From Solimonas fluminis (GTDB lineage Bacteria; Pseudomonadota; Gammaproteobacteria; Nevskiales; Nevskiaceae), in assembly GCF_002930645.1 (NCBI RefSeq), contig NZ_PSNW01000003.1, forward strand, positions 1 through 64,000: a stretch of 64,000 bases of DNA, in the 5' to 3' direction. Of the stretch, positions 1 through 64,000 are shown piece by piece. Below the pieces are notes generated by a model, which searched no databases, was not told where the DNA came from, and was given only the letters and a program-made list of their open reading frames with translations. The translations under genes were made by a program, and so were the position numbers. Each line of letters starts with the position of its first letter. The first letter of the stretch is position 1.

Positions 1-516
1 CCGGCCGTATTCCATCTCGATCTGGTAGGCCTCGACGATCCGCCGGTATTTCTCCGAGACGGTCACGTCGGCGCGCGGCATCATCTCGTTGAGCTTGGCC
101 ACCCGCGCCACGCGCTCGTCCTTCAGGAACGGGACGTCCAGCTGCACGAACTGCTCCAGCGAGCCCAGCATGCGCTGCATCAGCGGCAGGATCTCGATGT
201 TGGTGCGCTCCAGTTCGGAGGATTCCTGGCGGATCACCGCCATCTCCTCTTCCTGGCTCTTGAGCTGCGCCCGCAGCTGCTGCAGGTACAGCTTCAGGCC
301 TTCGGTCTCGCGCAGCGTCGTGCGGTAGTCGTTGGCCAGGTCACGGCCCTGTTCGGCCAGCGCATCCACGCGCTTCTGCGAATCGGCCTGGGCGACCAGC
401 CACTGGTCGCCGCTCCTGGAAACATCGGACACCGTGGCGGCGTAGACGCCCGCGGCAAACAGGCTCGCGAGGACCGCAAGACCACCCCTCCACTTCATTG
501 ATCTGAACCGATACAT
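1..516 (-). CDS. DUF3450 family periplasmic protein, 3' end outside window
   Basis: Reading the minus strand from the ATG at 516 gives 172 codons without a stop, running off the left edge. Residues 1-26 look like a signal peptide (basic start, hydrophobic stretch, cleavage after GVYA). The rest is polar and rich in Q, E and L, a predicted coiled coil (LKLYLQQLRAQLKSQEEEM region) followed by ERTNIEILPLMQRML. This pattern is that of DUF3450 proteins, which are usually encoded just upstream of MotA/TolQ/ExbB-type energisers of TonB systems; that partner would lie outside the window. The start is supported by a GAGGAGA ribosome site 8 bases upstream; an alternative ATG six codons in has none. Function is not established; a role in energised outer-membrane uptake is inferred from family context. 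Confidence 0.8.
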   Translation of the reverse strand, partial: MYRFRSMKWRGGLAVLASLFAAGVYAATVSDVSRSGDQWLVAQADSQKRVDALAEQGRDLANDYRTTLRETEGLKLYLQQLRAQLKSQEEEMAVIRQESSELERTNIEILPLMQRMLGSLEQFVQLDVPFLKDERVARVAKLNEMMPRADVTVSEKYRRIVEAYQIEMEYGR

Positions 517-604
517 CTTCAAGTCTCCTCGCTTTACGTTCGGAATCCGCACCAGATTCCAGAGAGTTCGATGACTGGGGACACTGATGGAAACGCTGCT
601 GCGT

Positions 605-1330
605 TCACGCGCTCTTCGGCGGTCTCAGGATGATATCCTCGACCATCGAACGGCGTGAAAGCTGGTAGGCGTCGAAAAAAACCTGGGCCACGTCGGCCGC
701 CGACATGAAGCGGCTGACATCCGCATCGCTGCCTTCCCAGGTCGGCGTATCCGTTGCCCCGGGGTAGACACAGCAGACGCGGATGCCGCGGTCCGACAAC
801 TCGGCGCGCAGGGCCCTGGCCAGGCCGGTCACGCCATGCTTGGCGGCGCAATACGCCGCATTGTTCGCAAGCCCTTCGAGGCCGGAGGTCGAAGAGGTGA
901 AGAAGATGTCGCCCTGGCGGCGCTCGATCATGGCCGGAACAAACGCCCGCGTCACCGCGAAGGCACTCACCAGGTTTTCCTGCAGCGCCAGCGAGAACTC
1001 CGACACCGGCAGATCCTGCACTGCGCCGCCGCGCCAGCGGCCGGCATTGTTGATCAGCACGTCCACCGCGCCGAAGCGCTGCTGCACCTCCAGGGCCATC
1101 TGCTCCACCCTTCCGGGATCGGTCAGGTCCGCAGGAAAGATCTCGGCCTGGGCCCCGCTGCGCCGGCATTCGCGGGCCACCTGCTCCAGCCGCTGGCCGT
1201 TGCGAGCCACCAGCGCCAGCCTGGCGGCCGGCAGGCCCGAGGCGAAACGCTCGGCGATGGCAGCCCCGATGCCCTGGGAAGCACCGGTCACCACCACCAC
1301 CGGATCGCGTCTGGCCTGGGTGCCGGTCAT
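605..1330 (-). CDS. SDR family NAD(P)-dependent oxidoreductase
   Basis: Classical short-chain dehydrogenase of 241 residues, the usual size. The nucleotide-binding TGASQGIG lies at residues 15-22, NNAG at 94-97, serines at 146-149, and the catalytic Tyr160-x3-Lys164 (YCAAK). It should be a cytosolic NAD(P)-dependent alcohol/ketone oxidoreductase or ketoacyl reductase; the substrate cannot be told. It starts 3 bases after the stop of the upstream ferredoxin reductase gene on the same strand, so the two are almost certainly co-transcribed and probably translationally coupled. It is the last gene before the DUF3450 gene, which has its own ribosome site and is separated by about 90 bases. Confidence 0.88.
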   Translation of the reverse strand: MTGTQARRDPVVVVTGASQGIGAAIAERFASGLPAARLALVARNGQRLEQVARECRRSGAQAEIFPADLTDPGRVEQMALEVQQRFGAVDVLINNAGRWRGGAVQDLPVSEFSLALQENLVSAFAVTRAFVPAMIERRQGDIFFTSSTSGLEGLANNAAYCAAKHGVTGLARALRAELSDRGIRVCCVYPGATDTPTWEGSDADVSRFMSAADVAQVFFDAYQLSRRSMVEDIILRPPKSA

Positions 1331-1333
1331 GGC

Positions 1334-2551
1334 TCAGGTCACCAGCGATTTCAACATGACCGACTCGTCGGCCAGCACGGCGGGATCGGCGCGCAGGCGC
1401 GCCGCCACCATCTTCTTGCCGACCATGAAATCCGGCGCCCGGTTGACCGAGTCCACCGCGATCACCACGCCCTGCTGCAGGTAGAAGGCCACGAAGCTGT
1501 CGGCCGCCATCGAACCGCGGACGATGACCTGATCGTAGCCCTGAGACAGGCCGACCATCTGCAGCTTGAGGTTGTACTGGTCGGACCAGAACCAGGGCAC
1601 GCTGGCGTGGGGCACGCGCTGCCCGCAGATGCTGGCGGCAGCCACCCGGGCCTGCTCGCTGGCATTGGGCACCGACTCCAGGCGGGTGCGGCGACCGAGG
1701 AAGCCGTTGTCGTGGTTGGTGCAGTCGCCGGCGGCAACGATGTCGGGATCGCTGGTCTGGGCGTAGACATCGACGAGGACGCCGTTGTCCACGGCCAAGC
1801 CCGCCTTCTCGGCCAGGCCGGTGTTGGGGATCAGGCCGATGCCGACGATCAGCAGGTCGGCCGGCACGCGGCTGCCGTCCTGCAGGATCACGGCTTCCAC
1901 GCGCTGGTCGCTGTACTCCAGCTCGCGCACGCCGGCACCGAGGCGGATGTCCACGCCATGGCGGCGATGCACCTGGTCGTAGTACTGCGACAGCTCGGGG
2001 CCGGTGACGCGCGCCAGCAGGCGCGGCATCGCCTCCACCAGGGTGACCTGCAGGCCTTTCTTGATGCCCACGGCCGCCACTTCCAGGCCGATGTAGCCGC
2101 CGCCGACGATCACCAGGCGCTTGCCCTCCTTGAACTGCTCGCGCAGCCGGGCAATGTCCTCGATGGTGCGCACGTAGTGGACGTTGGGCCTTTCGGCACC
2201 CGGCAGCGGCAGCCGGCGCGCATGGCCGCCGGTGGTGAGCGCCAGCTTGTCGTAGGCCAGCGTCTGGCCGTCGGACAGCGCCACCGTATGCGCCGCGCGG
2301 TCGATGGACTCCACGCGCACGCCGGTCAGCAGTTCGATGCCGTGCTTGGCGTAGGCCTCGCGCGACTTGATGTAGAGCGCTTCCTCGCCGATCTCGCCGG
2401 AGAGGAATGCCTTGGACAGCGGTGGGCGACGATAGGGAACGGCGGCCTCGTCACCGATCAGGACGATGCGCCCGGTGTAGCCCGTCTGGCGCAGGGCCGT
2501 GGCGAGGTCGCCGCCCGCCTGGCCGGCTCCGACGATGATCGTGGTGGCCAT
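1334..2551 (-). CDS. FAD-dependent ferredoxin/rubredoxin reductase (class I pyridine nucleotide oxidoreductase)
   Basis: About 405 residues, typical of putidaredoxin/rubredoxin reductases that pass electrons from NADH through FAD to a small iron-sulfur protein. The FAD-binding GAGQAGGD is at the N-terminus, followed by PYRRPPLSKAFL. The NAD-binding GGGYIGLEVA lies near residue 155, and AAGDCTNH near 280 is the second FAD motif; the C-terminal reductase domain follows. ATG at 2551 is chosen because GGGAG lies 9 bases upstream; a TTG three codons earlier is possible. It is the only stand-alone ferredoxin reductase in the window, so it is a candidate electron donor for the ferredoxins at 38233 and 23774 and hence for the P450s and the Rieske oxygenase. 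That pairing is inference. It shares an operon with the downstream SDR. Confidence 0.88.
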   Translation of the reverse strand: MATTIIVGAGQAGGDLATALRQTGYTGRIVLIGDEAAVPYRRPPLSKAFLSGEIGEEALYIKSREAYAKHGIELLTGVRVESIDRAAHTVALSDGQTLAYDKLALTTGGHARRLPLPGAERPNVHYVRTIEDIARLREQFKEGKRLVIVGGGYIGLEVAAVGIKKGLQVTLVEAMPRLLARVTGPELSQYYDQVHRRHGVDIRLGAGVRELEYSDQRVEAVILQDGSRVPADLLIVGIGLIPNTGLAEKAGLAVDNGVLVDVYAQTSDPDIVAAGDCTNHDNGFLGRRTRLESVPNASEQARVAAASICGQRVPHASVPWFWSDQYNLKLQMVGLSQGYDQVIVRGSMAADSFVAFYLQQGVVIAVDSVNRAPDFMVGKKMVAARLRADPAVLADESVMLKSLVT

Positions 2552-2723
2552 TACCGGCAACTCCCGGCGCAGCCGCGCGGCACCCTGCCCGCGGCCGGAT
2601 ACCGGTCATGCCTCAGGTCGACGCCTGCCACCTGCCTCATCAGCCCTCCTCCTGGCGCACCTTTCCGGTGCCCGCACGTTCCGGGGATGGTCTGCGCCCG
2701 CCATGGATGGCGCCCCGTCTATT

Positions 2724-2742
2724 AGATCAACAGTGTTGCTCA
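2724..2742. promoter_or_regulatory. Candidate operator, imperfect TAATCAAC-N3-GTTGATTA type palindrome
   Basis: AGATCAACAGTGTTGCTCA contains ATCAAC, three bases, then GTTG, matching the strong palindrome at 3589-3607 at 12 of 16 arm positions. It lies in the gap between the SDR at 2812 and the ferredoxin reductase, about 170 bases upstream of the latter. A second site for the same regulator is the simplest reading, but this has not been tested. Confidence 0.45.
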
Positions 2743-2811
2743 CCATCATACGCAAACGGACTGGGCATGCAATGTCCCGAGCCGCTGGCGCTTCAGTCTG
2801 GAACGGTAGCC

Positions 2812-3489
2812 CTATACCCGCCCGGTCACCGGGATCAGGGCACCGGTCACCGCCGACGAGCCTGGCCCCAGCAGGAACAGGATGACGTCAGCCAGTTCCT
2901 GCGGACGCACCCAGCGCGAAGGGTCGGCCTGGGGCATGTCCGCCCGGTTGGCCGGGGTATCGATGATGCTGGGCAGCAGGGCATTGACCGTGATCGCGCG
3001 GTCCTTCAGTTCCTCGGCCAGCGCCTCGGTGAAGCGGGCGACGCCGGCCTTGGAAGCGGCGTAGGCCCCCATGCCCAGCCCGGCCTTGGCAGCGCCGGCT
3101 GCGCCGATGTTCACGATGCGGCCTCCCTCGCGCAGCCCGGGCAGCGCGCCACGGCAGGCATTGACCGCCGTGCGCAGGTTGATCTGGTAGAGCTGGTCCC
3201 AGGTATCGATGGAACCCTCGGCCACGGTCTCCCAGCGGAAGCCCCCGGCAATGTTCACCAGGCCGTCGATTCCGCCATGTTGTCCCGCGATCGCGGCGAA
3301 GGCCCGCTGGACCGCCCCGGCATCGCCGAGATCCAGTGCCGGCCAGGACTGGGCCCCGCGCGGCGGCGCGCCGTCGACGCGGTCCACCGCGACCACCGTT
3401 GCCCCGGCCGCCGCGGCAGCTTCGGCAACCTGGCGTCCCAGGACGCCCAGCGCGCCGGTGACGACGACGGTCTTGCCCGTCAGATTCAT
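2812..3489 (-). CDS. SDR family protein with altered catalytic serine region
   Basis: 225 residues from the ATG at 3489; a GGGAG sequence lies about 10 bases upstream. An upstream extension of 20 codons is open but lacks a ribosome site. The cofactor motif TGALGVLG is at residues 11-18, and Tyr143-x3-Lys147 (YAASK) is intact. The canonical NNAG is NIAG here. The stretch that normally carries the catalytic serine about 13 residues before the Tyr reads IVNIGAAGA, with no serine. It may be a binding or moonlighting SDR, or use another residue. It is divergent from the AraC-type regulator at 3901 across a 411-base region with operator-like palindromes. Confidence 0.82.
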   Translation of the reverse strand: MNLTGKTVVVTGALGVLGRQVAEAAAAAGATVVAVDRVDGAPPRGAQSWPALDLGDAGAVQRAFAAIAGQHGGIDGLVNIAGGFRWETVAEGSIDTWDQLYQINLRTAVNACRGALPGLREGGRIVNIGAAGAAKAGLGMGAYAASKAGVARFTEALAEELKDRAITVNALLPSIIDTPANRADMPQADPSRWVRPQELADVILFLLGPGSSAVTGALIPVTGRV

Positions 3490-3588
3490 GTGGCTCTGCT
3501 CCCTTCGGACGATCCCCCGGGGGCCGGCGGACCGATACGCTGCTGGCATCGGGGCAAGCCCCCGCCCGCGCGCCGGCCCTCGATAGTT

Positions 3589-3607
3589 TAATCAACGTTG
3601 TTGATTA
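3589..3607. promoter_or_regulatory. Perfect 19-bp palindrome TAATCAAC-GTT-GTTGATTA, candidate operator
   Basis: Eight-base arms TAATCAAC and GTTGATTA are exact inverted repeats around GTT. The site sits 100 bases upstream of the SDR start at 3489 in the divergent SDR/AraC-regulator region. The surroundings are very GC-rich, so this AT-rich block stands out. Nothing else gene-like is seen in 3490-3900 apart from this site and the related one at 3808. Confidence 0.65.
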
Positions 3608-3807
3608 TCTACGCCGGAATGCAAATGTAAAGGCGCCAGGGTGGCATACGCCCCGCCCGCCGCGACGCCACACTTGCCTGGGCCGGAGGCTCCTCCGCGC
3701 CCGGTCCAGTCCTCCGCCGCAGGCCGTCTTGCCTCCGGCAGCAGGCTCCGCACAGCCCCGCCCGCGCATCCCCCTCATTGCCAAGGAAATATTTCACTTG
3801 CGCATAT

Positions 3808-3826
3808 CCACCACCATTGTTGATTA
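3808..3826. promoter_or_regulatory. Second TTGTTGATTA half-site upstream of the AraC-type gene
   Basis: CCACCACCATTGTTGATTA keeps the whole right arm of the palindrome at 3589-3607 (TTGTTGATTA) but only part of the left arm, 14 of 19 positions overall. It lies about 75 bases before the regulator start. It may be a weaker site for the same protein, consistent with autoregulation of the divergent gene. Confidence 0.45.
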
Positions 3827-3900
3827 TTAACTTCTCAGGCAGCACACGCCGGGCACACCGCATGCCAAGGCGCAGCAACCGCCGCGGAGGAGACGCGCCG

Positions 3901-4956
3901 ATGAATGACGGACACTTTTTCAGCCTGGAAGGCCCATTGGATTCGATGCCGATGGCCAGCCAGATGCGCGCCGCCAACCTGACGGGCTTCGGCGAACTGG
4001 TCAGGGGCCTGGGCATGGATCCGCGCCCGATCCTGGAGCGCTACCACATCGACCCGCGCTCGCTGCGCGACCCCGACGCCTACATCGAGACCAAGTCGCT
4101 GGTCGACATGCTCGAGTACTGCAGCGTCTCCTTCAACGATCCCCTCTTCGGCCTACGCATGGCGCAGTTCCAGGACCCCGACGTGTTCGGCTCGGTGGCC
4201 TCGCTGTGCCGTTCCGCCTCGACCTTCCGCGAGGCCGTGGAGAGCTTCATCAATTTCATCCCCGTGGTGCACTCGCCGGTGGCGGTGCTGGAACTGGCCG
4301 AGGGAAGGGAAACCTCGGAACTGCGCTGGCACACGCAGACCGACCTGGGCCAGAACAACCAGGCCGAGTACAAGGGCACGCTGCTGATCCTGAAGCTGCT
4401 GCGCCAGGTGGGCGGCCGCTCCTTCGAGCCCAGCTACGTCAGCCTGGCGGTCGACAGCCGAGCCCGGGACCTGCCCGAGATCAGCAACCGCTTCGGCTGC
4501 AGCTTCCGCCGCTCCTCCGGCAACGCCATCGGCTTCCCCACCGCGATGCTGAACCAGCCGGTCAGCAGCGCCAACCGCCTGCTGTTCCGCCTGCTGGGCG
4601 GCTACCTGGGTCGCGTGCGCTCGGCCTCCCGCACCAGCGTGGTGGAGCGGGTGGAGGACTACGTGCGCGGCGCCCTGTCCACCGGGCACTGCTCGATCGA
4701 GCACTGCGCCAAGAAATTCGGCACCTCGGTACGTACCCTGCAAGCCAACCTCTGCGAGGCCGGCCTGCGCTTCTCCGACATCCTGGAGAAGCAGCGCATC
4801 GAGATGGCCAAGACCTACCTGGAGAGCGGCGAGATGTCGCTCGACGACGTCGCGTCGATGCTGGGCTACGCCGAGCAGTCGAGCTTCGGCCGCGCGTTCA
4901 AGCGCTGGACCGGCGCCACGCCGCAGCGCTTCCGCAAGAACCTGGAACTGCACTAG
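3901..4956 (+). CDS. AraC family transcriptional regulator (arabinose-binding-type N-domain)
   Basis: 351 residues. The N-terminal about 200 residues (GFGELVRGLGMDPRPILERY ... DPLFGLRMAQFQDPDVFGS) match the effector-binding-like domain found in OruR/ArgR-like AraC regulators. The C-terminal about 100 residues hold the two helix-turn-helix motifs, ending in LDDVASMLGYAEQSSFGRAFKRW, the classic second AraC helix. The ATG at 3901 follows GGAGGAG at 9 bases; an open frame extends upstream to 3778 but without a good site. It is divergent from the SDR at 2812 and near the SDR at 5291, so local control of those genes is likely. The effector is unknown. Confidence 0.9.
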   Translation: MNDGHFFSLEGPLDSMPMASQMRAANLTGFGELVRGLGMDPRPILERYHIDPRSLRDPDAYIETKSLVDMLEYCSVSFNDPLFGLRMAQFQDPDVFGSVASLCRSASTFREAVESFINFIPVVHSPVAVLELAEGRETSELRWHTQTDLGQNNQAEYKGTLLILKLLRQVGGRSFEPSYVSLAVDSRARDLPEISNRFGCSFRRSSGNAIGFPTAMLNQPVSSANRLLFRLLGGYLGRVRSASRTSVVERVEDYVRGALSTGHCSIEHCAKKFGTSVRTLQANLCEAGLRFSDILEKQRIEMAKTYLESGEMSLDDVASMLGYAEQSSFGRAFKRWTGATPQRFRKNLELH

Positions 4957-5046
4957 GGCGGACGGCAACTCGTTGACCGGCGGCGGAGAAAATCCGCCCC
5001 TGGCTTCGATCCTTCGACAGGCCCGGGCCGGCACGAGCGGACTTTT
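4957..5046. repeat. Degenerate REP-like repeat fragment
   Basis: The region after the AraC-type stop contains GGACGGCAACTCGTTGACC and, 35 bases on, TCGATCCTTCGACAGGCCCG, both shared with the repeats at 6881, 31136, 32366 and 42101. The hairpin is eroded here. The remainder of the 334-base gap up to 5290 shows nothing further that I can name. Confidence 0.55.
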
Positions 5047-5290
5047 TCAGGATTTCCCCAATCCGTTCCCGGCACGGGCTCCCTGCCGACGGCATGCGTA
5101 CCCGGGGCCTGGCGCCCTGACGGAACTCCGTTTTCGGCAAGCGCTTTCCACGATGGTCTGTCCATGATGGCCGTCATGCCTGCGGTCGCAGTGGGCCGCT
5201 GCCGTTCCCGGTCCTGCCGATAAGATGCGGCGAGCCGCCGGCTCCCCGCGGGCTGCGGCACACACCAGAAAAAAGCAATGTGAGGACGAC

Positions 5291-6076
5291 ATGACGACCC
5301 GGAAACCCGTCGTGCTGATCACCGGCGCCAGCGCCGGCATCGGCGAGGCCATCGCCCGCCGCTTCGCGGCCGCAGGCTGGAACATCGTCGCCGTTGCGCG
5401 GCGCCCGGAGAAGCTCGCCGCCCTGGCGGCGGAACTCTCCAAGATCACGGGCGTGCAGACCCTGGCCACCGACGTGACCTCGCCCGACGCGCCGAAGCAG
5501 GCCGTGGCATTGGCGATGAAGGCCTTCGGCCGTCTCGACTGCCTGGTCAACAACGCCGGCTCGGGCCGCTGGGCGCCACACCGCGAGACCGACGACACGA
5601 TGATGAACGAGGTCATCGATACCAGCCTCAAGGCGCCCTTCCGCTTCGCCCGCGAGGCGCTGCACGTGATGAAGCCCGGCTCCTCGATCCTGGGCGTCGG
5701 CTCGGTCTACGGCGTGGTCGGCGGCCTCAACGGCGGCATCTACTGCGCAGTGAAGGCCGGGTTGATCGGCATGACCCAGGCGCTGGCCGTGCAGTACGGC
5801 GCCGAGGGCATCCGCGCCAACATCGTGGCGCCCGGCGTCATCAAGACCGACATGACCCGGGACTTCTGGGACACGGAAGGCTTCCAGCGCACCAACCAGG
5901 AAATGACGCCGTTCAACCGCGACGGCACGGTCGAGGACGTGGCCAACACGGTCTACTTCCTCGCCTCGCAGGAAGGCAGCTACATCAACGGACAGACCAT
6001 CGCCCTGGACGGCGGCTGGTCCACCACCAAGTTCCTCAGCTACGAGGCCCTGGTCGCCAAGCGCGCCGCCGCCTGA
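5291..6076 (+). CDS. SDR family oxidoreductase
   Basis: 261 residues with all classical SDR marks: TGASAGIG at 11-18, NNAG at 87-90, Ser138 in GVGSVYG, and Tyr151-x3-Lys155 (YCAVK). The C-terminal GQTIALDGGWST is the usual substrate-loop/dimer end. Such proteins reduce keto groups or oxidise alcohols with NAD(P). The ATG at 5291 follows a GAGGA site; a longer open frame upstream lacks one. It lies 150 bases before the TetR gene on the same strand. The substrate is unknown; the neighbourhood of P450s suggests oxidation of a hydroxylated hydrophobic compound. Confidence 0.88.
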   Translation: MTTRKPVVLITGASAGIGEAIARRFAAAGWNIVAVARRPEKLAALAAELSKITGVQTLATDVTSPDAPKQAVALAMKAFGRLDCLVNNAGSGRWAPHRETDDTMMNEVIDTSLKAPFRFAREALHVMKPGSSILGVGSVYGVVGGLNGGIYCAVKAGLIGMTQALAVQYGAEGIRANIVAPGVIKTDMTRDFWDTEGFQRTNQEMTPFNRDGTVEDVANTVYFLASQEGSYINGQTIALDGGWSTTKFLSYEALVAKRAAA

Positions 6077-6226
6077 GCGATGCCGGATGGAGCGGGACTT
6101 CCCTGCCCCCTGGCGCAGTGGCCCGGATTTCTTGCTGTAACATGGCGCGTGCCCCGGCGGGGCCTGCGAACCCGCAGGCCGGTACCGCCGGATTCACTGT
6201 TTCCCCATCGCCGAGTACCTGCCCCG

Positions 6227-6865
6227 ATGAGGCCGCCCGCCAAGGTCCAGAAGAAGAAGAAAGCCGCCGAGCCGGCCGCTCCGAAACGGCAGTACGACAG
6301 CCCGCTGCGCCGCCAGCAGACGGCCGAGACCCGCGAGCGCATCCTCGCGGCCGGTGCGGAGATCGCGCACCACCTGCCGGCCTGGGACTGGCGCGAAATG
6401 ACCTTCAAGGCGGTGGGCCAGCGCGCCGGCATCAGCGAGCGCACGGTGCACCGCTACTTCGCCACCGAGCGCGCGCTGCGCGACGCGATCCTGCAGCGCC
6501 TGGTGCAGGAATCGGGCATGCCGCTGGAGCACCTGGAGCTGCGCGACTTCGCCGGGCTCACGGCGCACCTCTACCGCTACCTGTCGTCCTTCCCTCCTTC
6601 TTCACAGGAAGGCGTGGACCCGGGCCTTGCGGCCCTGGACGTGCAGCGGCGGCGCATGCTGCTGTCCGCCGTCGCGCGCTCCAGCAAGGGCTGGAGCGAA
6701 GCGGAGCAGGAGATGGCGGCGGCGATGCTGGACCTGTTCTGGACGCCGACCTACTTCGAGCGCCTGGGAACGGCCTGGCAGCTCGACGCCGGGCGCGCGA
6801 CCCGGGCGATCACCTGGGTGATCGGGCTGGTGGAGCAGGCGATCAAGGACGGCAAGCGGCCGTAG
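6227..6865 (+). CDS. TetR/AcrR family transcriptional regulator
   Basis: 212 residues from the ATG at 6227. A lysine- and proline-rich leader (KVQKKKKAAEP) precedes the helix-turn-helix at about residues 30-85, with RERILAAG, MTFKAVGQRAGISERTVHRYF and LRDAI, the recognisable TetR N-domain. The rest is the variable ligand-binding helical domain. It is convergent with the P450 at 7013 and may control it or the nearby SDR. The TGTCA-N6-TGACA sites at 8237 and 13009 are candidate targets, but which regulator binds them cannot be told. No strong ribosome site is seen, so the start is moderately certain. Confidence 0.82.
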   Translation: MRPPAKVQKKKKAAEPAAPKRQYDSPLRRQQTAETRERILAAGAEIAHHLPAWDWREMTFKAVGQRAGISERTVHRYFATERALRDAILQRLVQESGMPLEHLELRDFAGLTAHLYRYLSSFPPSSQEGVDPGLAALDVQRRRMLLSAVARSSKGWSEAEQEMAAAMLDLFWTPTYFERLGTAWQLDAGRATRAITWVIGLVEQAIKDGKRP

Positions 6866-6880
6866 CGCAGCCCTGAAGAA

Positions 6881-6996
6881 TTGCCGTTCGCCCCGGGCTT
6901 GTCGAAGGGTGGACGGCAATGGGCCGGGCGGCGGCAAGGGAGATCCGCCCGCACTTCGATCCTCGACAGGCCCGGGACTTCAGCACGAACGGATTT
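6881..6996. repeat. Pair of REP-like palindromes
   Basis: The first unit, 6881-6919, runs from TTGCCGTTCGCC to GGTGGACGGCAA around CTTGTCGAAGG and can fold into a hairpin. The second, about 6954-6993, carries TCGATCCTCGACAGGCCCGG and CACGAACGGA in the opposite sense. They fill the gap between two convergent genes and may help end transcription from both sides. The same family recurs at 31136, 32366 and 42040. Confidence 0.75.
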
Positions 6997-7012
6997 TCCC
7001 GGCGAGGCCCTG

Positions 7013-8212
7013 TCAACGCACCACCACCGGCAGTGTCTCCCAACCGCGCACGGTCGAGGTCGGCGACAGCACGGCTGTCTCCAGGTCCACGTCCCATTCC
7101 GGGAAGCGCTTCAGGAACTCGTCCAGCGCGGTGCGGCCTTCCAGTCGCGCCAGCACGGCACCGACACAGGTGTGGATGCCGTAGCCGAAGCTCAGGTGCG
7201 AACGCGCCGGGCGGTGGATGTTGAAGGTCTCGCCGTTCTCGAAGCGGCGCTCGTCGCGGTTGGCCGCGCCCACCAGGAACATCATCGCGCTGCCCTTGGG
7301 CACGGTCTGGCCGTGCACCACCACGTCGCGCGCGACGTAGCGCGACATGTGCGGCGCCGGCGGCTCGAAGCGCAGGATCTCCTCCACCGCCGCCGGTATC
7401 AGCGCGCGGTTCTCGGCGATCTGGCGGCGCTGCTCGGGATGCTCCGCCAGCACCTTGGCCATCCAGCCGATGAAGCGGTTGGTGGTCTCGTTGCCGGCGC
7501 CGGCGAGGACGTTGACCAGGGTCAGCACCTCGTCGCGGTCGAGCTTGCGCATGGTGCCGGTCTCGTCCTTGAACTCGGTGGTGAGCAGCTCCGTCATCAC
7601 GTCGTCCGCGGGATTCTTCGCGCGCCACTCGATGTAGTCCTCGAAACCCTCGCCGATGTAGGCCGTATCACCGGCATCCATCTTCTGTCCGACCTCGGTG
7701 CGCATCACCGAGTCGACGCGCTCGCGCACCTTCTGATGATCCTGCTCGGGGATGCCCAGCAGGGAGCCGATGATGTGCATCGGCATCTGCCCGCCGAACT
7801 GCTCGATGATGTCGAAGCGGCCGCTGCCCACCAGCGGATCGAGCGAGCGCACGCAGGCCTCGCGCACCTTGGACTCCAGCGAGAGCATGCGCTTGGGCGT
7901 GAACATCCGCTGCAGCAGCTGGCGGTACATGGTGTGCACCGGCGGGTCGGTGAAGATCAGCACGCCCGGCGGGAATTCCGCTTCGGCCTTGATGATCTCC
8001 AGGATCGCACCCTTGCCGGAGATGAAGGTCTCGCGGTCCTGCAGGCCGCGCTCCACATCCTCGAAGCGGCTCACCGCATAGAAGTCGTGCTCCTGGTTGT
8101 AGTAGAGCGGCGCTTCCTCGCGCAGGCGGCGGAAGACCGGATAGGGATCGGTGGAAATCTCGGGCTGGTAGGGGTCGAAGTAGACCGCCCCGGCCTGGCT
8201 GCTGCTGTCCAT
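7013..8212 (-). CDS. Cytochrome P450
   Basis: 399 residues, a soluble bacterial class I P450. The heme motif FGYGIHTCVG carries the ligand Cys349. The I-helix AGAGNETTNR holds the oxygen-activating acid/Thr pair, and EEILR supplies the ExxR salt bridge. It needs an external ferredoxin and reductase; none is adjacent, so the ferredoxin at 38233 or one elsewhere must serve. The ATG at 8212 follows AGGAGCT; a 20-codon upstream extension would run into the operator at 8237 and is rejected. It is divergent from the molybdenum hydroxylase operon and shares an operator type with xdhC, hinting that both act on one substrate or its product. Confidence 0.93.
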   Translation of the reverse strand: MDSSSQAGAVYFDPYQPEISTDPYPVFRRLREEAPLYYNQEHDFYAVSRFEDVERGLQDRETFISGKGAILEIIKAEAEFPPGVLIFTDPPVHTMYRQLLQRMFTPKRMLSLESKVREACVRSLDPLVGSGRFDIIEQFGGQMPMHIIGSLLGIPEQDHQKVRERVDSVMRTEVGQKMDAGDTAYIGEGFEDYIEWRAKNPADDVMTELLTTEFKDETGTMRKLDRDEVLTLVNVLAGAGNETTNRFIGWMAKVLAEHPEQRRQIAENRALIPAAVEEILRFEPPAPHMSRYVARDVVVHGQTVPKGSAMMFLVGAANRDERRFENGETFNIHRPARSHLSFGYGIHTCVGAVLARLEGRTALDEFLKRFPEWDVDLETAVLSPTSTVRGWETLPVVVR

Positions 8213-8236
8213 GAAGAGCTCCTGCGCTCTAATTAA

Positions 8237-8252
8237 TGTCAGAACATTGACA
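8237..8252. promoter_or_regulatory. Candidate operator TGTCA-GAACAT-TGACA upstream of the P450
   Basis: Five-base arms TGTCA and TGACA are exact inverted repeats separated by six bases, flanked by TTAA on the left and CCAATTAA on the right. It lies 25-40 bases before the P450 start in the 316-base divergent region. A site with the same arms, spacing and flanks occurs at 13009-13024. Between 8253 and 8528 I see no other gene or clear signal. Confidence 0.65.
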
Positions 8253-8528
8253 CCAATTAAAGGAGGGGTCAAGCACCGGCTTGCCGGCCGTCCCTACGCT
8301 CGCGGATGCGAATGGAAAGCCTAGGGCCGCAACCGGATTCGCAACAACGAAAAATGCCGCGGAGGTCAAATCTGACTTCAGCACACGGCAACGCGACGGC
8401 TCGCCGCGGCAAGGCGGCTCCGGCGGTTTTGGGACAGAATGGCGGCAGAACCCTGACGCATATTTGCGGCGCCGCAGCATCGCCTCGTCGTCGCCTCCCC
8501 GCACAGCCGAGCCCAAGAGACACCAGCC

Positions 8529-9281
8529 ATGCACATGACAGGACAACAGCGGATTCCCGCGACCCGGCAACAGGTCTGGGACGGCCTCTACGACCCCGAG
8601 GTCCTGCGGCGCAGCATCCCTGGTTGCCAGATGGTGGAGAAGGAAGCCGAGGACCGCATGCGCGCCATCGCCGAGATCAAGATCGGCCCCATCGGCGCGC
8701 GCTTCACCGGCACCGTCACGCTGTCGGATATCGACCCGCTCAACAGCTACACCCTGACCATCGAGGCCCAGGGCGGCACGGTGGGCTTCGTCAGGAACAT
8801 CGCCAAGGTGAAGCTCAGCGAGGCCGACGGCGGCACGCTGCTGGCCTACGAGATGGATGCCCAGATCGGCGGGCGCCTGGCGCAGCTCGGCGGCCCGATC
8901 ATGGATGCCACGGCCAAGCAGCTCGCCGCCCGCTTCTTCGCCCAGTTCGGCAAGATCGTCAGCGGCGACGCCGAAGCGGCCGCCGCACCCGCGGAAGCCG
9001 GCGCGGGCCCCTCACGCAGCGTCGCCCGCGCAACCGCCCACTCCGCACCCGCCTCCGGCGGCCTGCCGATGGCCTGGATCCTCGCCCTGGCGGTCTCCGG
9101 TTTCGTCGGCTATCTCATCGGCCAGGGCGGCAGCGGCGACCCGGCCTGGATGGGCCTGTCGATCGGCCTGCTCACCGTGATCGTCGCCGCCGCCGGCTTC
9201 GAGTTCGGCCGCCGCGCCGCGGCACCCGTGGTCACCCTGGACGCCGCCCTGCTGGCGAAGCTTCTCGAGGACCGTCGGTGA
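8529..9281 (+). CDS. CoxG-like SRPBCC protein with C-terminal membrane anchor
   Basis: 250 residues. The first about 145 residues match the CoxG/SRPBCC fold (RIPATRQQVWDGLYDPEVLRRSIPGC, then GPIGARFTGTVTL). A Pro/Ala-rich linker follows, then two hydrophobic segments near 178-198 and 203-224. In carbon monoxide dehydrogenase clusters CoxG tethers the enzyme to the membrane; the same job is likely here. It is the first gene of a tightly overlapping operon with FAD, 2Fe-2S and molybdenum subunits. The next gene begins at a GTG overlapping this stop by 4 bases. A second in-frame ATG two codons in is also possible. Confidence 0.88.
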   Translation: MHMTGQQRIPATRQQVWDGLYDPEVLRRSIPGCQMVEKEAEDRMRAIAEIKIGPIGARFTGTVTLSDIDPLNSYTLTIEAQGGTVGFVRNIAKVKLSEADGGTLLAYEMDAQIGGRLAQLGGPIMDATAKQLAARFFAQFGKIVSGDAEAAAAPAEAGAGPSRSVARATAHSAPASGGLPMAWILALAVSGFVGYLIGQGGSGDPAWMGLSIGLLTVIVAAAGFEFGRRAAAPVVTLDAALLAKLLEDRR

Positions 9282-10144
9282 AACCGGCACCGTTCGACTA
9301 CTACGCGCCGAGCACGATCGAGGAGGCCTGCGGCCTGCTCGCCGAGGCCGGCGGCGGCGCCACCATCCTCGCCGGGGGCCAGACGCTGATGCCGCTGCTG
9401 GCGCTGCGCATGAGCCAGCCCTTCCTGCTGGTGGACATCAACCGCATCGCCGCCCTCAAGGGCATCTCGCGCTCGGCCGGCAGCACGCGCATCGGCCCCA
9501 TCACGCGCCAGAACGAGGCCATCGCCGACGCCACGCTGGGCAGCGCCCAGCCGCTGCTGGTCACCGCGGTGAAGCACGTCGGCCATCACCAGACGCGCAA
9601 CCGCGGCACCATCGGCGGCTCCATCGCCCTGGGCGAGCCGGCGGCGGAACTGCCCGCCACCGCCGTCGCGCTCGGCGCCTCGGTGGAGGTGCGCTCGGCA
9701 AAGCGCGGCAAGCGCCGCATCGCCGCCGAGGAGCTGTACCTCGGCCCCTACGCCACCGCGCTGGAATTCGACGAACTGGTGACCGACATCCATGTGCCGG
9801 AGTGGCCCACGGGCACGCGCTGGATGTTCAGGGAGCTGGCGCAGCGCCCCGGCGACTTCGCCCTGGTGGGCCTCACCGGCGCCATCACCGTGCAGGACGG
9901 CAAGGTGAGCAGGGCGGGCCTGGCCTGGTTCGGCATGGGCCCCACGCCGATCAAGGCACGCCAGGCGGAGGCCGCGCTGCTCGGGCAGTCCCTCGACCAG
10001 CTCGATCACGCGGCCATCGCGGAACTCGCCGTCGCCGACACAGCGCCCTTCGACGATCACCACGCGACTTCGGAATACCGCCGCACCGTCGGCCGCCGCA
10101 TGTTCGCCCGCGCCCTGCGCGAAACGCTGGAGGCCAAGGCGTGA
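9278..10144 (+). CDS. FAD-binding medium subunit of a molybdenum hydroxylase (CoxM-like)
   Basis: 288 residues from a GTG that overlaps the coxG-like stop (GTGA). The FAD-binding segment ILAGGQTLMPLLALRM lies near residue 30 and TRNRGTIGGSIALGEPAAEL near 108, the two marks of the CoxM/xanthine dehydrogenase FAD subunit. It passes electrons from the iron-sulfur subunit to the final acceptor. It overlaps the downstream 2Fe-2S gene by 4 bases. The size is normal for the family. Confidence 0.93.
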   Translation: MKPAPFDYYAPSTIEEACGLLAEAGGGATILAGGQTLMPLLALRMSQPFLLVDINRIAALKGISRSAGSTRIGPITRQNEAIADATLGSAQPLLVTAVKHVGHHQTRNRGTIGGSIALGEPAAELPATAVALGASVEVRSAKRGKRRIAAEELYLGPYATALEFDELVTDIHVPEWPTGTRWMFRELAQRPGDFALVGLTGAITVQDGKVSRAGLAWFGMGPTPIKARQAEAALLGQSLDQLDHAAIAELAVADTAPFDDHHATSEYRRTVGRRMFARALRETLEAKA

Positions 10145-10635
10145 GCAAGCACCAGATCCATCTCGACATCAACGGCCGCGCCCACGATGCCAGCGTCGAA
10201 GGGCGCCTGACGCTCTGCGACTTCCTGCGCGGCGATGCCGGCTACACCGGCGTGCATGTCGGCTGCGAACACGGCGTCTGCGGCGCCTGTACCGTCATGG
10301 TCGACGGACTCGCCGTACGCTCCTGCCTGATGCTCGCGGTGCAGGCCGACGGCTGCAGCGTCACCACGGTGGAAGGCCTCTCCAGCGGCGACGGCGCGCT
10401 GCATCCCGTGCAGCAGACGCTGCGCGAGGAGCACGGCCTGCAATGCGGCTTCTGCACGCCCGGCGTGGTCATGACGCTGGCCGCCCTGACCCAGGGCGAG
10501 CAGAAGCCCAGTTCCGAGACGCTGATCAACGCCATGTCCGGCCACATCTGCCGCTGCACCGGCTACCAGGGCATCCGCCGCGCGGCACTGCGGCTGGCCG
10601 GCGAAACGCTGGCGCCGGTGGAGGATCACGGATGA
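10141..10635 (+). CDS. 2Fe-2S small subunit of a molybdenum hydroxylase (CoxS-like)
   Basis: 164 residues from a GTG overlapping the previous stop. It has the two cluster motifs of this family: CEHGVCGACTVMVDG with a later Cys (SCLM) for the plant-type cluster, and CGFCTPG with CRCTGYQGI for the helical-domain cluster. It carries electrons from the molybdenum site to the FAD subunit. The downstream large-subunit ATG overlaps this stop by 4 bases, so all four genes are coupled. Confidence 0.94.
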   Translation: MSKHQIHLDINGRAHDASVEGRLTLCDFLRGDAGYTGVHVGCEHGVCGACTVMVDGLAVRSCLMLAVQADGCSVTTVEGLSSGDGALHPVQQTLREEHGLQCGFCTPGVVMTLAALTQGEQKPSSETLINAMSGHICRCTGYQGIRRAALRLAGETLAPVEDHG

Positions 10636-12968
10636 ACCAGCCGGAAACCCGCACCGACCGCTACATCGGCAAGCGCCAGGCCCGCTCCGAGGACCTGCGC
10701 CTGCTCACCGGCCGCGGCGTCTACACCGACGACGTCAGCCTGCCCGGCATGCTGCAGGTGGCCTTCCACCGCAGCCCCGTGGCCCGCGGCCTGATCAGGT
10801 CCATCGACACCTCGGCGGCGCGAGAGTTGCCCGGGGTGTTCGCGGTGCTCACCGCCCAGGACCTGGAGCGCTACCAGCCCAACATGCTGAGCTTCTTCCT
10901 GGCACCGCCGGTGGTGCCGGTGCCGCTGCTGGCCGTGGACCGCGTCTGCTATGTCGGCGACCCGGTCGCCATGGTGATCGCGCAGGACCGCTACATCGCC
11001 GAGGACGCCGCCGGCCTGATCACGGTGGAGTACGAGGAGGAAGCCCCGGTCGTCACGCTCGACGACGCCCGCCAGGGGCCGCTGGTGCACCCTGGCACGG
11101 AGTCCAACGTCGCCGCCGCCACCGGTGCCGACGAGCTGGATCCGGACCTGGAGGAACTGCTCAACAGCGCGCCGCACCTCGAAGTGATCGAGATGAAGCA
11201 CCAGCGCATCTCGCAGTCGCCGATGGAGCCGCGCGGCGTCGTCGCGGCGCCGCAGGGGTCCGGCGAGATGACGGTCTACCTTTCCTGCCAGGGTCCGCAG
11301 CTGGCGGCGCGCTGGTTCTCGCAGGCCTTCGACCTGCCGCAGACCACCTTCCGCGTGATCTCCAAGGACGTCGGCGGCTCCTTCGGCCTCAAGGGCCAGC
11401 CCTGGCGCGAGGAAACCGCGGTGGTGGCCGCCGCCCTGATCCTGGGCCGCCCGCTGAAGTGGATCGAGGACCGGCTGGAGAACCTCACCTCCGCCAACCA
11501 GGCACGCGAACAGGACATGAAGCTGCGCGTCGCCTTCGACCTGGAAGGCAACCTGATCGCCTCCCATGCCGACTACGGCATCAACAACGGCGCCTACCCG
11601 CACGGTGCCGACAGCAACATCGCGGTGATGATGTTCCTGTGGGCCGCGCACAAGCTGCAGGCCTTCAACTTCTCCGCCAAGGGCTGGTTCAGCAACACCG
11701 TGGGCCTGGGCGCCTACCGCGGCCCCTGGGCCCTGGAATCGCTGGCGCGCGAGGTGCTGCTGGACCGCGCCGCGCGCAAGCTGAAGATCGACCCGATCGA
11801 GCTGCGCCGCAAGACCCTGATCACCCGCGCCGACCAGCCGACGATGACGCCCATGGGCCTGGCGCTGGAGGACATCAGCCCGGCGGAGTGCCTGGAGGAG
11901 CTGCTGAAGAAGGTCGACGTCGCCGCCTTCCGCATCGAGCAGGCCGAGGCCCGCAAGCAGGGCCGCTACCTGGGCCTGGGCTTCGCCACCTACATCGAGC
12001 CCACGGCGGGCACCGCCGGCGTCATCGTGCTGATCAGCGAGTCCTGCCATATCCGCATCGAGCCCACCGGCAAGGTCAGCGCCGTGGTGTCCACGCATTC
12101 GCAGGGCCACGGCACCCAGACCACGATGGCGCAGGTCATCGCCGAACGCCTGGGCGTGCCCTTCGAGGACGTCACCGTCTACGAGGACGACAGCTCCCGC
12201 GGCGGCTACGGCTCCGGGGCCTACGGCAGCCGCCAGGCCGTGGCCGGCGGCGGCGCCTGCATCCGCGCCGCGGACCTGATGGCCGACAAGATCCGCGCCA
12301 TCGCGGCGCATGTCTTCGAGGCCAGGCCGGAGGACGTGTTCATCCGCGGCGGCAGGGTCCACATCCTGGGCGCCAGGGAGCAGGTCTACAGCCTGCGCGA
12401 CATCGCCGACGTCGCCTATGCCGAACCCGAGCGCCTGCCGGAAGGCATGGAGGCCGGCCTGGAGACGCAGTACCGCTACTGCCCTCCCGCGCTGACCCTG
12501 ACCAGCGCCGCGCATGCCTGCGTCGTCGAGGTGGACGTGGACACCGGCTTCGTCAGGATCCTGCGCTGGGTCTCCAGCGAGGACGTCGGCAACATGATCA
12601 ATCCGGCGGTGGTCGAAGGCCAGGTGGCCGGCGGCCTCGCCCAGGCCATCGGCCAGGTGCTGTTCGAGGAAGTCAGCTACGACGCCCGCGGCAATCCCAC
12701 CGCCGTGACGTACAAGGACTACATGCTGCCGACGATCTTCGACGTGCCGGTCTTCGAATACCTGCACGGCGCCTCCGCGCCCTCGCAGACCGAGGGCGGC
12801 TTCCGCGGCGTCGGCGAAGGCGGCTGCATCGTCGGCCCCCCGACCCTGGTCAACGCCATCGCCGATGCGCTGGCGCCCTTCGGGGAACTGAAGCTGGAAT
12901 TCCCGCTGACGCCGCCACGGCTGCTGGAACTGATCGAGGGACGGCCGATGGGACGCCGGCACGGCTGA
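10632..12968 (+). CDS. Molybdopterin-binding large subunit, xanthine dehydrogenase/CoxL family
   Basis: 778 residues, the catalytic subunit. GLGAYRGPWALES near residue 358 is the position of the active-site loop; it is neither the AYxCSFR of true CO dehydrogenase nor the usual AYRGAGR of form II enzymes. GGYGSGAYGSRQ near 523 is the pterin-binding GSR segment, and GVGEGG near 729 carries the conserved catalytic Glu. It therefore most likely hydroxylates an organic (probably aromatic, heterocyclic or aldehyde) substrate with water as oxygen source, not CO. The operon and XdhC support a real enzyme complex. The substrate is unknown. Confidence 0.92.
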   Translation: MNQPETRTDRYIGKRQARSEDLRLLTGRGVYTDDVSLPGMLQVAFHRSPVARGLIRSIDTSAARELPGVFAVLTAQDLERYQPNMLSFFLAPPVVPVPLLAVDRVCYVGDPVAMVIAQDRYIAEDAAGLITVEYEEEAPVVTLDDARQGPLVHPGTESNVAAATGADELDPDLEELLNSAPHLEVIEMKHQRISQSPMEPRGVVAAPQGSGEMTVYLSCQGPQLAARWFSQAFDLPQTTFRVISKDVGGSFGLKGQPWREETAVVAAALILGRPLKWIEDRLENLTSANQAREQDMKLRVAFDLEGNLIASHADYGINNGAYPHGADSNIAVMMFLWAAHKLQAFNFSAKGWFSNTVGLGAYRGPWALESLAREVLLDRAARKLKIDPIELRRKTLITRADQPTMTPMGLALEDISPAECLEELLKKVDVAAFRIEQAEARKQGRYLGLGFATYIEPTAGTAGVIVLISESCHIRIEPTGKVSAVVSTHSQGHGTQTTMAQVIAERLGVPFEDVTVYEDDSSRGGYGSGAYGSRQAVAGGGACIRAADLMADKIRAIAAHVFEARPEDVFIRGGRVHILGAREQVYSLRDIADVAYAEPERLPEGMEAGLETQYRYCPPALTLTSAAHACVVEVDVDTGFVRILRWVSSEDVGNMINPAVVEGQVAGGLAQAIGQVLFEEVSYDARGNPTAVTYKDYMLPTIFDVPVFEYLHGASAPSQTEGGFRGVGEGGCIVGPPTLVNAIADALAPFGELKLEFPLTPPRLLELIEGRPMGRRHG

Positions 12969-12984
12969 TCAACAGGCCTGTTGA
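12969..12984. promoter_or_regulatory. Perfect 16-bp palindrome TCAACAGGCCTGTTGA
   Basis: The eight-base arms are exact inverted repeats and begin right after the large-subunit stop codon. The half-site TCAAC resembles the arms at 3589 but the spacing differs (six bases instead of three). It lies 25 bases before the TGTCA-N6-TGACA site at 13009. It may be an operator for a separate xdhC promoter. Confidence 0.45.
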
Positions 12985-13008
12985 CTAATCCGGCATCCGC
13001 ATATTTAA

Positions 13009-13024
13009 TGTCAACTAACTGACA
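13009..13024. promoter_or_regulatory. Candidate operator TGTCA-ACTAAC-TGACA upstream of xdhC
   Basis: Same arms and six-base spacing as the site at 8237-8252, and the flanks also agree (TTAA before, ATCAAT versus CCAATT after). It ends 20 bases before the xdhC-like ATG. This suggests a second promoter inside the operon under the regulator that also controls the P450. Confidence 0.65.
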
Positions 13025-13044
13025 TCAATCCGCGAAGCGGGGTC

Positions 13045-14133
13045 ATGACGCCTCACGAATTCGCCGACCTCAAGGCCGGCCTGGACCAGCTCAAGGACAG
13101 CGGCTTCGCCGGCGGCGCGGCGCTGGCGACGCTGGTGCGCACCCGGGGGCCGGTGTTCCGGCGCCCGGGCACGCGCATGCTGGTCCACGGCGACGGCCGC
13201 GTCGTGCGCGGCCTCTCCGCCGGCTGCCCCGAGGCCGACATCGTGGAGCGCGCACGCGAGGTCATCGGTGCCGGCCAGGCGCGCCTGCTGCGCTACGACC
13301 GCGAGCATGGCTACGACGCCCTGCTGGAACTGGGCTGCGGCGGCGAGATGGAAGTCCTCCTGGAACCGCTCGAGGGCCCGCAGGACCTGCGCTTCGCCGA
13401 TGCCGCCGCGCAGTGCCTGGAAACGCGCAGCGACGCCACGCTGATGACCGTCTTCGCCAGCCAGGGCCGCTGCATGCCCCGGCCGCGCCGCCTGCTGTGG
13501 AACCGCAGCCTGGTGCTGGACGAGCTCGAGGACCCGCGCGGCGCCGACGCCGTGCTGTCGCAGGGACTCTCGGGCGCCGCCGGCTCCGGCACGCGCCTGG
13601 ACGAGGTCCGCATCGGCGAAAGCCGCGTGCAGGTGCTGGTGGAACGCCTGCAGGCGCCGCTGCGCCTGCTGCTGGTCGGCATCGGCAGCACCACCCTCGC
13701 CCTGGCCGGACTGGCGCGCGGCCTGGGCTGGAGCGTGCAGCTGGTCGATCACCGCGACGACACGCAGCCGCCGCTGCCAGCCGGCGCCAGCCTGCTGCGC
13801 AGCGGCGCGGAGCAGCTGGAACGCCACCTGCGCTTCGACCTGCGCACCGCCGTGGTGGTGATGACGCACAACCTCGAGCGCGACCTGGAATACCTGCGCG
13901 TGCTGCGCCGCCAGCCGCTGCTCTACCTGGGAGCCGTCGGCTCGCGCAACCGCGCCGAGAAGATGCGCCATGAAATCTGCGACTCGCTGACGCCGCTGAG
14001 CGCGCCGGCGGGCCTCGACATCGGCTCCGAGACACCCGAGGAGATCGCGCTGGCCATCGCCGCGGAGATCCAGGGCGCGGTCCACGGACGCGGCGGCGGG
14101 CGCCTCAGCGCCGGCGCCGGTCCGATCCACTGA
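13045..14133 (+). CDS. XdhC/CoxI family molybdenum cofactor insertion protein
   Basis: 362 residues. The N-terminal XdhC domain (GGAALATLVRTRGPVFRRPG, RGLSAGCPEADI) is followed by a Rossmann domain with LLLVGIGSTTLALAG near residue 210 and the conserved GAVGSRNRAEKM near 297. In the family this protein binds, sulfurates or loads the cofactor into the large subunit; it is not part of the mature enzyme. Its place right after the large-subunit gene fits. The ribosome site is weak (GCGGGG). The two operator-like palindromes upstream suggest separate control from the structural genes. Confidence 0.9.
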   Translation: MTPHEFADLKAGLDQLKDSGFAGGAALATLVRTRGPVFRRPGTRMLVHGDGRVVRGLSAGCPEADIVERAREVIGAGQARLLRYDREHGYDALLELGCGGEMEVLLEPLEGPQDLRFADAAAQCLETRSDATLMTVFASQGRCMPRPRRLLWNRSLVLDELEDPRGADAVLSQGLSGAAGSGTRLDEVRIGESRVQVLVERLQAPLRLLLVGIGSTTLALAGLARGLGWSVQLVDHRDDTQPPLPAGASLLRSGAEQLERHLRFDLRTAVVVMTHNLERDLEYLRVLRRQPLLYLGAVGSRNRAEKMRHEICDSLTPLSAPAGLDIGSETPEEIALAIAAEIQGAVHGRGGGRLSAGAGPIH

Positions 14134-14174
14134 ACAGACAACAGCAAGACACGATGACAAGGGGAGAACGCTTG

Positions 14175-16124
14175 ATGGGCATCCGCCTACCCACGTACCG
14201 CCAGCTCCTGGCACTGGCGCTCGCGGGCGCCGCCTTCTGCGCCACGGCCGCCGACCCCGAGTCGCACCAGATGGGGACCAAGTACTCGCCCCTGACACAG
14301 ATCAACAGGGGCAACGTCGCCGGGCTGGAGAAGGCCTGGGAGTACCACACCGGTGAAGTCCCGCCGAAGAACGGCCCCCAGGCCCTGATCGCCTTCGAGG
14401 ACCAGCCGACCCTGGTCGACGGCAACCTGCTGGTCTGCACCACCACGCGCCGCGTCATCGCGCTGGACCCCGCCACCGGCAAGCAGCGCTGGATCTACGA
14501 CCCCAAGGATCCCAAGGTCGGCATGCAGAAGTGCCGCGGCATCTCGCACTGGGTGGACGAACAGGCTCCCGAGGGCACGCACTGCAAGTCGCGCATCTTC
14601 CTGGGCACCACCAGCTACCGCCTGGTGGCCTTCGACGCGCGCGACGGCAAGGCCTGCCAGGGCTTCGGCGACAAGGGCTCGGTGAAGATGCCGACCAGCA
14701 AGCCGGAGATCTTCGCCGGCGAGGTGGTGGCAGGCTCCAAGCCGGCCGTGGTCAACGGCGTGGTGGTGGTGGGCTCGGCCGTGGCCGACAACCAGCGCGT
14801 GGATGCGCCCAGCGGCCGCGTGCTGGCCTATGACGCGCGCACCGGCAAGTTCCTCTGGGAGTTCGACCCCCTGCCCCGCGATCCCGGCGACCCCGCCGCC
14901 AGGACCTGGGAGAAGGGTACCGCCGAGGGCTACGGCGCCGGCAACGTCTGGGCCAACATGGCGGTGGACCAGAAGCTCGACCTGGTCTACCTGCCGACCA
15001 CCAGCCCCTCCGGCGACTTCTACGGCGCCGGGCGCGCCGGCGACAACCGCTATTCCTCGTCGATCGTCGCCCTGCACGGCAAGACCGGCAAGCTGGCCTG
15101 GCACTTCCAGTTCGTGCACCACAACGTCTTCGACTACGACACGCCCTCCGAGCCGCTGCTGATCGACTGGAGGAAGGCCGATGGCACGGTCGTGCCGGCC
15201 CTGGTGCAGAACAACAAGACCGGCCTGATCTTCGTCTTCGACCGCGCCACCGGCGAGCCGCTGGTGCCGATCGAGGAGCGCAAGGTGCCCAGCGCCGGCG
15301 CGGTGGCCGGCGAAAAGCTGTCGCCGACGCAGCCCTTCCCGGTCGGCATGCCGATGCTGGCCCAGCACGGCTTCTCGCCCGACGACGCCTGGGGCTTCAG
15401 CTTTATCGACCGCTGGCTGTGCAAGCGCAAGATCGAGTCCTTCCACTACGGGCCGGCCTTCACCCCGCCAAGCCTCAAGGGCACGATCTTCTCGCCTTCC
15501 GTCGGCGGCGGCCCCAACTGGGGCGGCGGCGCCTACGATCCCGCCAGCGGCATCATGGTGGTGCCGTCCAACCGCGTCCCGGTGGTGATGCGGCTGATCC
15601 CGGCCACCGAGGTCAAGACCGACAAGGCCATGAAGGTCGAACTGGGCGGCCCGATGCAGTTCGCCGCCAAGGGCTCGCCCTACGTCTACGAGGTGCAGCC
15701 GCTGCTGGGCCCGGCAGGTTCCCCCTGCTCCGCCCCGCCCTGGGCCGCGCTCACCGCCGTGGACCTGGCGAAGAAGAAGATCCTCTGGGAAGTGCCGCTG
15801 GGCAGCATCGAGAAGCTGATGCCCTTCAAGCTGCCCAGCTGGATTCCCTTCGACACCAACCTCGGCACCCCGGGCGCCGGCGGCCCCTTGGTCACGGCCG
15901 GCGGCCTGGTATTCATCGGCTACACGCTGGACGACACCCTGCGCGCCTTCGACCTGAAGACCGGCAACGTGCTGTGGAAGGCCGACCTGCCGGCCGCGGG
16001 CACCGCCGTGCCGGTGACCTACGAGGCGGGCGGCAGGCAGTACGTGGTGATCGCGGCCGGCGGCCACACCATGTACGGCTCGACCACGGGCGACTCGGTG
16101 GTCGCCTACCGGCTCAAGCGCTGA
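14175..16124 (+). CDS. PQQ-dependent periplasmic dehydrogenase (glucose dehydrogenase-like)
   Basis: 649 residues from the ATG at 14175, which has GGGGAG 10 bases upstream; an ATG 7 codons earlier is less likely. A signal peptide (LLALALAGAAFCATAAD) is followed by an eight-bladed propeller. GTKYSPLTQINRGNVAGLEKAW, LVAFDARDGK, GKTGKLAWHFQFVHHNVFDYD and GGPLVTAGGLVFIG match quinoprotein glucose/polyol dehydrogenases. It lacks the five membrane helices of membrane GDH and any heme c motif, so it should be soluble periplasmic and feed quinone or a separate cytochrome. It lies 41 bases after xdhC on the same strand. An alcohol or aldehyde made in the same pathway is a plausible substrate, by inference. 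Confidence 0.88.
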   Translation: MGIRLPTYRQLLALALAGAAFCATAADPESHQMGTKYSPLTQINRGNVAGLEKAWEYHTGEVPPKNGPQALIAFEDQPTLVDGNLLVCTTTRRVIALDPATGKQRWIYDPKDPKVGMQKCRGISHWVDEQAPEGTHCKSRIFLGTTSYRLVAFDARDGKACQGFGDKGSVKMPTSKPEIFAGEVVAGSKPAVVNGVVVVGSAVADNQRVDAPSGRVLAYDARTGKFLWEFDPLPRDPGDPAARTWEKGTAEGYGAGNVWANMAVDQKLDLVYLPTTSPSGDFYGAGRAGDNRYSSSIVALHGKTGKLAWHFQFVHHNVFDYDTPSEPLLIDWRKADGTVVPALVQNNKTGLIFVFDRATGEPLVPIEERKVPSAGAVAGEKLSPTQPFPVGMPMLAQHGFSPDDAWGFSFIDRWLCKRKIESFHYGPAFTPPSLKGTIFSPSVGGGPNWGGGAYDPASGIMVVPSNRVPVVMRLIPATEVKTDKAMKVELGGPMQFAAKGSPYVYEVQPLLGPAGSPCSAPPWAALTAVDLAKKKILWEVPLGSIEKLMPFKLPSWIPFDTNLGTPGAGGPLVTAGGLVFIGYTLDDTLRAFDLKTGNVLWKADLPAAGTAVPVTYEAGGRQYVVIAAGGHTMYGSTTGDSVVAYRLKR

Positions 16125-16133
16125 TCCGCATCG

Positions 16134-16165
16134 AAGGGCCGCTCGCAGGGGCGGCCCTTCCGTTT
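16134..16165 (+). terminator. Rho-independent-type hairpin after the PQQ dehydrogenase gene
   Basis: AAGGGCCGC and GCGGCCCTT form an exact 9-bp stem around an 8-base loop, followed by CCGTTTC. The T tract is short, so termination may be partial and the small membrane gene 14 bases on may still be read through. Confidence 0.6.
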
Positions 16166-16178
16166 CGGGAGACCAAGC

Positions 16179-16508
16179 ATGATCCTGCTGCGCGGTTATC
16201 TCCTCCTCGGCTGGCTGCTGCTTGCCGGCATCACCGCCTGGGCCGTGTCCTCGCTGGGACTCGACGGCGGCAAGGTGTTCTTCGACGACTTCGCCCATGC
16301 CTGGCGCGCATCGTTCTACACCGATTTCCTGCTGCATGTGGTGCCGGTCACCGCCTGGGTGATCTGGCGCGAGCCCTCGAGGCCCGTGGGACTGCTGTGC
16401 GGCGCGGGCACGCTGCTGGGCGGCCTGTTCACCCTGCTGTACCTGCTGGCAGCCACCTACCGCGCCGGCGGGGATCCCCGCAAGCTGATGCTGGGGCGGC
16501 ACGCCTGA
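16179..16508 (+). CDS. Small three-helix membrane protein (DUF2834-like), unknown function
   Basis: 109 residues with three hydrophobic segments, about 5-25 (GYLLLGWLLLAGITAWAV), 46-62 (YTDFLLHVVPVTAWVIW) and 70-92 (GLLCGAGTLLGGLFTLLYLL), so an inner-membrane protein. The pattern and size resemble DUF2834 proteins but I would not assign it firmly. GGGAGA lies 9 bases before the ATG. It follows the PQQ dehydrogenase on the same strand, separated by a hairpin, and is followed by another terminator. A role with the dehydrogenase is possible but unsupported. Confidence 0.75.
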   Translation: MILLRGYLLLGWLLLAGITAWAVSSLGLDGGKVFFDDFAHAWRASFYTDFLLHVVPVTAWVIWREPSRPVGLLCGAGTLLGGLFTLLYLLAATYRAGGDPRKLMLGRHA

Positions 16509-16514
16509 CCCAAC

Positions 16515-16537
16515 GCCCGCCGGAAGGCGGGCTTTCT
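16515..16537 (+). terminator. Rho-independent terminator
   Basis: GCCCGCC-GGAA-GGCGGGC followed by TTTCT lies 7 bases after the stop of the small membrane gene. The stem is exact and the loop four bases long. Confidence 0.75.
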
Positions 16538-16693
16538 GGTTCCACAGGGCGACGATGCAGGCGGGTTGGCGACAGAAGCCGTTTCTGGCGAAAGAAAGCC
16601 ATCAGCCGCGCTATCATGGGGTCCAGTAGGAGCGGACCAGCCGCGGAGGCGCGCTTTTTCTGGCGTCGCAGCTTCCTTGATGATTTCCATGCT

Positions 16694-16710
16694 GGTTCCT
16701 AAATAGAACC
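16694..16710. promoter_or_regulatory. Small inverted repeat GGTTC-N7-GAACC in the icd leader
   Basis: Five-base exact arms around CTAAATA end 17 bases before the TTG start of isocitrate dehydrogenase and just before its GGAG site. It could be an operator or a leader hairpin; no other evidence bears on it. Confidence 0.3.
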
Positions 16711-16726
16711 GTCCGGAGACGACCCC

Positions 16727-18958
<2,232 letters not shown>

Positions 18959-18975
18959 GCCCCGCCCGAAGGAAT

Positions 18976-19007
18976 GAAGGCCCGCCGGATGGCGGGCCTT
19001 CTGCTTT
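18976..19007 (+). terminator. Rho-independent terminator after icd
   Basis: GAAGGCCCGCC-GGAT-GGCGGGCCTTC gives an 11-bp exact stem, followed by TGCTTTC. It sits between the icd stop and the convergent lipoprotein gene and may serve both. Confidence 0.8.
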
Positions 19008-19036
19008 CAGGACCATCGCGTATCCCGCGCGGCGCC

Positions 19037-20542
19037 TCAGCGCGCGCCGTGCGCCTCGAGATGCTTGCCCACGGCCGTCAGCATCGCCTCCCACTCTTTT
19101 TGCGCGATGCTGTCGATCGGGTCGTTGCCGAAGCGGACACCGACCATGTTCAGCGAGGGCGCCACGCTGACGAGCTGGAGCCCGTAGCCCTGCGCCGTGT
19201 AGTTGCCGGACTCCACTCCGCCCCAGTGCGGCCACATGTAGCCGCGCGGGCCGCCGCCGGTCGCCTCGTCGTAGTTGTGCGAGGCATTGACCCAGGCCCG
19301 GGGGATGATCTGCTTTCCGTCGACGCTGCGGCCGCCGTTGCGGTGCAGTTCCCCGAAGCGGAGCATGTCCCGGGGCGTCGCATGCAGTCCCATCGATGCA
19401 AAGGTATTGCCCAGGCGATCGACCATCACCAGCGCATCGTCCTGCATGCCCGCAGGCCGCCAGATCTTCTCCGACAGGATCTGCGCATAGGGCTTCTGGT
19501 AGACCCGCTCCAGCAGCCAGGCCAGCATCTGCGCATCGGCGCTGTTATAGCGGTAGTGATCGCCCGGAGGCGACACGCGCGTGAGCTTCAGCAGGTACTC
19601 GTCGCGCGTCATGCCGACCAGGCCGTTCGAGTGGAAGTCCGCCCCCATCAGGACCAGCTGCTCGGGCTGGTGTACCGGCACGTCGACCCAGTAGGTGCCC
19701 GACTCCATATGCAGCAGGTCCTCGATGCTGACGCCCTCCCAGACCGTGCCGGCCGCCTCGGGGATGTACTGCTTGATGGGATCATGGATCGAGCGGACCC
19801 GGCCCTCTTCGACGGCGATGCCCACCAGCGAGGTCGTGACCGACTTGGTGACCGACCACATGTGGTGGCGGGTCCTGGCGTTGAAGCCGTTCTCGTAGTC
19901 GTCGTAGATGAAGCGGCCCTTGTGCATGAACGCGACCGCGTTGGTGGAGCCGCTCTGCATGAACTGGTCGACGGTGCGCGTCCGTCCATTGATCTCGTAG
20001 GTGACCTGGCCGAGATCCAGCTTCGATTCGGGCAGCGCTGCGGCGGCGGGGTCCGCCCTTACCACGTTGGTCGGCAGCACCACGATCAGCGTCGTCGCAT
20101 CCACCGGCAGCAGCAGGATCGAATACTCGCCGCTCATCGTGTCCTGCAGCAGCCGCTCCGGCTGCCCGCCCAGCAGCAGCTTGGCACGCGCCTGCAGCAG
20201 CCCCACCAGCGGGCCCATGCCGGGAATGAACTCATGCGGGGTCGGGTAGAAACGGCCCAGGTGCATCGCCACGATGTTGCCGAGCCCATCGGGCAAGGTC
20301 AGGATCGCCGCGAGCGCCGCAACGGGGTCGTTCGGCAAGGAGTACAGCCCCGCGCGCTCGACGACGTGCAGCAGCTCCTGCGCCAGGATCACCCCTTCGT
20401 TGGGCGGCTCGGACGTCCCATCGTCCGCACGCGGCAGTTCGGCCGGCGGCGTCGGCCCGGGCTGCGAACTCCCCCCGCAGGCCGCCAGCACCAGGGACAT
20501 GGCTCCTGCGCACAGCAGGCGCCCCAGGACGGATCGATTCAT
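19037..20542 (-). CDS. Lipoprotein serine hydrolase of the beta-lactamase/DD-peptidase family
   Basis: 501 residues. The N-terminal signal has a lipobox LAAC with Cys22, so it is a membrane-anchored lipoprotein facing the periplasm or surface. The serine motif SVTK near residue 232 and YNS near 331 match class C-type hydrolases such as esterase EstB and 6-aminohexanoate-dimer hydrolase. An ester or amide of a hydrophobic compound is a reasonable substrate, by context. GGGGGAG precedes the ATG at 20542. It is separated by about 145 bases from the upstream acyl-CoA ligase gene, so it probably has its own promoter near the inverted repeat at 20560. Confidence 0.87.
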   Translation of the reverse strand: MNRSVLGRLLCAGAMSLVLAACGGSSQPGPTPPAELPRADDGTSEPPNEGVILAQELLHVVERAGLYSLPNDPVAALAAILTLPDGLGNIVAMHLGRFYPTPHEFIPGMGPLVGLLQARAKLLLGGQPERLLQDTMSGEYSILLLPVDATTLIVVLPTNVVRADPAAAALPESKLDLGQVTYEINGRTRTVDQFMQSGSTNAVAFMHKGRFIYDDYENGFNARTRHHMWSVTKSVTTSLVGIAVEEGRVRSIHDPIKQYIPEAAGTVWEGVSIEDLLHMESGTYWVDVPVHQPEQLVLMGADFHSNGLVGMTRDEYLLKLTRVSPPGDHYRYNSADAQMLAWLLERVYQKPYAQILSEKIWRPAGMQDDALVMVDRLGNTFASMGLHATPRDMLRFGELHRNGGRSVDGKQIIPRAWVNASHNYDEATGGGPRGYMWPHWGGVESGNYTAQGYGLQLVSVAPSLNMVGVRFGNDPIDSIAQKEWEAMLTAVGKHLEAHGAR

Positions 20543-20559
20543 GGCTCCCCCTCTTGATC

Positions 20560-20576
20560 GCCATTTTTGCAATGGC
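20560..20576. promoter_or_regulatory. Inverted repeat GCCATT-N5-AATGGC upstream of the lipoprotein gene
   Basis: Exact six-base arms around TTTGC start 18 bases before the lipoprotein start codon. It is a candidate operator; short arms make this weak. Confidence 0.3.
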
Positions 20577-20686
20577 TGCTCTAGTAATGGGGCGAGTATG
20601 CCGCAATCGCCCAGGGGCGGGCAGCGCTGCGATGGGGGCTTGCCTTCAGGACCGGGGCGGCTGGCCCGGCCGGCCCTGGGGAATGT

Positions 20687-22393
20687 TCAGGCTGCTGCCA
20701 GCCGCTTCCCCGCCAGTTCCCGCAAGGCCCCCGTCTTGACCTTGCCGTTGCCGGTCACCTGCACCTCGGCCTCGTCCAGCAGCAGCACGCGGCGCGGTAC
20801 CTTGAAGCTGGCCAGGCGTTCCTTGAGGAAGGCCTGCACGGTGGCCTCGTCGATCGCGGCGCCGTCCTGCGGCACCACGCAGCTCACCACCATCTCGCCC
20901 AGGGTGGCATGCGGCACGCCCACGGTCTGGCCGCGCTTGACGCCCGGGCACAGCGCCAGCACCGCGTCGATCTCCAGCGGCGAGACATTGGCGCCGCCGG
21001 TCTTGATGATCTCGGTGAGGCGGCCCTCCCAGTACAGGCGGCCGATCTCGTCGACGTAGCCGCCGTCGCCGGTGCGGTAGTAGCCCTCGTCGTCCAGGCT
21101 GTCCTCCACCGCCTTGCCGATGTAGCCGAGCATCAGCGTCGGGCCCTTGATGCAGACCTCGCCGCGCTGGCCGCGCGGCACGACCGCGCCGGTATCCGGA
21201 TCGATGATCTTGAGGATGTTGCCCGGCAGCGGCTCGCCGGCGCTGCCGGCGTACTGCTCCGGCGAGGTGTCGGCGGAATACGAGGTGGCGGCGGTGTTGG
21301 TCTCGGTGGTGCCGAAGGTCATCGGCAGGCGCCAGTCGCTCTTCACCGTCGGGTGCGTCTTCAGCAGGTCCGAGTTGGTGATGTAGTGCAGCGAGCGGAG
21401 GTCCGCGGTGGCCCAGTTGGGTGCCTCCTGCAGCCGCGTCCACTGGTGCGGGCGGCCCGACAGGTAGTTCACCCGCTCGCTTTCCCAGAGCCTGAGCGCC
21501 AGTTCCGGCTCGAAATAGGGCTGCAGCACGATGGTACCGCCGGTGGACAGGGCCACGCCGACGATCATGGTGATGTTGCCGGACCAGAAAAAGCCGTTGC
21601 CGGTCCAGGCCCGCGCCGGGCCCTTCACGCTCATCACGCGCGGCCAGCGCCACCACTGGATGGCGAAGGCGCGCTGGGCATGCAGGATGCCCTTCGGCGT
21701 GCTGGTGGTGCCCGAGGAGAAGAACAGCCCGCCGGCATCCGCAGGCGCAACGCTGGCCGCGCGCGCCTCGACCAGCGAAACCGGCACCTCCCGGCCACGC
21801 GCCAGGAAAGCCTGCCAGGATTCGAAGCACGGTGCCTGCAGGTCGGCGGCATCACCGCCCGTGACCGACTCCAGCCGAACCAGCTGCTTGAGGAAGGGAA
21901 ACTTCGCCGACTGCAGCCGGGCGGGCCCGGCCCGCCGCAGCGCCGGCTCCAGTTCGGCCAGCACGGCACCGAAGTCGCGCTTCAGCACGCGGCCATCGAA
22001 CAGCAGCACGGAGATGCCGGAAGCGGCGATCAGCTGCTCCAGCTCGGCCGGCGTGGAGAAGGTGCTCAGCGCCACCGATACGCCGCCGGCCAGGCCGATG
22101 CCGAAGACCGCCGACAGGTACTCCGGCCGGTTGACCATCAGGATGCCGACGCGGCTGTCCTTGCCGACGCCGCTGGCGATCAGCGCCTGGGCGACCTCGA
22201 CGGACTTGCTCCACAGCGTGCCGTAGGACCAGCGCAGCATGCCATCGGCGGTCGGCATGCACAGCGCCTCCGCCGTGCCGTGGCGCTGCGTCACCTCGCG
22301 CAGGTAGCCCGGGATGGTGTGCGCGCCCTGCCCGGGCTCGTCCCGCAGCGGCGGACCCCGGACGATCGACAGCGGCGGCGTGGCGGTGCTCAT
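20687..22393 (-). CDS. AMP-dependent acyl-CoA synthetase/ligase
   Basis: 568 residues. The phosphate-binding FFSSGTTSTPKGILH lies near residue 225, FGTTETN near 350, and YYRTGDGGYVDEIGRLYW with GRLTEIIKTGGANVSP near 440. The C-terminal lysine is in GNGKVKTGAL. It activates a carboxylic acid to its CoA thioester with ATP. The fold family includes fatty-acyl, benzoate and bile-acid ligases; the exact acid is unknown. The ATG at 22393 is 10 bases after the stop of the hydratase gene, so both are in one operon; a TTG start three codons earlier is possible. Product CoA esters could feed the adjacent MaoC-like hydratase. Confidence 0.92.
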   Translation of the reverse strand: MSTATPPLSIVRGPPLRDEPGQGAHTIPGYLREVTQRHGTAEALCMPTADGMLRWSYGTLWSKSVEVAQALIASGVGKDSRVGILMVNRPEYLSAVFGIGLAGGVSVALSTFSTPAELEQLIAASGISVLLFDGRVLKRDFGAVLAELEPALRRAGPARLQSAKFPFLKQLVRLESVTGGDAADLQAPCFESWQAFLARGREVPVSLVEARAASVAPADAGGLFFSSGTTSTPKGILHAQRAFAIQWWRWPRVMSVKGPARAWTGNGFFWSGNITMIVGVALSTGGTIVLQPYFEPELALRLWESERVNYLSGRPHQWTRLQEAPNWATADLRSLHYITNSDLLKTHPTVKSDWRLPMTFGTTETNTAATSYSADTSPEQYAGSAGEPLPGNILKIIDPDTGAVVPRGQRGEVCIKGPTLMLGYIGKAVEDSLDDEGYYRTGDGGYVDEIGRLYWEGRLTEIIKTGGANVSPLEIDAVLALCPGVKRGQTVGVPHATLGEMVVSCVVPQDGAAIDEATVQAFLKERLASFKVPRRVLLLDEAEVQVTGNGKVKTGALRELAGKRLAAA

Positions 22394-22403
22394 CGGACGC
22401 AAC

Positions 22404-23594
22404 TCAGTAGGGCAGCTGCACTTCGGCAGTGCCCTTGAGGATCTGCTCGCCCGTCTGCGTGGTCATCTTCACCTCGATCACCACGACCGGGCAGCCGTAG
22501 GGCGAATTGACCTGCTTGTCCACCACCGTGCCGTCGATGTAGGTGATGTCACCCTCGAAGGCCGGACTGCGGAACTGGGTCTTGGAATGCCAGACGAAAC
22601 CGTCGTGGCCGGCCCAGTAGGACACGTAGTCGACGTGCCAGGCGTTCATCGAGGCCCCGTAGCCGTACATGCCGCCCATGCCGACGTTGGCGGCCTTCTC
22701 CAGGTTCACGTGACCGCTGGAGGGGCCGTGATACAGGCCGTCGCCCTGGCGCGGATCGATCTTGCGGGCGCTGTAGTCATACGTCATGTCCTTGGCGAAC
22801 CCGGCGTCCGCCGTGGCGGGGTCGATCACGCCCTCGGGCACGTTCCAGCGCCAGGTGCCCCAGATGTTCTGGCGGAAGGCGCGGTATTCGGTGACGAAAG
22901 TGGCGATGGAATGGGGGCCGACGACGCGGCGCGGCAGCTTGTCGCCGGGCTTCACGTCGGCCCAGAGCGGCGACTTGCCCTCGCGGTTCGACAGGATCCA
23001 GTCGAAGCGAAGCTTGGCGATCTCGGCGAGTTCCTGCTGGTCCCAGCGCTTGGGGCTGGCCTTCTCCTTGCCGTAGACCTTGCGTTTGTTGGCCTCCTCG
23101 ATCAGGTAGCGGATCGAAGTGGCGCGCTCGCGGGCCACCAGCACGCCATCCTGGTTGCGGTGCTCGGTGTCGCCGCGCTGGAAGACCGTGGGACCGCCGA
23201 AACTGGTGTCCTTGACGTCGTAGCCGTCGAAGCGGCGCTTCTGGAACAGCTTGTCGCCCGGGCGGATCGGCGCGCCGAACCACCACCATTCCTCGCCGCC
23301 GAAGATCAGGTGGCTGCCGGGAATCTTGCCGACGCCGGCCGGGTGGCATCCGTGGCCGTAGTCCATCGCCACGGCGAAGGACTGCGGCGCGACGATGCCG
23401 CCGAACTTCGACCTGGCCGCGAACTCCTGGTCCCAGTGGATCGGGTTGGCATAGTCCATCGCCATGACCCAGCGGCGGATGTCGGTGGCGTTGCAGGGAT
23501 CCCAGAGCTCGGCGAAGACCACCGGCTTTCCGACCCATTTGTCCAGGTCGCTCAGATCGAGAACGGCCGAACCTTCTTTGACAGGAGCATTCAT
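22404..23594 (-). CDS. MaoC/FAS1-like dehydratase domain protein
   Basis: 396 residues, about the length of two hot-dog domains. The N-terminal half (ANPIHWDQEFAARSKFGGIVAPQSF) carries the hydratase-2 substrate segment of MaoC-like N-terminal domains. The C-terminal half (MNAWHVDYVSYWAGHDGFVWHSKTQF) is the second hot dog. It should hydrate or dehydrate an enoyl-CoA, or act as a thioesterase-like fold. It precedes the acyl-CoA ligase in the operon. It lies 179 bases downstream of the Rieske ferredoxin gene, with a hairpin between them, so the two may be separate transcripts. Confidence 0.82.
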   Translation of the reverse strand: MNAPVKEGSAVLDLSDLDKWVGKPVVFAELWDPCNATDIRRWVMAMDYANPIHWDQEFAARSKFGGIVAPQSFAVAMDYGHGCHPAGVGKIPGSHLIFGGEEWWWFGAPIRPGDKLFQKRRFDGYDVKDTSFGGPTVFQRGDTEHRNQDGVLVARERATSIRYLIEEANKRKVYGKEKASPKRWDQQELAEIAKLRFDWILSNREGKSPLWADVKPGDKLPRRVVGPHSIATFVTEYRAFRQNIWGTWRWNVPEGVIDPATADAGFAKDMTYDYSARKIDPRQGDGLYHGPSSGHVNLEKAANVGMGGMYGYGASMNAWHVDYVSYWAGHDGFVWHSKTQFRSPAFEGDITYIDGTVVDKQVNSPYGCPVVVIEVKMTTQTGEQILKGTAEVQLPY

Positions 23595-23742
23595 CGCAAG
23601 ACCCTCTCAGTGTCCCGCCAGCCGGCGCCGCCCAGGCAGCAACGGCCCATTGTGGAAGATATACCTGCTGTGGATTCTAGGGAGTGCCCGGCGCCGCATC
23701 CCGGCAGGGTGTGCGGGGCGATCTACAGTTAGTGCAAACGTC

Positions 23743-23768
23743 CCCCTCTCCCGCAAGCGGGCGAGGGG
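23743..23768. terminator. Dispersed hairpin CCCCTCTCCCGC-AA-GCGGGCGAGGGG downstream of the Rieske ferredoxin gene
   Basis: A near-perfect 12-bp stem begins 6 bases after the minus-strand stop at 23774. No T tract follows on the minus strand. A close relative sits at 42243-42266, also directly after the last gene of a minus-strand operon. It could end transcription or protect the 3' end of the mRNA. Confidence 0.5.
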
Positions 23769-23773
23769 AATAC

Positions 23774-24109
23774 CTACACCAGCACCTCGATATCATCCCC
23801 CGACACCCGCACCTCATACGTGGCGACCGGCAGCTTGGCCGGCAGGTTCAGCGCGGCACCGGTGGCCAGGTCGAAGCGCGCGCCGTGCACCGGGCAGGCG
23901 ATCCAGCCATTGCCCATGCGGCCTCGCTCCAGCGGCTTCTCGTTGTGCGAGCAGACGTTGGAGATGGCGAACAGCTTGTCGTTGTTGTTGCACACCAGGA
24001 TGCACCGGGCCCCGACCTGCACCGCCTTCTTGGTGTTGGCGGGCAGGTCGGCCAGCTTCAGGACCGGGGTGAACGTGGCCGCTGCCGCGGCGTTGGCTTC
24101 CGTGCTCAC
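23774..24109 (-). CDS. Rieske-type [2Fe-2S] ferredoxin
   Basis: 111 residues. Cys53-x-His55 and Cys72-x2-His75 (CSHNEKPL ... CPVHGARFDL) bind the Rieske cluster. The LPANTKKAV start and ATYEVRVSGDDIEV end match BphF/NirD-like ferredoxins. It likely carries electrons to the Rieske oxygenase encoded 8 bases upstream. No dedicated reductase is in this operon; the FAD reductase at 1334 is a candidate. Confidence 0.92.
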   Translation of the reverse strand: MSTEANAAAAATFTPVLKLADLPANTKKAVQVGARCILVCNNNDKLFAISNVCSHNEKPLERGRMGNGWIACPVHGARFDLATGAALNLPAKLPVATYEVRVSGDDIEVLV

Positions 24110-24116
24110 TCCGGTC

Positions 24117-25529
24117 TCAGGCCTTCTTCATCCCGACATAGCGTTCGACGGCCTGCTCGAAGTGGCGGATGCGGATTTCCTGGTAGTTGCCCAGGGTCAG
24201 GCCACGCTTGGCGCTGGCCTCGATGCCCTCCTGCTGCAGGCCGACGTTGTCGGTGTCCTGGTCGAGGATGGCTCCGAAGCCGGGGTCCATGCCCTCGGCC
24301 TCGGTGAAGGACTGGTCGTCGCGCAGGTGGATCGGCTCGGCCGGCATCGGTCGCTTGCCGTCCTTGGGCACCGGCCGCAGGAACAGCACCTCGTAGAGGC
24401 TCTTGCGGTGGTCGTTCCTGTCCGGGCGGAAGCGGTAGACCATCGGCAGCGAGATGCCGGGGAACAGGAAGGTATTGGGGAACACCGTGTAGGAGAAGCA
24501 GTCCAGCAGCTCCGAGTCGGAGACCTTGGACAGGTCGGTGTTGGTGGCCTTCTCGAACATGCCGCGGAACATCTCGGCCATCACCGCGCGCGCGGTGCCG
24601 CCTTCCTTCACGGTGAACTTGGTGTCGCCCAGCGCGCTGGAGTCACCCAGGGTGAACTGGTTGAGGATGTCCTGCTCGCTGACCTGGCCGTACAGGTGCG
24701 GGCTGACCACGCCCAGGGTCGAGATGAAGCGGTCCACGTGCTCGCCGTAGACGTCGTACTGCGAGTTGGCGTCGCCGTTGGAGGGCGCCACCTGCGGGTG
24801 CGTCTCGATGACGTGGTAGGCCTCCTGGAAGGCCTCGATCGCCAGCTTCCAGTTGCAGGGCAGGCGCTTGGTCACGTGCAGGTAGACGTAGCGGTCCTGC
24901 AGGTTCCAGGCATCGATGTGCGCCTTGGCCTCGGGACCCAGGTACTCGGCCAGCGTCGGGGCGTTCTGGTCCATGTTGATGAACACGAAGCCGCCGATGC
25001 GCTCCACGCGCGCCTGCGGCAGCGTGAACTTCTTCGGGTCCACGTGCGGGAAGTCCCAGTGGCAGACGGTCTGCTTGTGCGAGCCGTCGAGGTTCCAGCT
25101 CCAGCCGTGGAAGCTGCACTTGAACTCCTCGGCGTTGCCCTCGGTGCCCGAGGCGCGCAGCTTGGTGCCGCGGTGGAGGCAGGCGTTGTAGTAGGCGCGG
25201 ATCTCGTCCTCCGCCACGCGGGTGATGATGAAGGAGTAGTGGCCGATGTCGTAGACGTGGTAGTCGCCCACCTGCGGGATATGCTCCTCGCGGCAGGCGA
25301 ACTGCCAGGTCTTCTTCCACAGCGTGTCCATCTCCAGCCTGGCGAAAGCCGGGTCGATGTAGCGGTCGGTGGAGATGTCCTCGTCGCCGAGGAAGCGGTA
25401 GGACTCCGAGCGCACCCAGCCGGGCGCGGCGACCTTGTCGGCCGCGATGATGTCCTGCGTGCTCGGGGCGCCGGGGCAGCGCGCGGCGCCCTTTTCCTTG
25501 AGCTCCTTCAGGGTGATGGTGTTGCTCAT
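24117..25529 (-). CDS. Rieske non-heme iron oxygenase, alpha subunit
   Basis: 470 residues. The Rieske site is Cys117-x-His119 and Cys138-x2-His141 (CLHRG ... CSFHGWSWNLDG). The catalytic iron site is NWKLAIEAFQEAYHVIETH with His239 and His244; Glu236 takes the place of the usual bridging Asp. It inserts oxygen into an aromatic or alicyclic substrate using the Rieske ferredoxin. No beta-subunit gene is present, so it is probably an alpha3 type. The ATG at 25529 has GGAGA 9 bases upstream. A longer open frame that continues into the upstream gene is not real. The amidohydrolase gene lies 26 bases upstream. Confidence 0.93.
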   Translation of the reverse strand: MSNTITLKELKEKGAARCPGAPSTQDIIAADKVAAPGWVRSESYRFLGDEDISTDRYIDPAFARLEMDTLWKKTWQFACREEHIPQVGDYHVYDIGHYSFIITRVAEDEIRAYYNACLHRGTKLRASGTEGNAEEFKCSFHGWSWNLDGSHKQTVCHWDFPHVDPKKFTLPQARVERIGGFVFINMDQNAPTLAEYLGPEAKAHIDAWNLQDRYVYLHVTKRLPCNWKLAIEAFQEAYHVIETHPQVAPSNGDANSQYDVYGEHVDRFISTLGVVSPHLYGQVSEQDILNQFTLGDSSALGDTKFTVKEGGTARAVMAEMFRGMFEKATNTDLSKVSDSELLDCFSYTVFPNTFLFPGISLPMVYRFRPDRNDHRKSLYEVLFLRPVPKDGKRPMPAEPIHLRDDQSFTEAEGMDPGFGAILDQDTDNVGLQQEGIEASAKRGLTLGNYQEIRIRHFEQAVERYVGMKKA

Positions 25530-25555
25530 CGAATGTCTCCGGAATCTTGGATCGT

Positions 25556-26836
25556 TCAGGCAGCCGCGCGGCGCTGGACCGTGGCGCTGCCGTTCTTGTG
25601 GACCTGGCCGTCCTTCATGATCACGACCAGCCGCTGCGCATCGAGCAGCACGGACAGGTCGGCCAGCGGGTCGCCGTCGACCAGCAGCAGGTCGGCCAGG
25701 TAACCCTCCCGGACCTCGCCCAGCTTCTCGCCGTTGTCGAGGGTCATGGCCGCGCCGCCATGGGCGGTGGCGCAGCGCAGGGCCTCGACCGGGCTGTAGC
25801 CGTAGTACTTGACGAAGAAACCGAGGTCGCGGGCATTGGTGCCGTTGCGGCTCCAGGCAAAGCCGTAGTCGCCGCCGATCAGGTGGCGGATGCCGCGCTT
25901 GCGAAGTTCGGTGTGGGTCCTGATCGAGGCTTCGACCAGGCCGGGAATGCCCATGTAGCCGCCGATCTCGGCGGTGAGGCCGTTGGGAGCCGCCTCGTTG
26001 TTGACGATGCTGTGGAACAGGCTGACCGTGGGCGCGACGAAGACCTTGTCCCTGGCCGCCTCGAACAGGTCCAGCAGTTCCGGATCGGAGTACTCGCAGT
26101 GGTAGAGCATGTCCACGCCGGCGCGCAGGCAGGCCTTGCTGCCGGCGATCGAGCGGGTGTGGGCGTTGACGCGGCGGCCGTAGTCGTGGGCCGTCTCCAC
26201 CGCCACGCGGATTTCGTCGAAGGTCATCGGCGTGGTGTGCGCCGGGGTGTTCGGATAGAACGGATCGCCGGAGACGTCGAGCTTGATGTTGTCGCAACCC
26301 TCGCGGCAGCAGAGCCGCACGGCCTTGCGCATCTCCTCGACGCCGTCGACGATGATCGACGGCCCCTTGCGCGGATTGTGCTCGCGGCTCTCGTCGCCCA
26401 TGGCGCCGGTGACGGAGATCTCCAGCGAGCCGGCGCGGATGCGCGGCCCCTGCAGCAGGCCGGCGTTCACCGCATCGCGCACCGCCACGCCCAGGCGCAG
26501 CTTGGCCTCCGAGGCGCCCCAGGCGCTGGTGAAGCCATGATCCAGCAGCACCTTGGCGACGCGCGCGGTCAACAGCGTGTGCGCCTCCGGCGACGGCGTG
26601 ATCAGGTCCTCGGTGGCGGTCACCGCCTCGAAGGACAGGTGGGCATGCCCCTCCGTCATGCCGGGCATCAGGAACATGCCGCGGGCGTCGATCACCTCGG
26701 CCCCGGCCGGCGCGATCTGGCCACGGCCCCTGGCCACGGCGCGCACGCGGTTGCCTTCCACCAGCACCTCACCCTCGAAAGGCGCGGCGCCGCTGGCGTC
26801 CCAGACCCTGGCGCCCGTGAATAGCGTCCTGTTCAT
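25556..26836 (-). CDS. Amidohydrolase family protein (metal-dependent hydrolase)
   Basis: 426 residues. EGHAHLSF carries the HxH metal pair at about residues 64-66. NAHTRSI and YHCEY carry later metal-ligand histidines, and GGDYGFAW the final Asp. This is the imidazolonepropionase/Xaa-Pro-dipeptidase-like branch of the amidohydrolase superfamily. It hydrolyses an amide, lactone, carbamate or cyclic C-N/C-C bond; the substrate is unknown. It is the first gene of the operon with the Rieske oxygenase and ferredoxin, suggesting ring opening or deamidation near the oxygenase step. It is divergent from the VOC gene across a 184-base region with an inverted repeat. Confidence 0.88.
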   Translation of the reverse strand: MNRTLFTGARVWDASGAAPFEGEVLVEGNRVRAVARGRGQIAPAGAEVIDARGMFLMPGMTEGHAHLSFEAVTATEDLITPSPEAHTLLTARVAKVLLDHGFTSAWGASEAKLRLGVAVRDAVNAGLLQGPRIRAGSLEISVTGAMGDESREHNPRKGPSIIVDGVEEMRKAVRLCCREGCDNIKLDVSGDPFYPNTPAHTTPMTFDEIRVAVETAHDYGRRVNAHTRSIAGSKACLRAGVDMLYHCEYSDPELLDLFEAARDKVFVAPTVSLFHSIVNNEAAPNGLTAEIGGYMGIPGLVEASIRTHTELRKRGIRHLIGGDYGFAWSRNGTNARDLGFFVKYYGYSPVEALRCATAHGGAAMTLDNGEKLGEVREGYLADLLLVDGDPLADLSVLLDAQRLVVIMKDGQVHKNGSATVQRRAAA

Positions 26837-26907
26837 CCAGCCTCTCTCCCGGCTTCTGCTTCCGGACGATTATGGCGACCACCCCCTCCCCGCCGAATGA
26901 CCCGGAC

Positions 26908-26927
26908 GGCAGGTGGATTTGCCTGCC
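26908..26927. promoter_or_regulatory. Inverted repeat GGCAGG-N8-CCTGCC in the divergent amidohydrolase/VOC promoter
   Basis: Exact six-base arms lie between the two divergent starts at 26836 and 27021. The location suits an operator for both genes, but the GC-rich arms could also be chance. Confidence 0.3.
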
Positions 26928-27020
26928 ACGGCCAGCACTTCCGACGGGCTGCCAGGGGGTCGCTAGACTCGATTCCCGACCCGCGGTGACACCCCGCCGC
27001 CCAGCCCGGAGCAAGGCCGA

Positions 27021-27503
27021 ATGATCAGAGGCATCCACCACGTGGCCGTCCACGTCCGCGACCTCGACAAGATGATGAAGTTCTACAAGGACGCCTTCGG
27101 CTTCGAACGGGTCGGGGAGGTCTTCGCCTGGGACGACAGCGAGTTCATCGACCGCATCGTCGACGTGCCGAAGTCGGCCGCCAAGGGCGCCATGCTGCGC
27201 TGCGGCAGCTGCTACATGGAGTTGTTCGAGTACCAGCGCCCGGCGCCGGAATCCGCCGAGCCGAAGAGGCCCTACGACAAGGGCTATACCCACTTCTGCG
27301 TCGATGTCACTGATATCGAAAAGGAATTCATCCGCCTTCGCGAGCTGGGCATGCGCTTCCCGCAGGACGCCCCGATCGATGTCGGTCACGTGAAGACGAT
27401 CTACGGCCGCGATCCGGAGGGCAACCTGATCGAAATCCAGCAGACCCAGGCCAACTGCGACTTCCCGCTGGCCAGGCTCGACCGGGAACCGACGCGTGGC
27501 TGA
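27021..27503 (+). CDS. VOC (glyoxalase/dioxygenase superfamily) protein
   Basis: 160 residues with two beta-alpha-beta-beta-beta halves. GIHHVAVHVRDLDKMMKFY opens the fold with the first metal His. MELFEY, THFCVDV and GRDPEGNLIEIQ provide the usual Glu, His and Glu ligands. Members are lyases, epimerases, isomerases or extradiol dioxygenases. The single-module size fits a glyoxalase I/methylmalonyl-CoA epimerase-like enzyme rather than a dioxygenase. GGAG lies 10 bases before the ATG. It is divergent from the Rieske operon and probably processes a product of that pathway, by inference. Confidence 0.85.
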   Translation: MIRGIHHVAVHVRDLDKMMKFYKDAFGFERVGEVFAWDDSEFIDRIVDVPKSAAKGAMLRCGSCYMELFEYQRPAPESAEPKRPYDKGYTHFCVDVTDIEKEFIRLRELGMRFPQDAPIDVGHVKTIYGRDPEGNLIEIQQTQANCDFPLARLDREPTRG

Positions 27504-27593
27504 TAGTCGGGCGCTGTCTGCCATCCATGGCGGGACTTCATCTCCCAATCCAACCCCGGGGCAGCCGTCCCTGGCCGTTCGTGACCCGCGGCA

Positions 27594-27616
27594 GGCGATG
27601 ACATCCAGTCATCGCC
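27594..27616. promoter_or_regulatory. 23-bp inverted repeat GGCGATGAC-N5-GTCATCGCC before the first iorAB-type gene
   Basis: Nine-base exact arms around ATCCA lie 41 bases before the start codon at 27657 and 90 bases after the VOC gene. No T tract follows, so an operator or an mRNA leader hairpin is more likely than a terminator. Confidence 0.5.
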
Positions 27617-27656
27617 AAGACGCCAAGGATCATCCCTCCATGCTGCTCGCACCGGT

Positions 27657-30600
27657 ATGACCAAGTCCGTGACCACGCTGGACGACAAATACGTCCAGCC
27701 CGGCGGCCGGGTCTTCATGTCCTCCAACCAGGCGCTCGTGCGCCTGGTGCTGGAGCAGTCCCGCCGCGACCGCGCCCTGGGCCTGAAGACGGCCGGCTAC
27801 ATCTCCGGCTACCGCGGCTCGCCGCTGGGGGTCTACGACTCCGCGCTCTGGGGCGCGCAGAAGCTGCTGGACGCGCATGACATCCGCTTCGTCCCCGGCC
27901 TGAACGAGGAACTGGCGGTCAGCAGCATCCGCGGCACCCAGGAACTGGCCTGGTTCGGCAAATCCGAGTTCGAAGGCGTGTTCGGCCTCTGGTACGGCAA
28001 GGGCATCGGCGTGGACCGCGCCTGCGAGTCGCTCAAGCTCGGCAACCTCGAAGGCGCGGCCGCGAAGGGTGGCTTCCTCGCCGTGGCCGGCGACGACCAC
28101 GGCGGCAAGTCCTCGGACAGCGCGCACCAGTCCGAGCACACGCTGATCGCCGCGATGCTGCCGATCCTGTACCCGGCCACCATCGGCGAGATCATCGAGT
28201 ACGGCCTCGCCGGCTGGGCCATGTCGCGCTACAGCGGCTGCTACGTCGCGCTCAAGTGCATCACCGATACGCTGGACCTGTCCGGCAGCGTCGAGCTGCC
28301 GGACGCGCACCGCCCCTACGCCGTTCCCGCCGGCATCCAGATCCCGCCCGGCGGCCTGAACCTGCGGCAGAACCAGCCGGCCCTGGTCGAGGAGGATTTC
28401 CTCGTCAACCACCGCCTGCCGGCCGCCACCGCCTTCGCCCTGGCCAATGGCCTGGACCGCGTCGTCATCGACGGCCCGCGCCGCAGCCTGGCCATCGTCA
28501 GCGCCGGCAAGGCCTACCTCGACGTGCGCCAGGCCCTCGCTGACCTGGGCCTGGACGAGGCGCATTGCGCGCGCCTGGGCGTACGCCTCTACAAGCCCGG
28601 CCTGATCTGGCCGATGGCGAGCGACACGCTGGTGGACTTCGCCGCCGGCAGCAGCGCCGTGCTGGTGGTGGAAGAGAAGCGCCCGGTGATGGAAGACCAG
28701 GTCGCGCGCCAGCTCTATGCCATCGGCGCCGACCGCCGCCCGGCGCTGGCCGGCAAGCGCGACCTCGAAGGCGCGCCGCTGCTGCCCGCCGCCGGCGAGC
28801 TGGGCGTGCCGCAGCTGCGCCGGGCCATCCGCACCCTGCTCAGGCAGGTCGGCATCGTCGACCCGCAGGTGGAGGAGCATTACGCCCTGTTCCACGGCAT
28901 CGAGACGCGCAGCCTGCAGGGCGGCGGCTCGGTGCGCCCGGCCTATTTCTGCTCCGGCTGCCCGCACAACACCAGCACGAAACTGCCCGACGGTTCCTTC
29001 GCCCTCGGCGGCATCGGCTGCCACGGCCTGGCCGCCGTGGTGATGGACCGCAAGACCATGCAGTTCATGCCCATGGGGCATGAAGGTTCTCCCTGGGCCG
29101 CGGTCGGCCCCTTCGTGGACACGCCGCATGTGTTCCAGAACATGGGCGACGGCACCTACTCGCATTCCGGCGTGCTGGCGATCCGCGCCTCGGTCGCGGC
29201 CAAGGCCAACATGACCTACAAGGTCCTGTACAACGACGCCGTGGCGATGACCGGCGGCCAGCCGGTGGAGCAGCAGATCACCCCGGTGGACATGGTCCAC
29301 CAGCTGCTGTCCGAGGGCGTGCGTCCGGTGATGCTGGTATCCGACCATCCCGAGCAGTACCAGGGCGTTGCGCTGCCGAAGAACTCCAGCCTGCACCACC
29401 GCGACGAGCTGGACACGCTGCAGAAGCAGCTGCGCGAGATCAAGGGCGTCTCCGCCATCGTCTACGAACAGACCTGCGCCGCCGAGAAGCGCCGCCGCCG
29501 CAAGCGCGGCCTGATGCCGGACCCGGAGCAGCGCATCTTCATCAACTCCGATGTCTGCGAGGGCTGCGGCGACTGCTCGGTGCAGTCCAACTGCATCAGC
29601 GTGCTGCCGCTGGAGACCGAGTTCGGCCGCAAGCGCCAGATCGACCAGTCCAACTGCAACAAGGACTACTCCTGCGTGAAGGGCTTCTGCCCCTCCTTCG
29701 TCACCGTCACCGGCGCCAGGATCGCGAAGCGCAAGTCCGGCGACCCGCAGCGCCTGGAGCAGGCCATCGCCGCGCTGCCGGAACCGGCGCTGGCGGTGAT
29801 GGAGGACCGGGGATACAACATCCTCGTCGCCGGCATCGGCGGCACCGGCGTGCTCACCATCGGCGCGCTGCTCGGCATGGCCGCGCATCTCGACGGCAGG
29901 GGCTGCACCATCCTCGACATGACGGGCATGGCCCAGAAGGGCGGCTCGGTCACCAGCCACATCCGCATCGGCCCGAACCCCGAGGGCATCTACAGCTCCC
30001 GCCTGTCGGAGGGCATGACCGACCTGCTGATGGCCTGCGACCTCATCGTCGGCTCCGGCATCGGCCAGCTGAAGACCCTGCGCCCCGGCCGGAGCACGGC
30101 CATCCTCAATACCGACGTCGCCCCCACCGGCGACTTCCAGAAGAACAAGCACCTCGATCTCGGCGAAGCGCGCATGCGCGAAGCCATCATCGAGGCCCTG
30201 TCCGGCGGTGCCGGGTTCTCGCTGCCCGCCAGCCGCCTCGCCACCGACCTCACCGGCGACAGCATCGGCACCAACATCCTGATGCTGGGCTATGCCGCGC
30301 AGAAGGGCCTGCTGCCGGTATCCCTCGCCTCGCTGCGGCAGGCGATCCGCCTCAACGGCGCCTTCGTGGAAGGCAACCTGCGCACCTTCGCCCTGGGCCG
30401 CCTGGCCGCCCACGCGCCGGAGGTTCTGGCGCAGGAACTCGCCCCGGCCCCCGTCGCGCCGCTGGAGACCGTGGAACAGGTGCTGGCCAGCCGCACGCGC
30501 CTGCTCACCGCCTACCAGGACGCCGCCTATGCGCAGCGCTACCGTGTCTTCGTCGAGGACATCCGCCGCCGCGTCGCCGCCGTGCCCGGCAGCGAAGCCT

Positions 30601-31130
30601 TCGTGCGCCAGGTGGCCCTGACCCTGGGCCGGCTGATGCAGTACAAGGACGAATACGAGGTCGCGCGCCTCTACACCGACCCGAAATTCATGCAGCGCCT
30701 GCGCGAGCAGTTCTCCGGCGACTTCCGGTTCAGCTTCAACCTCGCCTCGTCGGCGCTGTTCACCGGCAAGGACAGCCAGGGCCGCCCGAACAAGCGCCAG
30801 CTCGGCAGCTGGATGCTCTGGGCCTTCCGCCTGCTGGCGCCAATGAAGGTCCTGCGCGGCACGCCCTTCGACATCCTCGGCTACACCGCCGAGCGCCGCC
30901 TGGAGCGCCGCCTGATCCGCGAATACCAGGACCTGATCCCGGGCATCGCCGACCGCCTGAGCGCCGCCAACCTCGCCGCCGGCATCGAACTGGCACGCGC
31001 GGCCATCGACATCGCGGGCTATGGTCCGGTGAAGGAAGGCAATGCGGCGGCTTATGCAGCACAGTTGCCGGCGCTGAAAGAGGCCTTCGACCAGGCCACC
31101 CTGGCACCGCCCTCGCGCGCCGCGGCCTGA
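27657..31130 (+). CDS. Indolepyruvate ferredoxin oxidoreductase, fused alpha/gamma type (copy 1)
   Basis: 1157 residues, the fused form in which both 2-oxoacid:ferredoxin oxidoreductase subunits are one chain. The N-terminal pyrimidine domain has GYRGSPLGVYD. CSGCPHNTSTKLP near 432 and GDGTYSHSG near 497 form the TPP site. VCEGCGDCSVQSNC near 633 and CNKDYSCVKGFCPS are 4Fe-4S motifs. GIGGTGVLTIG near 725 starts the gamma domain. It oxidatively decarboxylates an aryl or branched-chain 2-oxoacid to an acyl-CoA, passing electrons to ferredoxin. The window holds a second copy at 58911. It is followed by repeats and an epimerase-like gene. The start has only a weak ribosome site. Confidence 0.94.
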   Translation: MTKSVTTLDDKYVQPGGRVFMSSNQALVRLVLEQSRRDRALGLKTAGYISGYRGSPLGVYDSALWGAQKLLDAHDIRFVPGLNEELAVSSIRGTQELAWFGKSEFEGVFGLWYGKGIGVDRACESLKLGNLEGAAAKGGFLAVAGDDHGGKSSDSAHQSEHTLIAAMLPILYPATIGEIIEYGLAGWAMSRYSGCYVALKCITDTLDLSGSVELPDAHRPYAVPAGIQIPPGGLNLRQNQPALVEEDFLVNHRLPAATAFALANGLDRVVIDGPRRSLAIVSAGKAYLDVRQALADLGLDEAHCARLGVRLYKPGLIWPMASDTLVDFAAGSSAVLVVEEKRPVMEDQVARQLYAIGADRRPALAGKRDLEGAPLLPAAGELGVPQLRRAIRTLLRQVGIVDPQVEEHYALFHGIETRSLQGGGSVRPAYFCSGCPHNTSTKLPDGSFALGGIGCHGLAAVVMDRKTMQFMPMGHEGSPWAAVGPFVDTPHVFQNMGDGTYSHSGVLAIRASVAAKANMTYKVLYNDAVAMTGGQPVEQQITPVDMVHQLLSEGVRPVMLVSDHPEQYQGVALPKNSSLHHRDELDTLQKQLREIKGVSAIVYEQTCAAEKRRRRKRGLMPDPEQRIFINSDVCEGCGDCSVQSNCISVLPLETEFGRKRQIDQSNCNKDYSCVKGFCPSFVTVTGARIAKRKSGDPQRLEQAIAALPEPALAVMEDRGYNILVAGIGGTGVLTIGALLGMAAHLDGRGCTILDMTGMAQKGGSVTSHIRIGPNPEGIYSSRLSEGMTDLLMACDLIVGSGIGQLKTLRPGRSTAILNTDVAPTGDFQKNKHLDLGEARMREAIIEALSGGAGFSLPASRLATDLTGDSIGTNILMLGYAAQKGLLPVSLASLRQAIRLNGAFVEGNLRTFALGRLAAHAPEVLAQELAPAPVAPLETVEQVLASRTRLLTAYQDAAYAQRYRVFVEDIRRRVAAVPGSEAFVRQVALTLGRLMQYKDEYEVARLYTDPKFMQRLREQFSGDFRFSFNLASSALFTGKDSQGRPNKRQLGSWMLWAFRLLAPMKVLRGTPFDILGYTAERRLERRLIREYQDLIPGIADRLSAANLAAGIELARAAIDIAGYGPVKEGNAAAYAAQLPALKEAFDQATLAPPSRAAA

Positions 31131-31135
31131 AAGTC

Positions 31136-31186
31136 GCCGTTCGCCCTGAGCTTGTCGAAGGGCGAACGGCAACTCGTCGACCGTGG
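31136..31186. repeat. REP-like palindrome
   Basis: GCCGTTCGCCCTGAGC, TTGTCGAAGG and GGCGAACGGC form the typical hairpin of this family directly after the stop of the ferredoxin oxidoreductase. It is followed by the tail AACTCGTCGACC seen in other copies. It may terminate or stabilise the transcript end. Confidence 0.75.
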
Positions 31187-31344
31187 ACCGCTCCGCTCAG
31201 CTCGCCCCTGCGCAGCTTCGCCCCGGTACCCGCCCATTTCCCCCCGGGGCAAGTCCCATTGCCTCTCCATGGGGGTCTCCGCCTTTTACGCGCAGCCGGC
31301 GCCAGCCGAAGATGCGATAACCAGAGCAAAAGGAAGCTGACTCA

Positions 31345-32346
31345 ATGCAAAGCCTGTCGGAAAAGCCGGTGCTGGTGGCCGGCGCCAGCGGTTTCGTCGG
31401 CAGCCACATCGCGCGCCTGCTGGTGCGGCGCGGCCGCAGGGTCCGGGTGCTGCTGCGCAGGACCAGCAAGCTGGATGCGATGCAGGGCCTGCCGGTGGAG
31501 ATCGTGCACGGCGACGTACTGGATCCGGCCTCGCTGCGCGAGGCGATGGACGGCATCGGCACGGTGTTCTACAGCGTGCTGGATCCGCGCTTCTGGCTGA
31601 CCGACACCACCCCGCTGCGCCGCAACAACGTCGAAGGCCTGGTGAACGCCATGGACGCGGCGCTGGCCGCCGGCGTCGAGCGCTTCATCTTCACCAGCAC
31701 CATGGGCACGCTGGGCGTCAATCCCCACGGGCCGGTGACCGAGGACATTCCCTTCAACTGGCTCGACAAGGCTTCCGCCTACATCCAGACCCGGCTGGAG
31801 GCCGAGAACCGCTTCCTGGCCTGCTGCCGCGAAAAGGGCCTTCCCGGCGTGGCGCTGTGCATCGCCAACACCTACGGCCCCGAGGACTACCAGCCGACGC
31901 CGCATGGCAAGGCGCTCTGGGACACCGCCCGCGGCGCGATGAAGGCCGCGCTGGATGCCGGCGCGCCGACGGTGGACATCCGCGACGTCGCCGAGGCGGC
32001 GCTGCTGGCGGAGACCCGCGGCCGTACCGGCGAGCGCTACATCATCGCCAACGAGTTCATCGGCAACCGCGAGTTCTACGGCCAGGCCGCGGCGCTGCTG
32101 GGAAATCCGCCGCCCAGGATGATCCCGCTGCGGCTGGCCTACGGCATCGCCTGGGCGGCGGAGCGGGTGTTCAAGCTGATCGGGAAGAAGGACTACCTGG
32201 TCAGCACCGATGCCGTGTTCCTGTCCAACGTGTTCCAGCGGCTGGACAACGGCAAGGCACGGCGCGAACTGGGCTGGGAACCGCGGCCGATCCGGGAGAC
32301 GGTACGGGATGCGGTGGCCTGGTATGCGGAGAGGGAGAAGCGGTGA
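31345..32346 (+). CDS. NAD-dependent epimerase/dehydratase-like (extended SDR), catalytic Lys replaced by Arg
   Basis: 333 residues of the extended SDR type. VAGASGFVGSHIARLL at 11-26 binds the dinucleotide, Ser118 lies in FTSTMG, and Tyr146 is present. Residue 150, normally the catalytic Lys of YxxxK, is Arg (YIQTR). The rest (ANTYGPEDYQPTPHGK, then VDIRDVAEAA) matches dihydroflavonol-reductase and 3-beta-hydroxysteroid-dehydrogenase-like enzymes. Activity is therefore uncertain. It starts 214 bases after the ferredoxin oxidoreductase and is followed by repeats that separate it from the convergent P450 operon. Confidence 0.85.
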   Translation: MQSLSEKPVLVAGASGFVGSHIARLLVRRGRRVRVLLRRTSKLDAMQGLPVEIVHGDVLDPASLREAMDGIGTVFYSVLDPRFWLTDTTPLRRNNVEGLVNAMDAALAAGVERFIFTSTMGTLGVNPHGPVTEDIPFNWLDKASAYIQTRLEAENRFLACCREKGLPGVALCIANTYGPEDYQPTPHGKALWDTARGAMKAALDAGAPTVDIRDVAEAALLAETRGRTGERYIIANEFIGNREFYGQAAALLGNPPPRMIPLRLAYGIAWAAERVFKLIGKKDYLVSTDAVFLSNVFQRLDNGKARRELGWEPRPIRETVRDAVAWYAEREKR

Positions 32347-32365
32347 AAAGCCAGGAGCCGGCGGA

Positions 32366-32475
32366 AGAGTTGCCGTTCGCCCTGAGCCTGTCGAAGGGTG
32401 GACGGCAGCCCGGTAGCGGAAGGGGGATGAAGTCCGTTCATGCTTCGACAAGCTCAGCACGAACGGACTTCGGCG
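32366..32475. repeat. Paired REP-like palindromes ending at the EthD remnant
   Basis: The first unit runs from GTTGCCGTTCGCCCTGAGCC to TCGAAGGGTGGACGGCA. The second, in opposite sense, runs from AGTCCGTTCATGCTTCGAC to AGCTCAGCACGAACGGACTT. They lie between convergent genes. The second unit ends 4 bases before the premature stop of the EthD-type remnant at 32479. Confidence 0.75.
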
Positions 32476-32478
32476 GAC

Positions 32479-32550
32479 TTACCAGTCGTTGTACTCCGCC
32501 TCGCGGCCCTCGACGGGACTGCTGAGGACGCTCATCTTGTAGCGCGGCAT
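32479..32550 (-). pseudogene. EthD-type (DUF4286-like) gene remnant, first 23 codons only
   Basis: The frame encodes MPRYKMSVLSSPVEGREAEY followed by NDW and TAA. This is the conserved N-terminus of EthD/DUF4286-like ferredoxin-like-fold proteins, which are about 100-210 residues and continue after this NDW into a conserved HxP-containing segment; here the frame stops at once. A good ribosome site (GGAGAGGGAAA) precedes the ATG, and it lies 11 bases after the phosphotransferase-like gene, so it was the last gene of that operon. The missing part appears replaced by the REP-like repeat immediately downstream. It may still be translated as a 23-residue peptide. Confidence 0.75.
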
Positions 32551-32561
32551 TTTCCCTCTCC

Positions 32562-33836
32562 TCAGGCGGCGGCGAGCAAGGCGCCGATGTCCTGCGTCTG
32601 CCACAGGTTCAGGACGTTGGTCAGCATCTGCAGCTGGCAGCGGGCCATCTCGTTGTCGCGCAGGCGCGGATCGTGGCACCCGCTCACCTGGCCCAGTTCC
32701 GGCACCAGCGCCTGCAGGTAGCGCGGCGCATCCAGCAGCCAGGCCCCGCCCATCAGGGCGGCGTAGAGCAGCACCTGGCGCTTCAGCCGCCGCGCATCCA
32801 GCGCCGGTCCGCCGGCACCGCGATACTCCGCGGCGAACAGCGCCAGCAGTCCGTCGAAGTGCCGGTCCCAGAGCCCCGTGTCTGCCGCGCTCATGGCCCC
32901 CCAGATCGCCATGGCGACGTTCATCTGGCTGACGCAGCCCCAGTCCAGCAGGCCGCAGTCCAGCTGCCCCTGTGCGTCGCGCCAGAACCAGGCGTTGTCG
33001 ACGTTGGCGTTCCAGTGGCAGAGCGCGATGCTGTCCTGCTGGTCCCGCAGTTCGGCGCGGATGGCCTCGCCGGCCCGCGCGAGATCCGGGGCCTCGCGCT
33101 CCAGCCTCGCGATGAAGCCGGGGTCCCGGATGTTGCCCGGCAGCAGCCCGGGATGCGCCGCCGCGAAGACACCGTACTGCGCCGCGCGCCGCTGCAGCTG
33201 CGCGGCGGAGCAAGGCGCCCGCTCGCCCACCGTCAGCTTGGAAGGATCGAAGGGAAACTGCTCCGAAACCCCCGCCGGCAGGCGGCCGGCACGGTGCGCC
33301 CCCGCCAGCCGCGCCAGGGCCCGCAGCAGGGCCTGGTAGTGCGCCAGCGGTTCCGGGAGTTCGTCATCGCGGCACTTGTCGTAGTGCCGCTCGATGCCTT
33401 CCGTCCCGAAGCCGATGCGCTGCGTGATCAGCAGGCCCGTGCCGGATCCGGCGTGGTAGTCGGCGAAGCAGCAGGCGGCAGTGGCGATGGGAAAGCCGGG
33501 CATGCGGCTCAGCCGCGCAAAGCGCACCTCCGGCTCCATCTGCATGCGTCCCTGGTCGCGCGCCGGGTCCTCGAAGTCGCGCGAGAACTTCACGAACAGG
33601 TCCCGGTGCAGGCCCGGTGCCGGCTGCCCGTAGGCCACCGACAGCAGGAGCTTGCGGCCGGTGCTGCCGCCGGGGCATTCGTCGAAGCGGGCGATGCGCT
33701 CGACCCGGTTCTCCGGCCCCAGGAAGCCGGCGGCGCGGAAGGCGCGGGTCAGGAATTCCGTCCCTCCTTCGCGCAGCGCCGCCGGATGGGCCGGCATCTC
33801 CAGGCCCAGGGCATCTCCTGGCACCCAGTCGGTCAT
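32562..33836 (-). CDS. Aminoglycoside phosphotransferase/ECK-like kinase fold, catalytic Asp replaced
   Basis: 424 residues of the APH/choline-kinase fold common in catabolic clusters. GGSTGRKLLLSV matches the glycine-rich N-lobe, and LLDWGCVS the metal-binding DxG-like Asp. The catalytic loop, normally HGDxxxxN, reads HWNANVDN, so the catalytic-base Asp is Asn. It may be a binding protein or a low-activity kinase. It overlaps the aldo-keto reductase stop by 4 bases and is followed by the EthD remnant. In this operon its role with the P450 pathway is unknown. Confidence 0.78.
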   Translation of the reverse strand: MTDWVPGDALGLEMPAHPAALREGGTEFLTRAFRAAGFLGPENRVERIARFDECPGGSTGRKLLLSVAYGQPAPGLHRDLFVKFSRDFEDPARDQGRMQMEPEVRFARLSRMPGFPIATAACCFADYHAGSGTGLLITQRIGFGTEGIERHYDKCRDDELPEPLAHYQALLRALARLAGAHRAGRLPAGVSEQFPFDPSKLTVGERAPCSAAQLQRRAAQYGVFAAAHPGLLPGNIRDPGFIARLEREAPDLARAGEAIRAELRDQQDSIALCHWNANVDNAWFWRDAQGQLDCGLLDWGCVSQMNVAMAIWGAMSAADTGLWDRHFDGLLALFAAEYRGAGGPALDARRLKRQVLLYAALMGGAWLLDAPRYLQALVPELGQVSGCHDPRLRDNEMARCQLQMLTNVLNLWQTQDIGALLAAA

Positions 33837-34864
33837 TTGCCGGCGAGCGCCTTGGAGACGCGGCGGTCCGGCATGATCCAGTCCGACGAGGGATAGACCG
33901 GCGTGATCGCCGTCGCCTCGTCCAGTTCCGCCAGGTCCTCCTCCGGCAGCTTCAGGCGGGCCGCGCCGAGGTTGTCCTCCAGCTGGTGCAGCCGGGTGGC
34001 GCCGAGCAGCACGCTGGTCACGCCCGGGCGCGCCAGCAGCCAGGCGATGGCCACCTGGGCCACGCTGGCCGAGCGCGTCGATGCGATGCGCCGCATCCGT
34101 TCCAGCAGCGCGAAGCCGCGCTCGCGGTCGAAGCGCAGCATGTCGAAGCCCGAGAAGCGGTTGTCGGGCCGCGTCAGGTCCTCGCGCGTGTAGGCGCCGC
34201 TGAGGAAGCCATAGGCCAGCGGGCTCCAGGCCGTCAGGCCCAGGCCGTAGCGCCGCATCATCGGCAGCACGTCGCGCTCCACGTCGCGACCCAGCAGCGA
34301 GTAGTACATCTGGCCATGGGTGAAGGGAGCCAGGCCATGGGCCTTCTGGATCTCCAGCGCCGCGGCCGCCTTCCAGGCCGACCAGTTGGAGAAGCCGAGG
34401 TAGCGCACCTTGCCGGCGCGCACCACGGCGTCGAAGGCTTCCAGCGTCTCCTCCAGCGGCGTATGCGGGTCCTCGCAGTGGGCGACGTAGCAGTCGATCC
34501 AGTCCGTCCCCAGGCGCCGCAGGCTCTGCTCCACCGACCAGAGGATGTGGCGCCGCGACAGGCCGCTGCGCAGCAGTGTCCGGTCGCCGCCGCGGTTGCC
34601 GACCTTGGTGGTGATCACCACCCGGTCGCGGCGGCCCTTGAGCGCCGCACCCAGCAGCGTCTCCGACTCGCCGTCGGCGTAGACGTCGGCGGTATCGAAG
34701 AAGTTGACGCCGGCATCCAGCGCCTTGCCCACCAGTTCGTCCGCCAGCCCGGCACCGACCTTGTAGACCGAGCCGAGCGAGCGGTTGCCCTGCGTGAAGG
34801 TCAGCGCGCCGAAGCCCAGCCGCGAGACGATCAGGCCGGTGCTGCCGAGCGGGGCGTACTGCAT
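33833..34864 (-). CDS. Aldo/keto reductase
   Basis: 343 residues of the AKR TIM-barrel family. The tetrad is visible: Asp and Tyr in FFDTADVYADGE, Lys in VITTKVG, His in CYVAHCEDPHTP. LGATRLHQLEDNLGA near the C-terminus is the NADPH phosphate-binding segment. It reduces a ketone or aldehyde with NADPH, or the reverse. It begins 5 bases after the crotonase stop and overlaps the phosphotransferase-like start (ATGA), so it is in the middle of the operon. Substrate unknown; a P450 product that is an alcohol or ketone is likely. Confidence 0.92.
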   Translation of the reverse strand: MQYAPLGSTGLIVSRLGFGALTFTQGNRSLGSVYKVGAGLADELVGKALDAGVNFFDTADVYADGESETLLGAALKGRRDRVVITTKVGNRGGDRTLLRSGLSRRHILWSVEQSLRRLGTDWIDCYVAHCEDPHTPLEETLEAFDAVVRAGKVRYLGFSNWSAWKAAAALEIQKAHGLAPFTHGQMYYSLLGRDVERDVLPMMRRYGLGLTAWSPLAYGFLSGAYTREDLTRPDNRFSGFDMLRFDRERGFALLERMRRIASTRSASVAQVAIAWLLARPGVTSVLLGATRLHQLEDNLGAARLKLPEEDLAELDEATAITPVYPSSDWIMPDRRVSKALAGK

Positions 34865-34869
34865 GGCCC

Positions 34870-35892
34870 CTACTTCGCCGCCTTGCGGCCCGAGCGGCTC
34901 AGGCGGAATTCCGGCGGGTACTGGCCGTCGTTGTCCTTAACCGCATTGTTGAGGCCCTTGCCGAAGGTTTCCTTGTTCAGCGTCAGCTCCTCGGCATCGT
35001 TGCGCACCGCCGGGAACATGCCTTCCAGCCAGGACGTCAGCAGGCTGCCCATGTACTCGCCCTGGTACTGCTTCATGATCTCGAAGAAGTGCTTCTGCAT
35101 CACCACCACGTCGGTCGGGCGGGTGCGGCTGCAGGCCAGGGCGTACTTCTCCACGGTGGCGTCGAGCTGGTCGCGCGGCACGACGCTGTTGAGGAAGTTG
35201 CAGTCGTACATCTCCTTGGCGGTGAAGGGGCGGCCGGTGAAGACCATCTCCTGGAACTTGCGCATGCCCATGGTCTGCGCCCACTGCCACATGCGCGGGC
35301 CCCAGCCGACGTAGCGGAACGAGGGATGGCCGAACAGCGCGTCGTCCGAGGAGATCACCAGGTCGGCATCGGCGGCCTGGTAGAAGTGCCAGCCGTAGCA
35401 GTAGCCCTTGACCTCGAGGATGCTGATCTTCTTGAAGTCCTGCAGGCTGCGGCAGCCGAAGTTCTGGTTGGCATAGAGCTGGTTGAGCTGTCCCAGGTAG
35501 CGGTAGCTGCCCTTGGGCGGATACTTCACGCCCTCGTCGGCACCGATGCGGAACTCGTGCAGCAGCGAGTAGTCGCCCTCGGCATTGAGCATCTCCTCCT
35601 GCTCCGGCAGGTCCGCACCGGCGCCCAGGTTGTTGCCCACGCCCCGGATCACCAGCACCTTCACGTCGTCGTCGACGTTGGCGCGGTGGATCAGGTCGGA
35701 GTAGCGCAGGCGCGCGGCGATGGTCGGCGCGTTGAGTTGGTCCGGACGGTTCAGCGTGATCGTGGCGATCTTGGTCCTGGGGTCCTTGGAGTAGAGGATG
35801 ATGTCCTCGGGCTTCGGACGCTCGGGCTTCGCCGCCTGCGGCGCGGCTTTCCTGGTCGGCTTCTTCGCGGGCTTCTTCGTGCTGCGGGCCAT
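34870..35892 (-). CDS. Enoyl-CoA hydratase/isomerase family protein with Lys-rich N-terminal extension
   Basis: 340 residues, longer than a standard crotonase (about 260). Residues 1-30 are rich in Lys, Arg, Pro and Ala, perhaps a disordered tail. TITLNRPDQLNAP starts the crotonase fold. VIRGVGNNLGAGADL and the GHPSFRYVGWGP stretch form the oxyanion hole and catalytic region. It should hydrate, isomerise or cleave an acyl-CoA ester. GGAGG lies 8 bases before the ATG. The gap to the cupin gene is 33 bases. The extra C-terminal segment (FGKGLNNAVKDND) is less usual. Confidence 0.85.
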   Translation of the reverse strand: MARSTKKPAKKPTRKAAPQAAKPERPKPEDIILYSKDPRTKIATITLNRPDQLNAPTIAARLRYSDLIHRANVDDDVKVLVIRGVGNNLGAGADLPEQEEMLNAEGDYSLLHEFRIGADEGVKYPPKGSYRYLGQLNQLYANQNFGCRSLQDFKKISILEVKGYCYGWHFYQAADADLVISSDDALFGHPSFRYVGWGPRMWQWAQTMGMRKFQEMVFTGRPFTAKEMYDCNFLNSVVPRDQLDATVEKYALACSRTRPTDVVVMQKHFFEIMKQYQGEYMGSLLTSWLEGMFPAVRNDAEELTLNKETFGKGLNNAVKDNDGQYPPEFRLSRSGRKAAK

Positions 35893-35925
35893 GGTTTCCT
35901 CCGGTATGTGGATGCTTTGTTCCTA

Positions 35926-36453
35926 TCAGCGCGCCGAGGGCGGAAGCTCGTCGCGCCAGGCCTGCGCGTTGTCGCGGAAGGCCCTGATCATTCGGTCCCA
36001 GGCGCCCTCGCGACCGCCCATCAGGCTGATGCTGAACTGCGTGGCATTGCGGAACTCCAGCAACTCCACCCCCTGCGGCCCCGCCTCGTAGGCGTAGGCG
36101 GCCTGCGCCGGCACGAACAGCCCATCACCCTTGCCCAGCCGCTCCTTGCCGATGCGCAGGCTGCCCGCGAGGATGTAGTACAGGCAGTCACCGTCATGGC
36201 GGTGCGGCGGCAGCACGTAGCCGCTCTTGAACCAGAGGTAGACCAGGCTGGGGCCGTCCTCGCCCGGGCGGCCGAACAGCAGCAGGTTCTTCTCGCCCTT
36301 GCCCGCCACCACACCCGCCTCCGCCAGCCGGGCCAGGCCGGCGCGGACCTCGTCGCTCACCGGGCCCGTGCCCATGGTCTCCGGCCCCAGCGCCGTGGCC
36401 TCGCTCCCGCGGAAGACCCGCAGGCGCGGCTCCCCGCGGACTTCGTCGCCCAC
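35926..36453 (-). CDS. Cupin domain protein
   Basis: 175 residues from the GTG at 36453, which is 1 base after the stop of the flavoprotein gene. Upstream open codons belong to that gene's sequence and are not coding in this frame. LPPHRHDGDCLYYILAGSLRIG is the first cupin motif with two His and an acidic ligand; GDGLFVPAQAAYAYEAGP is the second. Small cupins in catabolic operons are often dioxygenases, isomerases or storage/sensor proteins. Role here is unknown. The start codon is less certain than the reading frame. Confidence 0.72.
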   Translation of the reverse strand: MGDEVRGEPRLRVFRGSEATALGPETMGTGPVSDEVRAGLARLAEAGVVAGKGEKNLLLFGRPGEDGPSLVYLWFKSGYVLPPHRHDGDCLYYILAGSLRIGKERLGKGDGLFVPAQAAYAYEAGPQGVELLEFRNATQFSISLMGGREGAWDRMIRAFRDNAQAWRDELPPSAR

Positions 36454-36454
36454 C

Positions 36455-38185
36455 TCAGGCCGCCGCCTTGCCGGCCGGCACCGGGTCCTGGCCCTGGGCG
36501 CACGCGGCGATATGGTTGGCGGCGACATAGCCGAAGGTCATCGCGGGACCGATGGTGCCGCCGGCACCCGGGTAGCAGTTGCCGAAGGGACTGCCGGCGT
36601 TGTTGCCGGCCGCATAGAGTCCCGGGATCGGCCGGTCCTGCGTGTCCAGCACCCGCGCATGGGCGTCGGCCTTCAACCCTCCCTTGGTCCCGAGATCGCC
36701 CAGGTTGATCGGCACGGCATAGAACGGCGCGCGGTCGATGGCACCGAGGCAGGGGTTCGGCTTGACGTTGGCGTCGCCGAACATCTGGTCGTAGGCGTTG
36801 CTGCCGCGGCCGAACTCCGGGTCGATGCCGGTCCGGGCGTATTCGTTCATGTTGCCGACCGTGGTCTTCAGCGCGGCCGCCGGCACATGGATCTTCGCCG
36901 CCAGGGCCTCGATGCTGTCGGCGCGGAAGATGTAGTGGTCCCACCAGTCGGGCGGAATCCGGCGGTCGGGCATCAGGATCGTCGGCAGGATGCCGCCGGC
37001 GGTGAATTTCTCGCGGAAGCTCGCGTCGAACACCAGCCAGCAGGGCGTGTTGGCGCCGGTCCTGAGCTGGTCGGCCACCATGGCCTTGCCGAAGTCGTCG
37101 TAGCCGGTGGCTTCATCGACGAAACGCAGGCCCAGGCGGTTCACCGCCACGCTGTGGGGGCGGCCCACGTCGAAGGCGGCCTGGTGGATTTCCTCGAAAT
37201 TGGAGGCCTTGGGCATCGGCACGTGCATGGTCGGAATCCACCAGCCGGCGTCGGTGTGCTCGGTGGCCGCGCCCACCTTCAGGCCCGCCAGCAGGCCTTC
37301 GCCGCGATTGGCATCCTCCGGCGTGCTGCTGTGCCGCGCCAGGCCCGGCACCGGGAAGTAGCGCTCGCGCAGTTCCTGGTTCCACTCGAAACCGCCGGCG
37401 CAGAGCACCACGCCGTGGCGCGCGGCGATCTCGTAGACGCGGCCGAAGTGGCTGACCCTGACGCCGGTCACCCGGCCTCCGGCGGTCACCAACTCGTCCA
37501 GCTTCGTGTCCAGGCGGAGCTGCACGCCCCGCTCGAAGACCTTCTTGTACAGCCAGCCCATCAGGGCGGCTCCCATGGTGAAGCGGCGGTCGCGGGCGGT
37601 CAGCCGGCGCGTATCGAAGTCGGTCCAGTAGCGCCAGAACATCTTGATGAAGGTCATCACCCAGCCCTTGGCGCGGGTGGACAGGGAGAAGAACTCCATC
37701 ACGTCCATCGAGTAGCGGCCGAAGACCTTGAAGCGGTTGTACTGCTCGCGCATCAGCGGGAAGAAGCGGCCGAGCTGCGGCCCGTCGAAGGTATCGACGA
37801 TCAGCGAGCGGTCGGCGCGGGCATCCGGCGCCCCCTGGTAATAGTCCGGCCAGGCCGCGACGCCGAGGGGGATGCCCTGGTCCTTGATGAACCGCGCCAT
37901 CGCCGGCGCATGGTCCAGGTAGGCATCGAGGCGGTCGCGCTGCACCGGTCCGGTCATGACGCTGCCGAGATAGCTCAGCGTCTTCTCGCGGTTGTCGTCG
38001 CTGGGGCCCAGCTTGTTGTCGGGCACCCAGAGCACGCCGCCGGAGGTGGCCGAGGTGCCGCCGAACTTGTGGGCCTTCTCCACCACCAGCACCGACAGGC
38101 CGCGCTCGGCGGCGCGCAGGGCCGCCACCGCGCCGGCGGCGCCGGAGCCGACGACGACCACGTCAAAGGTTTCGCTTGCGCTCAT
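36455..38185 (-). CDS. FAD-dependent 3-ketosteroid-dehydrogenase-like oxidoreductase
   Basis: 576 residues of the fumarate reductase/KstD flavoprotein family. VVVVGSGAAGAVAALRAAE starts the FAD Rossmann fold, and GGTSATSGGVLWVPDN continues it. The C-terminal GLYAAGNNAGSPFGN and GPAMTFGYVAANHIA are close to the FAD-closing motif of 3-ketosteroid delta-1-dehydrogenases. It should introduce a double bond next to a carbonyl. The ATG at 38185 follows GGAGAGA; a longer open frame upstream is the shadow of the ferredoxin, SDR and P450 genes. Its neighbours, a P450, a ferredoxin and an SDR, suit ring oxidation of a steroid or terpenoid, by inference. Confidence 0.9.
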   Translation of the reverse strand: MSASETFDVVVVGSGAAGAVAALRAAERGLSVLVVEKAHKFGGTSATSGGVLWVPDNKLGPSDDNREKTLSYLGSVMTGPVQRDRLDAYLDHAPAMARFIKDQGIPLGVAAWPDYYQGAPDARADRSLIVDTFDGPQLGRFFPLMREQYNRFKVFGRYSMDVMEFFSLSTRAKGWVMTFIKMFWRYWTDFDTRRLTARDRRFTMGAALMGWLYKKVFERGVQLRLDTKLDELVTAGGRVTGVRVSHFGRVYEIAARHGVVLCAGGFEWNQELRERYFPVPGLARHSSTPEDANRGEGLLAGLKVGAATEHTDAGWWIPTMHVPMPKASNFEEIHQAAFDVGRPHSVAVNRLGLRFVDEATGYDDFGKAMVADQLRTGANTPCWLVFDASFREKFTAGGILPTILMPDRRIPPDWWDHYIFRADSIEALAAKIHVPAAALKTTVGNMNEYARTGIDPEFGRGSNAYDQMFGDANVKPNPCLGAIDRAPFYAVPINLGDLGTKGGLKADAHARVLDTQDRPIPGLYAAGNNAGSPFGNCYPGAGGTIGPAMTFGYVAANHIAACAQGQDPVPAGKAAA

Positions 38186-38232
38186 CGCTCTCTCCAGCCA
38201 GCGAAGCGCCCCCGGAAGGGGCGGTTGGGGTT

Positions 38233-38556
38233 TCAGAAGCTCGGGGCGACGGTGACCCGCAGGCCATCCAGTTCGTCGCGCAGGCGGATCTGGCAGCACA
38301 GGCGGCTGTTCGGCTGCACGTCCGGCGCCATGTCCAGCGTCCCGGTCTCCACCTCGTCGGGCTTGCCGGTCCTGGCCTCCCAGGCGGCATCGACGTAGAC
38401 ATGGCAGGTGGCGCAGGCACAACTGCCGCCGCAGTCGCCGAGGATGCCCTCGACGCCGTTGAAGCGGCCGACTTCCATCATCGATTCGCCCGCCGCGATG
38501 TTCTCGATCGTCTTCTCGACGCCGTTGGCCTGGACGAAGGTGACCTTGATACCCAT
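38233..38556 (-). CDS. [2Fe-2S] ferredoxin, adrenodoxin/putidaredoxin type
   Basis: 107 residues. Cys42, Cys48 and Cys51 (DCGGSCACATCHVYV) and a Cys at 87/88 (SRLCCQI) match the Cx5Cx2C...C cluster of P450 redox partners. It transfers electrons one at a time to the P450 encoded two genes upstream; this pairing follows from the operon. It lies 19 bases after the SDR gene and 47 bases before the flavoprotein gene. It could also serve the P450 at 7013 and take electrons from the reductase at 1334. Confidence 0.94.
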   Translation of the reverse strand: MGIKVTFVQANGVEKTIENIAAGESMMEVGRFNGVEGILGDCGGSCACATCHVYVDAAWEARTGKPDEVETGTLDMAPDVQPNSRLCCQIRLRDELDGLRVTVAPSF

Positions 38557-38574
38557 TGCTTTCCGTAGTCCTGT

Positions 38575-39414
38575 TTACGAGGCCAGCGCCTGGGCGCGGG
38601 CCTCCATGATTTCGCGCAGGTGGTTGACCGGATCGCCGGCCGTGATGCCGCCATCCACCGGCAGCACCGTGCCGGTGATCTGGGCCGAGCGGTCGCCGAC
38701 CATGAACAGCACCACCTGGGCCACGTCTTCCGGGCGGCCGGTGCGCTTCAGCGGCTGGTTGACGTCGAAGGCCGCGCCCACCGCCTGCTTCACCCGCTCC
38801 GCCACCTCCGGGCTGATGCCCGGCGGCGCGAAGGAGGTCAGCGGCGTGCGGATATGGCCCGGCGCCAGGCAGTTGAGGCGGATGTTGTACTCGGCAAAGT
38901 CGATCGCCAGCGACTTGCTCAGCATGATCACCGCCGCCTTGGTCGCCCGGTAGGTCATCAGCGCCTGGCCGGGCAGCACGCCGGCGATGGAGGCGTTGTT
39001 GAGGATCACGCCGCCGCCGTTCCTCGACATATGGCGCGCCGCCGCCTGGCAGCCCACCATCACGCCGAAGAGGTTGATGCCGACCACGTGCTGGAAGTCC
39101 TCCAGCTTGTCGTCGAGGAAGCGGGCATGCTGCGCGCCGGAGATGCCGGCGTTGTTGAACATGATGTGCAGGCCGCCGAACTGCTCGATGGCGAAGGCCA
39201 CCAGGGCCTCCACCTCGTCCTTCTTCGAGACGTCGGTGCGCTTGAACCGCGCGTGGGGGCCCAGCTGGGCGACCAGTTCCTGCCCCTGGGCCTCGTTGAC
39301 GTCCGCCAGCACCACCCTGGCCCCTTCGGCGACGAACAGCTCCACGGTCGCCCGGCCGATGCCGCTGGCGCCGCCGGTGACGATCGCCACCTTTCCCGCG
39401 AGTTCCTGGCCCAC
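38575..39414 (-). CDS. SDR family oxidoreductase
   Basis: 279 residues from a GTG start 9 bases after the P450 stop, with a GGGGAC ribosome site. VTGGASGIG at 12-20, NNAG at 87-90, Ser142, and Tyr155-x3-Lys159 (YRATK) are all intact. The C-terminal about 20 residues (HLREIMEARAQAL) extend beyond the usual SDR end. It probably oxidises the alcohol made by the P450, by position in the operon. NAD specificity is suggested by Asp in LADVN after the second strand. Confidence 0.9.
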   Translation of the reverse strand: MGQELAGKVAIVTGGASGIGRATVELFVAEGARVVLADVNEAQGQELVAQLGPHARFKRTDVSKKDEVEALVAFAIEQFGGLHIMFNNAGISGAQHARFLDDKLEDFQHVVGINLFGVMVGCQAAARHMSRNGGGVILNNASIAGVLPGQALMTYRATKAAVIMLSKSLAIDFAEYNIRLNCLAPGHIRTPLTSFAPPGISPEVAERVKQAVGAAFDVNQPLKRTGRPEDVAQVVLFMVGDRSAQITGTVLPVDGGITAGDPVNHLREIMEARAQALAS

Positions 39415-39423
39415 GCCCGTCCC

Positions 39424-40737
39424 CTAGCGGCGCCTGAACGTGATGGGCAGGCGCTCGATCGAGCGCGTGGCCACGGTCGGCAGGTAGCCGATCTCGCTGG
39501 CCGGAATGGCCAGCCGGATGTCCGCCATGCGGCGGCTGATCTCGCGGGCCGCCACCTTGATCTCCATGCGCGACAGCGAGGCGCCGACGCAGCGGTGCAC
39601 GCCCACGCCGAAGGCGACGTGCCTGGCGATGTTGGCGCGGTTGATGTCGAAGTCGCGCGGGCAGGCGAACTGGCTCTCGTCGTCGTTGCCCGAGGCGTAG
39701 AGCACCAGCAGGTGCGCATGGGCCGGCAGCTTCACGCCGCCCAGTTCCACCTCCTTCGTGGTCATCTTGGCCAGGCCGCGCACCGGCGGCTCGATGCGCA
39801 GCAGTTCCTCGACGAAGCGGTTCAGCAGGCGGTCGTCGTCCACCGACTCCTGCAGCGTCTTCGCCACCTCCGGGCGGGTCGCCAGCACGAACAGCAGGTT
39901 GCCGATGGCGGTGGCCGTGGTGTCGTTGCCGGCGATGACCAGGGCCCGGATCAGCGACACCGCCTCGCCGAACTCCAGCACGCTGCCGTCGTCCAGCCTG
40001 GCGTGGACGATGTCGGAGATCATGTCCTCGCGCGGCTGTTCCTGTCGCGCCTTCATCTCGCCGATGATGAAGTTCTGCAGCTCGCAGATCAGCGCGGCGT
40101 TCTCGCGCATCTGGTCGCGGTCCTGCATCTTGGAAATCTGCGCGGTGACGGCACCCGACCACTGCTGGATCTTGGCGGCGTTGAACTCGGCGATGCCCAG
40201 CTGCTCGCAGATCACGCGGATGGTCAACGGCACGGCGAAGTCCCTGACGCCATCCACCACCTGGCCGTTGGCCCCCTTCTCGGCCAGCTTCCCGATCAGC
40301 TCGACGATGATCGCGGTGATGCCCGGCTCCAGCGTGGCCACCCGGTGCGCGGTGAAGGCCTTCTCCAGCAGGCGGCGCACGCGGGTATGTCCCGGCGGGT
40401 CGTCCTTGATGGCGTCGGCGAAGAAACCGCCGCCGTCCCGCTCCAGGATCTGCTTGAACTCCTCGAAGAAGCCGTTGGCGTACATCGCGGCATAGCCGTG
40501 CTTGTCCGAATAGGTCTGGGGATCGCGCAGCACGGTGACGATATCGTCGTAGCGCGACACCAGCCACATGTTCAGCTTGGCATCGAAGTGCACCGGCGAT
40601 TCGCTGCGCAGCGCCTGGTAGAAGGCGTTGGGCTGCGCCAGGACGTCCTTCAGCGACGCGTCCTTCAGCGCGGCGGCGCCGCTGCCGGTGAAGGGGCACT
40701 TGCCCGCGGTGGGGGATACTGCCTGGGCCTGTTCCAT
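39424..40737 (-). CDS. Cytochrome P450
   Basis: 437 residues. The heme motif FGVGVHRCVG contains Cys383. The I-helix AGNDTTATA and the ExxR of VEELLR are present. The N-terminal KCPFTG and YSDKHGYAAMYANG lack a membrane anchor, so it is soluble. It needs the [2Fe-2S] ferredoxin encoded two genes downstream, a class I system. The AraC-type gene ends 31 bases upstream, so regulator and P450 are probably one transcript. The CYP family is not recognised beyond general resemblance to steroid/terpene P450s of proteobacteria. Confidence 0.94.
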   Translation of the reverse strand: MEQAQAVSPTAGKCPFTGSGAAALKDASLKDVLAQPNAFYQALRSESPVHFDAKLNMWLVSRYDDIVTVLRDPQTYSDKHGYAAMYANGFFEEFKQILERDGGGFFADAIKDDPPGHTRVRRLLEKAFTAHRVATLEPGITAIIVELIGKLAEKGANGQVVDGVRDFAVPLTIRVICEQLGIAEFNAAKIQQWSGAVTAQISKMQDRDQMRENAALICELQNFIIGEMKARQEQPREDMISDIVHARLDDGSVLEFGEAVSLIRALVIAGNDTTATAIGNLLFVLATRPEVAKTLQESVDDDRLLNRFVEELLRIEPPVRGLAKMTTKEVELGGVKLPAHAHLLVLYASGNDDESQFACPRDFDINRANIARHVAFGVGVHRCVGASLSRMEIKVAAREISRRMADIRLAIPASEIGYLPTVATRSIERLPITFRRR

Positions 40738-40768
40738 GGTCTCGTGGTCTCTTGGTTCTGTGGCGGCC

Positions 40769-41785
40769 TCAGTGCCGCGACTCGCCGCCGTCCAGCACCA
40801 GCGTCTGCGGTTCCACCGGCGGACGCGGCGCGCCGACAGCGCGGTACTCGCGCGGGCTGAGCTTGAATTCCCGCTTGAACATGCGGCTGAAATGGGCGGC
40901 GCTCTTGAAGCCCACCCGGTAGGCGATCTCGCTGATCGAGGCCTCGCCGGGCCGGGAGTTGACCAGCCACTGGCTGGCGGTCTTGAGGCGCTTGTCCCAG
41001 ACCAGTTCCGAGAACGGCGTACCCCGCAGCTTGAGCAGCAGCGACAGGTAGCGCGGCGAGATGCCGCAGGCCTTGGCGGTGGCGGCGATGCTCAGCTTGG
41101 GATCGGAAAGATGGATCTCGATGAAGCGCAGCACGTCGTTGAGCCGCTTGTCCGACATGGTCTGCCGCTGCGTGCTGCAGGACTGGTGCTCCTTCACGGC
41201 CTCGCCGACCACGGACAGCGCCGTGTTGATCAGCAGCTGCGAAACCTCGTCCTTCAGCTCGCCCGGATCCTCGAAGAGGTCGCCGAGGATGCGTTGGGCG
41301 ATGCCGAACTTGCGCCCCTCGGCCGGGATGCAGAAGCCGGGCCGGACATCCAGCGGCAGCACCTGCCGCAGGATGTGGGTCGGCACGATCACGTGCAGCA
41401 CCTCATGCACCGAGTTCTCGCCGGGCTGGCATTCCACCGAGAACGGCGTCATCGACTTGGTGATCATGAAGTCGCCGGCGTTGGCCACGCTCTCGCCGCC
41501 CGGCAGGGAAACGCAGAGGCGCCCGCGCTTGACGAACCAGAGCACCGTGACGTCGGTGGCGTCCTCGCGGATATGCGCCCAGGAGCGGCGGAAAAACAGC
41601 CGCGTCTTGGAGCGCAGGCGGATGATCGAGCAGGCGCCCACCGCCTTGCGGTCGGCCCTGACATGGATGACCGAGCCGGGCTCGATCGAGTAGTCGCCCG
41701 AGTAGTACTCGCGGTTGCGCGGCCCGCGGTAGGTATTCTGGCAATCGAGATAGTTGCGCTTGTCGAACAGGAACAGCGTTTCCAT
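40769..41785 (-). CDS. AraC family transcriptional regulator
   Basis: 338 residues. An N-terminal AraC-binding-2-like domain (YYSGDYSIEPGSVIHVRA, LWFVKRGRLCVSLPGGE) is followed by two helix-turn-helix motifs at about 215-315, with SIAATAKACGISPRYLSLLL and SEIAYRVGFKSAAHFSRMFK. It probably activates the P450 operon it heads. The short AT-rich palindrome ACTTTTAAAGT lies 48 bases upstream. The TTTCC start context lacks a strong ribosome site. Confidence 0.9.
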   Translation of the reverse strand: METLFLFDKRNYLDCQNTYRGPRNREYYSGDYSIEPGSVIHVRADRKAVGACSIIRLRSKTRLFFRRSWAHIREDATDVTVLWFVKRGRLCVSLPGGESVANAGDFMITKSMTPFSVECQPGENSVHEVLHVIVPTHILRQVLPLDVRPGFCIPAEGRKFGIAQRILGDLFEDPGELKDEVSQLLINTALSVVGEAVKEHQSCSTQRQTMSDKRLNDVLRFIEIHLSDPKLSIAATAKACGISPRYLSLLLKLRGTPFSELVWDKRLKTASQWLVNSRPGEASISEIAYRVGFKSAAHFSRMFKREFKLSPREYRAVGAPRPPVEPQTLVLDGGESRH

Positions 41786-41832
41786 GACCGGCTCCTCCAG
41801 TGAGGGATCGCCCGTGCATGGAGCGTCCCCGT

Positions 41833-41843
41833 ACTTTTAAAGT
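41833..41843. promoter_or_regulatory. AT-rich palindrome ACTTTTAAAGT in the P450-operon promoter region
   Basis: Exact five-base arms around T lie 48-58 bases upstream of the AraC-type start in otherwise GC-rich DNA. It could be part of a promoter or an operator. Evidence is only position and composition. Confidence 0.3.
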
Positions 41844-41935
41844 CACTGGATCGTATCGGCCCGGTTCCGGGTCGTCCCCGCAGAGGGCGCGGGCGCATAT
41901 ACAGATGGCGCATCGGGAACCCGGAACCACCAAGT

Positions 41936-42015
41936 CCGTCATGCCGGCGGAAGCCGGAATCCAGCCCCGGACAGGAGTGGCGATAGCTGGATACCGGCTT
42001 TCGCCGGTATGACGG
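41936..42015. repeat. 80-bp inverted repeat of the dispersed CCGTCATGCCGG type
   Basis: CCGTCATGCCGGCGGAAGCC at the left and GGCTTTCGCCGGTATGACGG at the right are near-exact inverted copies, with CTGGAT/ATCCAG steps inside and a 23-base centre. Elements with a CCGTCATNCCGGCG core recur in many proteobacterial genomes and may be mobilised by REP-associated transposases. Only one copy is seen in this window. Confidence 0.7.
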
Positions 42016-42039
42016 AAAAAGCCCCAGGGAAGCCCTGAA

Positions 42040-42158
42040 AAGTCCGTTCGTGCTGAGCCTGTCGAAGCACGGGCGGACTTTCCCCACCGTGGGTCGACGA
42101 GTTACCGTCCACCCCTCGATCCTTCGACAGGCTCGGGACTTCAGGGCGAACGGTAACT
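42040..42158. repeat. Two opposed REP-like palindromes
   Basis: The first, 42040-42080, pairs AAGTCCG with CGGACTT around GAGCCTGTCGAAGCACG. The second, about 42101-42157, pairs GTTACCGT with ACGGTAAC around the TCGATCCTTCGACAGGC core. Together with the 80-bp repeat they fill most of the 490-base gap between the CoA-transferase and AraC-type genes. No gene is seen there. Confidence 0.75.
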
Positions 42159-42242
42159 TCTTCAAGGCTTTCCCAGCGGGCGACCCCGCTGTCCGCCAGT
42201 TCCTTTCGAATCCCCGGTGGGACGCAGGCCAGGCTTTTCATC

Positions 42243-42266
42243 CCCTCTCCCGCCCGCGGGAGAGGG
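42243..42266. terminator. Hairpin CCCTCTCCCGC-CC-GCGGGAGAGGG after the CoA-transferase operon
   Basis: An exact 11-bp stem begins 10 bases after the minus-strand stop at 42276. It matches the hairpin at 23743-23768, likewise placed after a minus-strand operon. The minus strand continues with GATGAAAAG rather than a T run, so it is at best a weak intrinsic terminator or an mRNA-end structure. Confidence 0.5.
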
Positions 42267-42275
42267 AATCGTCCA

Positions 42276-43481
42276 TCACCGCGCCACGCCCGCCTCGGCC
42301 AGCTCCCGCTGCCGCTCCGGGGACAGGCCCAGGATCTCCCCCAGGACATAGGCGTTGTGCTCGCCCAGCCGCGGCGCGGCGGCGCCGATGGCCGCTTCGC
42401 GCGTCATCTTCCAGGAAGGCCCCACGATGCTGCGGGCCTCTCCCTCGCTCGTATGCACCTCGCGGAAGAAGCCGTTGCCCCAGAGATGGGGGTCGGCCAC
42501 CAGGTCCACCGAGCTCTGGCTCCTGGCCGCGGCCAGGCCGCGGCCCTGCAGTTCCGCCGCCAGCCCGGCGGCGTCGCGGCCGGCGGTCCAGGCGGCCAGC
42601 CGGCGGTCCAGCTCATCCTCGGCGGCCTTGCGCGCCGCCAAGTCGCGGAAGCGCGTGTCCTGCGCCAGCCCGGGCTGCCCCATGGCCTCGCAGAGCCGGG
42701 CCCAGTCGGCGTCGCCGGCGGCCGCGATGCTGATCCATTCGCCCTCCCGGCAGGGATAGACGCCGTGCGGCGCCATGTCCGGATGGCGGTTGCCCCGGCC
42801 CAGCGGGACCGTGCCCTTCAGCAGCGATTCCATGACCGTATCGCCGATCATGCTGGTCATGCATTCCACGGCCGACACGTCGACGAACTGCCCGACCCCG
42901 GTGCGGCGGCGGTGCAGCAAGGCCACCGTGGCGGCATAGGCCGCGGCGGCCCCGAACGTGGAGTCGGCATAGCGCACGTTCATGCCGGCCGGCGCCTCGC
43001 CCTCGTAGCCCACCAGCAGGCTCACGCCGCCCAGCGCGGCAAAGCAGGGGGCATAGCCGGTCTGGTAGGCCAGCGGGCCCTCGCTGCCCCACATCCCCAT
43101 CGAGACATAGACGATGTCCGGCTTCACCTGCCGCACCGCCTCGTAGCCCAGCCCCAGGCGCCGGACCGCCCCGGGGCGCAGGTTCTCCACCACGATGTCG
43201 GCCCGGGCCAGCAGGTCCTTCAGCAGCGCGATGCCCTGCGGCTGCTTCATGTCGATCTGCACGCTGAGCTTCTGCGGGTTCACCGCCTGGAAGCCCGGCG
43301 CCTTGTTGATGTCGGCCACGCCGAAGGTCCGCGTCACGTCCAGGGATTCCAGGCTCTCGACCCGGATCACCTCGGCGCCGAGGAAGGACAGCAGCTTGCC
43401 CACGTAGGGGCCCGCCCAGACCTTGGTCAGCTCCACCACCCTCACCCCCTGCAGGGGGCCGCCGCGCTTCCGCTGCGTCAT
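42276..43481 (-). CDS. CaiB/BaiF family (class III) CoA-transferase
   Basis: 401 residues, the usual length. VVELTKVWAGPYVGKLLSFLGAEVIRVE is the family N-terminus. DIVVENLRPGAVRRLGLGYE and YADSTFGA, with the catalytic Asp, follow; GTVPLGRGNRHPDMAPHGVYP is also typical. It moves CoA between carboxylic acids. Its ATG overlaps the stop of the second CoA-transferase gene by 4 bases, so the two proteins are coupled and may form a heterodimer. It is the last gene of the hydantoinase-like operon. Confidence 0.92.
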   Translation of the reverse strand: MTQRKRGGPLQGVRVVELTKVWAGPYVGKLLSFLGAEVIRVESLESLDVTRTFGVADINKAPGFQAVNPQKLSVQIDMKQPQGIALLKDLLARADIVVENLRPGAVRRLGLGYEAVRQVKPDIVYVSMGMWGSEGPLAYQTGYAPCFAALGGVSLLVGYEGEAPAGMNVRYADSTFGAAAAYAATVALLHRRRTGVGQFVDVSAVECMTSMIGDTVMESLLKGTVPLGRGNRHPDMAPHGVYPCREGEWISIAAAGDADWARLCEAMGQPGLAQDTRFRDLAARKAAEDELDRRLAAWTAGRDAAGLAAELQGRGLAAARSQSSVDLVADPHLWGNGFFREVHTSEGEARSIVGPSWKMTREAAIGAAAPRLGEHNAYVLGEILGLSPERQRELAEAGVAR

Positions 43482-44650
43482 GCGCCCTCTCCCGCCAGCA
43501 ACCGGTCCGTGTCCTGGCCCAGCAGGGGCGCCGGCGACTCCAGGCGCGCCGGCGTCTCGCTCAGCTTGTAAGGCACCGTGGGATACAGCGAACGCCCCAG
43601 CACCGGATGCTCCAGCTCGGCGAAGTAGCCGCGATGGCGGTACTGCGGCGAGCCCTTGAGATCCTCGGCGCTGTTCACCGGCACCAGGGTCAGTCCCAGC
43701 TTCTGCGCCTCGGCCGCCACCGGCTCCTTGTCCTGCGTGGCCAGCCAGGCCGCGATGTGCCGGCGGCACTCGGCCACGCGCGGCGGCGTGCACTCGCGCT
43801 CCAGCCAGCGCTCCGGGAAGGCCTTCATCCACTCCGGATCGCCCAGCAGCTGCCTCAGGCCATCCCAGTGCGACGGCGCCGACATCCAGATGTAGGCATA
43901 GCCGTCGCGGCAGCGGAAGATGCCGGCCGGGCCGAACAGGTCCAGCGCATTGCGCCGCGTGCTCACGTCCATGTCGCCGGCCACCATCTGGCCCAGCACG
44001 TAGTCCACGCGCGAGGCCAGCACCTGCTGGGCGGAAACCTCGATGAACTGTCCCTGCCCGCTGCCCTCGCGCTCGTACAGCGCCGCCACGATGCACATCG
44101 CCGAATCCAGCGCTGCCTCGTAGCTGGGCAGGAAGCGGCCCGCGCCGTTCAGCGGCGGGCGGCTTTCGTCGGCGCCGGTCGGCGTGTGGTAGCCCCAGCC
44201 GCTGGCATGGAAGACGTTGAGGTCCTGGGCATGCCGGCGATCTTCCGGCGGCGTTTGGCCATAGGGCGTGATCGAGCACAGCAGCAGGCGCGGCCAGGCC
44301 GCGGAGAAGGCCTGCGGGTCCAGCCCGATGCCCTTGAGCCAGCCCGGCGCATGGTCGTCGATCACCACGTCCACCCGCTCCAGCAGGCGCCGCAGCGTTT
44401 CGGCCGCGGCCGGATCGGCGGGGTCCAGGCTGACCGAGCGCTTGTTGGTATTCAGGTAGGCGAACAAGCCACTGCGCTCCAGCGCCTCGCCCGTGCCGGC
44501 GAAGGGTCCCAGGCGGCGCGTGGGACTGCCCTCCCCCGGCTTCTCCAGCTTGATGACCTCGGCACCGAAATCGGCGAGCAGCTTGCCGCAGTACTCGCCG
44601 GCCACGCTCTCCGACAGCTCCAGCACCCGGTAGGGACGCAGCGCCGACAT
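43478..44650 (-). CDS. CaiB/BaiF family CoA-transferase paralogue lacking the catalytic Asp
   Basis: 390 residues. YRVLELSESVAGEYCGKLLADFGAEVIKLE and NKRSVSLD are clear family marks. At the site where the partner has YADSTFGA this protein has LPSYEAALDS, so the catalytic Asp of family III seems to be Ser. It may be the structural partner of the adjacent transferase, as in two-subunit CoA-transferases such as BbsEF. It starts 4 bases after the hydantoinase A stop, in one operon. Confidence 0.88.
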   Translation of the reverse strand: MSALRPYRVLELSESVAGEYCGKLLADFGAEVIKLEKPGEGSPTRRLGPFAGTGEALERSGLFAYLNTNKRSVSLDPADPAAAETLRRLLERVDVVIDDHAPGWLKGIGLDPQAFSAAWPRLLLCSITPYGQTPPEDRRHAQDLNVFHASGWGYHTPTGADESRPPLNGAGRFLPSYEAALDSAMCIVAALYEREGSGQGQFIEVSAQQVLASRVDYVLGQMVAGDMDVSTRRNALDLFGPAGIFRCRDGYAYIWMSAPSHWDGLRQLLGDPEWMKAFPERWLERECTPPRVAECRRHIAAWLATQDKEPVAAEAQKLGLTLVPVNSAEDLKGSPQYRHRGYFAELEHPVLGRSLYPTVPYKLSETPARLESPAPLLGQDTDRLLAGEGA

Positions 44651-44654
44651 GGGC

Positions 44655-46736
44655 TCAGGCCGCCGCCACGCGGTTCAGTTCGTAGTCGCCGGCATCGTCC
44701 ACGCGGGCCTTCCAGCCCGGATAGACCACGATGGTGGTGAAGGTCTCGTCGATGATCGCCGGCCCCATCACCTCGTGTCCGGGCTTCAGGCCCGCACCGG
44801 AATGCACCGGGGTGTCCTTGAAGCCGTCGCCGAGATTGGCCCGGCGCGAGCGGGCGGGCCGGGCCGCCACCACCGGTGCCGTGAAGCCGGAACGCACCTT
44901 CGGCGAGGGCGTCTCGACCGAGGTCACCAGGCGCAGGCAGGTCACCTCCGGCAGCTCCCCCTCGCGGATGTGCCCGTATTCCTCCATGTGCCGGCGGTTG
45001 AAGGCCTCCACCGCCCGCCCGCCGATGCCGGCGTCGATGAAGGACAGGTCGCCAAGGCCGGTATTGACCTGGATGTCGAAGCTCAGCGACCAGTTCTGGC
45101 CCGGATAGCGCATCTTCATCTGGTATTTCGCCGTCACGCGGTCGGCGGCGAAATTGGCATCGGCAAAGAACTTCGCCGCCCGCGCTTCCAGCTCGCCCCA
45201 CAGCGTCTTCAGGCGCCGCGCATCGAGCGCACCGGCCGGCGCGAGATAGGAGCGCTCCTCGTCGATGGCCGGGTTGGCCACCAGGGTGCCGAGCGCGGAG
45301 AAGGTCGGCGAGGCCTTGGGTACCAGCACGCGGGCGATGCCCAGGTCCTCCGCCTGGATCGCGGCGAAGACCGGGCCGTTGCCGCCATAGGCCAGCATCA
45401 CCATGTCCTGCGGGTCCAGTCCCTTGCTGGCCACGGTGCGCTGCACCGCCTGGGACATGTTGGCGTTGACCACGCGCCAGCAGTCGAAGGCCACGTCCTC
45501 GGCGCTGCCGCCGGTCTGGTCGGCGATGCGCTGGAAGGCCTCGGCCACGCCCTTGCGGCTCAGCGAGAAGCTGCCCCCGGCGAACTCCGTGTCGGCCGAC
45601 AGGATGCCCAGCATCAGCAGCGCATCGGTGATCGTCGGCTGCGTGCCGCCGCGGCCGTAGCAGATCGGCCCCGGCTCGGAACCGGCGGACGCCGGCCCCA
45701 CCTGCAGCGCGCCATTGGCCACGTGGCAGATCGAGCCACCGCCGGCCCCCAGCGTCTCCACCTGCACCATCGGCACGCCCACGAGATAACGGTGGTGCAT
45801 GTTCCAGCCGGCCTCGGCCGGCGCCGCGCCGTTCAGCACCACCGACATGTCGTAGGAGGTGCCGCCCATGTCCACGCAGAGCAGGTTCGGGCAGCCCTTG
45901 GCCCCGCCCACGTGGGCCGAGCCGATCACGCCGCCGGCCGGCCCCGAGGCCAGCACGCGGATCGGCGCACCCTGGATGTACTCGCGGGTCATCACGCCGC
46001 CGCTGGCCTGCATCACCATCAGGCGATGGCGGTAACCCGCCTGCTGGAGGCGGTCCACCAGCCTTTCCAGGTACGAGGTCACCCGCGGCGCGACGTAGGC
46101 ATTGACCACCGTGGTGCTGGTGCGGTCGTACTCCGGCGCGCGGGGCAGCACCTCGTGCGATACCGACACAGGCACCCCCGGCATCTCCTCGGCCACGATC
46201 CGCGCGACGCGCTTCTCGTGCTCCGGGTTGACGAACGAGAACAGCAGCGAGACCGCCACCGACTCCACGTTCTGCTTCCTCAGCTTGCGGCAGGCCTCGC
46301 GCACCGCGGCCTCGTCCAGCGCCTTGTGCACCGAGCCGTCGAACAGCAGGCGCTCCGGCACCGTCAGGCGGCGGCGGCGCGGCGCGATCTCCTTCGGCGC
46401 CTCCAGGCGCACGTCCCAGATGCTCTCCTTGTAGCCGCGGCGGTACTCGATCTCGTCGCGGAAGCCCTCGGTGGTGATCAGGCCGGTGACCGCGCCGTTC
46501 ATCTCGATCAGCGTGTTGTCGGCCACCGTCGTGCCGTGGACGATGGCATCGCAGCGCTCGAGGAAATCGCCCAGGGACAGGCCCTCAATGCCGGCCAGCT
46601 TGCCGAGCCCGTGCATCACGCCCAGGGAGCGGTCCTCGGGAGTGCTCAGGTTCTTGTGCAGCACCACCTCCGCTCCCTTGAGCAGGGCGAAGTCGGTGAA
46701 GGTGCCGCCGATGTCGATACCGACGCGATAACGCAC
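44655..46736 (-). CDS. Hydantoinase/oxoprolinase family, A (HyuA-like) subunit
   Basis: 693 residues from a GTG start preceded by GAGGAGAG. RVGIDIGGTFTDFALL is the N-terminal ATPase phosphate motif; HGTTVADNTLIE, GGTSYDMSVV and ASGPAGGVIGSA are further ASKHA-type family motifs. In this superfamily are ATP-dependent N-methylhydantoinase, 5-oxoprolinase, acetone carboxylase and acetophenone carboxylase. Together with the B-subunit it should hydrolyse or carboxylate a substrate with ATP. The downstream CoA-transferases suggest the product acid is then activated. Exact reaction unknown. Confidence 0.92.
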   Translation of the reverse strand: MRYRVGIDIGGTFTDFALLKGAEVVLHKNLSTPEDRSLGVMHGLGKLAGIEGLSLGDFLERCDAIVHGTTVADNTLIEMNGAVTGLITTEGFRDEIEYRRGYKESIWDVRLEAPKEIAPRRRRLTVPERLLFDGSVHKALDEAAVREACRKLRKQNVESVAVSLLFSFVNPEHEKRVARIVAEEMPGVPVSVSHEVLPRAPEYDRTSTTVVNAYVAPRVTSYLERLVDRLQQAGYRHRLMVMQASGGVMTREYIQGAPIRVLASGPAGGVIGSAHVGGAKGCPNLLCVDMGGTSYDMSVVLNGAAPAEAGWNMHHRYLVGVPMVQVETLGAGGGSICHVANGALQVGPASAGSEPGPICYGRGGTQPTITDALLMLGILSADTEFAGGSFSLSRKGVAEAFQRIADQTGGSAEDVAFDCWRVVNANMSQAVQRTVASKGLDPQDMVMLAYGGNGPVFAAIQAEDLGIARVLVPKASPTFSALGTLVANPAIDEERSYLAPAGALDARRLKTLWGELEARAAKFFADANFAADRVTAKYQMKMRYPGQNWSLSFDIQVNTGLGDLSFIDAGIGGRAVEAFNRRHMEEYGHIREGELPEVTCLRLVTSVETPSPKVRSGFTAPVVAARPARSRRANLGDGFKDTPVHSGAGLKPGHEVMGPAIIDETFTTIVVYPGWKARVDDAGDYELNRVAAA

Positions 46737-46747
46737 TGTCTCTCTCC

Positions 46748-48571
46748 TCAGGCGGCCCGGGCGGCGGGCACCGCGGCCTTCATCTTCCTGCGCAGCGCCT
46801 CGGTGGCGGCAGGGTCCACGGCGAGGTCGTATTCCTCCACGCTGCCGGTCAGCACCACGCCGTACTTGTCGCGCGCCGCCGCCAGGCTCACCTTCTCGTC
46901 CAGCACGTCGTCGCGCACCGCCTCCGGGTCGCGCAGCAGGGCCGGGCCGAAGCCGCCGCCGCCGCCGTGCTGGTAGGCGATCACCGCGCCGGCCGGCAGC
47001 TGGGCCTGCTTCGACAGCTCGATCCGGTACTCGTTGGGCGTGCCCACCTCGAAGCGGTTGGAATAGCCGCCGGCATCCTCGCCGCCGCAGAGGCCGCGCA
47101 GCGGGTGCCTGGACGACACCATCCAGGCCATCGCCATGGTCGGCTCCAGCACCTGCTTGACGTTGAGGCTGCCGGGCTGGCCACGCCACTGCCCCGCGCC
47201 GCCGCTGTCCGTGGTCATCTCGCGGCTGATGTTGATGATCGGGAAGCGTGCCTCCGCATCCTCCGCCTCGGACAGCAGCAGGTTGCCCAGGCCCACGCAG
47301 GACGAGCCCCAGCCGTCGATGCCCTGCACCGCCGAGGAATCCATCGAGCGCGCATCCACACCCTGGTCCATCCACATCTGGCCGTCCTTGAAGCCGATCA
47401 CCGCATTGGGCATGCCGATCTTGTAGACCTGCGGCGTGGAACGCTCCGGCACCACCTCCGACATCGCCACGCAGATCGCCTCGATGATCTCGCAGGCCGG
47501 GTGGAAGGACCCCAGCGCCGCCGGCTTGTTGACCGGCGGATGCACGATGCTGTTCTCCGGCAGGATGATCTCCACCGCGTGGAACAGGCCCTCGTTCTTG
47601 ACGATGCCCGGGTCGATCATCGACGCCAGCTGCGTCATCGCATAGCCGCGGCTGTTGGCGAAGGTGTTCCACACGCCGACCAGTTGCGGGCGGTCGTCGG
47701 TGCCGGTGAGGTCCACGGTCAGGTGGTCGCCCTTCACCGTGCAGCTGACATGCACCTTGACGTCCTGGGTGCCCAGCGTGTCGTGGTCGATGAACACGTC
47801 GGCCGAGTAGGTACCGTCCGGCCACTTCGAGATTTCCTCGCGGAAGCGCTGCTCGGTGTGGTCGATGTTGTGGTTCACCGCGGCCTTGACCACGTCGGTG
47901 CCCCACTTGCGCACCACGTCCTCCAGGCGCTTCACGCAGTGCTGCACCGCGCCGATCATCGCCGCCAGGTCGCCGGCAAAGGACGGGAAGCGGTTGTTGC
48001 GCTCCAGCAGCTTGATCACGTCGCGGCGCTTCTCGCCGCGGTGCACGATCTTCATGCAGGGGATCGCCAGCCCCTCGGTGAAGATGTCGGTGGCCTCCAG
48101 CGTGAAGCCGCCGGGGTCCTTGCCGCCGGTGTCGCCCTGGTGGGCCTGCAGGGCCTGGATCAGCACCAGTTCGCCCTGGTCGTCGAACACCGGCGCGTAG
48201 ACGTTGTAGTCCGGCAGGTGGCCGCCGCCGAAGTCCGGATCGTTGCCCACGAAGACGTCGCCCGGGCCCCAGTCGTAGTCCTTGAAGAACTGCAGGCCGT
48301 AGCGCACCGTCAGCTGCGAGATGAACACCAGGTGCGGCGTGCCGATGGACACCGCCGCCAGGCGGCCGTGGGCGTCGATGATGCTGCCGTTGCGCTCGTT
48401 GGATTGGTTGATGATCGGCGAGGACGCCGCGCGGCCCAGGTGGGTCGCCGCCTCGAAGCAGACCGTCTCGAAGGCACCTCGGATGATGGCGGCCGTCACC
48501 GGGTCCACCGTCGCCGAGGTCGGCAGCGGCTCGCGCTTGGCGGCCAGCGCCCGGTTGAGTTCGAATGTCAT
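46748..48571 (-). CDS. Hydantoinase/oxoprolinase family, B (HyuB-like) subunit
   Basis: 607 residues. The N-terminal PVTAAIIRGAFETVCFEAATHLGRAASSPIINQSNERNG segment and VFVGNDPDFGGGHLPDYNVY are family marks, as is GGGFGPALLRDPEAVRDDV near the end. It forms the complex with the A-subunit encoded 11 bases downstream. Gap to the upstream MFS gene is about 100 bases. The start ATG at 48571 follows GGAGAAGGA. Confidence 0.92.
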   Translation of the reverse strand: MTFELNRALAAKREPLPTSATVDPVTAAIIRGAFETVCFEAATHLGRAASSPIINQSNERNGSIIDAHGRLAAVSIGTPHLVFISQLTVRYGLQFFKDYDWGPGDVFVGNDPDFGGGHLPDYNVYAPVFDDQGELVLIQALQAHQGDTGGKDPGGFTLEATDIFTEGLAIPCMKIVHRGEKRRDVIKLLERNNRFPSFAGDLAAMIGAVQHCVKRLEDVVRKWGTDVVKAAVNHNIDHTEQRFREEISKWPDGTYSADVFIDHDTLGTQDVKVHVSCTVKGDHLTVDLTGTDDRPQLVGVWNTFANSRGYAMTQLASMIDPGIVKNEGLFHAVEIILPENSIVHPPVNKPAALGSFHPACEIIEAICVAMSEVVPERSTPQVYKIGMPNAVIGFKDGQMWMDQGVDARSMDSSAVQGIDGWGSSCVGLGNLLLSEAEDAEARFPIINISREMTTDSGGAGQWRGQPGSLNVKQVLEPTMAMAWMVSSRHPLRGLCGGEDAGGYSNRFEVGTPNEYRIELSKQAQLPAGAVIAYQHGGGGGFGPALLRDPEAVRDDVLDEKVSLAAARDKYGVVLTGSVEEYDLAVDPAATEALRRKMKAAVPAARAA

Positions 48572-48671
48572 GGGGAGTCCTTCTCCAGCGGATCACCCCA
48601 TGGTCCTCCGGCGGCCCCGGGGAATCTCGATAATTTCTGCAAGGCCATCGACAGTCCCCGGCCGGAGGGAG

Positions 48672-49901
48672 TCAGTCCGCGGCAGGCTCCGGCGCCACCA
48701 CCGGCCGGCCGGCGATACCGGCCCGGCCCAGCAGCAGGAACATCAGCCCGCCCAGCAGCACGCTGCCGGCGGTGAGATGCAGGAAGACCACGTAGCCCCC
48801 GGTCCAGTCCAGGAAGCGGCTCAGCAGCACCGCCCCCACGGCCGTGGCCAGGCCCAGCGCGGCAATGCACAGCCCCAGCACGCTGCTGTAGATCTCCACG
48901 CCGAAGTGCCGCACCACCAGGTAGCCGGCGATATCCCCTTCCGCCCCCTGCGACAGCCCCATCAGCAGCACCGCGCCCACCAGCACCCACTGGGCGTCGA
49001 AGGCCGAGGCGATCAGGAACAGGCCGATGCTGGGCAGCCCCATGCTCACCGCCGCCACCACGTGCGCCGGAAAGCGGTCCAGCGCCAGGCCGCAGGCGAA
49101 GCGGCCGATGATGACCCCGGTAGCGAACAGGGACACCATCATCGCGGCCGCCGCCGAGTCGGCGCCGTTGTCGAGCAGCATCAGCTTCAGCTGCGGCCCG
49201 TTCAGGGTCTGCGGGATGTTGCACAGGAACATGCCGCCGCAGATCACCCAGAAGGCCGGGCTGCGCAGGATCACGGGATAGTCCCGCGCCGCGCGGCGGC
49301 GCCGCACCGCGACGGCCGCCGGCCGCGCGTCCGCCGGTATCATCGCCAGTGCCAGCAGCCCGAACACCGCCGTGAAGACCGCGATCGCGCGATAGCCGGC
49401 ACGCCAGCCCTGCTCGTCGATGTAGTCGTTGAGCAGCATCGCCCCGACCGCGCCGGTGATGGCGGGGCCGCTGGCCATGATCGCCAGGGCCATGCCGCGC
49501 GCCTCCCGGAACCGGTCCGCCACCAGCCGGCTGTAGACCGTGGAGGTGGTCGTGGTGCCGAAGATCACCTGCAGCATGGTCAGGCCGATGAACACCTTGA
49601 GCTCGCCGTTGAAGACGCTGAGCGCCAGGTAGGTGAGCGGCAGCACGATCACGCCCAGCGACGCCACGCGGCGCACGCCGAACAGGTCGGTGGCCCGGCC
49701 GATCAGCGGCAGGCAAAGCAGCGTCAGCAGCGTCGCCGTGCTGAGCAGCGCGAAGTCCGCCTTGGACCAGCCGAACTCCTTCAGCAGGTGCGGCGCGAAG
49801 CTGCCGATGATGTAGGCGCTGACCGCCAGGCCCGCACCATGGCCGACCGTGCTGGCCAGCAGCGCGCGCCCGTTGACGCGGAACTCACCCAGGTAGGTCA
49901 T
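48672..49901 (-). CDS. MFS transporter (monocarboxylate/OFA-like)
   Basis: 409 residues from the ATG at 49901; an upstream open frame of 34 codons is not membrane-like and is rejected. There are about 12 hydrophobic segments. GRATDLFGVRRV is the motif A-like loop after helix 2, and GRFACGLALDRF the matching loop in the second half. It most likely imports an organic acid. It lies upstream of the hydantoinase genes on the same strand and probably imports their substrate. No family-specific residues for a substrate are seen. Confidence 0.9.
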   Translation of the reverse strand: MTYLGEFRVNGRALLASTVGHGAGLAVSAYIIGSFAPHLLKEFGWSKADFALLSTATLLTLLCLPLIGRATDLFGVRRVASLGVIVLPLTYLALSVFNGELKVFIGLTMLQVIFGTTTTSTVYSRLVADRFREARGMALAIMASGPAITGAVGAMLLNDYIDEQGWRAGYRAIAVFTAVFGLLALAMIPADARPAAVAVRRRRAARDYPVILRSPAFWVICGGMFLCNIPQTLNGPQLKLMLLDNGADSAAAAMMVSLFATGVIIGRFACGLALDRFPAHVVAAVSMGLPSIGLFLIASAFDAQWVLVGAVLLMGLSQGAEGDIAGYLVVRHFGVEIYSSVLGLCIAALGLATAVGAVLLSRFLDWTGGYVVFLHLTAGSVLLGGLMFLLLGRAGIAGRPVVAPEPAAD

Positions 49902-50069
49902 GCCGTTTCCATCGCCGCCGGAGGATCGGTCGATGCTGCAATCCGGCCTGCGGCCGATCAAGGCGCGAACCGGTCCCTGCTCCGTCCCCGGCAAGCCCTG
50001 CATCGCCTACAGGCAATTGAACGGCGGTTCCGCTCCATCCGCCCGCCGCCTGGATTAAAGTCCGGGACC

Positions 50070-51062
50070 ATGCGCGCATCCATGAACGTCGTCGAAATCC
50101 GCGAGCCGGGCGGCCCCGAGGTCCTGCAGCCCGGCCAGCGTCCCCTGCCCGTCCCCCGCGAGGGTGAACTGCTGATCCGGGTGCATGCCGCCGGCGTCAA
50201 CCGCCCGGACGTGCTGCAGCGCCAGGGCCAGTACCGCGCCCCGCCCGACGCCTCTGACCTGCCCGGCCTGGAAGTGGCCGGCGAGATCGTCGGCGGCAAC
50301 CCCGGCGACTCCGGCTGGAATTTCGGCGACCGCGTCTGCGCCCTGGTGCACGGCGGCGGCTACGCCCAGTACTGCGTCGCGCCCGCCTCGCACTGCCTGC
50401 CGATCCCCGCCGGCTGGACGGACCTGGAAGCCGCCACGCTGCCGGAAACCTGCTTCACCGTCTGGAGCAACGTCTTCGAGCGCGCCGCGCTGGCACCCGG
50501 CGAAAGCCTGCTGGTGCAGGGCGGCAGCAGCGGCATCGGCGTCACCGCGATCCAGATGGCCCATGCCCTGGGCCACCGCGTCTTCGCCACCGCCGGCAGC
50601 GAGGAGAAACGGCTCGCCTGCGAGGCCCTGGGCGCCGAGCGCGCCATCCACTACCGCGAGACCGACTTCGCCGAGGAAGTGCGCCGCCTCACCGACGGCC
50701 GCGGCGTGGACGTGATCCTCGACATGGTCGGCGGCGATTACCTCAAGCGCGAGATTTCCTGCCTGGCCGACGACGGCCGGCTGGTCATCATCGGCCTGCT
50801 CGGCGGCGTGCGCGGCGAGCTGCCCCTGGCCCAGGTCCTGATGCGCCGCCTCACCGTCACCGGCTCCACGCTGCGGCCGCGCAGCGTCGCCTACAAGGCC
50901 GGGATCGCCCGCGCGCTGCGCGAACGCATCTGGCCGCTGATCGAGGGCGACAGGATCCGCCCCGTGGTCCACGCCAGCTTCCCGCTGGACCAGGCGGCGG
51001 AGGCGCACCGCGTGATGGAAGCCGGTCAGCACATCGGCAAGCTGGTGCTGCGGGTGGATTGA
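50070..51062 (+). CDS. Quinone oxidoreductase-like MDR family protein (zinc-free)
   Basis: 330 residues. The GroES-like half contains AAGVNRPDVLQRQGQY, and the Rossmann half contains LVQGGSSGIGVTAIQMA near 145 with the AGSEEKR NADPH segment after. It lacks zinc-binding Cys clusters, as in Qor, PIG3 and enoyl reductases. It reduces quinones or enones with NADPH. The ATG at 50070 is used; another ATG four codons on is possible. It is divergent from the MFS gene across 168 bases. No link to the next, atypical segment is seen. Confidence 0.92.
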   Translation: MRASMNVVEIREPGGPEVLQPGQRPLPVPREGELLIRVHAAGVNRPDVLQRQGQYRAPPDASDLPGLEVAGEIVGGNPGDSGWNFGDRVCALVHGGGYAQYCVAPASHCLPIPAGWTDLEAATLPETCFTVWSNVFERAALAPGESLLVQGGSSGIGVTAIQMAHALGHRVFATAGSEEKRLACEALGAERAIHYRETDFAEEVRRLTDGRGVDVILDMVGGDYLKREISCLADDGRLVIIGLLGGVRGELPLAQVLMRRLTVTGSTLRPRSVAYKAGIARALRERIWPLIEGDRIRPVVHASFPLDQAAEAHRVMEAGQHIGKLVLRVD

Positions 51063-51119
51063 GGATCAAGCCCCTGAGCAGACCGCTTCGGTCACTCGGA
51101 GGGTGACAGCGGATCGCTG

Positions 51120-51135
51120 ACAAAGTCCACTTTGT
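51120..51135. repeat. Palindrome ACAAAGT-CC-ACTTTGT at the edge of the atypical segment
   Basis: Exact seven-base arms lie between the quinone oxidoreductase and the Rieske oxygenase gene, in a 200-base stretch with no gene. Its AT-rich arms and location near a change of base and codon use make it a possible terminator or element end, but nothing more can be shown. Confidence 0.35.
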
Positions 51136-51264
51136 GCCAGGGGCGGTCGCTCACGGATGGCCGCCATCGGGAAGCTCGATGCCGACGCATAGCCGCACAT
51201 GAGCCATTCGGCTCTCTCAATCATCTTGACTATTGGGCCGTCCAAGACAGACCTCCCGCCTGGA

Positions 51265-52278
51265 TCAGAGACCTTGCTCCTCCCTGATCATCGACTGCAC
51301 GATGCGGCGAGCGCGAATGGCGGCGCGGTCAGCCTTGACGTTGACGTAGCGCCGGGGCGCCTCGTCCTCATCGAGACAGCGCTGCACCGTCTCGAGCACC
51401 GCGGAGTCGCGGTCGGCCATCAAATGGAACACCTCGGCCAGCCGCGGTCCCGCATCGGCGGCGACCGCAGTGCCCCGCCAGGCCAGCTGCAGGAAAACGT
51501 GCGTGGTCCGCTCGGTTTCCGGGGTGAATCCGTGCAAGCGCACGAGCTCGAGCAGGGGCCCATCGGCACCCCCGATCGTATAGGTTTGGCGGTGCAGGCC
51601 CGGCGTCACGAAGGTGCCGGTCTCGCGGCGGCTGAACGTCTCGGCACTGTCCAGGCCCGATACCGCCGACTCCCAGGGCGCGAGCGGCGCCTGGGGCAGT
51701 TCGCGTGCATACGACACCGAGACCTCGGAGATCTCCACCTCCTCGGGCGGCGGCAGCGCCTCGATACCGGGCGGCACCATCTCGGCGTGCATCTCGAATA
51801 CGTTGGTCAGGTCCAGGTAGTGCTCGTGCAGCAGCAGGAAGCCCGCCCCGACGCGACGACGCTCGCCCGTTGAGGACCAGTCCCCCTCCGATGCCAGCTC
51901 CGGCGTCGCGGCCGGCGGACGCAGCCGCGCACTACCTGGCGTTCCCATCCACAACCACACGAACGGCCCGCTCACATGGACCGGGAAAGCACGCACGCGC
52001 GCACCCAGCGGCGGCTTGTCCTGCGAGGGGACCCGAACACAGGTGCCATCGGGGTCGTAGGTGCAGCCGTGATAGCCGCAGATGATGCAGTCGCCGTCAC
52101 GGGAACCGGCCGAAAGCGGATAGGGTCGATGCGCGCAGCGATCCTCCAGGGCGGCGATCGAGCCGTCGGCCAATCGGTAGAGCACCACGGGGGTTCCCAG
52201 GATGCGGCGGGCGAGGAAGTCGTCGCCGACCTCGTCGATGGTGGCGGCGACATACCAGCATTCGCGGGGGTAGCTCAT
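51265..52278 (-). CDS. Rieske oxygenase, VanA/DdmC-like, with His ligand replaced by Asn
   Basis: 337 residues of the PaO/VanA/dicamba-monooxygenase type. The Rieske cluster ligands are Cys48-x-His50 and Cys67-x2-His70 (CAHRP ... CGYHG). In DdmC the iron segment reads N-x5-H-x4-H; here it is H153-YLDLT-N159-VFEM-H164, so the first iron His and the preceding Asn seem to be exchanged. The late acidic ligand (MADRDSAVL) is present. It normally O-demethylates or hydroxylates small molecules and needs a phthalate-type reductase. The only such reductase here is the domain fused to the P450 upstream; the ATG overlaps that gene's stop by 4 bases. Confidence 0.9.
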   Translation of the reverse strand: MSYPRECWYVAATIDEVGDDFLARRILGTPVVLYRLADGSIAALEDRCAHRPYPLSAGSRDGDCIICGYHGCTYDPDGTCVRVPSQDKPPLGARVRAFPVHVSGPFVWLWMGTPGSARLRPPAATPELASEGDWSSTGERRRVGAGFLLLHEHYLDLTNVFEMHAEMVPPGIEALPPPEEVEISEVSVSYARELPQAPLAPWESAVSGLDSAETFSRRETGTFVTPGLHRQTYTIGGADGPLLELVRLHGFTPETERTTHVFLQLAWRGTAVAADAGPRLAEVFHLMADRDSAVLETVQRCLDEDEAPRRYVNVKADRAAIRARRIVQSMIREEQGL

Positions 52279-54698
52279 AGGTCAAGCACCAACTTCTTCG
52301 ACAGGGACCGGGAGACGCAGGTCATGATCGTGTCGCCGCGCGCCCGATCCGCCTTGGACAATACGGAGTCACGGTGATCCGGCGTTCCCTCGATGACGTC
52401 GCACTCGCAGGTGGCGCAGATGCCCTCCATGCACGATCCGAGTACCTGGACACCGGCCTTCTCGACCGCTTCGAAGATCGACATGCCTTCGGGAACGCTC
52501 ACCGTGACACCCGAACGCGCGCACTCCACCTCGAAGCTGTCGAGTGCATCCGCGGGCGCCTCGACCACCTTGGCTGCGAAGCGCTCGAGGTGCAGGCTTC
52601 CTTCCGGCCACCCCGCACAGCCTTCCTCGACCGCGTCCATGAGCGCTCCTGACCCGCAGCAGTAGACCAGGGTGTCCGACCGCGGCGTGCCGAGCACCGA
52701 CGCGAGGTCGAATCGCTCGTTCTCGTCCCGGGGCCAGACCGTCACCCGGTCGTTGCTCTCGAGCGCGTCGAGGTAGGCCATGGACGCACGCGACCGACCG
52801 ACGTAGATCAGGCTCCACTCGGCGCCACGCGCCTCGGCCGCCTCGATCATCGCGAGGATCGGGGTGATGCCGATGCCGCCGGCGATGAACTGATAGCGCG
52901 GCGCAGAGACCAGCGGGAAGTGGTTGCGCGGGCCGCGCACGCGGACGGTTGCACCTTCCGCCAGCTTCTCGTGGACGTACGCCGACCCGCCCCTGCTGTT
53001 CGGGTCGCGGAGCACCCCGACCTTGAACGACGACGTGTCGGCGGTGCTGCCACACAAGGAATACTGCCGCGCCAGCGACGGGGTGAGAATCAGATCCACG
53101 TGGGCGCCGGCGGTCCACGCCGGCAGTTTGGCACCCGTCGGGTCGGTCAGGGTGAGCTCGACGACGCCGTCGGCCACGTCGCGACGAGCGGAAACCTTCA
53201 GCTCGACCTCGCGCTCCGCGGTGTTGCTGACCACGCCCTCACGGGAACCGCGCCGCGCGGGCTGAGGCGCGGTGGGCGGCTGCCCCACGCGGGTTCGACG
53301 GGCACCGGAGCGAGGCAGTTGCCCCTTCGGCGTCAGGCTGACCATCATCCTGGTGTAGCCCCGGACGAAGTTCGACTGCGCGAACTCCGGCTCCTCCACG
53401 ACCTCGATGTCGTCGAATCGCGCCAGCAGTTCCTCCCACAGGATCCGGAGTTGCAGCTCGGCCAGCCGGGCGCCCATGCAGCGGTGGACGCCGATGCCGA
53501 ACGAAAGGTGGTTGCGGGCGTTGGGCCGGCCGATGATGAAGTTGTCCGGATTCTCGAAGGTACGCTCGTCCCGGTTGGCCGAGGCGTACCACATGACGAC
53601 CTTGTCGCCCTTGCGGATGAACTGGCCGTTCAGGACGGTGTCCTTCTTGGCGACCCGGCGCATGTAGGCCAGCGGCGTCTGCCAGCGGATGATCTCGTGG
53701 ACCAGCTTGGGGATGAGCCCGGGGTCTGCCCTGAGGCGAGCGAACTCCTCGGGGAACTGGTTGAGCGCGTAGACACCACCCGACATCGAGTTGCGGGTGG
53801 TGTCGTTGCCACCGACGACCAGCAGGATGAGGTTGCCGAGAAACTCCATCGGCCGGTTGATCAGGTCCTTGGTGTCCTCCGACATCTGCATCAGGGTGAT
53901 CAGGTCGTAGCCGGGCTTCTCGCCGGCGGCCAGGCGGGCCGCCTTGTCGTGCCACAGGGCGCTGAAGCTCTTCGCCATGTCGGCAGAGGCTCGCCACATC
54001 TCGTCGACGTCACTCTGACCACCGGTCGTGGAGGCACCGGCAGCGGTCACCTCGGTCCAGTAGACGAGCTTGCGGCGCTGATCGTAGGGAAAGTCGAGCA
54101 GGGTGGCGAGCATTCGCGCAGTCAGTTCGATGCTGACCTTGTCCACCCAGTCGAACGTCTCGTTGAGCGGCAGACTATCGAGAACCTCTTGCACGCGCGA
54201 ACGAATCAGCCCCTCCAACTCGTCCAGGTTCTTGGGGGCAACGACACCCTGAACCGCAGCGCGCTGTTCGTCGTGGCGCGGCGGGTCCATGGCGATGAAC
54301 ATCTTGATGTCCAGCCCCTCCGGCGGGGTGCCGATGATGATCTGTGGCTCGGCCGAGAACGTCTCGAAGTCCTTGTCCACGGTGAGGATGTCCTCGTACC
54401 GGGTGACCGACCAGTACGGCCCGAAGGCACTGTCTGCCCGGAAGTGAACCGGCGCCTCGTCACGCAGTCGCTTGAAGTACGGACGCCACTGGCCTTGCCT
54501 CCACATGAACGGGTTGCTCATGTCGATGTCAGTCAATGCCACCTCGTCGACGTCGGGGATCTTCTTCTCGACGAAGACCGGCTGCTTGTCACCGAGCACG
54601 AACTGCCTGGCCTTCTGGAACATGTGCATTCCTTGGACCTGCCGTTCCATCGGGATGATGGCCTGGGCCTTGTTGATGACCTGATCAAGAAAGCTCAT
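52275..54698 (-). CDS. CYP153-like P450 fused to a phthalate-dioxygenase-type reductase (self-sufficient)
   Basis: 807 residues in one uninterrupted frame. Residues about 50-445 match CYP153A alkane hydroxylases: VDKDFETFSAEPQIIIG, AMDPPRHDEQRAAVQ, the I-helix GGNDTTRNSM near 295, HEIIRWQTPLAYMRR, and heme FGIGVHRCMG with Cys407. A Pro/Arg/Gly-rich linker of about 40 residues follows. Residues about 490-807 are an FMN/NADH/2Fe-2S reductase: RQYSLCGS near 543, AGGIGITP near 604, YCCGSG, and CMEGICATCECD near 757-766 with a last Cys near 793. So NADH can drive terminal or omega-hydroxylation of alkyl chains without separate partners. A GTG 12 bases upstream is an alternative start; GGTGG precedes the ATG. 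Confidence 0.93.
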   Translation of the reverse strand: MSFLDQVINKAQAIIPMERQVQGMHMFQKARQFVLGDKQPVFVEKKIPDVDEVALTDIDMSNPFMWRQGQWRPYFKRLRDEAPVHFRADSAFGPYWSVTRYEDILTVDKDFETFSAEPQIIIGTPPEGLDIKMFIAMDPPRHDEQRAAVQGVVAPKNLDELEGLIRSRVQEVLDSLPLNETFDWVDKVSIELTARMLATLLDFPYDQRRKLVYWTEVTAAGASTTGGQSDVDEMWRASADMAKSFSALWHDKAARLAAGEKPGYDLITLMQMSEDTKDLINRPMEFLGNLILLVVGGNDTTRNSMSGGVYALNQFPEEFARLRADPGLIPKLVHEIIRWQTPLAYMRRVAKKDTVLNGQFIRKGDKVVMWYASANRDERTFENPDNFIIGRPNARNHLSFGIGVHRCMGARLAELQLRILWEELLARFDDIEVVEEPEFAQSNFVRGYTRMMVSLTPKGQLPRSGARRTRVGQPPTAPQPARRGSREGVVSNTAEREVELKVSARRDVADGVVELTLTDPTGAKLPAWTAGAHVDLILTPSLARQYSLCGSTADTSSFKVGVLRDPNSRGGSAYVHEKLAEGATVRVRGPRNHFPLVSAPRYQFIAGGIGITPILAMIEAAEARGAEWSLIYVGRSRASMAYLDALESNDRVTVWPRDENERFDLASVLGTPRSDTLVYCCGSGALMDAVEEGCAGWPEGSLHLERFAAKVVEAPADALDSFEVECARSGVTVSVPEGMSIFEAVEKAGVQVLGSCMEGICATCECDVIEGTPDHRDSVLSKADRARGDTIMTCVSRSLSKKLVLDL

Positions 54699-54702
54699 GA
54701 CA

Positions 54703-54870
54703 TTAACCACCGTGCGGTGAATTCATGCGACGGCCAGAGCAATACGCAACGCTCTGTGCACAAGCCCCGCGTTCACCCGAGTCCCGGGCGCCGCGAAGCG
54801 GTGGCTGGGACGAGCGCTGGCCGTCGTTCCATCCTTTGGCCTGTTCGGCCGAAATTTCCAGAGTGCTCAT
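54703..54870 (-). CDS. Short 55-codon leader gene before the P450 fusion
   Basis: The frame begins ATGAGCACTCTG with GGGAGGGGATAACA just before it, the strongest ribosome site in the region, and ends at TAA 4 bases before the P450 ATG. The product starts MSTLEISAEQAKGWNDGQRS and then is rich in Arg, Ser, Gly and Pro with two Cys. No domain is recognised. Spacing suggests translational coupling: ribosomes finishing this frame can restart on the P450. It could also be a remnant of an older gene whose 3' part was lost. A real small protein is not proven. Confidence 0.55.
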   Translation of the reverse strand: MSTLEISAEQAKGWNDGQRSSQPPLRGARDSGERGACAQSVAYCSGRRMNSPHGG

Positions 54871-54932
54871 TGTTATCCCCTCCCACAGCGTTTGAACGGT
54901 GAGCGCAGCTTGCTTCAGTACCGATCCGGGCA

Positions 54933-54970
54933 ATGGTGATTTTCAGCCATTAAATGGTCATAATCAGCCA
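54933..54970. promoter_or_regulatory. Two tandem 17-bp sites for the divergent AraC-type regulator
   Basis: ATGGTGATTTTCAGCCA at 54933-54949 and ATGGTCATAATCAGCCA at 54954-54970 agree at 14 of 17 positions and lie 21 bases apart, two helical turns on one face of DNA. They sit in the 132-base region between the leader gene at 54870 and the regulator at 55003. Two direct sites of this size and phase are what AraC-family dimers usually bind. Confidence 0.75.
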
Positions 54971-55002
54971 ATCTGGGATGGCGTGATGCGCAGGAGGCCG
55001 CC

Positions 55003-56016
55003 ATGGACGCTGATCTGAAGGTGCCCGCGCGCTACTACGCGCGGCTTGCAGGGGTTTCAGCGGAACTGGCGGACGGCCTCGAAGCCGCCCTGCATCGGAT
55101 CGGCATAGCGCCGCAATTGCTGTCCCAGCCAGACGCGATGATCCCCGTGTCGAAGGTGGATCAACTGCTCGGTGACTTGTCGCGAAACCTGGAGCGAACG
55201 GACCTGGGCTTCGAAGTAGGCAAGCAATTGAGCGCCAATGCTCACAGCTTCGTCGGCTTCGGCATGCTCAACAGCGCCACTCTGGACGAGGCCCTGCGCT
55301 TCGAAGCGCAGTACTTCCGCCTGGTCATGCCCAGTTTCAGCATGCGCTACGTCAGTCGCCCTGACTATGGCGAAATGCAGTTCAGGCCGCGTGTTGCCAT
55401 GAGCCACCTCAGCTTGTCATTCCATCTCGAAGCGATCGGCATGGCTGCCCTGCGCGAAGTCAGCGATCTCACCGGTGGGCGGCGTCCGCCCTGCCGTCTC
55501 GATCTGTCCATACCGGAACCACCGCACCTGCGTCGATACCAGAGAGAACTCAAAGACGTGCGCGTTCGCTTTGAAGCCAGCACGACGCCCAGCGTCATGT
55601 TGCGCATCCTGGCGCCCCCGAAGGAACTACACCTCGAAATGGCGGACAGCCACGCGCTGCGGGTTGCAGAGGACCGTTGTCGTTCGCTGGTGCAGAAGGC
55701 AGCCGATGGCGGGCGCTTCGCCGACTGGGTCGCAATGACCTTGCGTGAGGTCGCAGACGGCCTGCCGACTCAGAAAGAGCTGGCGGCGCAACTCAACATG
55801 TCGACACGAACGCTGCACCGTTACCTCGAGCACGAAGGCACTTCGTTCAGGGCGCTTGCCAGCCGCATCCAGCACGACATCGCCTGCGAACGCCTTGGCC
55901 GTGGCATGAGTGCCAATGAAGTGGCGTACTCGCTCGGGTTTGCCGATCCATCCAACTTCAATCGCGCTTTCCGCATTCGCGCTGGATACAGCCCGGGACG
56001 ACATCGATCCGGATGA
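55003..56016 (+). CDS. AraC family transcriptional regulator of the P450-fusion operon
   Basis: 337 residues. The N-terminal about 200 residues (DGLEAALHRIGIAPQLLSQP, LGFEVGKQLSANAHSFVGFGML) are the arabinose-binding-like domain of OruR/AlkR-type regulators. HTH motifs occupy about 235-335: TQKELAAQLNMSTRTLHRYL and SANEVAYSLGFADPSNFNRAF. The ATG has a perfect AGGAGG 6 bases upstream. It is divergent from the leader/P450/Rieske operon and next to the tandem sites, so it is very likely the operon's activator, perhaps sensing an alkyl substrate. GC content appears lower than in the neighbours. Confidence 0.92.
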   Translation: MDADLKVPARYYARLAGVSAELADGLEAALHRIGIAPQLLSQPDAMIPVSKVDQLLGDLSRNLERTDLGFEVGKQLSANAHSFVGFGMLNSATLDEALRFEAQYFRLVMPSFSMRYVSRPDYGEMQFRPRVAMSHLSLSFHLEAIGMAALREVSDLTGGRRPPCRLDLSIPEPPHLRRYQRELKDVRVRFEASTTPSVMLRILAPPKELHLEMADSHALRVAEDRCRSLVQKAADGGRFADWVAMTLREVADGLPTQKELAAQLNMSTRTLHRYLEHEGTSFRALASRIQHDIACERLGRGMSANEVAYSLGFADPSNFNRAFRIRAGYSPGRHRSG

Positions 56017-56311
56017 ATTTCGTGATTGGATACAGAAACCCCAACGAACCCGTTTTCAAGCCAGGCAAGCGGTGCGGTCGCGAAAACCTGCTTGGTCGAC
56101 ACGCGGCTGCGTCGAACCCAATGGCGATCCCTGAACCTGCCTTTCGCCAATCACCGCAATGGCGGAGAACCGGCGATCTGCCATCGCCGGTTCCAGGCAT
56201 CGAGATCGTCGAACCTGAAGGCTGCCATGGGCTGGAAGCAGACCTCCAACCAGATTCGCGCAGTGAAAGCTGCCGTTTGCCCTGACTCGAACAGGCTTTC
56301 TCAAGCCCTCA
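56017..56311. other. Non-coding region between the AraC-type gene and rubredoxin
   Basis: About 295 bases with no convincing gene. A faint copy of the REP-like sequence (GCTGCCGTTTGCCCTGACTC) lies near 56270. Short open frames here show no ribosome site and no recognisable protein. Confidence 0.5.
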
Positions 56312-56476
56312 CTACTCCGCGATCAAGTCATAGTCCGACTTGGCCGCCCCGCACTCCGGGCACATCCAATCGTCCGGTATGTCCTCGAAGCGCGTCCCCG
56401 GCGCGATGCCGCTGTCCGGGTCGCCCAGGCGTTCGTCGTAGACGTGGGAGCAATAGCGGCACTGGTAGCGGCGCAT
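56312..56476 (-). CDS. Rubredoxin
   Basis: 54 residues: the N-terminus MRRYQCRYCSHVYDERLGDP and the end MCPECGAAKSDYDLIAE. Cys6, Cys9, Cys39 and Cys42 bind one iron, and the DPDSGIAPGTRFEDIPDDW stretch is the typical rubredoxin middle. It passes single electrons. The ATG at 56476 follows a GAGGAG-like site (CTGAGGAGCTGACG). It is 10 bases after the desaturase-like gene, so it should be that enzyme's electron donor, taking electrons from a rubredoxin reductase such as the one at 1334. Confidence 0.95.
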   Translation of the reverse strand: MRRYQCRYCSHVYDERLGDPDSGIAPGTRFEDIPDDWMCPECGAAKSDYDLIAE

Positions 56477-56486
56477 CGTCAGCTCC

Positions 56487-57377
56487 TCAGCGCGCCGGGT
56501 GGATCGTCGGATGGATGGCGAAGCCGTGCTGCACCGCCAGCTCCTTGTGCTGCAGCTCGCGCTCGATCAGCCGGTAGACCTTGCCGTTGTTGTAGAACGG
56601 CGTCGCCGGGTACAGGTGATGGATCAGGTGGAAGTTCTGGTACTGCAGTACCGGCCCCATGAACCACTCGTGCCCCTGGCGGATCGTGGTGGCGCGGGTG
56701 AAGTTCTCCTCCTGCGACACGTCGTGCGGCACGTGCGGCAGCCAGAAGAAGCTGAAGCCCAGCGCCATCTGGATCAGGCGCGAGGGGATGAACCACAGCA
56801 TCAGCACTTCCATGCCGTAGCCGGCCCAGACCAGGGCCAGCAGAGCCGGCACGAACACCGCCGCGCGGCGCAGGCAGGCGTTGAGGAAGGGCCGGGACAC
56901 CTTGTCGCCGTTCTGCAGCGCGAAGACGAAGTAGAACAGGTCGATGAAGGCCCAGCGGAACGGCAGCGTCCACCACGCGCCGTGGAACACCTGGTCCGGG
57001 TCGCGCACGCCGTTGGCGAAGCGGTGATGCAGGATGTGCGCCCAGCGGAACATGCGCAGGTCCACGTAGGGCAGCACCACGTTCAGGCCCCATTGGCCGA
57101 TCAGGTCGTTGAGCCGGGTGTTCTTGGAGATGGAGCGGTGGATCGCGTCATGCGCCACGCTGAAGGCGATGTAGCCCACGCCGGTGTTCGACAGCATGCC
57201 CAGCCACAGCGGCCAGCGGCCGGTCCCGCAGAGCCAGTACACCGACAGGAAGCTCGTCACCAGCACGGCCCACAGGATCGCCGTCGGCCAGGCCAGCGGC
57301 GGCGCGGCGGTCAGTTGCCGGAAGCGCGCGGTCTGCTCGGGGTCCAGGCGGTCCAGCGATACGATCGTCTTGCTCAT
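56487..57377 (-). CDS. Fatty-acid-desaturase-like membrane di-iron hydroxylase/desaturase
   Basis: 296 residues with several membrane helices. The three histidine boxes of the family are present: H76-DAI-H80, H114-IL-H117-H118, and HLIHH near 248. They bind a di-iron centre. Members include acyl desaturases, xylene and alkane monooxygenases and beta-carotene hydroxylase-like proteins. A rubredoxin gene directly downstream favours an AlkB-like or desaturase reaction on alkyl chains. GGAGGAGA precedes the ATG at 57377. It is between tetR and rubredoxin on one strand. Substrate not determinable. Confidence 0.9.
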   Translation of the reverse strand: MSKTIVSLDRLDPEQTARFRQLTAAPPLAWPTAILWAVLVTSFLSVYWLCGTGRWPLWLGMLSNTGVGYIAFSVAHDAIHRSISKNTRLNDLIGQWGLNVVLPYVDLRMFRWAHILHHRFANGVRDPDQVFHGAWWTLPFRWAFIDLFYFVFALQNGDKVSRPFLNACLRRAAVFVPALLALVWAGYGMEVLMLWFIPSRLIQMALGFSFFWLPHVPHDVSQEENFTRATTIRQGHEWFMGPVLQYQNFHLIHHLYPATPFYNNGKVYRLIERELQHKELAVQHGFAIHPTIHPAR

Positions 57378-57415
57378 CGGTTCTCCTCCGATGCACCCGG
57401 GCGCCAAGCGCCGCT

Positions 57416-58015
57416 TCAGGTCCTGTAGGCGCTGAGCAGCCGCCCCAGCAATGGCTCCACCAGTTCGTCCAGCGGCTTGCCGTGTATCAGTTGTCCGGCG
57501 GCGTGCAGGCTCATCAGGCCGTGCAGCGTCACCCACAGCGCATGGGCCAGCTCCCGCGCCTCGCCGCGCAGCAGGCCGCCGTCGATGCAGCGCTGCAGCA
57601 CGTCCACGGCATGCTCGAAGATGCGGCGGCGCGCCTCCATCACCTCCGGGTACTGCTCCACCGCCGGCTGGTGCGTGGCGAAGATCAGCAGGTACTCCGC
57701 CTGGTTGCGGTGCGCGAAGGCGACATAGGCCTCGGCCACCGCATGTACCTGCGCCATCGGCCCGTCGGCGCGCGACTCGTGCTCGCGCACCTCGCTCTCG
57801 AAGCGCGCCAGCGCGTCCACCCGCATGCGCGCCAGCAGCGCGTCCTTGTTGTCGAAGTAGCGGTAGGGCAGCGTGTGGCTGACCCTCAGCTGCTCGGCCA
57901 GGCGGCGGAAGCTGACCGCCTCCAGGCCGTCCTGGCGATAGATTTCCAGCCCCGCCGCGGACAGGCGGCGGCGCATGGCTTCCAGCTCGTCGGCGGTGAG
58001 TTGGGCTCTGGGCAT
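57416..58015 (-). CDS. TetR/AcrR family transcriptional regulator
   Basis: 199 residues. The helix-turn-helix is at about residues 15-60: SAAGLEIYRQDGLEAVSFRRLAEQLRVSHTLPYRYFDNKDALL. The C-terminal about 130 residues are the helical ligand domain (VAFAHRNQAEYLLIFATH, a TetR C-domain type 13-like pattern). It heads the operon with the desaturase-like gene and rubredoxin. The palindromes at 58025-58044 lie 10-30 bases upstream, so it probably represses itself and the operon. The crotonase gene is divergent. Confidence 0.9.
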   Translation of the reverse strand: MPRAQLTADELEAMRRRLSAAGLEIYRQDGLEAVSFRRLAEQLRVSHTLPYRYFDNKDALLARMRVDALARFESEVREHESRADGPMAQVHAVAEAYVAFAHRNQAEYLLIFATHQPAVEQYPEVMEARRRIFEHAVDVLQRCIDGGLLRGEARELAHALWVTLHGLMSLHAAGQLIHGKPLDELVEPLLGRLLSAYRT

Positions 58016-58024
58016 GGGGAAACA

Positions 58025-58044
58025 TTAACGTCGTTAAATTAACG
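58025..58044. promoter_or_regulatory. Overlapping TTAACG/CGTTAA palindromes, candidate TetR operator
   Basis: TTAACG-T-CGTTAA (58025-58037) and CGTTAA-A-TTAACG (58032-58044) are both exact 13-bp palindromes sharing the middle half-site. They lie directly upstream of the tetR start and 74 bases before the divergent crotonase start. Such three-half-site arrays suit binding of two dimers. Confidence 0.7.
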
Positions 58045-58117
58045 ATGTCAAGGAAACCGGGTCGCGTCGGCCCTGCTACCCTCGCCGCCGTTCGCGCCCG
58101 CATGACAGGACCCCTCG

Positions 58118-58924
58118 ATGAGCACCCCCTTCGTCCACTACAGCCTCGACAACGGCATCGTCACCCTGCGCCTGGACCGTCCCGAGCGCCGCAACGCCAT
58201 CGCCGAGGTTTCCGACTGCGAGGACCTGTCGGCCGCGCTGCGCCAGGCCCAGGAAAGCCGCGCCAGTTGCATCGTGCTGACCGGCGCCGGCAGCGCCTTC
58301 TGCGCCGGCGGCAGCCTGCAGGCGATCCAGCAGCGCCAGGGCATCGCCGATGCCACCGACGGTGCCGTGGACATCCGCGCCAGCTACCGCCGCGGCGTGC
58401 AGCGCGCCATCGAGGCGCTGTGGGAATGCGAGCTGCCGATGATCGCCGCGATCAACGGCCCGGCCATCGGCCTGGGCCTGGACCTGGCCTGCCTCTGCGA
58501 CATCCGGCTGGCCTCGGAGAAGGCGAGCTTCGCCTCCAGCTTCATCCGCCTGGGCCTGATCCCGGGCGACGGCGGCGCCTGGATCCTGCCGCGCATCATC
58601 GGCCTGTCCGCCGCCTCGGAACTGATCCTGACCGGCGACAGCATCGACCCGCCCACGGCGAAATCCCTGGGCCTGGTCTCGCGCGTGCTGCCGGCCGAAT
58701 CGCTGCTGCCCGAAGCCCTGGCGATGGCGCAGCGCATCGCCGCCAACCCGGCCAAGACCCTGCGCCTGTCCAAGCGACTGCTGCGCGAGGGCCAGCAGCA
58801 GCGCCTCGGCGACGTGCTGCAGCTCTCGGCCGCCTTCCAGGCGCTGGCGCACGAAACCGAGGACCACCGCGAAGCCGTGGAGGCCGCCCTGGCCCGGCGC
58901 GCGCCGCGCTTCAGCGGGCGCTGA
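58118..58924 (+). CDS. Enoyl-CoA hydratase/isomerase (crotonase)
   Basis: 268 residues, standard length. VTLRLDRPERRNAI starts the fold, GAGSAFCAGGSLQ forms the oxyanion hole, and SFIRLGLIPGDGGAWILPRIIG is the catalytic-loop region. It hydrates or isomerises enoyl-CoA in beta-oxidation-like steps. Start by ATG at 58118, 8 bases after GACAGGACCC. It is convergent with the second ferredoxin oxidoreductase and their coding ends overlap by 14 bases. The divergent TetR may influence it. Confidence 0.93.
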   Translation: MSTPFVHYSLDNGIVTLRLDRPERRNAIAEVSDCEDLSAALRQAQESRASCIVLTGAGSAFCAGGSLQAIQQRQGIADATDGAVDIRASYRRGVQRAIEALWECELPMIAAINGPAIGLGLDLACLCDIRLASEKASFASSFIRLGLIPGDGGAWILPRIIGLSAASELILTGDSIDPPTAKSLGLVSRVLPAESLLPEALAMAQRIAANPAKTLRLSKRLLREGQQQRLGDVLQLSAAFQALAHETEDHREAVEAALARRAPRFSGR

Positions 58925-61900
58925 GCTTCGCCGGCGCGGCGGAGCGGAACCGCGCCATCAGGCGCTCCCACTGCGGCTCCACCGCCCGCAGGCTCGCCCG
59001 CTTGACGTGGCCGAAGCCGCGGATCTGCTCCGGCAGCGCGGCGATCTCCACCGCGGTCGCCAGGTTGGCCGGCGACAGCGCCGGCAGGATCTCCTCCATG
59101 GTCCGCTCGTAGCGGCGGATCAGCTCGCGCTCGTCGCGCCGGTCCTGCGTGTAGCCGAACACGTCGAACGGCGTGCCGCGCAGGAAGCGCAGCTTCGCCA
59201 GCAGCCGCAGCACCACGCCCATCCAGGCACCGAAGGAGCGCTTCAGCGGCTCGCCGCGGTCGTTGCGGCGTGCCAGCAGCGGCGGCGCCAGGTTGTACTC
59301 GATGCGATAGTCACCCTCGAAGACCCGCGCGAGCTGTTCGCGGAAGGCCGGCGAGGAATACAGGCGCGCCACCTCGTACTCGTCCTTGTAGGCCAGCAGC
59401 CGGGCATAGTTGCGCGCTACCGCCTCGCTCAGGCGCCGCTGGGCGGACAGGCCGGCCTCGGCCTGCTCGACCCGCTCCACCAGATGGCGGTAGCGGGCCG
59501 CATAGGCGCCGTTGCCATAGTCCGCCAGCAGGGCCGAGCACTGCACCACCCGCTGCGCCAGCGGCGGCTCGCGCGGCGGAAGGGACACGACCTGCGCCGG
59601 CGCCAGCAGGCGCCGCAGCCCGGCGGCGTCATGCGCGGCGTAGCGCCCCCATTCGAAAGCCTGCTGGTTCTGCGCCACCGCCACGCCGTTGAGCTCGATC
59701 GCCCGGCGCAGGGCCTCGCGCGACAGCGGCAGCAGCCCGCGCTGCCAGGCATAGCCCAGCATGAAGGGATTCACCGCGAGGCTGTCGCCGGCAAGGGCCG
59801 CCGCCAGCCGCCCCGCCTCGACGAAATCGCTGCGGTCCTCGCCGCAGGCTTCCCGCAGCTTCGCCTGCGCCGCTTCCGCCGGATAGCGCCAGTCGCGGTC
59901 GTGCAGGAATCGCGCCGTCGGCGCGACATGGCTGTTCACCACCGCGTGCGTACGTCCGGGCGACATCTTGGACAAGGCCTCCTCGCCGGCGGTGACCACC
60001 AGGTCGCAGCCGATCACCGCGTCGGCGCTGCCGGTGCCGATGCGCGCCGCCGTCATCGCCGCGCCGGCCGGAGCCAGGCGCACGTGGCTGAGCACCGCGC
60101 CGCCCTTCTGCGAAACCCCGGTGATGTCCAGCGTCGTCACCGCCTTGCCCTCGAGATGCGCGGCCATGCCCAGCAACTGGCCGATGGTCACCACGCCGCT
60201 GCCGCCGATGCCGGTCACCAGGATGCCGTAGGGCGCCTCCAGGGCCGGCAGCCGCGGCGGCGGGACCGCCGGCGGCTGCAGCTCGCCCTGCGACGCCCCG
60301 GCCTGGCGGCGCAGGCGACCGCCCTTCACGGTCACGAAGCTCGGGCAGAAGCCTTTCGCGCAGGAATAGTCCTTGTTGCAGGTGGACTGGTTGATCTGGC
60401 GCTTGCGGCCGAGCGCGGTCTCCACCGGCTCGATCGACAGGCAGCTGGACTGGGCGGAACAGTCGCCGCAGCCCTCGCAGACCGCTTCGTTGATCCACAG
60501 CCGCCGCGGCGGGTCCTCCATCAGCGGCCGGCCGTCGACGATCTGCTTGCGGCGGCGGCGCTTCTCCGCCGCGCAGACCTGGTCGTAGACGATCACCGTG
60601 CAGCCCGGCAGCTCGCGCAGCCGCTGCTGCACCGCTTCCAGGTGGTCGCGGTGGTGGACCTCGGTGCCCGCGGGAATCGGCTCCTCGGCCTGCGCGTACT
60701 TGTCGATGTCGTCGGACACCACGACGATCTTCGCGACACGCTCGGCCTGCAGCTGGCGCACGATCTGGGGCACGGTCAGCACGCCGTCGAGCGGCTGCCC
60801 TCCGGTCATCGCCACGGCGTCGTTGTAGAGGATCTTGTAGGTGATGTTGACGCCCGCCGCCACCGCCGCGCGGATCGCCAGCGTGCCGGAATGGAAGTAG
60901 GTGCCGTCGCCCAGGTTGGCGAACACATGCTTCTCGGCGGTGAACGGCGCCTGCCCGATCCAGGGCACGCCCTCGCCGCCCATCTGCGTGAAGGTCGCGG
61001 TGCGGCGCTCGGGCATCCACAGCGCCATGTAGTGGCAGCCGATGCCGCCGAGGGCGCGCGAACCCTCCGGCACCTGGGTCGAGGTGTTGTGCGGGCAGCC
61101 GGAGCAGTAGTACGCCAGCCGCGCCTCCAGCGGATCGGCGCTGCGCGCGCAGAGGCGGTTGATCTGCGCCAGCCGCTGCGAGACGCGCTCGCGCAGGCCC
61201 TCGGGCAGTTCCATCCGCAGCACGCGCGAGGCGACGGCGTTGGCGATCTGCGCCGGCGACAGCTCGCCGCGGATCGGCAGCATCCACTCGCCCTGCGGCA
61301 CCGCGTGCTCGCCGCCGTCGCGGGAGTCGAACTTGCCGATGACGCGCGGCCTCACGTCGTCGCGCCAGCCATACAGCTCCTCCTTCAGCGCGTACTCGAT
61401 CAGCTGGCGCTTCTCCTCCACCACCAGGATTTCCTGCAGCCCGGTGGCGAAGCCGCGCGAGGTGGTGGCGTCCAGCGGCCAGATCACCGAGACCTTGTGC
61501 AGGCGGATGCCGATCTCCTCGCAGTCGCGCAGGCCCAGGCCCAGGTCGGCCAGGGCCTGCAGCGTGTCGAGCCAGGCCTTGCCCGAGGCGATGATGCCGA
61601 AGCGCGGATGGCGAGGATGCGTCACGTCGTGGTTGAGGCCGTTGGCGCGGATGTAGGCCAGCACCGCATAGAGCTTGTGGTTGAGCAGGCGGGCTTCCTG
61701 CTGCAGCGGCGAGTCGGGCCAGCGGATCGACAGCCCGCCCTCGGGCAGCGGGAAATCCGTGGGCAGGCGCGGCTCCACGCGCCGCGCATCGGCGATCACC
61801 GACGACGCGGACTCCACCACGTCGGAGATGCACTTCATCGCCACCCAGACGCCGGCATAGCGGCTCATGGCCCAGGCATGCAGGCCGAGGTCCAGGATCT

Positions 61901-62459
61901 CCTGCACGCTGGCCGGAAACACCACGGGCATGCCGGCTGCGGCGAAGACATGGTCGCTCTGGTGCGGCAGCGAGGAGGACTTGGCGGCATGGTCGTCGCC
62001 CGCCAGCGCGATCACGCCGCCGTAGGCCGCGGTGCCCGCCGCATTGGCGTGCTTGAGCGCGTCCAGCGAGCGGTCCACGCCCGGACCCTTGCCGTACCAC
62101 AGGGAGAACACGCCATCGACCTTGGCGCCGGGCTGCAGGCCGACCTGCTGCGTGCCCCAGACCGCGGTGGCCGCCAGGTCCTCGTTGAGCCCCGGCTGGA
62201 AGCGGATGCCATGGCGCTGCAGTTCGGCGCCGGCCTGCCACAGCGCCCGGTCCACGCCGCCCAGCGGCGAACCGCGGTAGCCGGAGACGAAGCCGGCCGT
62301 GTTCAGGCCGGCGAGCAGGTCACGCTCCTTCTGCAGCATCAGCAGGCGCACGAAGGCCTGCGTGCCGCTCAGGTAGACCGGCTCCCCGCTGCAGCGGTAC
62401 TTGTCCTGCAGGCTGAGGTTTCGAAGCCCCGCGGGCGGTTCGGCGAGCGGCAGGTCCAT
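58911..62459 (-). CDS. Indolepyruvate ferredoxin oxidoreductase, fused alpha/gamma type (copy 2)
   Basis: 1182 residues, 25 longer than copy 1. GYRGSPLGGVD, CSGCPHNTSTQVP near 451, GDGTYFHSG near 520, CEGCGDCSAQSSC near 658 and CAKGFCPS are the TPP and iron-sulfur motifs. GIGGSGVVTIG near 750 starts the gamma domain. It decarboxylates an aryl- or branched-chain 2-oxoacid to acyl-CoA with ferredoxin as acceptor. The promoter region (62460-62608) is shared with an Lrp regulator and carries two strong palindromes, so it is amino-acid-responsive, by family knowledge. Sequence differences from copy 1 suggest different substrates. Confidence 0.95.
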   Translation of the reverse strand: MDLPLAEPPAGLRNLSLQDKYRCSGEPVYLSGTQAFVRLLMLQKERDLLAGLNTAGFVSGYRGSPLGGVDRALWQAGAELQRHGIRFQPGLNEDLAATAVWGTQQVGLQPGAKVDGVFSLWYGKGPGVDRSLDALKHANAAGTAAYGGVIALAGDDHAAKSSSLPHQSDHVFAAAGMPVVFPASVQEILDLGLHAWAMSRYAGVWVAMKCISDVVESASSVIADARRVEPRLPTDFPLPEGGLSIRWPDSPLQQEARLLNHKLYAVLAYIRANGLNHDVTHPRHPRFGIIASGKAWLDTLQALADLGLGLRDCEEIGIRLHKVSVIWPLDATTSRGFATGLQEILVVEEKRQLIEYALKEELYGWRDDVRPRVIGKFDSRDGGEHAVPQGEWMLPIRGELSPAQIANAVASRVLRMELPEGLRERVSQRLAQINRLCARSADPLEARLAYYCSGCPHNTSTQVPEGSRALGGIGCHYMALWMPERRTATFTQMGGEGVPWIGQAPFTAEKHVFANLGDGTYFHSGTLAIRAAVAAGVNITYKILYNDAVAMTGGQPLDGVLTVPQIVRQLQAERVAKIVVVSDDIDKYAQAEEPIPAGTEVHHRDHLEAVQQRLRELPGCTVIVYDQVCAAEKRRRRKQIVDGRPLMEDPPRRLWINEAVCEGCGDCSAQSSCLSIEPVETALGRKRQINQSTCNKDYSCAKGFCPSFVTVKGGRLRRQAGASQGELQPPAVPPPRLPALEAPYGILVTGIGGSGVVTIGQLLGMAAHLEGKAVTTLDITGVSQKGGAVLSHVRLAPAGAAMTAARIGTGSADAVIGCDLVVTAGEEALSKMSPGRTHAVVNSHVAPTARFLHDRDWRYPAEAAQAKLREACGEDRSDFVEAGRLAAALAGDSLAVNPFMLGYAWQRGLLPLSREALRRAIELNGVAVAQNQQAFEWGRYAAHDAAGLRRLLAPAQVVSLPPREPPLAQRVVQCSALLADYGNGAYAARYRHLVERVEQAEAGLSAQRRLSEAVARNYARLLAYKDEYEVARLYSSPAFREQLARVFEGDYRIEYNLAPPLLARRNDRGEPLKRSFGAWMGVVLRLLAKLRFLRGTPFDVFGYTQDRRDERELIRRYERTMEEILPALSPANLATAVEIAALPEQIRGFGHVKRASLRAVEPQWERLMARFRSAAPAKLSAR

Positions 62460-62539
62460 GGTGCACCTCCAGACCGGATGGATCCGATTCTAGGAAGGGT
62501 GCGGTAGGCGAGTCCTTGCGCACTATCTATTGATTTGCC

Positions 62540-62562
62540 GCAGGAGTAGATTTTTATCCTGC
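62540..62562. promoter_or_regulatory. Lrp-type operator GCAGGA-N11-TCCTGC
   Basis: Exact six-base arms GCAGGA and TCCTGC around an AT-rich centre (GTAGATTTTTA). It lies between the divergent Lrp gene and the ferredoxin oxidoreductase gene. The same half-site recurs in the next palindrome. Confidence 0.7.
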
Positions 62563-62579
62563 ATAGAGGCACTTCAATG

Positions 62580-62594
62580 GCAGGATCATCCTGC
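62580..62594. promoter_or_regulatory. Perfect palindrome GCAGGAT-C-ATCCTGC
   Basis: Exact seven-base arms around C, ending 14 bases before the Lrp ATG and overlapping its ribosome site region. The centre is 36 bases from that of the site at 62540, about three and a half helical turns. Repression of lrp itself and control of the oxidoreductase are likely. Confidence 0.75.
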
Positions 62595-62608
62595 GGAGGA
62601 GAGAGCCC

Positions 62609-63061
62609 ATGGACGAGACGGACAAGGCCATCCTGCGCTTGCTGCAGCAGGACGCCAAGCTGTCGATCGAGCGGATCGGCGCGGCCGTGGGCCTGAGCCA
62701 CACGCCGACCTGGAAGCGCATCGACCGCCTGGAACGCGACCGGGTGATCCTGGGCAGCCATTGCCGCCTCAACCGCGAGCCCCTGGGCCTGGACATCACG
62801 GCCTTCGCCTCGATCAAGCTGTCGCGGCACGACGAGAAGGCGCTGATCGAGTTCGAGCGCGCGGTGCTGGACATCCCGGAAATCCTCGACTGCTACTCCA
62901 CCACCGGCAACTACGACTACGTGCTCAAGGTGGTGACGGCCTCGGTCGGCAGCTACGAAGCGATCGTGAAGAAGAAGATCGCCCACCTGCCCCACTTCCA
63001 GGACATGTACACCAGCCTGGCGCTGCGCGAGGTCAAGCACACCCTGCAGTTGCCGATCTGA
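62609..63061 (+). CDS. Lrp/AsnC family transcriptional regulator
   Basis: 150 residues. An N-terminal winged helix-turn-helix (DETDKAILRLLQQDAKLSIERIG, AVGLSHTPTWKRIDRLER) is followed by the RAM effector domain with GNYDYVLKVV near 110. It senses an amino acid or related acid and usually forms octamers on DNA. AGGAGAG precedes the ATG. It is divergent from the oxidoreductase of 2-oxoacids (products of amino-acid transamination), which fits control of amino-acid catabolism. Confidence 0.94.
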   Translation: MDETDKAILRLLQQDAKLSIERIGAAVGLSHTPTWKRIDRLERDRVILGSHCRLNREPLGLDITAFASIKLSRHDEKALIEFERAVLDIPEILDCYSTTGNYDYVLKVVTASVGSYEAIVKKKIAHLPHFQDMYTSLALREVKHTLQLPI

Positions 63062-63128
63062 GCACCGCATGCAACCGCGGGCCGGATTCCCGGTCAGATG
63101 AGGCATCACCCCCGGCAGGCAAGGACGC

Positions 63129-63824
63129 ATGCCCTCTCTCCGCCCACAGCCGGACGCAAGCCGGCGGATTCTCATGCTCACCGCGGCCGCCGTACTGGCG
63201 GCAGCCCTGCTGGCGGCCGGCGCCTGGCGCTGGACGCCGCTTCACGACATCGCCGAGCCGCGGGAGATCGCGCACTGGCTGATGAGCCTGCGGCACAGCC
63301 CCTGGATGCCGCTGGCGGTGCTGGGCCTGTACCTGCTGGCCAGCGCCTTGCTGTTCCCCAACACCCTGCTGAACGTCGCGGTGATCCTGGCCATGGGCAG
63401 CGGCCTCGGCCTGGCCTACGCCCTCGGCGGCAGCCTGGGCGCCGCCGCCGTGTTCTACGGCCTGGGCGCGCGCTACGGCCAGGAGCGCCTGCAGGCCCTG
63501 CACATCGGCAGCATCGACAAGCTCAGCCGCCTGCTGCGCCGGGGCGGCGTACCGGGCGTGGCCGGCCTGCGGCTGCTGCCGGTCGCACCCTTCAGTGTCG
63601 TCAACCTGGCGGCCGGGGCGCTGCGCGTGCGCTTCCGGGCCTTCATGGCCGGCACCCTGATCGGCCTGCTGCCCGGCAACCTGCTGGTGACCGCCTTCGG
63701 CCACCAGTTGCGCCGGCTGCTGCGCGACCCCGGACCCGGCGGCTATGCCCTGCTGGCGGCGATCCTGGTCGCCGGCGGGCTCTGGCTGGCCTGGCTGCGG
63801 CATCGGGCACAGAGGCAGGACTGA
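63129..63824 (+). CDS. TVP38/TMEM64 (DedA-like SNARE-associated) membrane protein
   Basis: 231 residues, about five hydrophobic segments. LFPNTLLNVAVILAMGSGLGLAYALGGSLGAA matches the re-entrant loop of the DedA/VTT superfamily, and GLRLLPVAPFSVVNLAAGALRV with GTLIGLLPGN the second half. Members are inner-membrane proteins with lipid scramblase/flippase-related roles. The ATG at 63129 is used. It follows the lrp gene by 67 bases, with no evident functional link. Confidence 0.88.
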   Translation: MPSLRPQPDASRRILMLTAAAVLAAALLAAGAWRWTPLHDIAEPREIAHWLMSLRHSPWMPLAVLGLYLLASALLFPNTLLNVAVILAMGSGLGLAYALGGSLGAAAVFYGLGARYGQERLQALHIGSIDKLSRLLRRGGVPGVAGLRLLPVAPFSVVNLAAGALRVRFRAFMAGTLIGLLPGNLLVTAFGHQLRRLLRDPGPGGYALLAAILVAGGLWLAWLRHRAQRQD

Positions 63825-63949
63825 GCATCTGTACCCCCCCGGATTCCACTCCAGGGGCACAGAATGGCTCGCAAGCCGGCGATCCCTGTGTCTGCCGCAA
63901 GACAGGGGCTGGGGCGACACTGGCGGCCACCCTCGACAAGGAGTGCGCC

Positions 63950-64000
63950 ATGTCCACCGCCCGCCCGCTTCACCCCGGAGCCCCGCAGCCCGCGCTGCCG
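63950..64000 (+). CDS. Start of an unidentified gene, continues past the window
   Basis: ATG at 63950 follows AAGGAG at 8 bases, a good ribosome site. Only 17 codons are visible (Pro/Ala/His-rich: MSTARPLHPGAPQPALP). They are too few to name the protein. Confidence 0.5.
   Translation, partial: MSTARPLHPGAPQPALP

Follow-up and report, generated by a model that had tools for sequence, protein, structure and literature searches.

Cytochromes P450 of the CYP153 family usually work with a separate class I ferredoxin and ferredoxin reductase, a trait on which the naming of the family is not based, and the question raised by the Solimonas fluminis stretch analysed here (64,000 nucleotides, hereafter the window) is whether a CYP153 and its reductase have become a single natural protein. 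A first-pass annotation had described one frame of 807 codons for a CYP153A-like P450 joined to a complete reductase, had proposed it as a possible new class, and had placed it beside an AraC regulator, a leader gene and a Rieske oxygenase gene. The features of the locus are collected in Table 1.

Table 1. Features of the fusion locus, in window positions.
Feature	Position	Strand	Remarks
VanA-type Rieske protein, 337 aa	51265..52278	-	Pfam Rieske and VanA_C; start overlaps the stop of the fusion by 4 nt
Fused gene, CYP153A P450 - linker - FMN/NAD(P)H/[2Fe-2S] reductase, 807 aa	52275..54698	-	33 full-length fusions, this one included
Plant-type [2Fe-2S] domain, residues 716-807 (C756, C761, C764, C794)	52278..52553	-	Pfam Fer2
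NAD(P)H-binding domain, residues 601-715 (GGIGITP 607-613, C681-G682)	52554..52898	-	Pfam and alignment
FMN-binding domain, residues 498-600 (R544-x-Y546-S547)	52899..53207	-	Alignment to 2pia and 6kbh
Variable linker, residues 459-497	53208..53324	-	Low identity, varying length, low pLDDT, high omega
CYP153A haem domain, residues 1-458	53325..54698	-	About 70% identity to CYP153A of M. aquaeolei; D299-T300, ExxR E335-R338, haem ligand C407
55-codon ORF (the "leader gene")	54703..54870	-	Not conserved; probably outside the system
Possible AraC operator, 18-nt direct repeat with 21-nt spacing	54932..54970		Between the divergent genes
AraC-family regulator, divergent, 337 aa	55003..56016	+	Pfam Arabinose_bd and HTH_18

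The frame runs without internal stops from an ATG at 54698 to a TGA at 52277-52275 (807 codons plus the stop), as had been described. A scan of a species-genome collection retained 80 of 111 confirmed places, 31 of which were fusions 67-82% identical to that of the window; this count is a lower bound, and the two peptide patterns used both lie within the P450, leaving fusions with other P450s invisible. In total, 33 full-length proteins with both domains were collected. Two come from Solimonas and the other 31 from Actinomycetota (Gordonia, Nocardioides, Tsukamurella, Williamsia, Rhodococcus and others); identities were 79% for the copy in the second Solimonas genome and 77% for that on a complete Tsukamurella tyrosinosolvens plasmid. 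Shorter flanks were available at three loci (L028, 1.8 kb upstream; L030, 1.4 kb downstream; L035, 6.0 kb upstream and 2.6 kb downstream). The fusion is natural, and an assembly or sequencing artefact joining two adjacent genes, or a chimeric contig, can practically be discounted, since the 33 copies stand in separate records (isolates, MAGs and the complete plasmid) and none of them has a stop within the frame or between the domains.

Under the CYP naming rule, more than 40% identity places P450s in the same family and more than 55% in the same subfamily. The P450 domain was 70% identical to the CYP153A of Marinobacter aquaeolei, which was also the best PDB sequence match (5fyf, residues 6-458, E 2.4e-212), 69-70% identical to CYP153A71 and 52% to CYP153A7, whereas identity to the P450 parts of two proteins annotated as P450/oxidoreductase, and for that reason called CYP116-like here, was 27-30%. 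The alignment to both sets of references thus puts the domain well over the 40% mark for CYP153, over 55% with the CYP153A of M. aquaeolei and CYP153A71, and below the family mark for CYP116; judged by these identities it is a CYP153A and not a CYP116, as the first-pass annotation had it. The haem-thiolate, ExxR and I-helix motifs are all present, with C407, E335/R338 and D299/T300 invariant in the 33 fusions, and the positions G307, L354 and V456, at which the M. aquaeolei enzyme has been mutated, correspond by a hand count on the alignment to the unchanged G296, L343 and V445. A second CYP153 was absent from the genome of the window, the next-best P450 being 32% identical.

The fused enzyme shares its domain order with CYP116B, the first Foldseek match of its structure model was 6kbh, with CYP116B46 (6laa) in seventh place, and in the PDB sequence search these two intact self-sufficient P450s aligned from about residue 77 to the C-terminus, CYP116B46 being 30% identical over the whole chain. 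That the protein is of the CYP116B type (P450RhF) and the CYP153 assignment wrong is nonetheless very improbable, given the P450 identities above and a reductase that is 65% identical to the Rieske-paired reductase of Skermania vs 42-43% to the CYP116-like ones, which sit apart from the fusion reductases in the reductase tree; CYP116 membership was rejected on identity and tree placement.

The reductase portion aligned over its full length with 6kbh, 6laa and the phthalate dioxygenase reductase (2pia). Pfam matches in the fused protein were to P450, Fer2 and, weakly, NAD_binding_1 (24.6 bits vs a cut-off of 22), and the FMN domain, which matched no Pfam model, was assigned from the end-to-end alignment to 2pia and 6kbh. 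Among the 33 fusions, Y546 and S547 are present in all, R544 in 30 with Lys in the other three, and G607, G608, G610, C681, G682 and the four cluster cysteines (C756, C761, C764 and C794) are invariant. Alignment and site residues thus agree with the earlier description of a complete reductase, and the single chain has the class VII architecture of a P450 followed by FMN, NAD(P)H and [2Fe-2S] domains. The segment associated with nucleotide preference reads GRSRASMAYLD and resembles GRSRTSMAFLD of 6kbh; it is TRDPEGTAFFD in 2pia, VRSRTSLIFVD in CYP116B46 (6laa) and GRSRELMAFLP in 7ylr, and this motif does not discriminate between NADPH and NADH, the cofactor named in the first-pass annotation. 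A preference for NADPH is reported for CYP116B enzymes in PMC11889516.

Between the two halves, the linker (residues 458-497) varied in length and had a mean identity of 31% over the 33 fusions, vs 71-83% in the folded domains, and the AlphaFold2 prediction indicated disorder there (pLDDT <50 at residues 464-492). The model of the fused protein was modest (mean pLDDT 70, pTM 0.46); it gives the folds and the disordered linker and was too weak for a domain interface, which was dropped, and its Foldseek superposition on 6kbh had an rmsd of 26 A. Omega values between the window and nine relatives were 0.12-0.19 for the P450, 0.20-0.28 for the reductase and 0.35-1.16 for the linker, the last range including one saturated pair; by this measure the P450 and reductase domains are under purifying selection.

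In the P450 tree the 33 fusions formed one clade (100/99) that joined next the unfused CYP153 of Skermania (L057; 100/99), and in the reductase tree they again formed one clade (100/98), joining next the unfused reductase of Skermania (L116; 98/84); the gene after it encodes a Rieske protein 55% identical to that of the window. Since both domain trees give one clade with Skermania genes as sisters, a single fusion event is suggested, and a gain of the fusion is more parsimonious, though not thereby proven, than a loss in Skermania. The reductase tree holds 13 non-fusion rows, two of them CYP116-like, and with this sampling the fusion reductases grouped with the stand-alone, Rieske-paired ones, lending no support to a common origin with CYP116B reductases or to CYP116B as the reductase donor. 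A CYP153A gene would thus have been joined in frame, most likely once and in Actinomycetota, to the reductase member of a reductase-Rieske gene pair, and the fusion would later have been transferred to Solimonas, where it came to lie divergent from an AraC-family regulator. It is the P450 tree, together with the Rieske identity, that suggests the transfer and its direction; the reductase tree gives no resolution for the Solimonas rows and has rows from Nocardioides nearest the window. GC content is 60-70% across the locus, with a background of 67-73%.

We give a probability of roughly 0.8 to the reading that the gene encodes a natural self-sufficient CYP153A monooxygenase, of single actinobacterial fusion origin and later transferred to Solimonas. 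In the proposed mechanism, NAD(P)H would give two electrons to FMN, which would leave it singly via the C-terminal [2Fe-2S] domain and cross the flexible tether to the N-terminal CYP153A haem, and the haem would insert one atom of O2 into a medium-chain alkane or fatty acid at its terminal carbon. This electron path, like the regulation, is put forward on the basis of sequence, and the substrate class, alkanes or fatty acids hydroxylated at the end of the chain, is suggested by the subfamily, the 70% identity and the three conserved positions. A search of the full-text literature, with most subscription papers and all preprints outside its scope, found no biochemical characterisation of a natural CYP153 fusion. 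Engineered chimeras of the M. aquaeolei CYP153A with PFOR are active according to the values given in PMC3815936, with coupling of 41% for dodecanoic acid and 32% for octane; octanoic acid was not converted and coupling was poorer than in the CPR chimera, so that fusion alone is no guarantee of efficiency.

It could also be that the domains are co-translated and work apart, the reductase mainly for the Rieske protein and the P450 on other ferredoxins. The nearest relatives of the reductase are indeed neighbours of Rieske genes, and the M. aquaeolei CYP153A is described in PMC3815936 as accepting CamA and CamB as foreign partners; this arrangement is nevertheless improbable, since the reductase residues are kept at the 14 of 33 fusion loci that have no nearby Rieske gene, and a class I ferredoxin reductase was found within about 8 kb at none of the 33 fusion loci, vs 44 of 49 unfused CYP153 loci. 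By this count the usual class I arrangement is not seen at the fusion loci. An unfused CYP153A (65-68% identical) was also present in three of the nine actinobacterial fusion genomes searched, so that partner genes may exist elsewhere in those genomes.

The Rieske gene that overlaps the fusion stop, a neighbour already named by the first-pass annotation, is the freshest point of the locus. Such a gene directly follows the fusion in 19 of the 33 loci (the window and 18 of the 32 others), one of them interrupted; at each of the 18 other junctions the fusion stop lies within ATGA or GTGA, and in 17 of these a full-length frame (335-349 aa) opens from the overlapping start, the frame of L054 being broken by a stop at codon 19. 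The remaining 14 loci had none in the 8 kb examined downstream, and a genome-wide search (E<=1e-40) found no homologue in any of the six Rieske-less fusion genomes tested, so the P450 can do without the Rieske protein. These neighbour counts are from tblastn, a rough gene calling by GC position having missed the Rieske genes of L030 and L051. Besides Rieske and TetR, only one neighbour family occurred in more than six loci (10 loci, SDR according to the annotation of L024) and most families were unannotated, giving no support to conserved pathway genes around the fusions.

The Rieske cluster motif C-x-H ... C-x2-H is present in the protein of the window (CAHR ... CGYH). At the mononuclear iron the second His and the Asp are kept, and in the alignment the first His is replaced by Asn159, so that the two-His-one-carboxylate site is incomplete. 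All 18 intact fusion-linked sequences (17 and that of the window, L054 left out) carry Asn at this position, which is Asp in L116 and L134-L136, and His in L138-L140 and six more distant relatives. With a canonical ligand lost, the protein may no longer be an oxygenase.

The alternative that survives best is a shared reductase, which would supply the P450 of its own chain in cis and, in trans, the Rieske protein of the overlapping gene; to this tentative proposal we would give somewhat less than even odds. It is favoured by the stop-start overlap and by the nearest stand-alone reductases (L116, L134-L136, L138-L140 and that of M. paragordonae, L108), each directly followed by a Rieske gene of the same family, in an order that is already P450 - reductase - Rieske in L134-L136, the P450 of L134 being CYP125/124-like; the Rieske-less loci and genomes, the interrupted frame of L054 and the lost iron ligand speak against it. 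Slightly more doubtful still is its fuller form, in which the Asn/His/Asp site would give the Rieske protein an altered or purely electron-transferring function. A shared reductase would make the operon a tandem of P450 and Rieske protein, perhaps one for consecutive oxidations, akin to the unfused P450-reductase-Rieske rows of Mycobacteriales; the coupled protein with its changed iron site is an unexplained, testable partner.

The CYP153-reductase architecture is not new in print. According to section 9 of a 2022 review (PMC8918992), Nie et al. 2014 identified in silico three Gordonia CYP153s with ferredoxin-reductase and C-terminal ferredoxin domains, in G. polyisoprenivorans VH2, G. araii NBRC 100433 and G. 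polyisoprenivorans NBRC 16320, and the last two strains are among the loci collected here (L028 and L044, respectively). They belong to the same family and, by that description, have the same architecture as the fusion of the window; with these examples and a domain order that is that of class VII CYP116B, the suggestion of a new class did not hold. The fusion of the window differs in its gammaproteobacterial host and in its divergent AraC neighbour, and the coupled Rieske gene is present at G. araii, as in the window, but absent at G. polyisoprenivorans (L044).

Class VII CYP116B enzymes (P450RhF, CYP116B46) have the same order and all four cofactor sites, but their P450 is of another family and their reductase lies on a separate branch. 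The M. aquaeolei CYP153A has the closely similar haem domain and works with a separate ferredoxin and reductase, unlike the fused protein. The engineered chimeras, as described in PMC3815936 and the works cited there, follow the same design, a CYP153A haem domain with a PFOR-type reductase, but are artificial and take their reductase from P450RhF or CYP116B3, whereas the natural fusion has a reductase on a different branch from the CYP116-like ones. Phthalate dioxygenase reductase and VanB-type reductases are homologous to the reductase domain end to end (2pia), but stand alone with Rieske-oxygenase partners. CYP153A enzymes hydroxylate unactivated terminal carbons, and hand-made CYP153A-reductase fusions have drawn effort; evolution arrived at this fusion as well and has retained it across dozens of genomes. 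The natural linkers, differing in length and sequence, are a ready test set for the choice of linker and interface that leads to good coupling, and the unfused CYP153 and reductase-Rieske pair of Skermania form with the fusions a before-and-after pair in which the effect of fusion is directly testable on natural sequences.

Upstream of the fusion, the 55-codon ORF taken for a leader gene exists, but among 161 records it matched only itself (the window and the locus of its own genome, L001) and is absent from the intergenic region of the congener, and it was rejected on these grounds. The AraC neighbour named by the first-pass annotation is real, and the second Solimonas has a 79% identical one at the same place. 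In NCBIfam the regulator of the window scored 104 bits with QhpR, 98 with GliR and 66 with CypR, all below cut-off, so that its identity as CypR is unsupported. As for the putative operator, a repeat finder reported none in the region of the congener, and both half-sites are visible in the alignment of the two regions.

The first-pass annotation had read the fusion as one 807-codon P450-reductase frame, and this frame proved open throughout; Pfam placed P450, NAD_binding_1 (weak) and Fer2 domains on the 807-aa product, residues 6-458 matched the CYP153A of Marinobacter aquaeolei (PDB 5fyf, E = 2.4e-212), and the reductase part matched 6kbh, 6laa, 2pia and 7ylr end to end. The family check gave CYP153, not CYP116: with the predicted model, Foldseek put identity at 70% with M. 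aquaeolei CYP153A, 69-70% with CYP153A71 and 52% with P450pyr (CYP153A7), whereas across the whole chain identity to the intact self-sufficient P450s was 34% (6kbh) and 30% (6laa, CYP116B46). The AlphaFold2 model was middling (mean pLDDT 70.2, pTM 0.46), and the linker prediction fell below a pLDDT of 50 over residues 464-492. The sites mutated in the M. aquaeolei enzyme (G307, L354 and V456) correspond to G296, L343 and V445 in the window, by hand count on the 5fyf alignment. No second CYP153 was found in the window genome, where the next-best P450 was 32% identical.

Coordinates of the genes and sites discussed (window positions unless a locus is named)
Feature	Location	Strand	Remark
CYP153A-reductase fusion	52275-54698	-	807 aa
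Rieske gene, VanA-type	51265-52278	-	337 aa
Direct repeat	54932-54970		18 nt, 21-nt spacing; between fusion and AraC genes
AraC gene	55003-56016	+	divergent
Fatty-acid-desaturase-family gene	~56487-57377	-	adjoins AraC gene
P450-like gene	7007-8143	-	31% identical to CYP153 domain; alignment crosses one TGA
P450-like gene	39508-40632	-	29% identical to CYP153 domain
Rieske gene, Gordonia spumicola	L054:10418-11467		stop at codon 19
Rieske-like gene	L118:7605-8597
Rieske-like gene	L119:7838-8842
Second kind of P450-reductase fusion	L148:1498-3837	-	779 aa
P450 with reductase domain, Streptomyces fungicidicus plasmid	L111:2281-4467		728 aa

The fusion is real and widespread. The proposed search for proteins carrying both domains yielded 33 full-length fusions: the window's own, one on a Tsukamurella tyrosinosolvens plasmid (77% identical) and 31 from a scan of the species-genome collection (111 places confirmed, 80 kept). 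Thirty of the scan fusions were from Actinomycetota, namely Gordonia (n = 7), Nocardioides (n = 6), Tsukamurella, Williamsia and Rhodococcus/Rhodococcoides (n = 4 each), with single cases in Marmoricola, Actinomycetospora, Jongsikchunia, Klenkia and a Nocardioidaceae MAG, and one was from a Solimonas MAG (L034). The second Solimonas genome held a copy 79% identical; full fusions were present in 2/4 genomes of the genus and 2/85 of the order, and none besides the window's own was found among evenly drawn genomes of the class (n = 369) and phylum (n = 398) at E<=1e-225. Within the family of Nocardioides sp. SLBN-35, 13/294 genomes had matches that began at residue 1-8 and ended at 807; an internal stop interrupts one of the 13. 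On a 416-kb T. tyrosinosolvens record deposited as a plasmid (L024), the fusion and Rieske genes lay downstream of nrdE. Section 9 of PMC8918992 cites Nie et al. for an earlier in silico observation of the CYP153-reductase architecture in Gordonia; the architecture is therefore known in silico, the idea of a new class of self-sufficient hydroxylase is not supported, and the window fusion adds another phylum. No biochemical characterisation of a natural CYP153 fusion was recognised in the full-text journal papers searched, which were mostly open-access.

None of the 33 fusions varied in the haem Cys, ExxR, the Asp-Thr pair of the I helix, the Tyr and Ser of the FMN site, the nucleotide-site glycines or the four cluster Cys; position 544 was Arg in 30 fusions and Lys in three, and position 680 was Cys in 30. 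The P450 (residues 51-457) agreed with the window residue at a mean identity of 0.83 and the reductase domains at 0.71-0.78; residues 1-50 reached 0.67 and the linker 0.31. Omega between the window and nine relatives was 0.12-0.19 (P450), 0.20-0.28 (reductase) and 0.35-1.16 (linker, one pair saturated). By these sequence measures, the fusion is maintained in evolution.

A homologue of the ferredoxin reductase encoded behind the unfused R. erythropolis CYP153 occurred in 44/49 unfused CYP153 loci and in 0/33 fusion loci, three of these with short flanks, and a loose count of the ferredoxin motif (45/49 versus 5/33) pointed in the same direction; a second, unfused CYP153A (65-68%) elsewhere in 3/9 actinobacterial fusion genomes searched counts against. 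The domains, residues, single clade and lack of a class I reductase nearby are established at the level of sequence, and the CYP153A fusion is real, conserved and probably self-sufficient. We infer its electron path and substrate: electrons would pass from NAD(P)H through FMN and [2Fe-2S] to the haem, all within one chain, and the haem domain would then hydroxylate the terminal carbon. Engineered CYP153A-PFOR chimeras are described as active in PMC3815936. The fusion offers a useful and testable system.

The Rieske oxygenase-family neighbour noted earlier is indeed present, starting inside the fusion's stop codon. Such a gene stood directly behind the fusion in 18/32 other loci, with an ATGA or GTGA junction in all 18, and its frame from the junction start was full length (335-349 aa) in 17/18, the G. 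spumicola frame being otherwise intact. The remaining 14 fusion loci had no Rieske gene within 8 kb downstream, and no homologue at E<=1e-40 was detected in 6/6 tested genomes of loci without this neighbour; the Rieske gene is therefore dispensable. The first mononuclear-iron His is Asn in the window and in the 17 intact fusion-linked sequences (YLDLTN or YLDLSN ... MH); in the alignment this ligand is Asp in Skermania (L116) and in L134-L136, Tyr in Mycobacterium paragordonae (L108), and His in L138-L140 and six more distant relatives. The window protein retains its Rieske cluster motif as well as the Asp ligand D291 and the second iron His, H164; the change to Asn suggests altered chemistry, inactivity not being thereby implied. 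A limited full-text search found no literature on the fusion-linked Rieske gene. Beside related reductases, the Rieske-like proteins of L118 and L119 keep the first iron His and have lost the second, together with parts of the cluster motif (SGYS or CGYS for CGYH); they are possibly non-oxygenase relatives.

All 33 fusions formed one clade in the P450 tree (99 rows; 100/99), with an unfused CYP153 from Skermania sp. ID1734 as sister (L057, 81% identical, 100/99) and a second unfused Skermania CYP153 (L117) as the next branch (74%, 100/97). The reductase tree, thinly sampled (46 rows, only 13 of them outgroup), likewise gave one fusion clade (100/98), followed by the stand-alone Skermania reductase L116 (65%, 98/84) and that of M. 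paragordonae (97/89), whose genes are directly followed by Rieske genes 55% and 42% identical to the window's. From both trees and these Rieske genes, we conclude that the fusion arose by union of a CYP153A with the reductase from a reductase-Rieske pair. A P450 swap within a CYP116B was rejected, the reductase sister being the Rieske-paired Skermania enzyme and the two CYP116-like rows falling elsewhere; phylogenetically, the fusion has an origin separate from CYP116B. On parsimony only, one fusion gain is favoured over loss in Skermania.

The reductase search of 249 Mycobacteriales genomes returned 30 loci, four CYP153 fusions and 26 others. A Rieske-family gene lay inside the 1.5 kb flanks in 18/26, directly downstream (43-56%) in the six best-scoring loci (L134-L136, L138-L140) and upstream and more distant (28-32%) in 12; the other 8 had none in that stretch. 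L134-L136 are unfused P450-reductase-Rieske rows in the window's gene order, the P450 of L134 being CYP125/CYP124-like and its Rieske cluster motif having Ser for one Cys. Four Mycobacteriales loci (L141, L144, L148 and L149) hold a different kind of natural P450-reductase fusion, with a reductase 57-60% identical to the window's and, in the same frame, a P450 part that shares 29-33% identity with CYP153 and equally with a CYP116-like P450; in L149, which the contig end truncates, the figure is 44% over a short piece. The whole frame was translated from L148 only. The S. fungicidicus protein, annotated as a P450, also has a reductase domain (49%). LumU is given as a single-chain P450 of 81 kDa in PMC12746152.

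The fusion's own AraC regulator was confirmed, a 79% homologue being likewise placed in the second Solimonas; homologues of 43% (L070) and 37% (L072) lie divergent to unfused proteobacterial CYP153s. NCBIfam scores were 104 (QhpR), 98 (GliR) and 66 bits (CypR), each below its own cut-off, and the half-sites of the direct repeat are visible in the congener alignment. Actinobacterial fusion loci gave only one weak AraC match (26%, L055), and 15/31 had a TetR-type gene (>=60% identity) downstream. The Solimonas fusion probably came by transfer from a Gordonia-like donor, because the window groups with Gordonia asplenii in the P450 tree (98/87), inside the fusions, and its Rieske protein is closest to that of the same strain (80%); the reductase tree, with Nocardioides rows nearest, does not resolve the transfer. 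The desaturase-family protein probably begins later than its longest ORF (to 58103) suggests.
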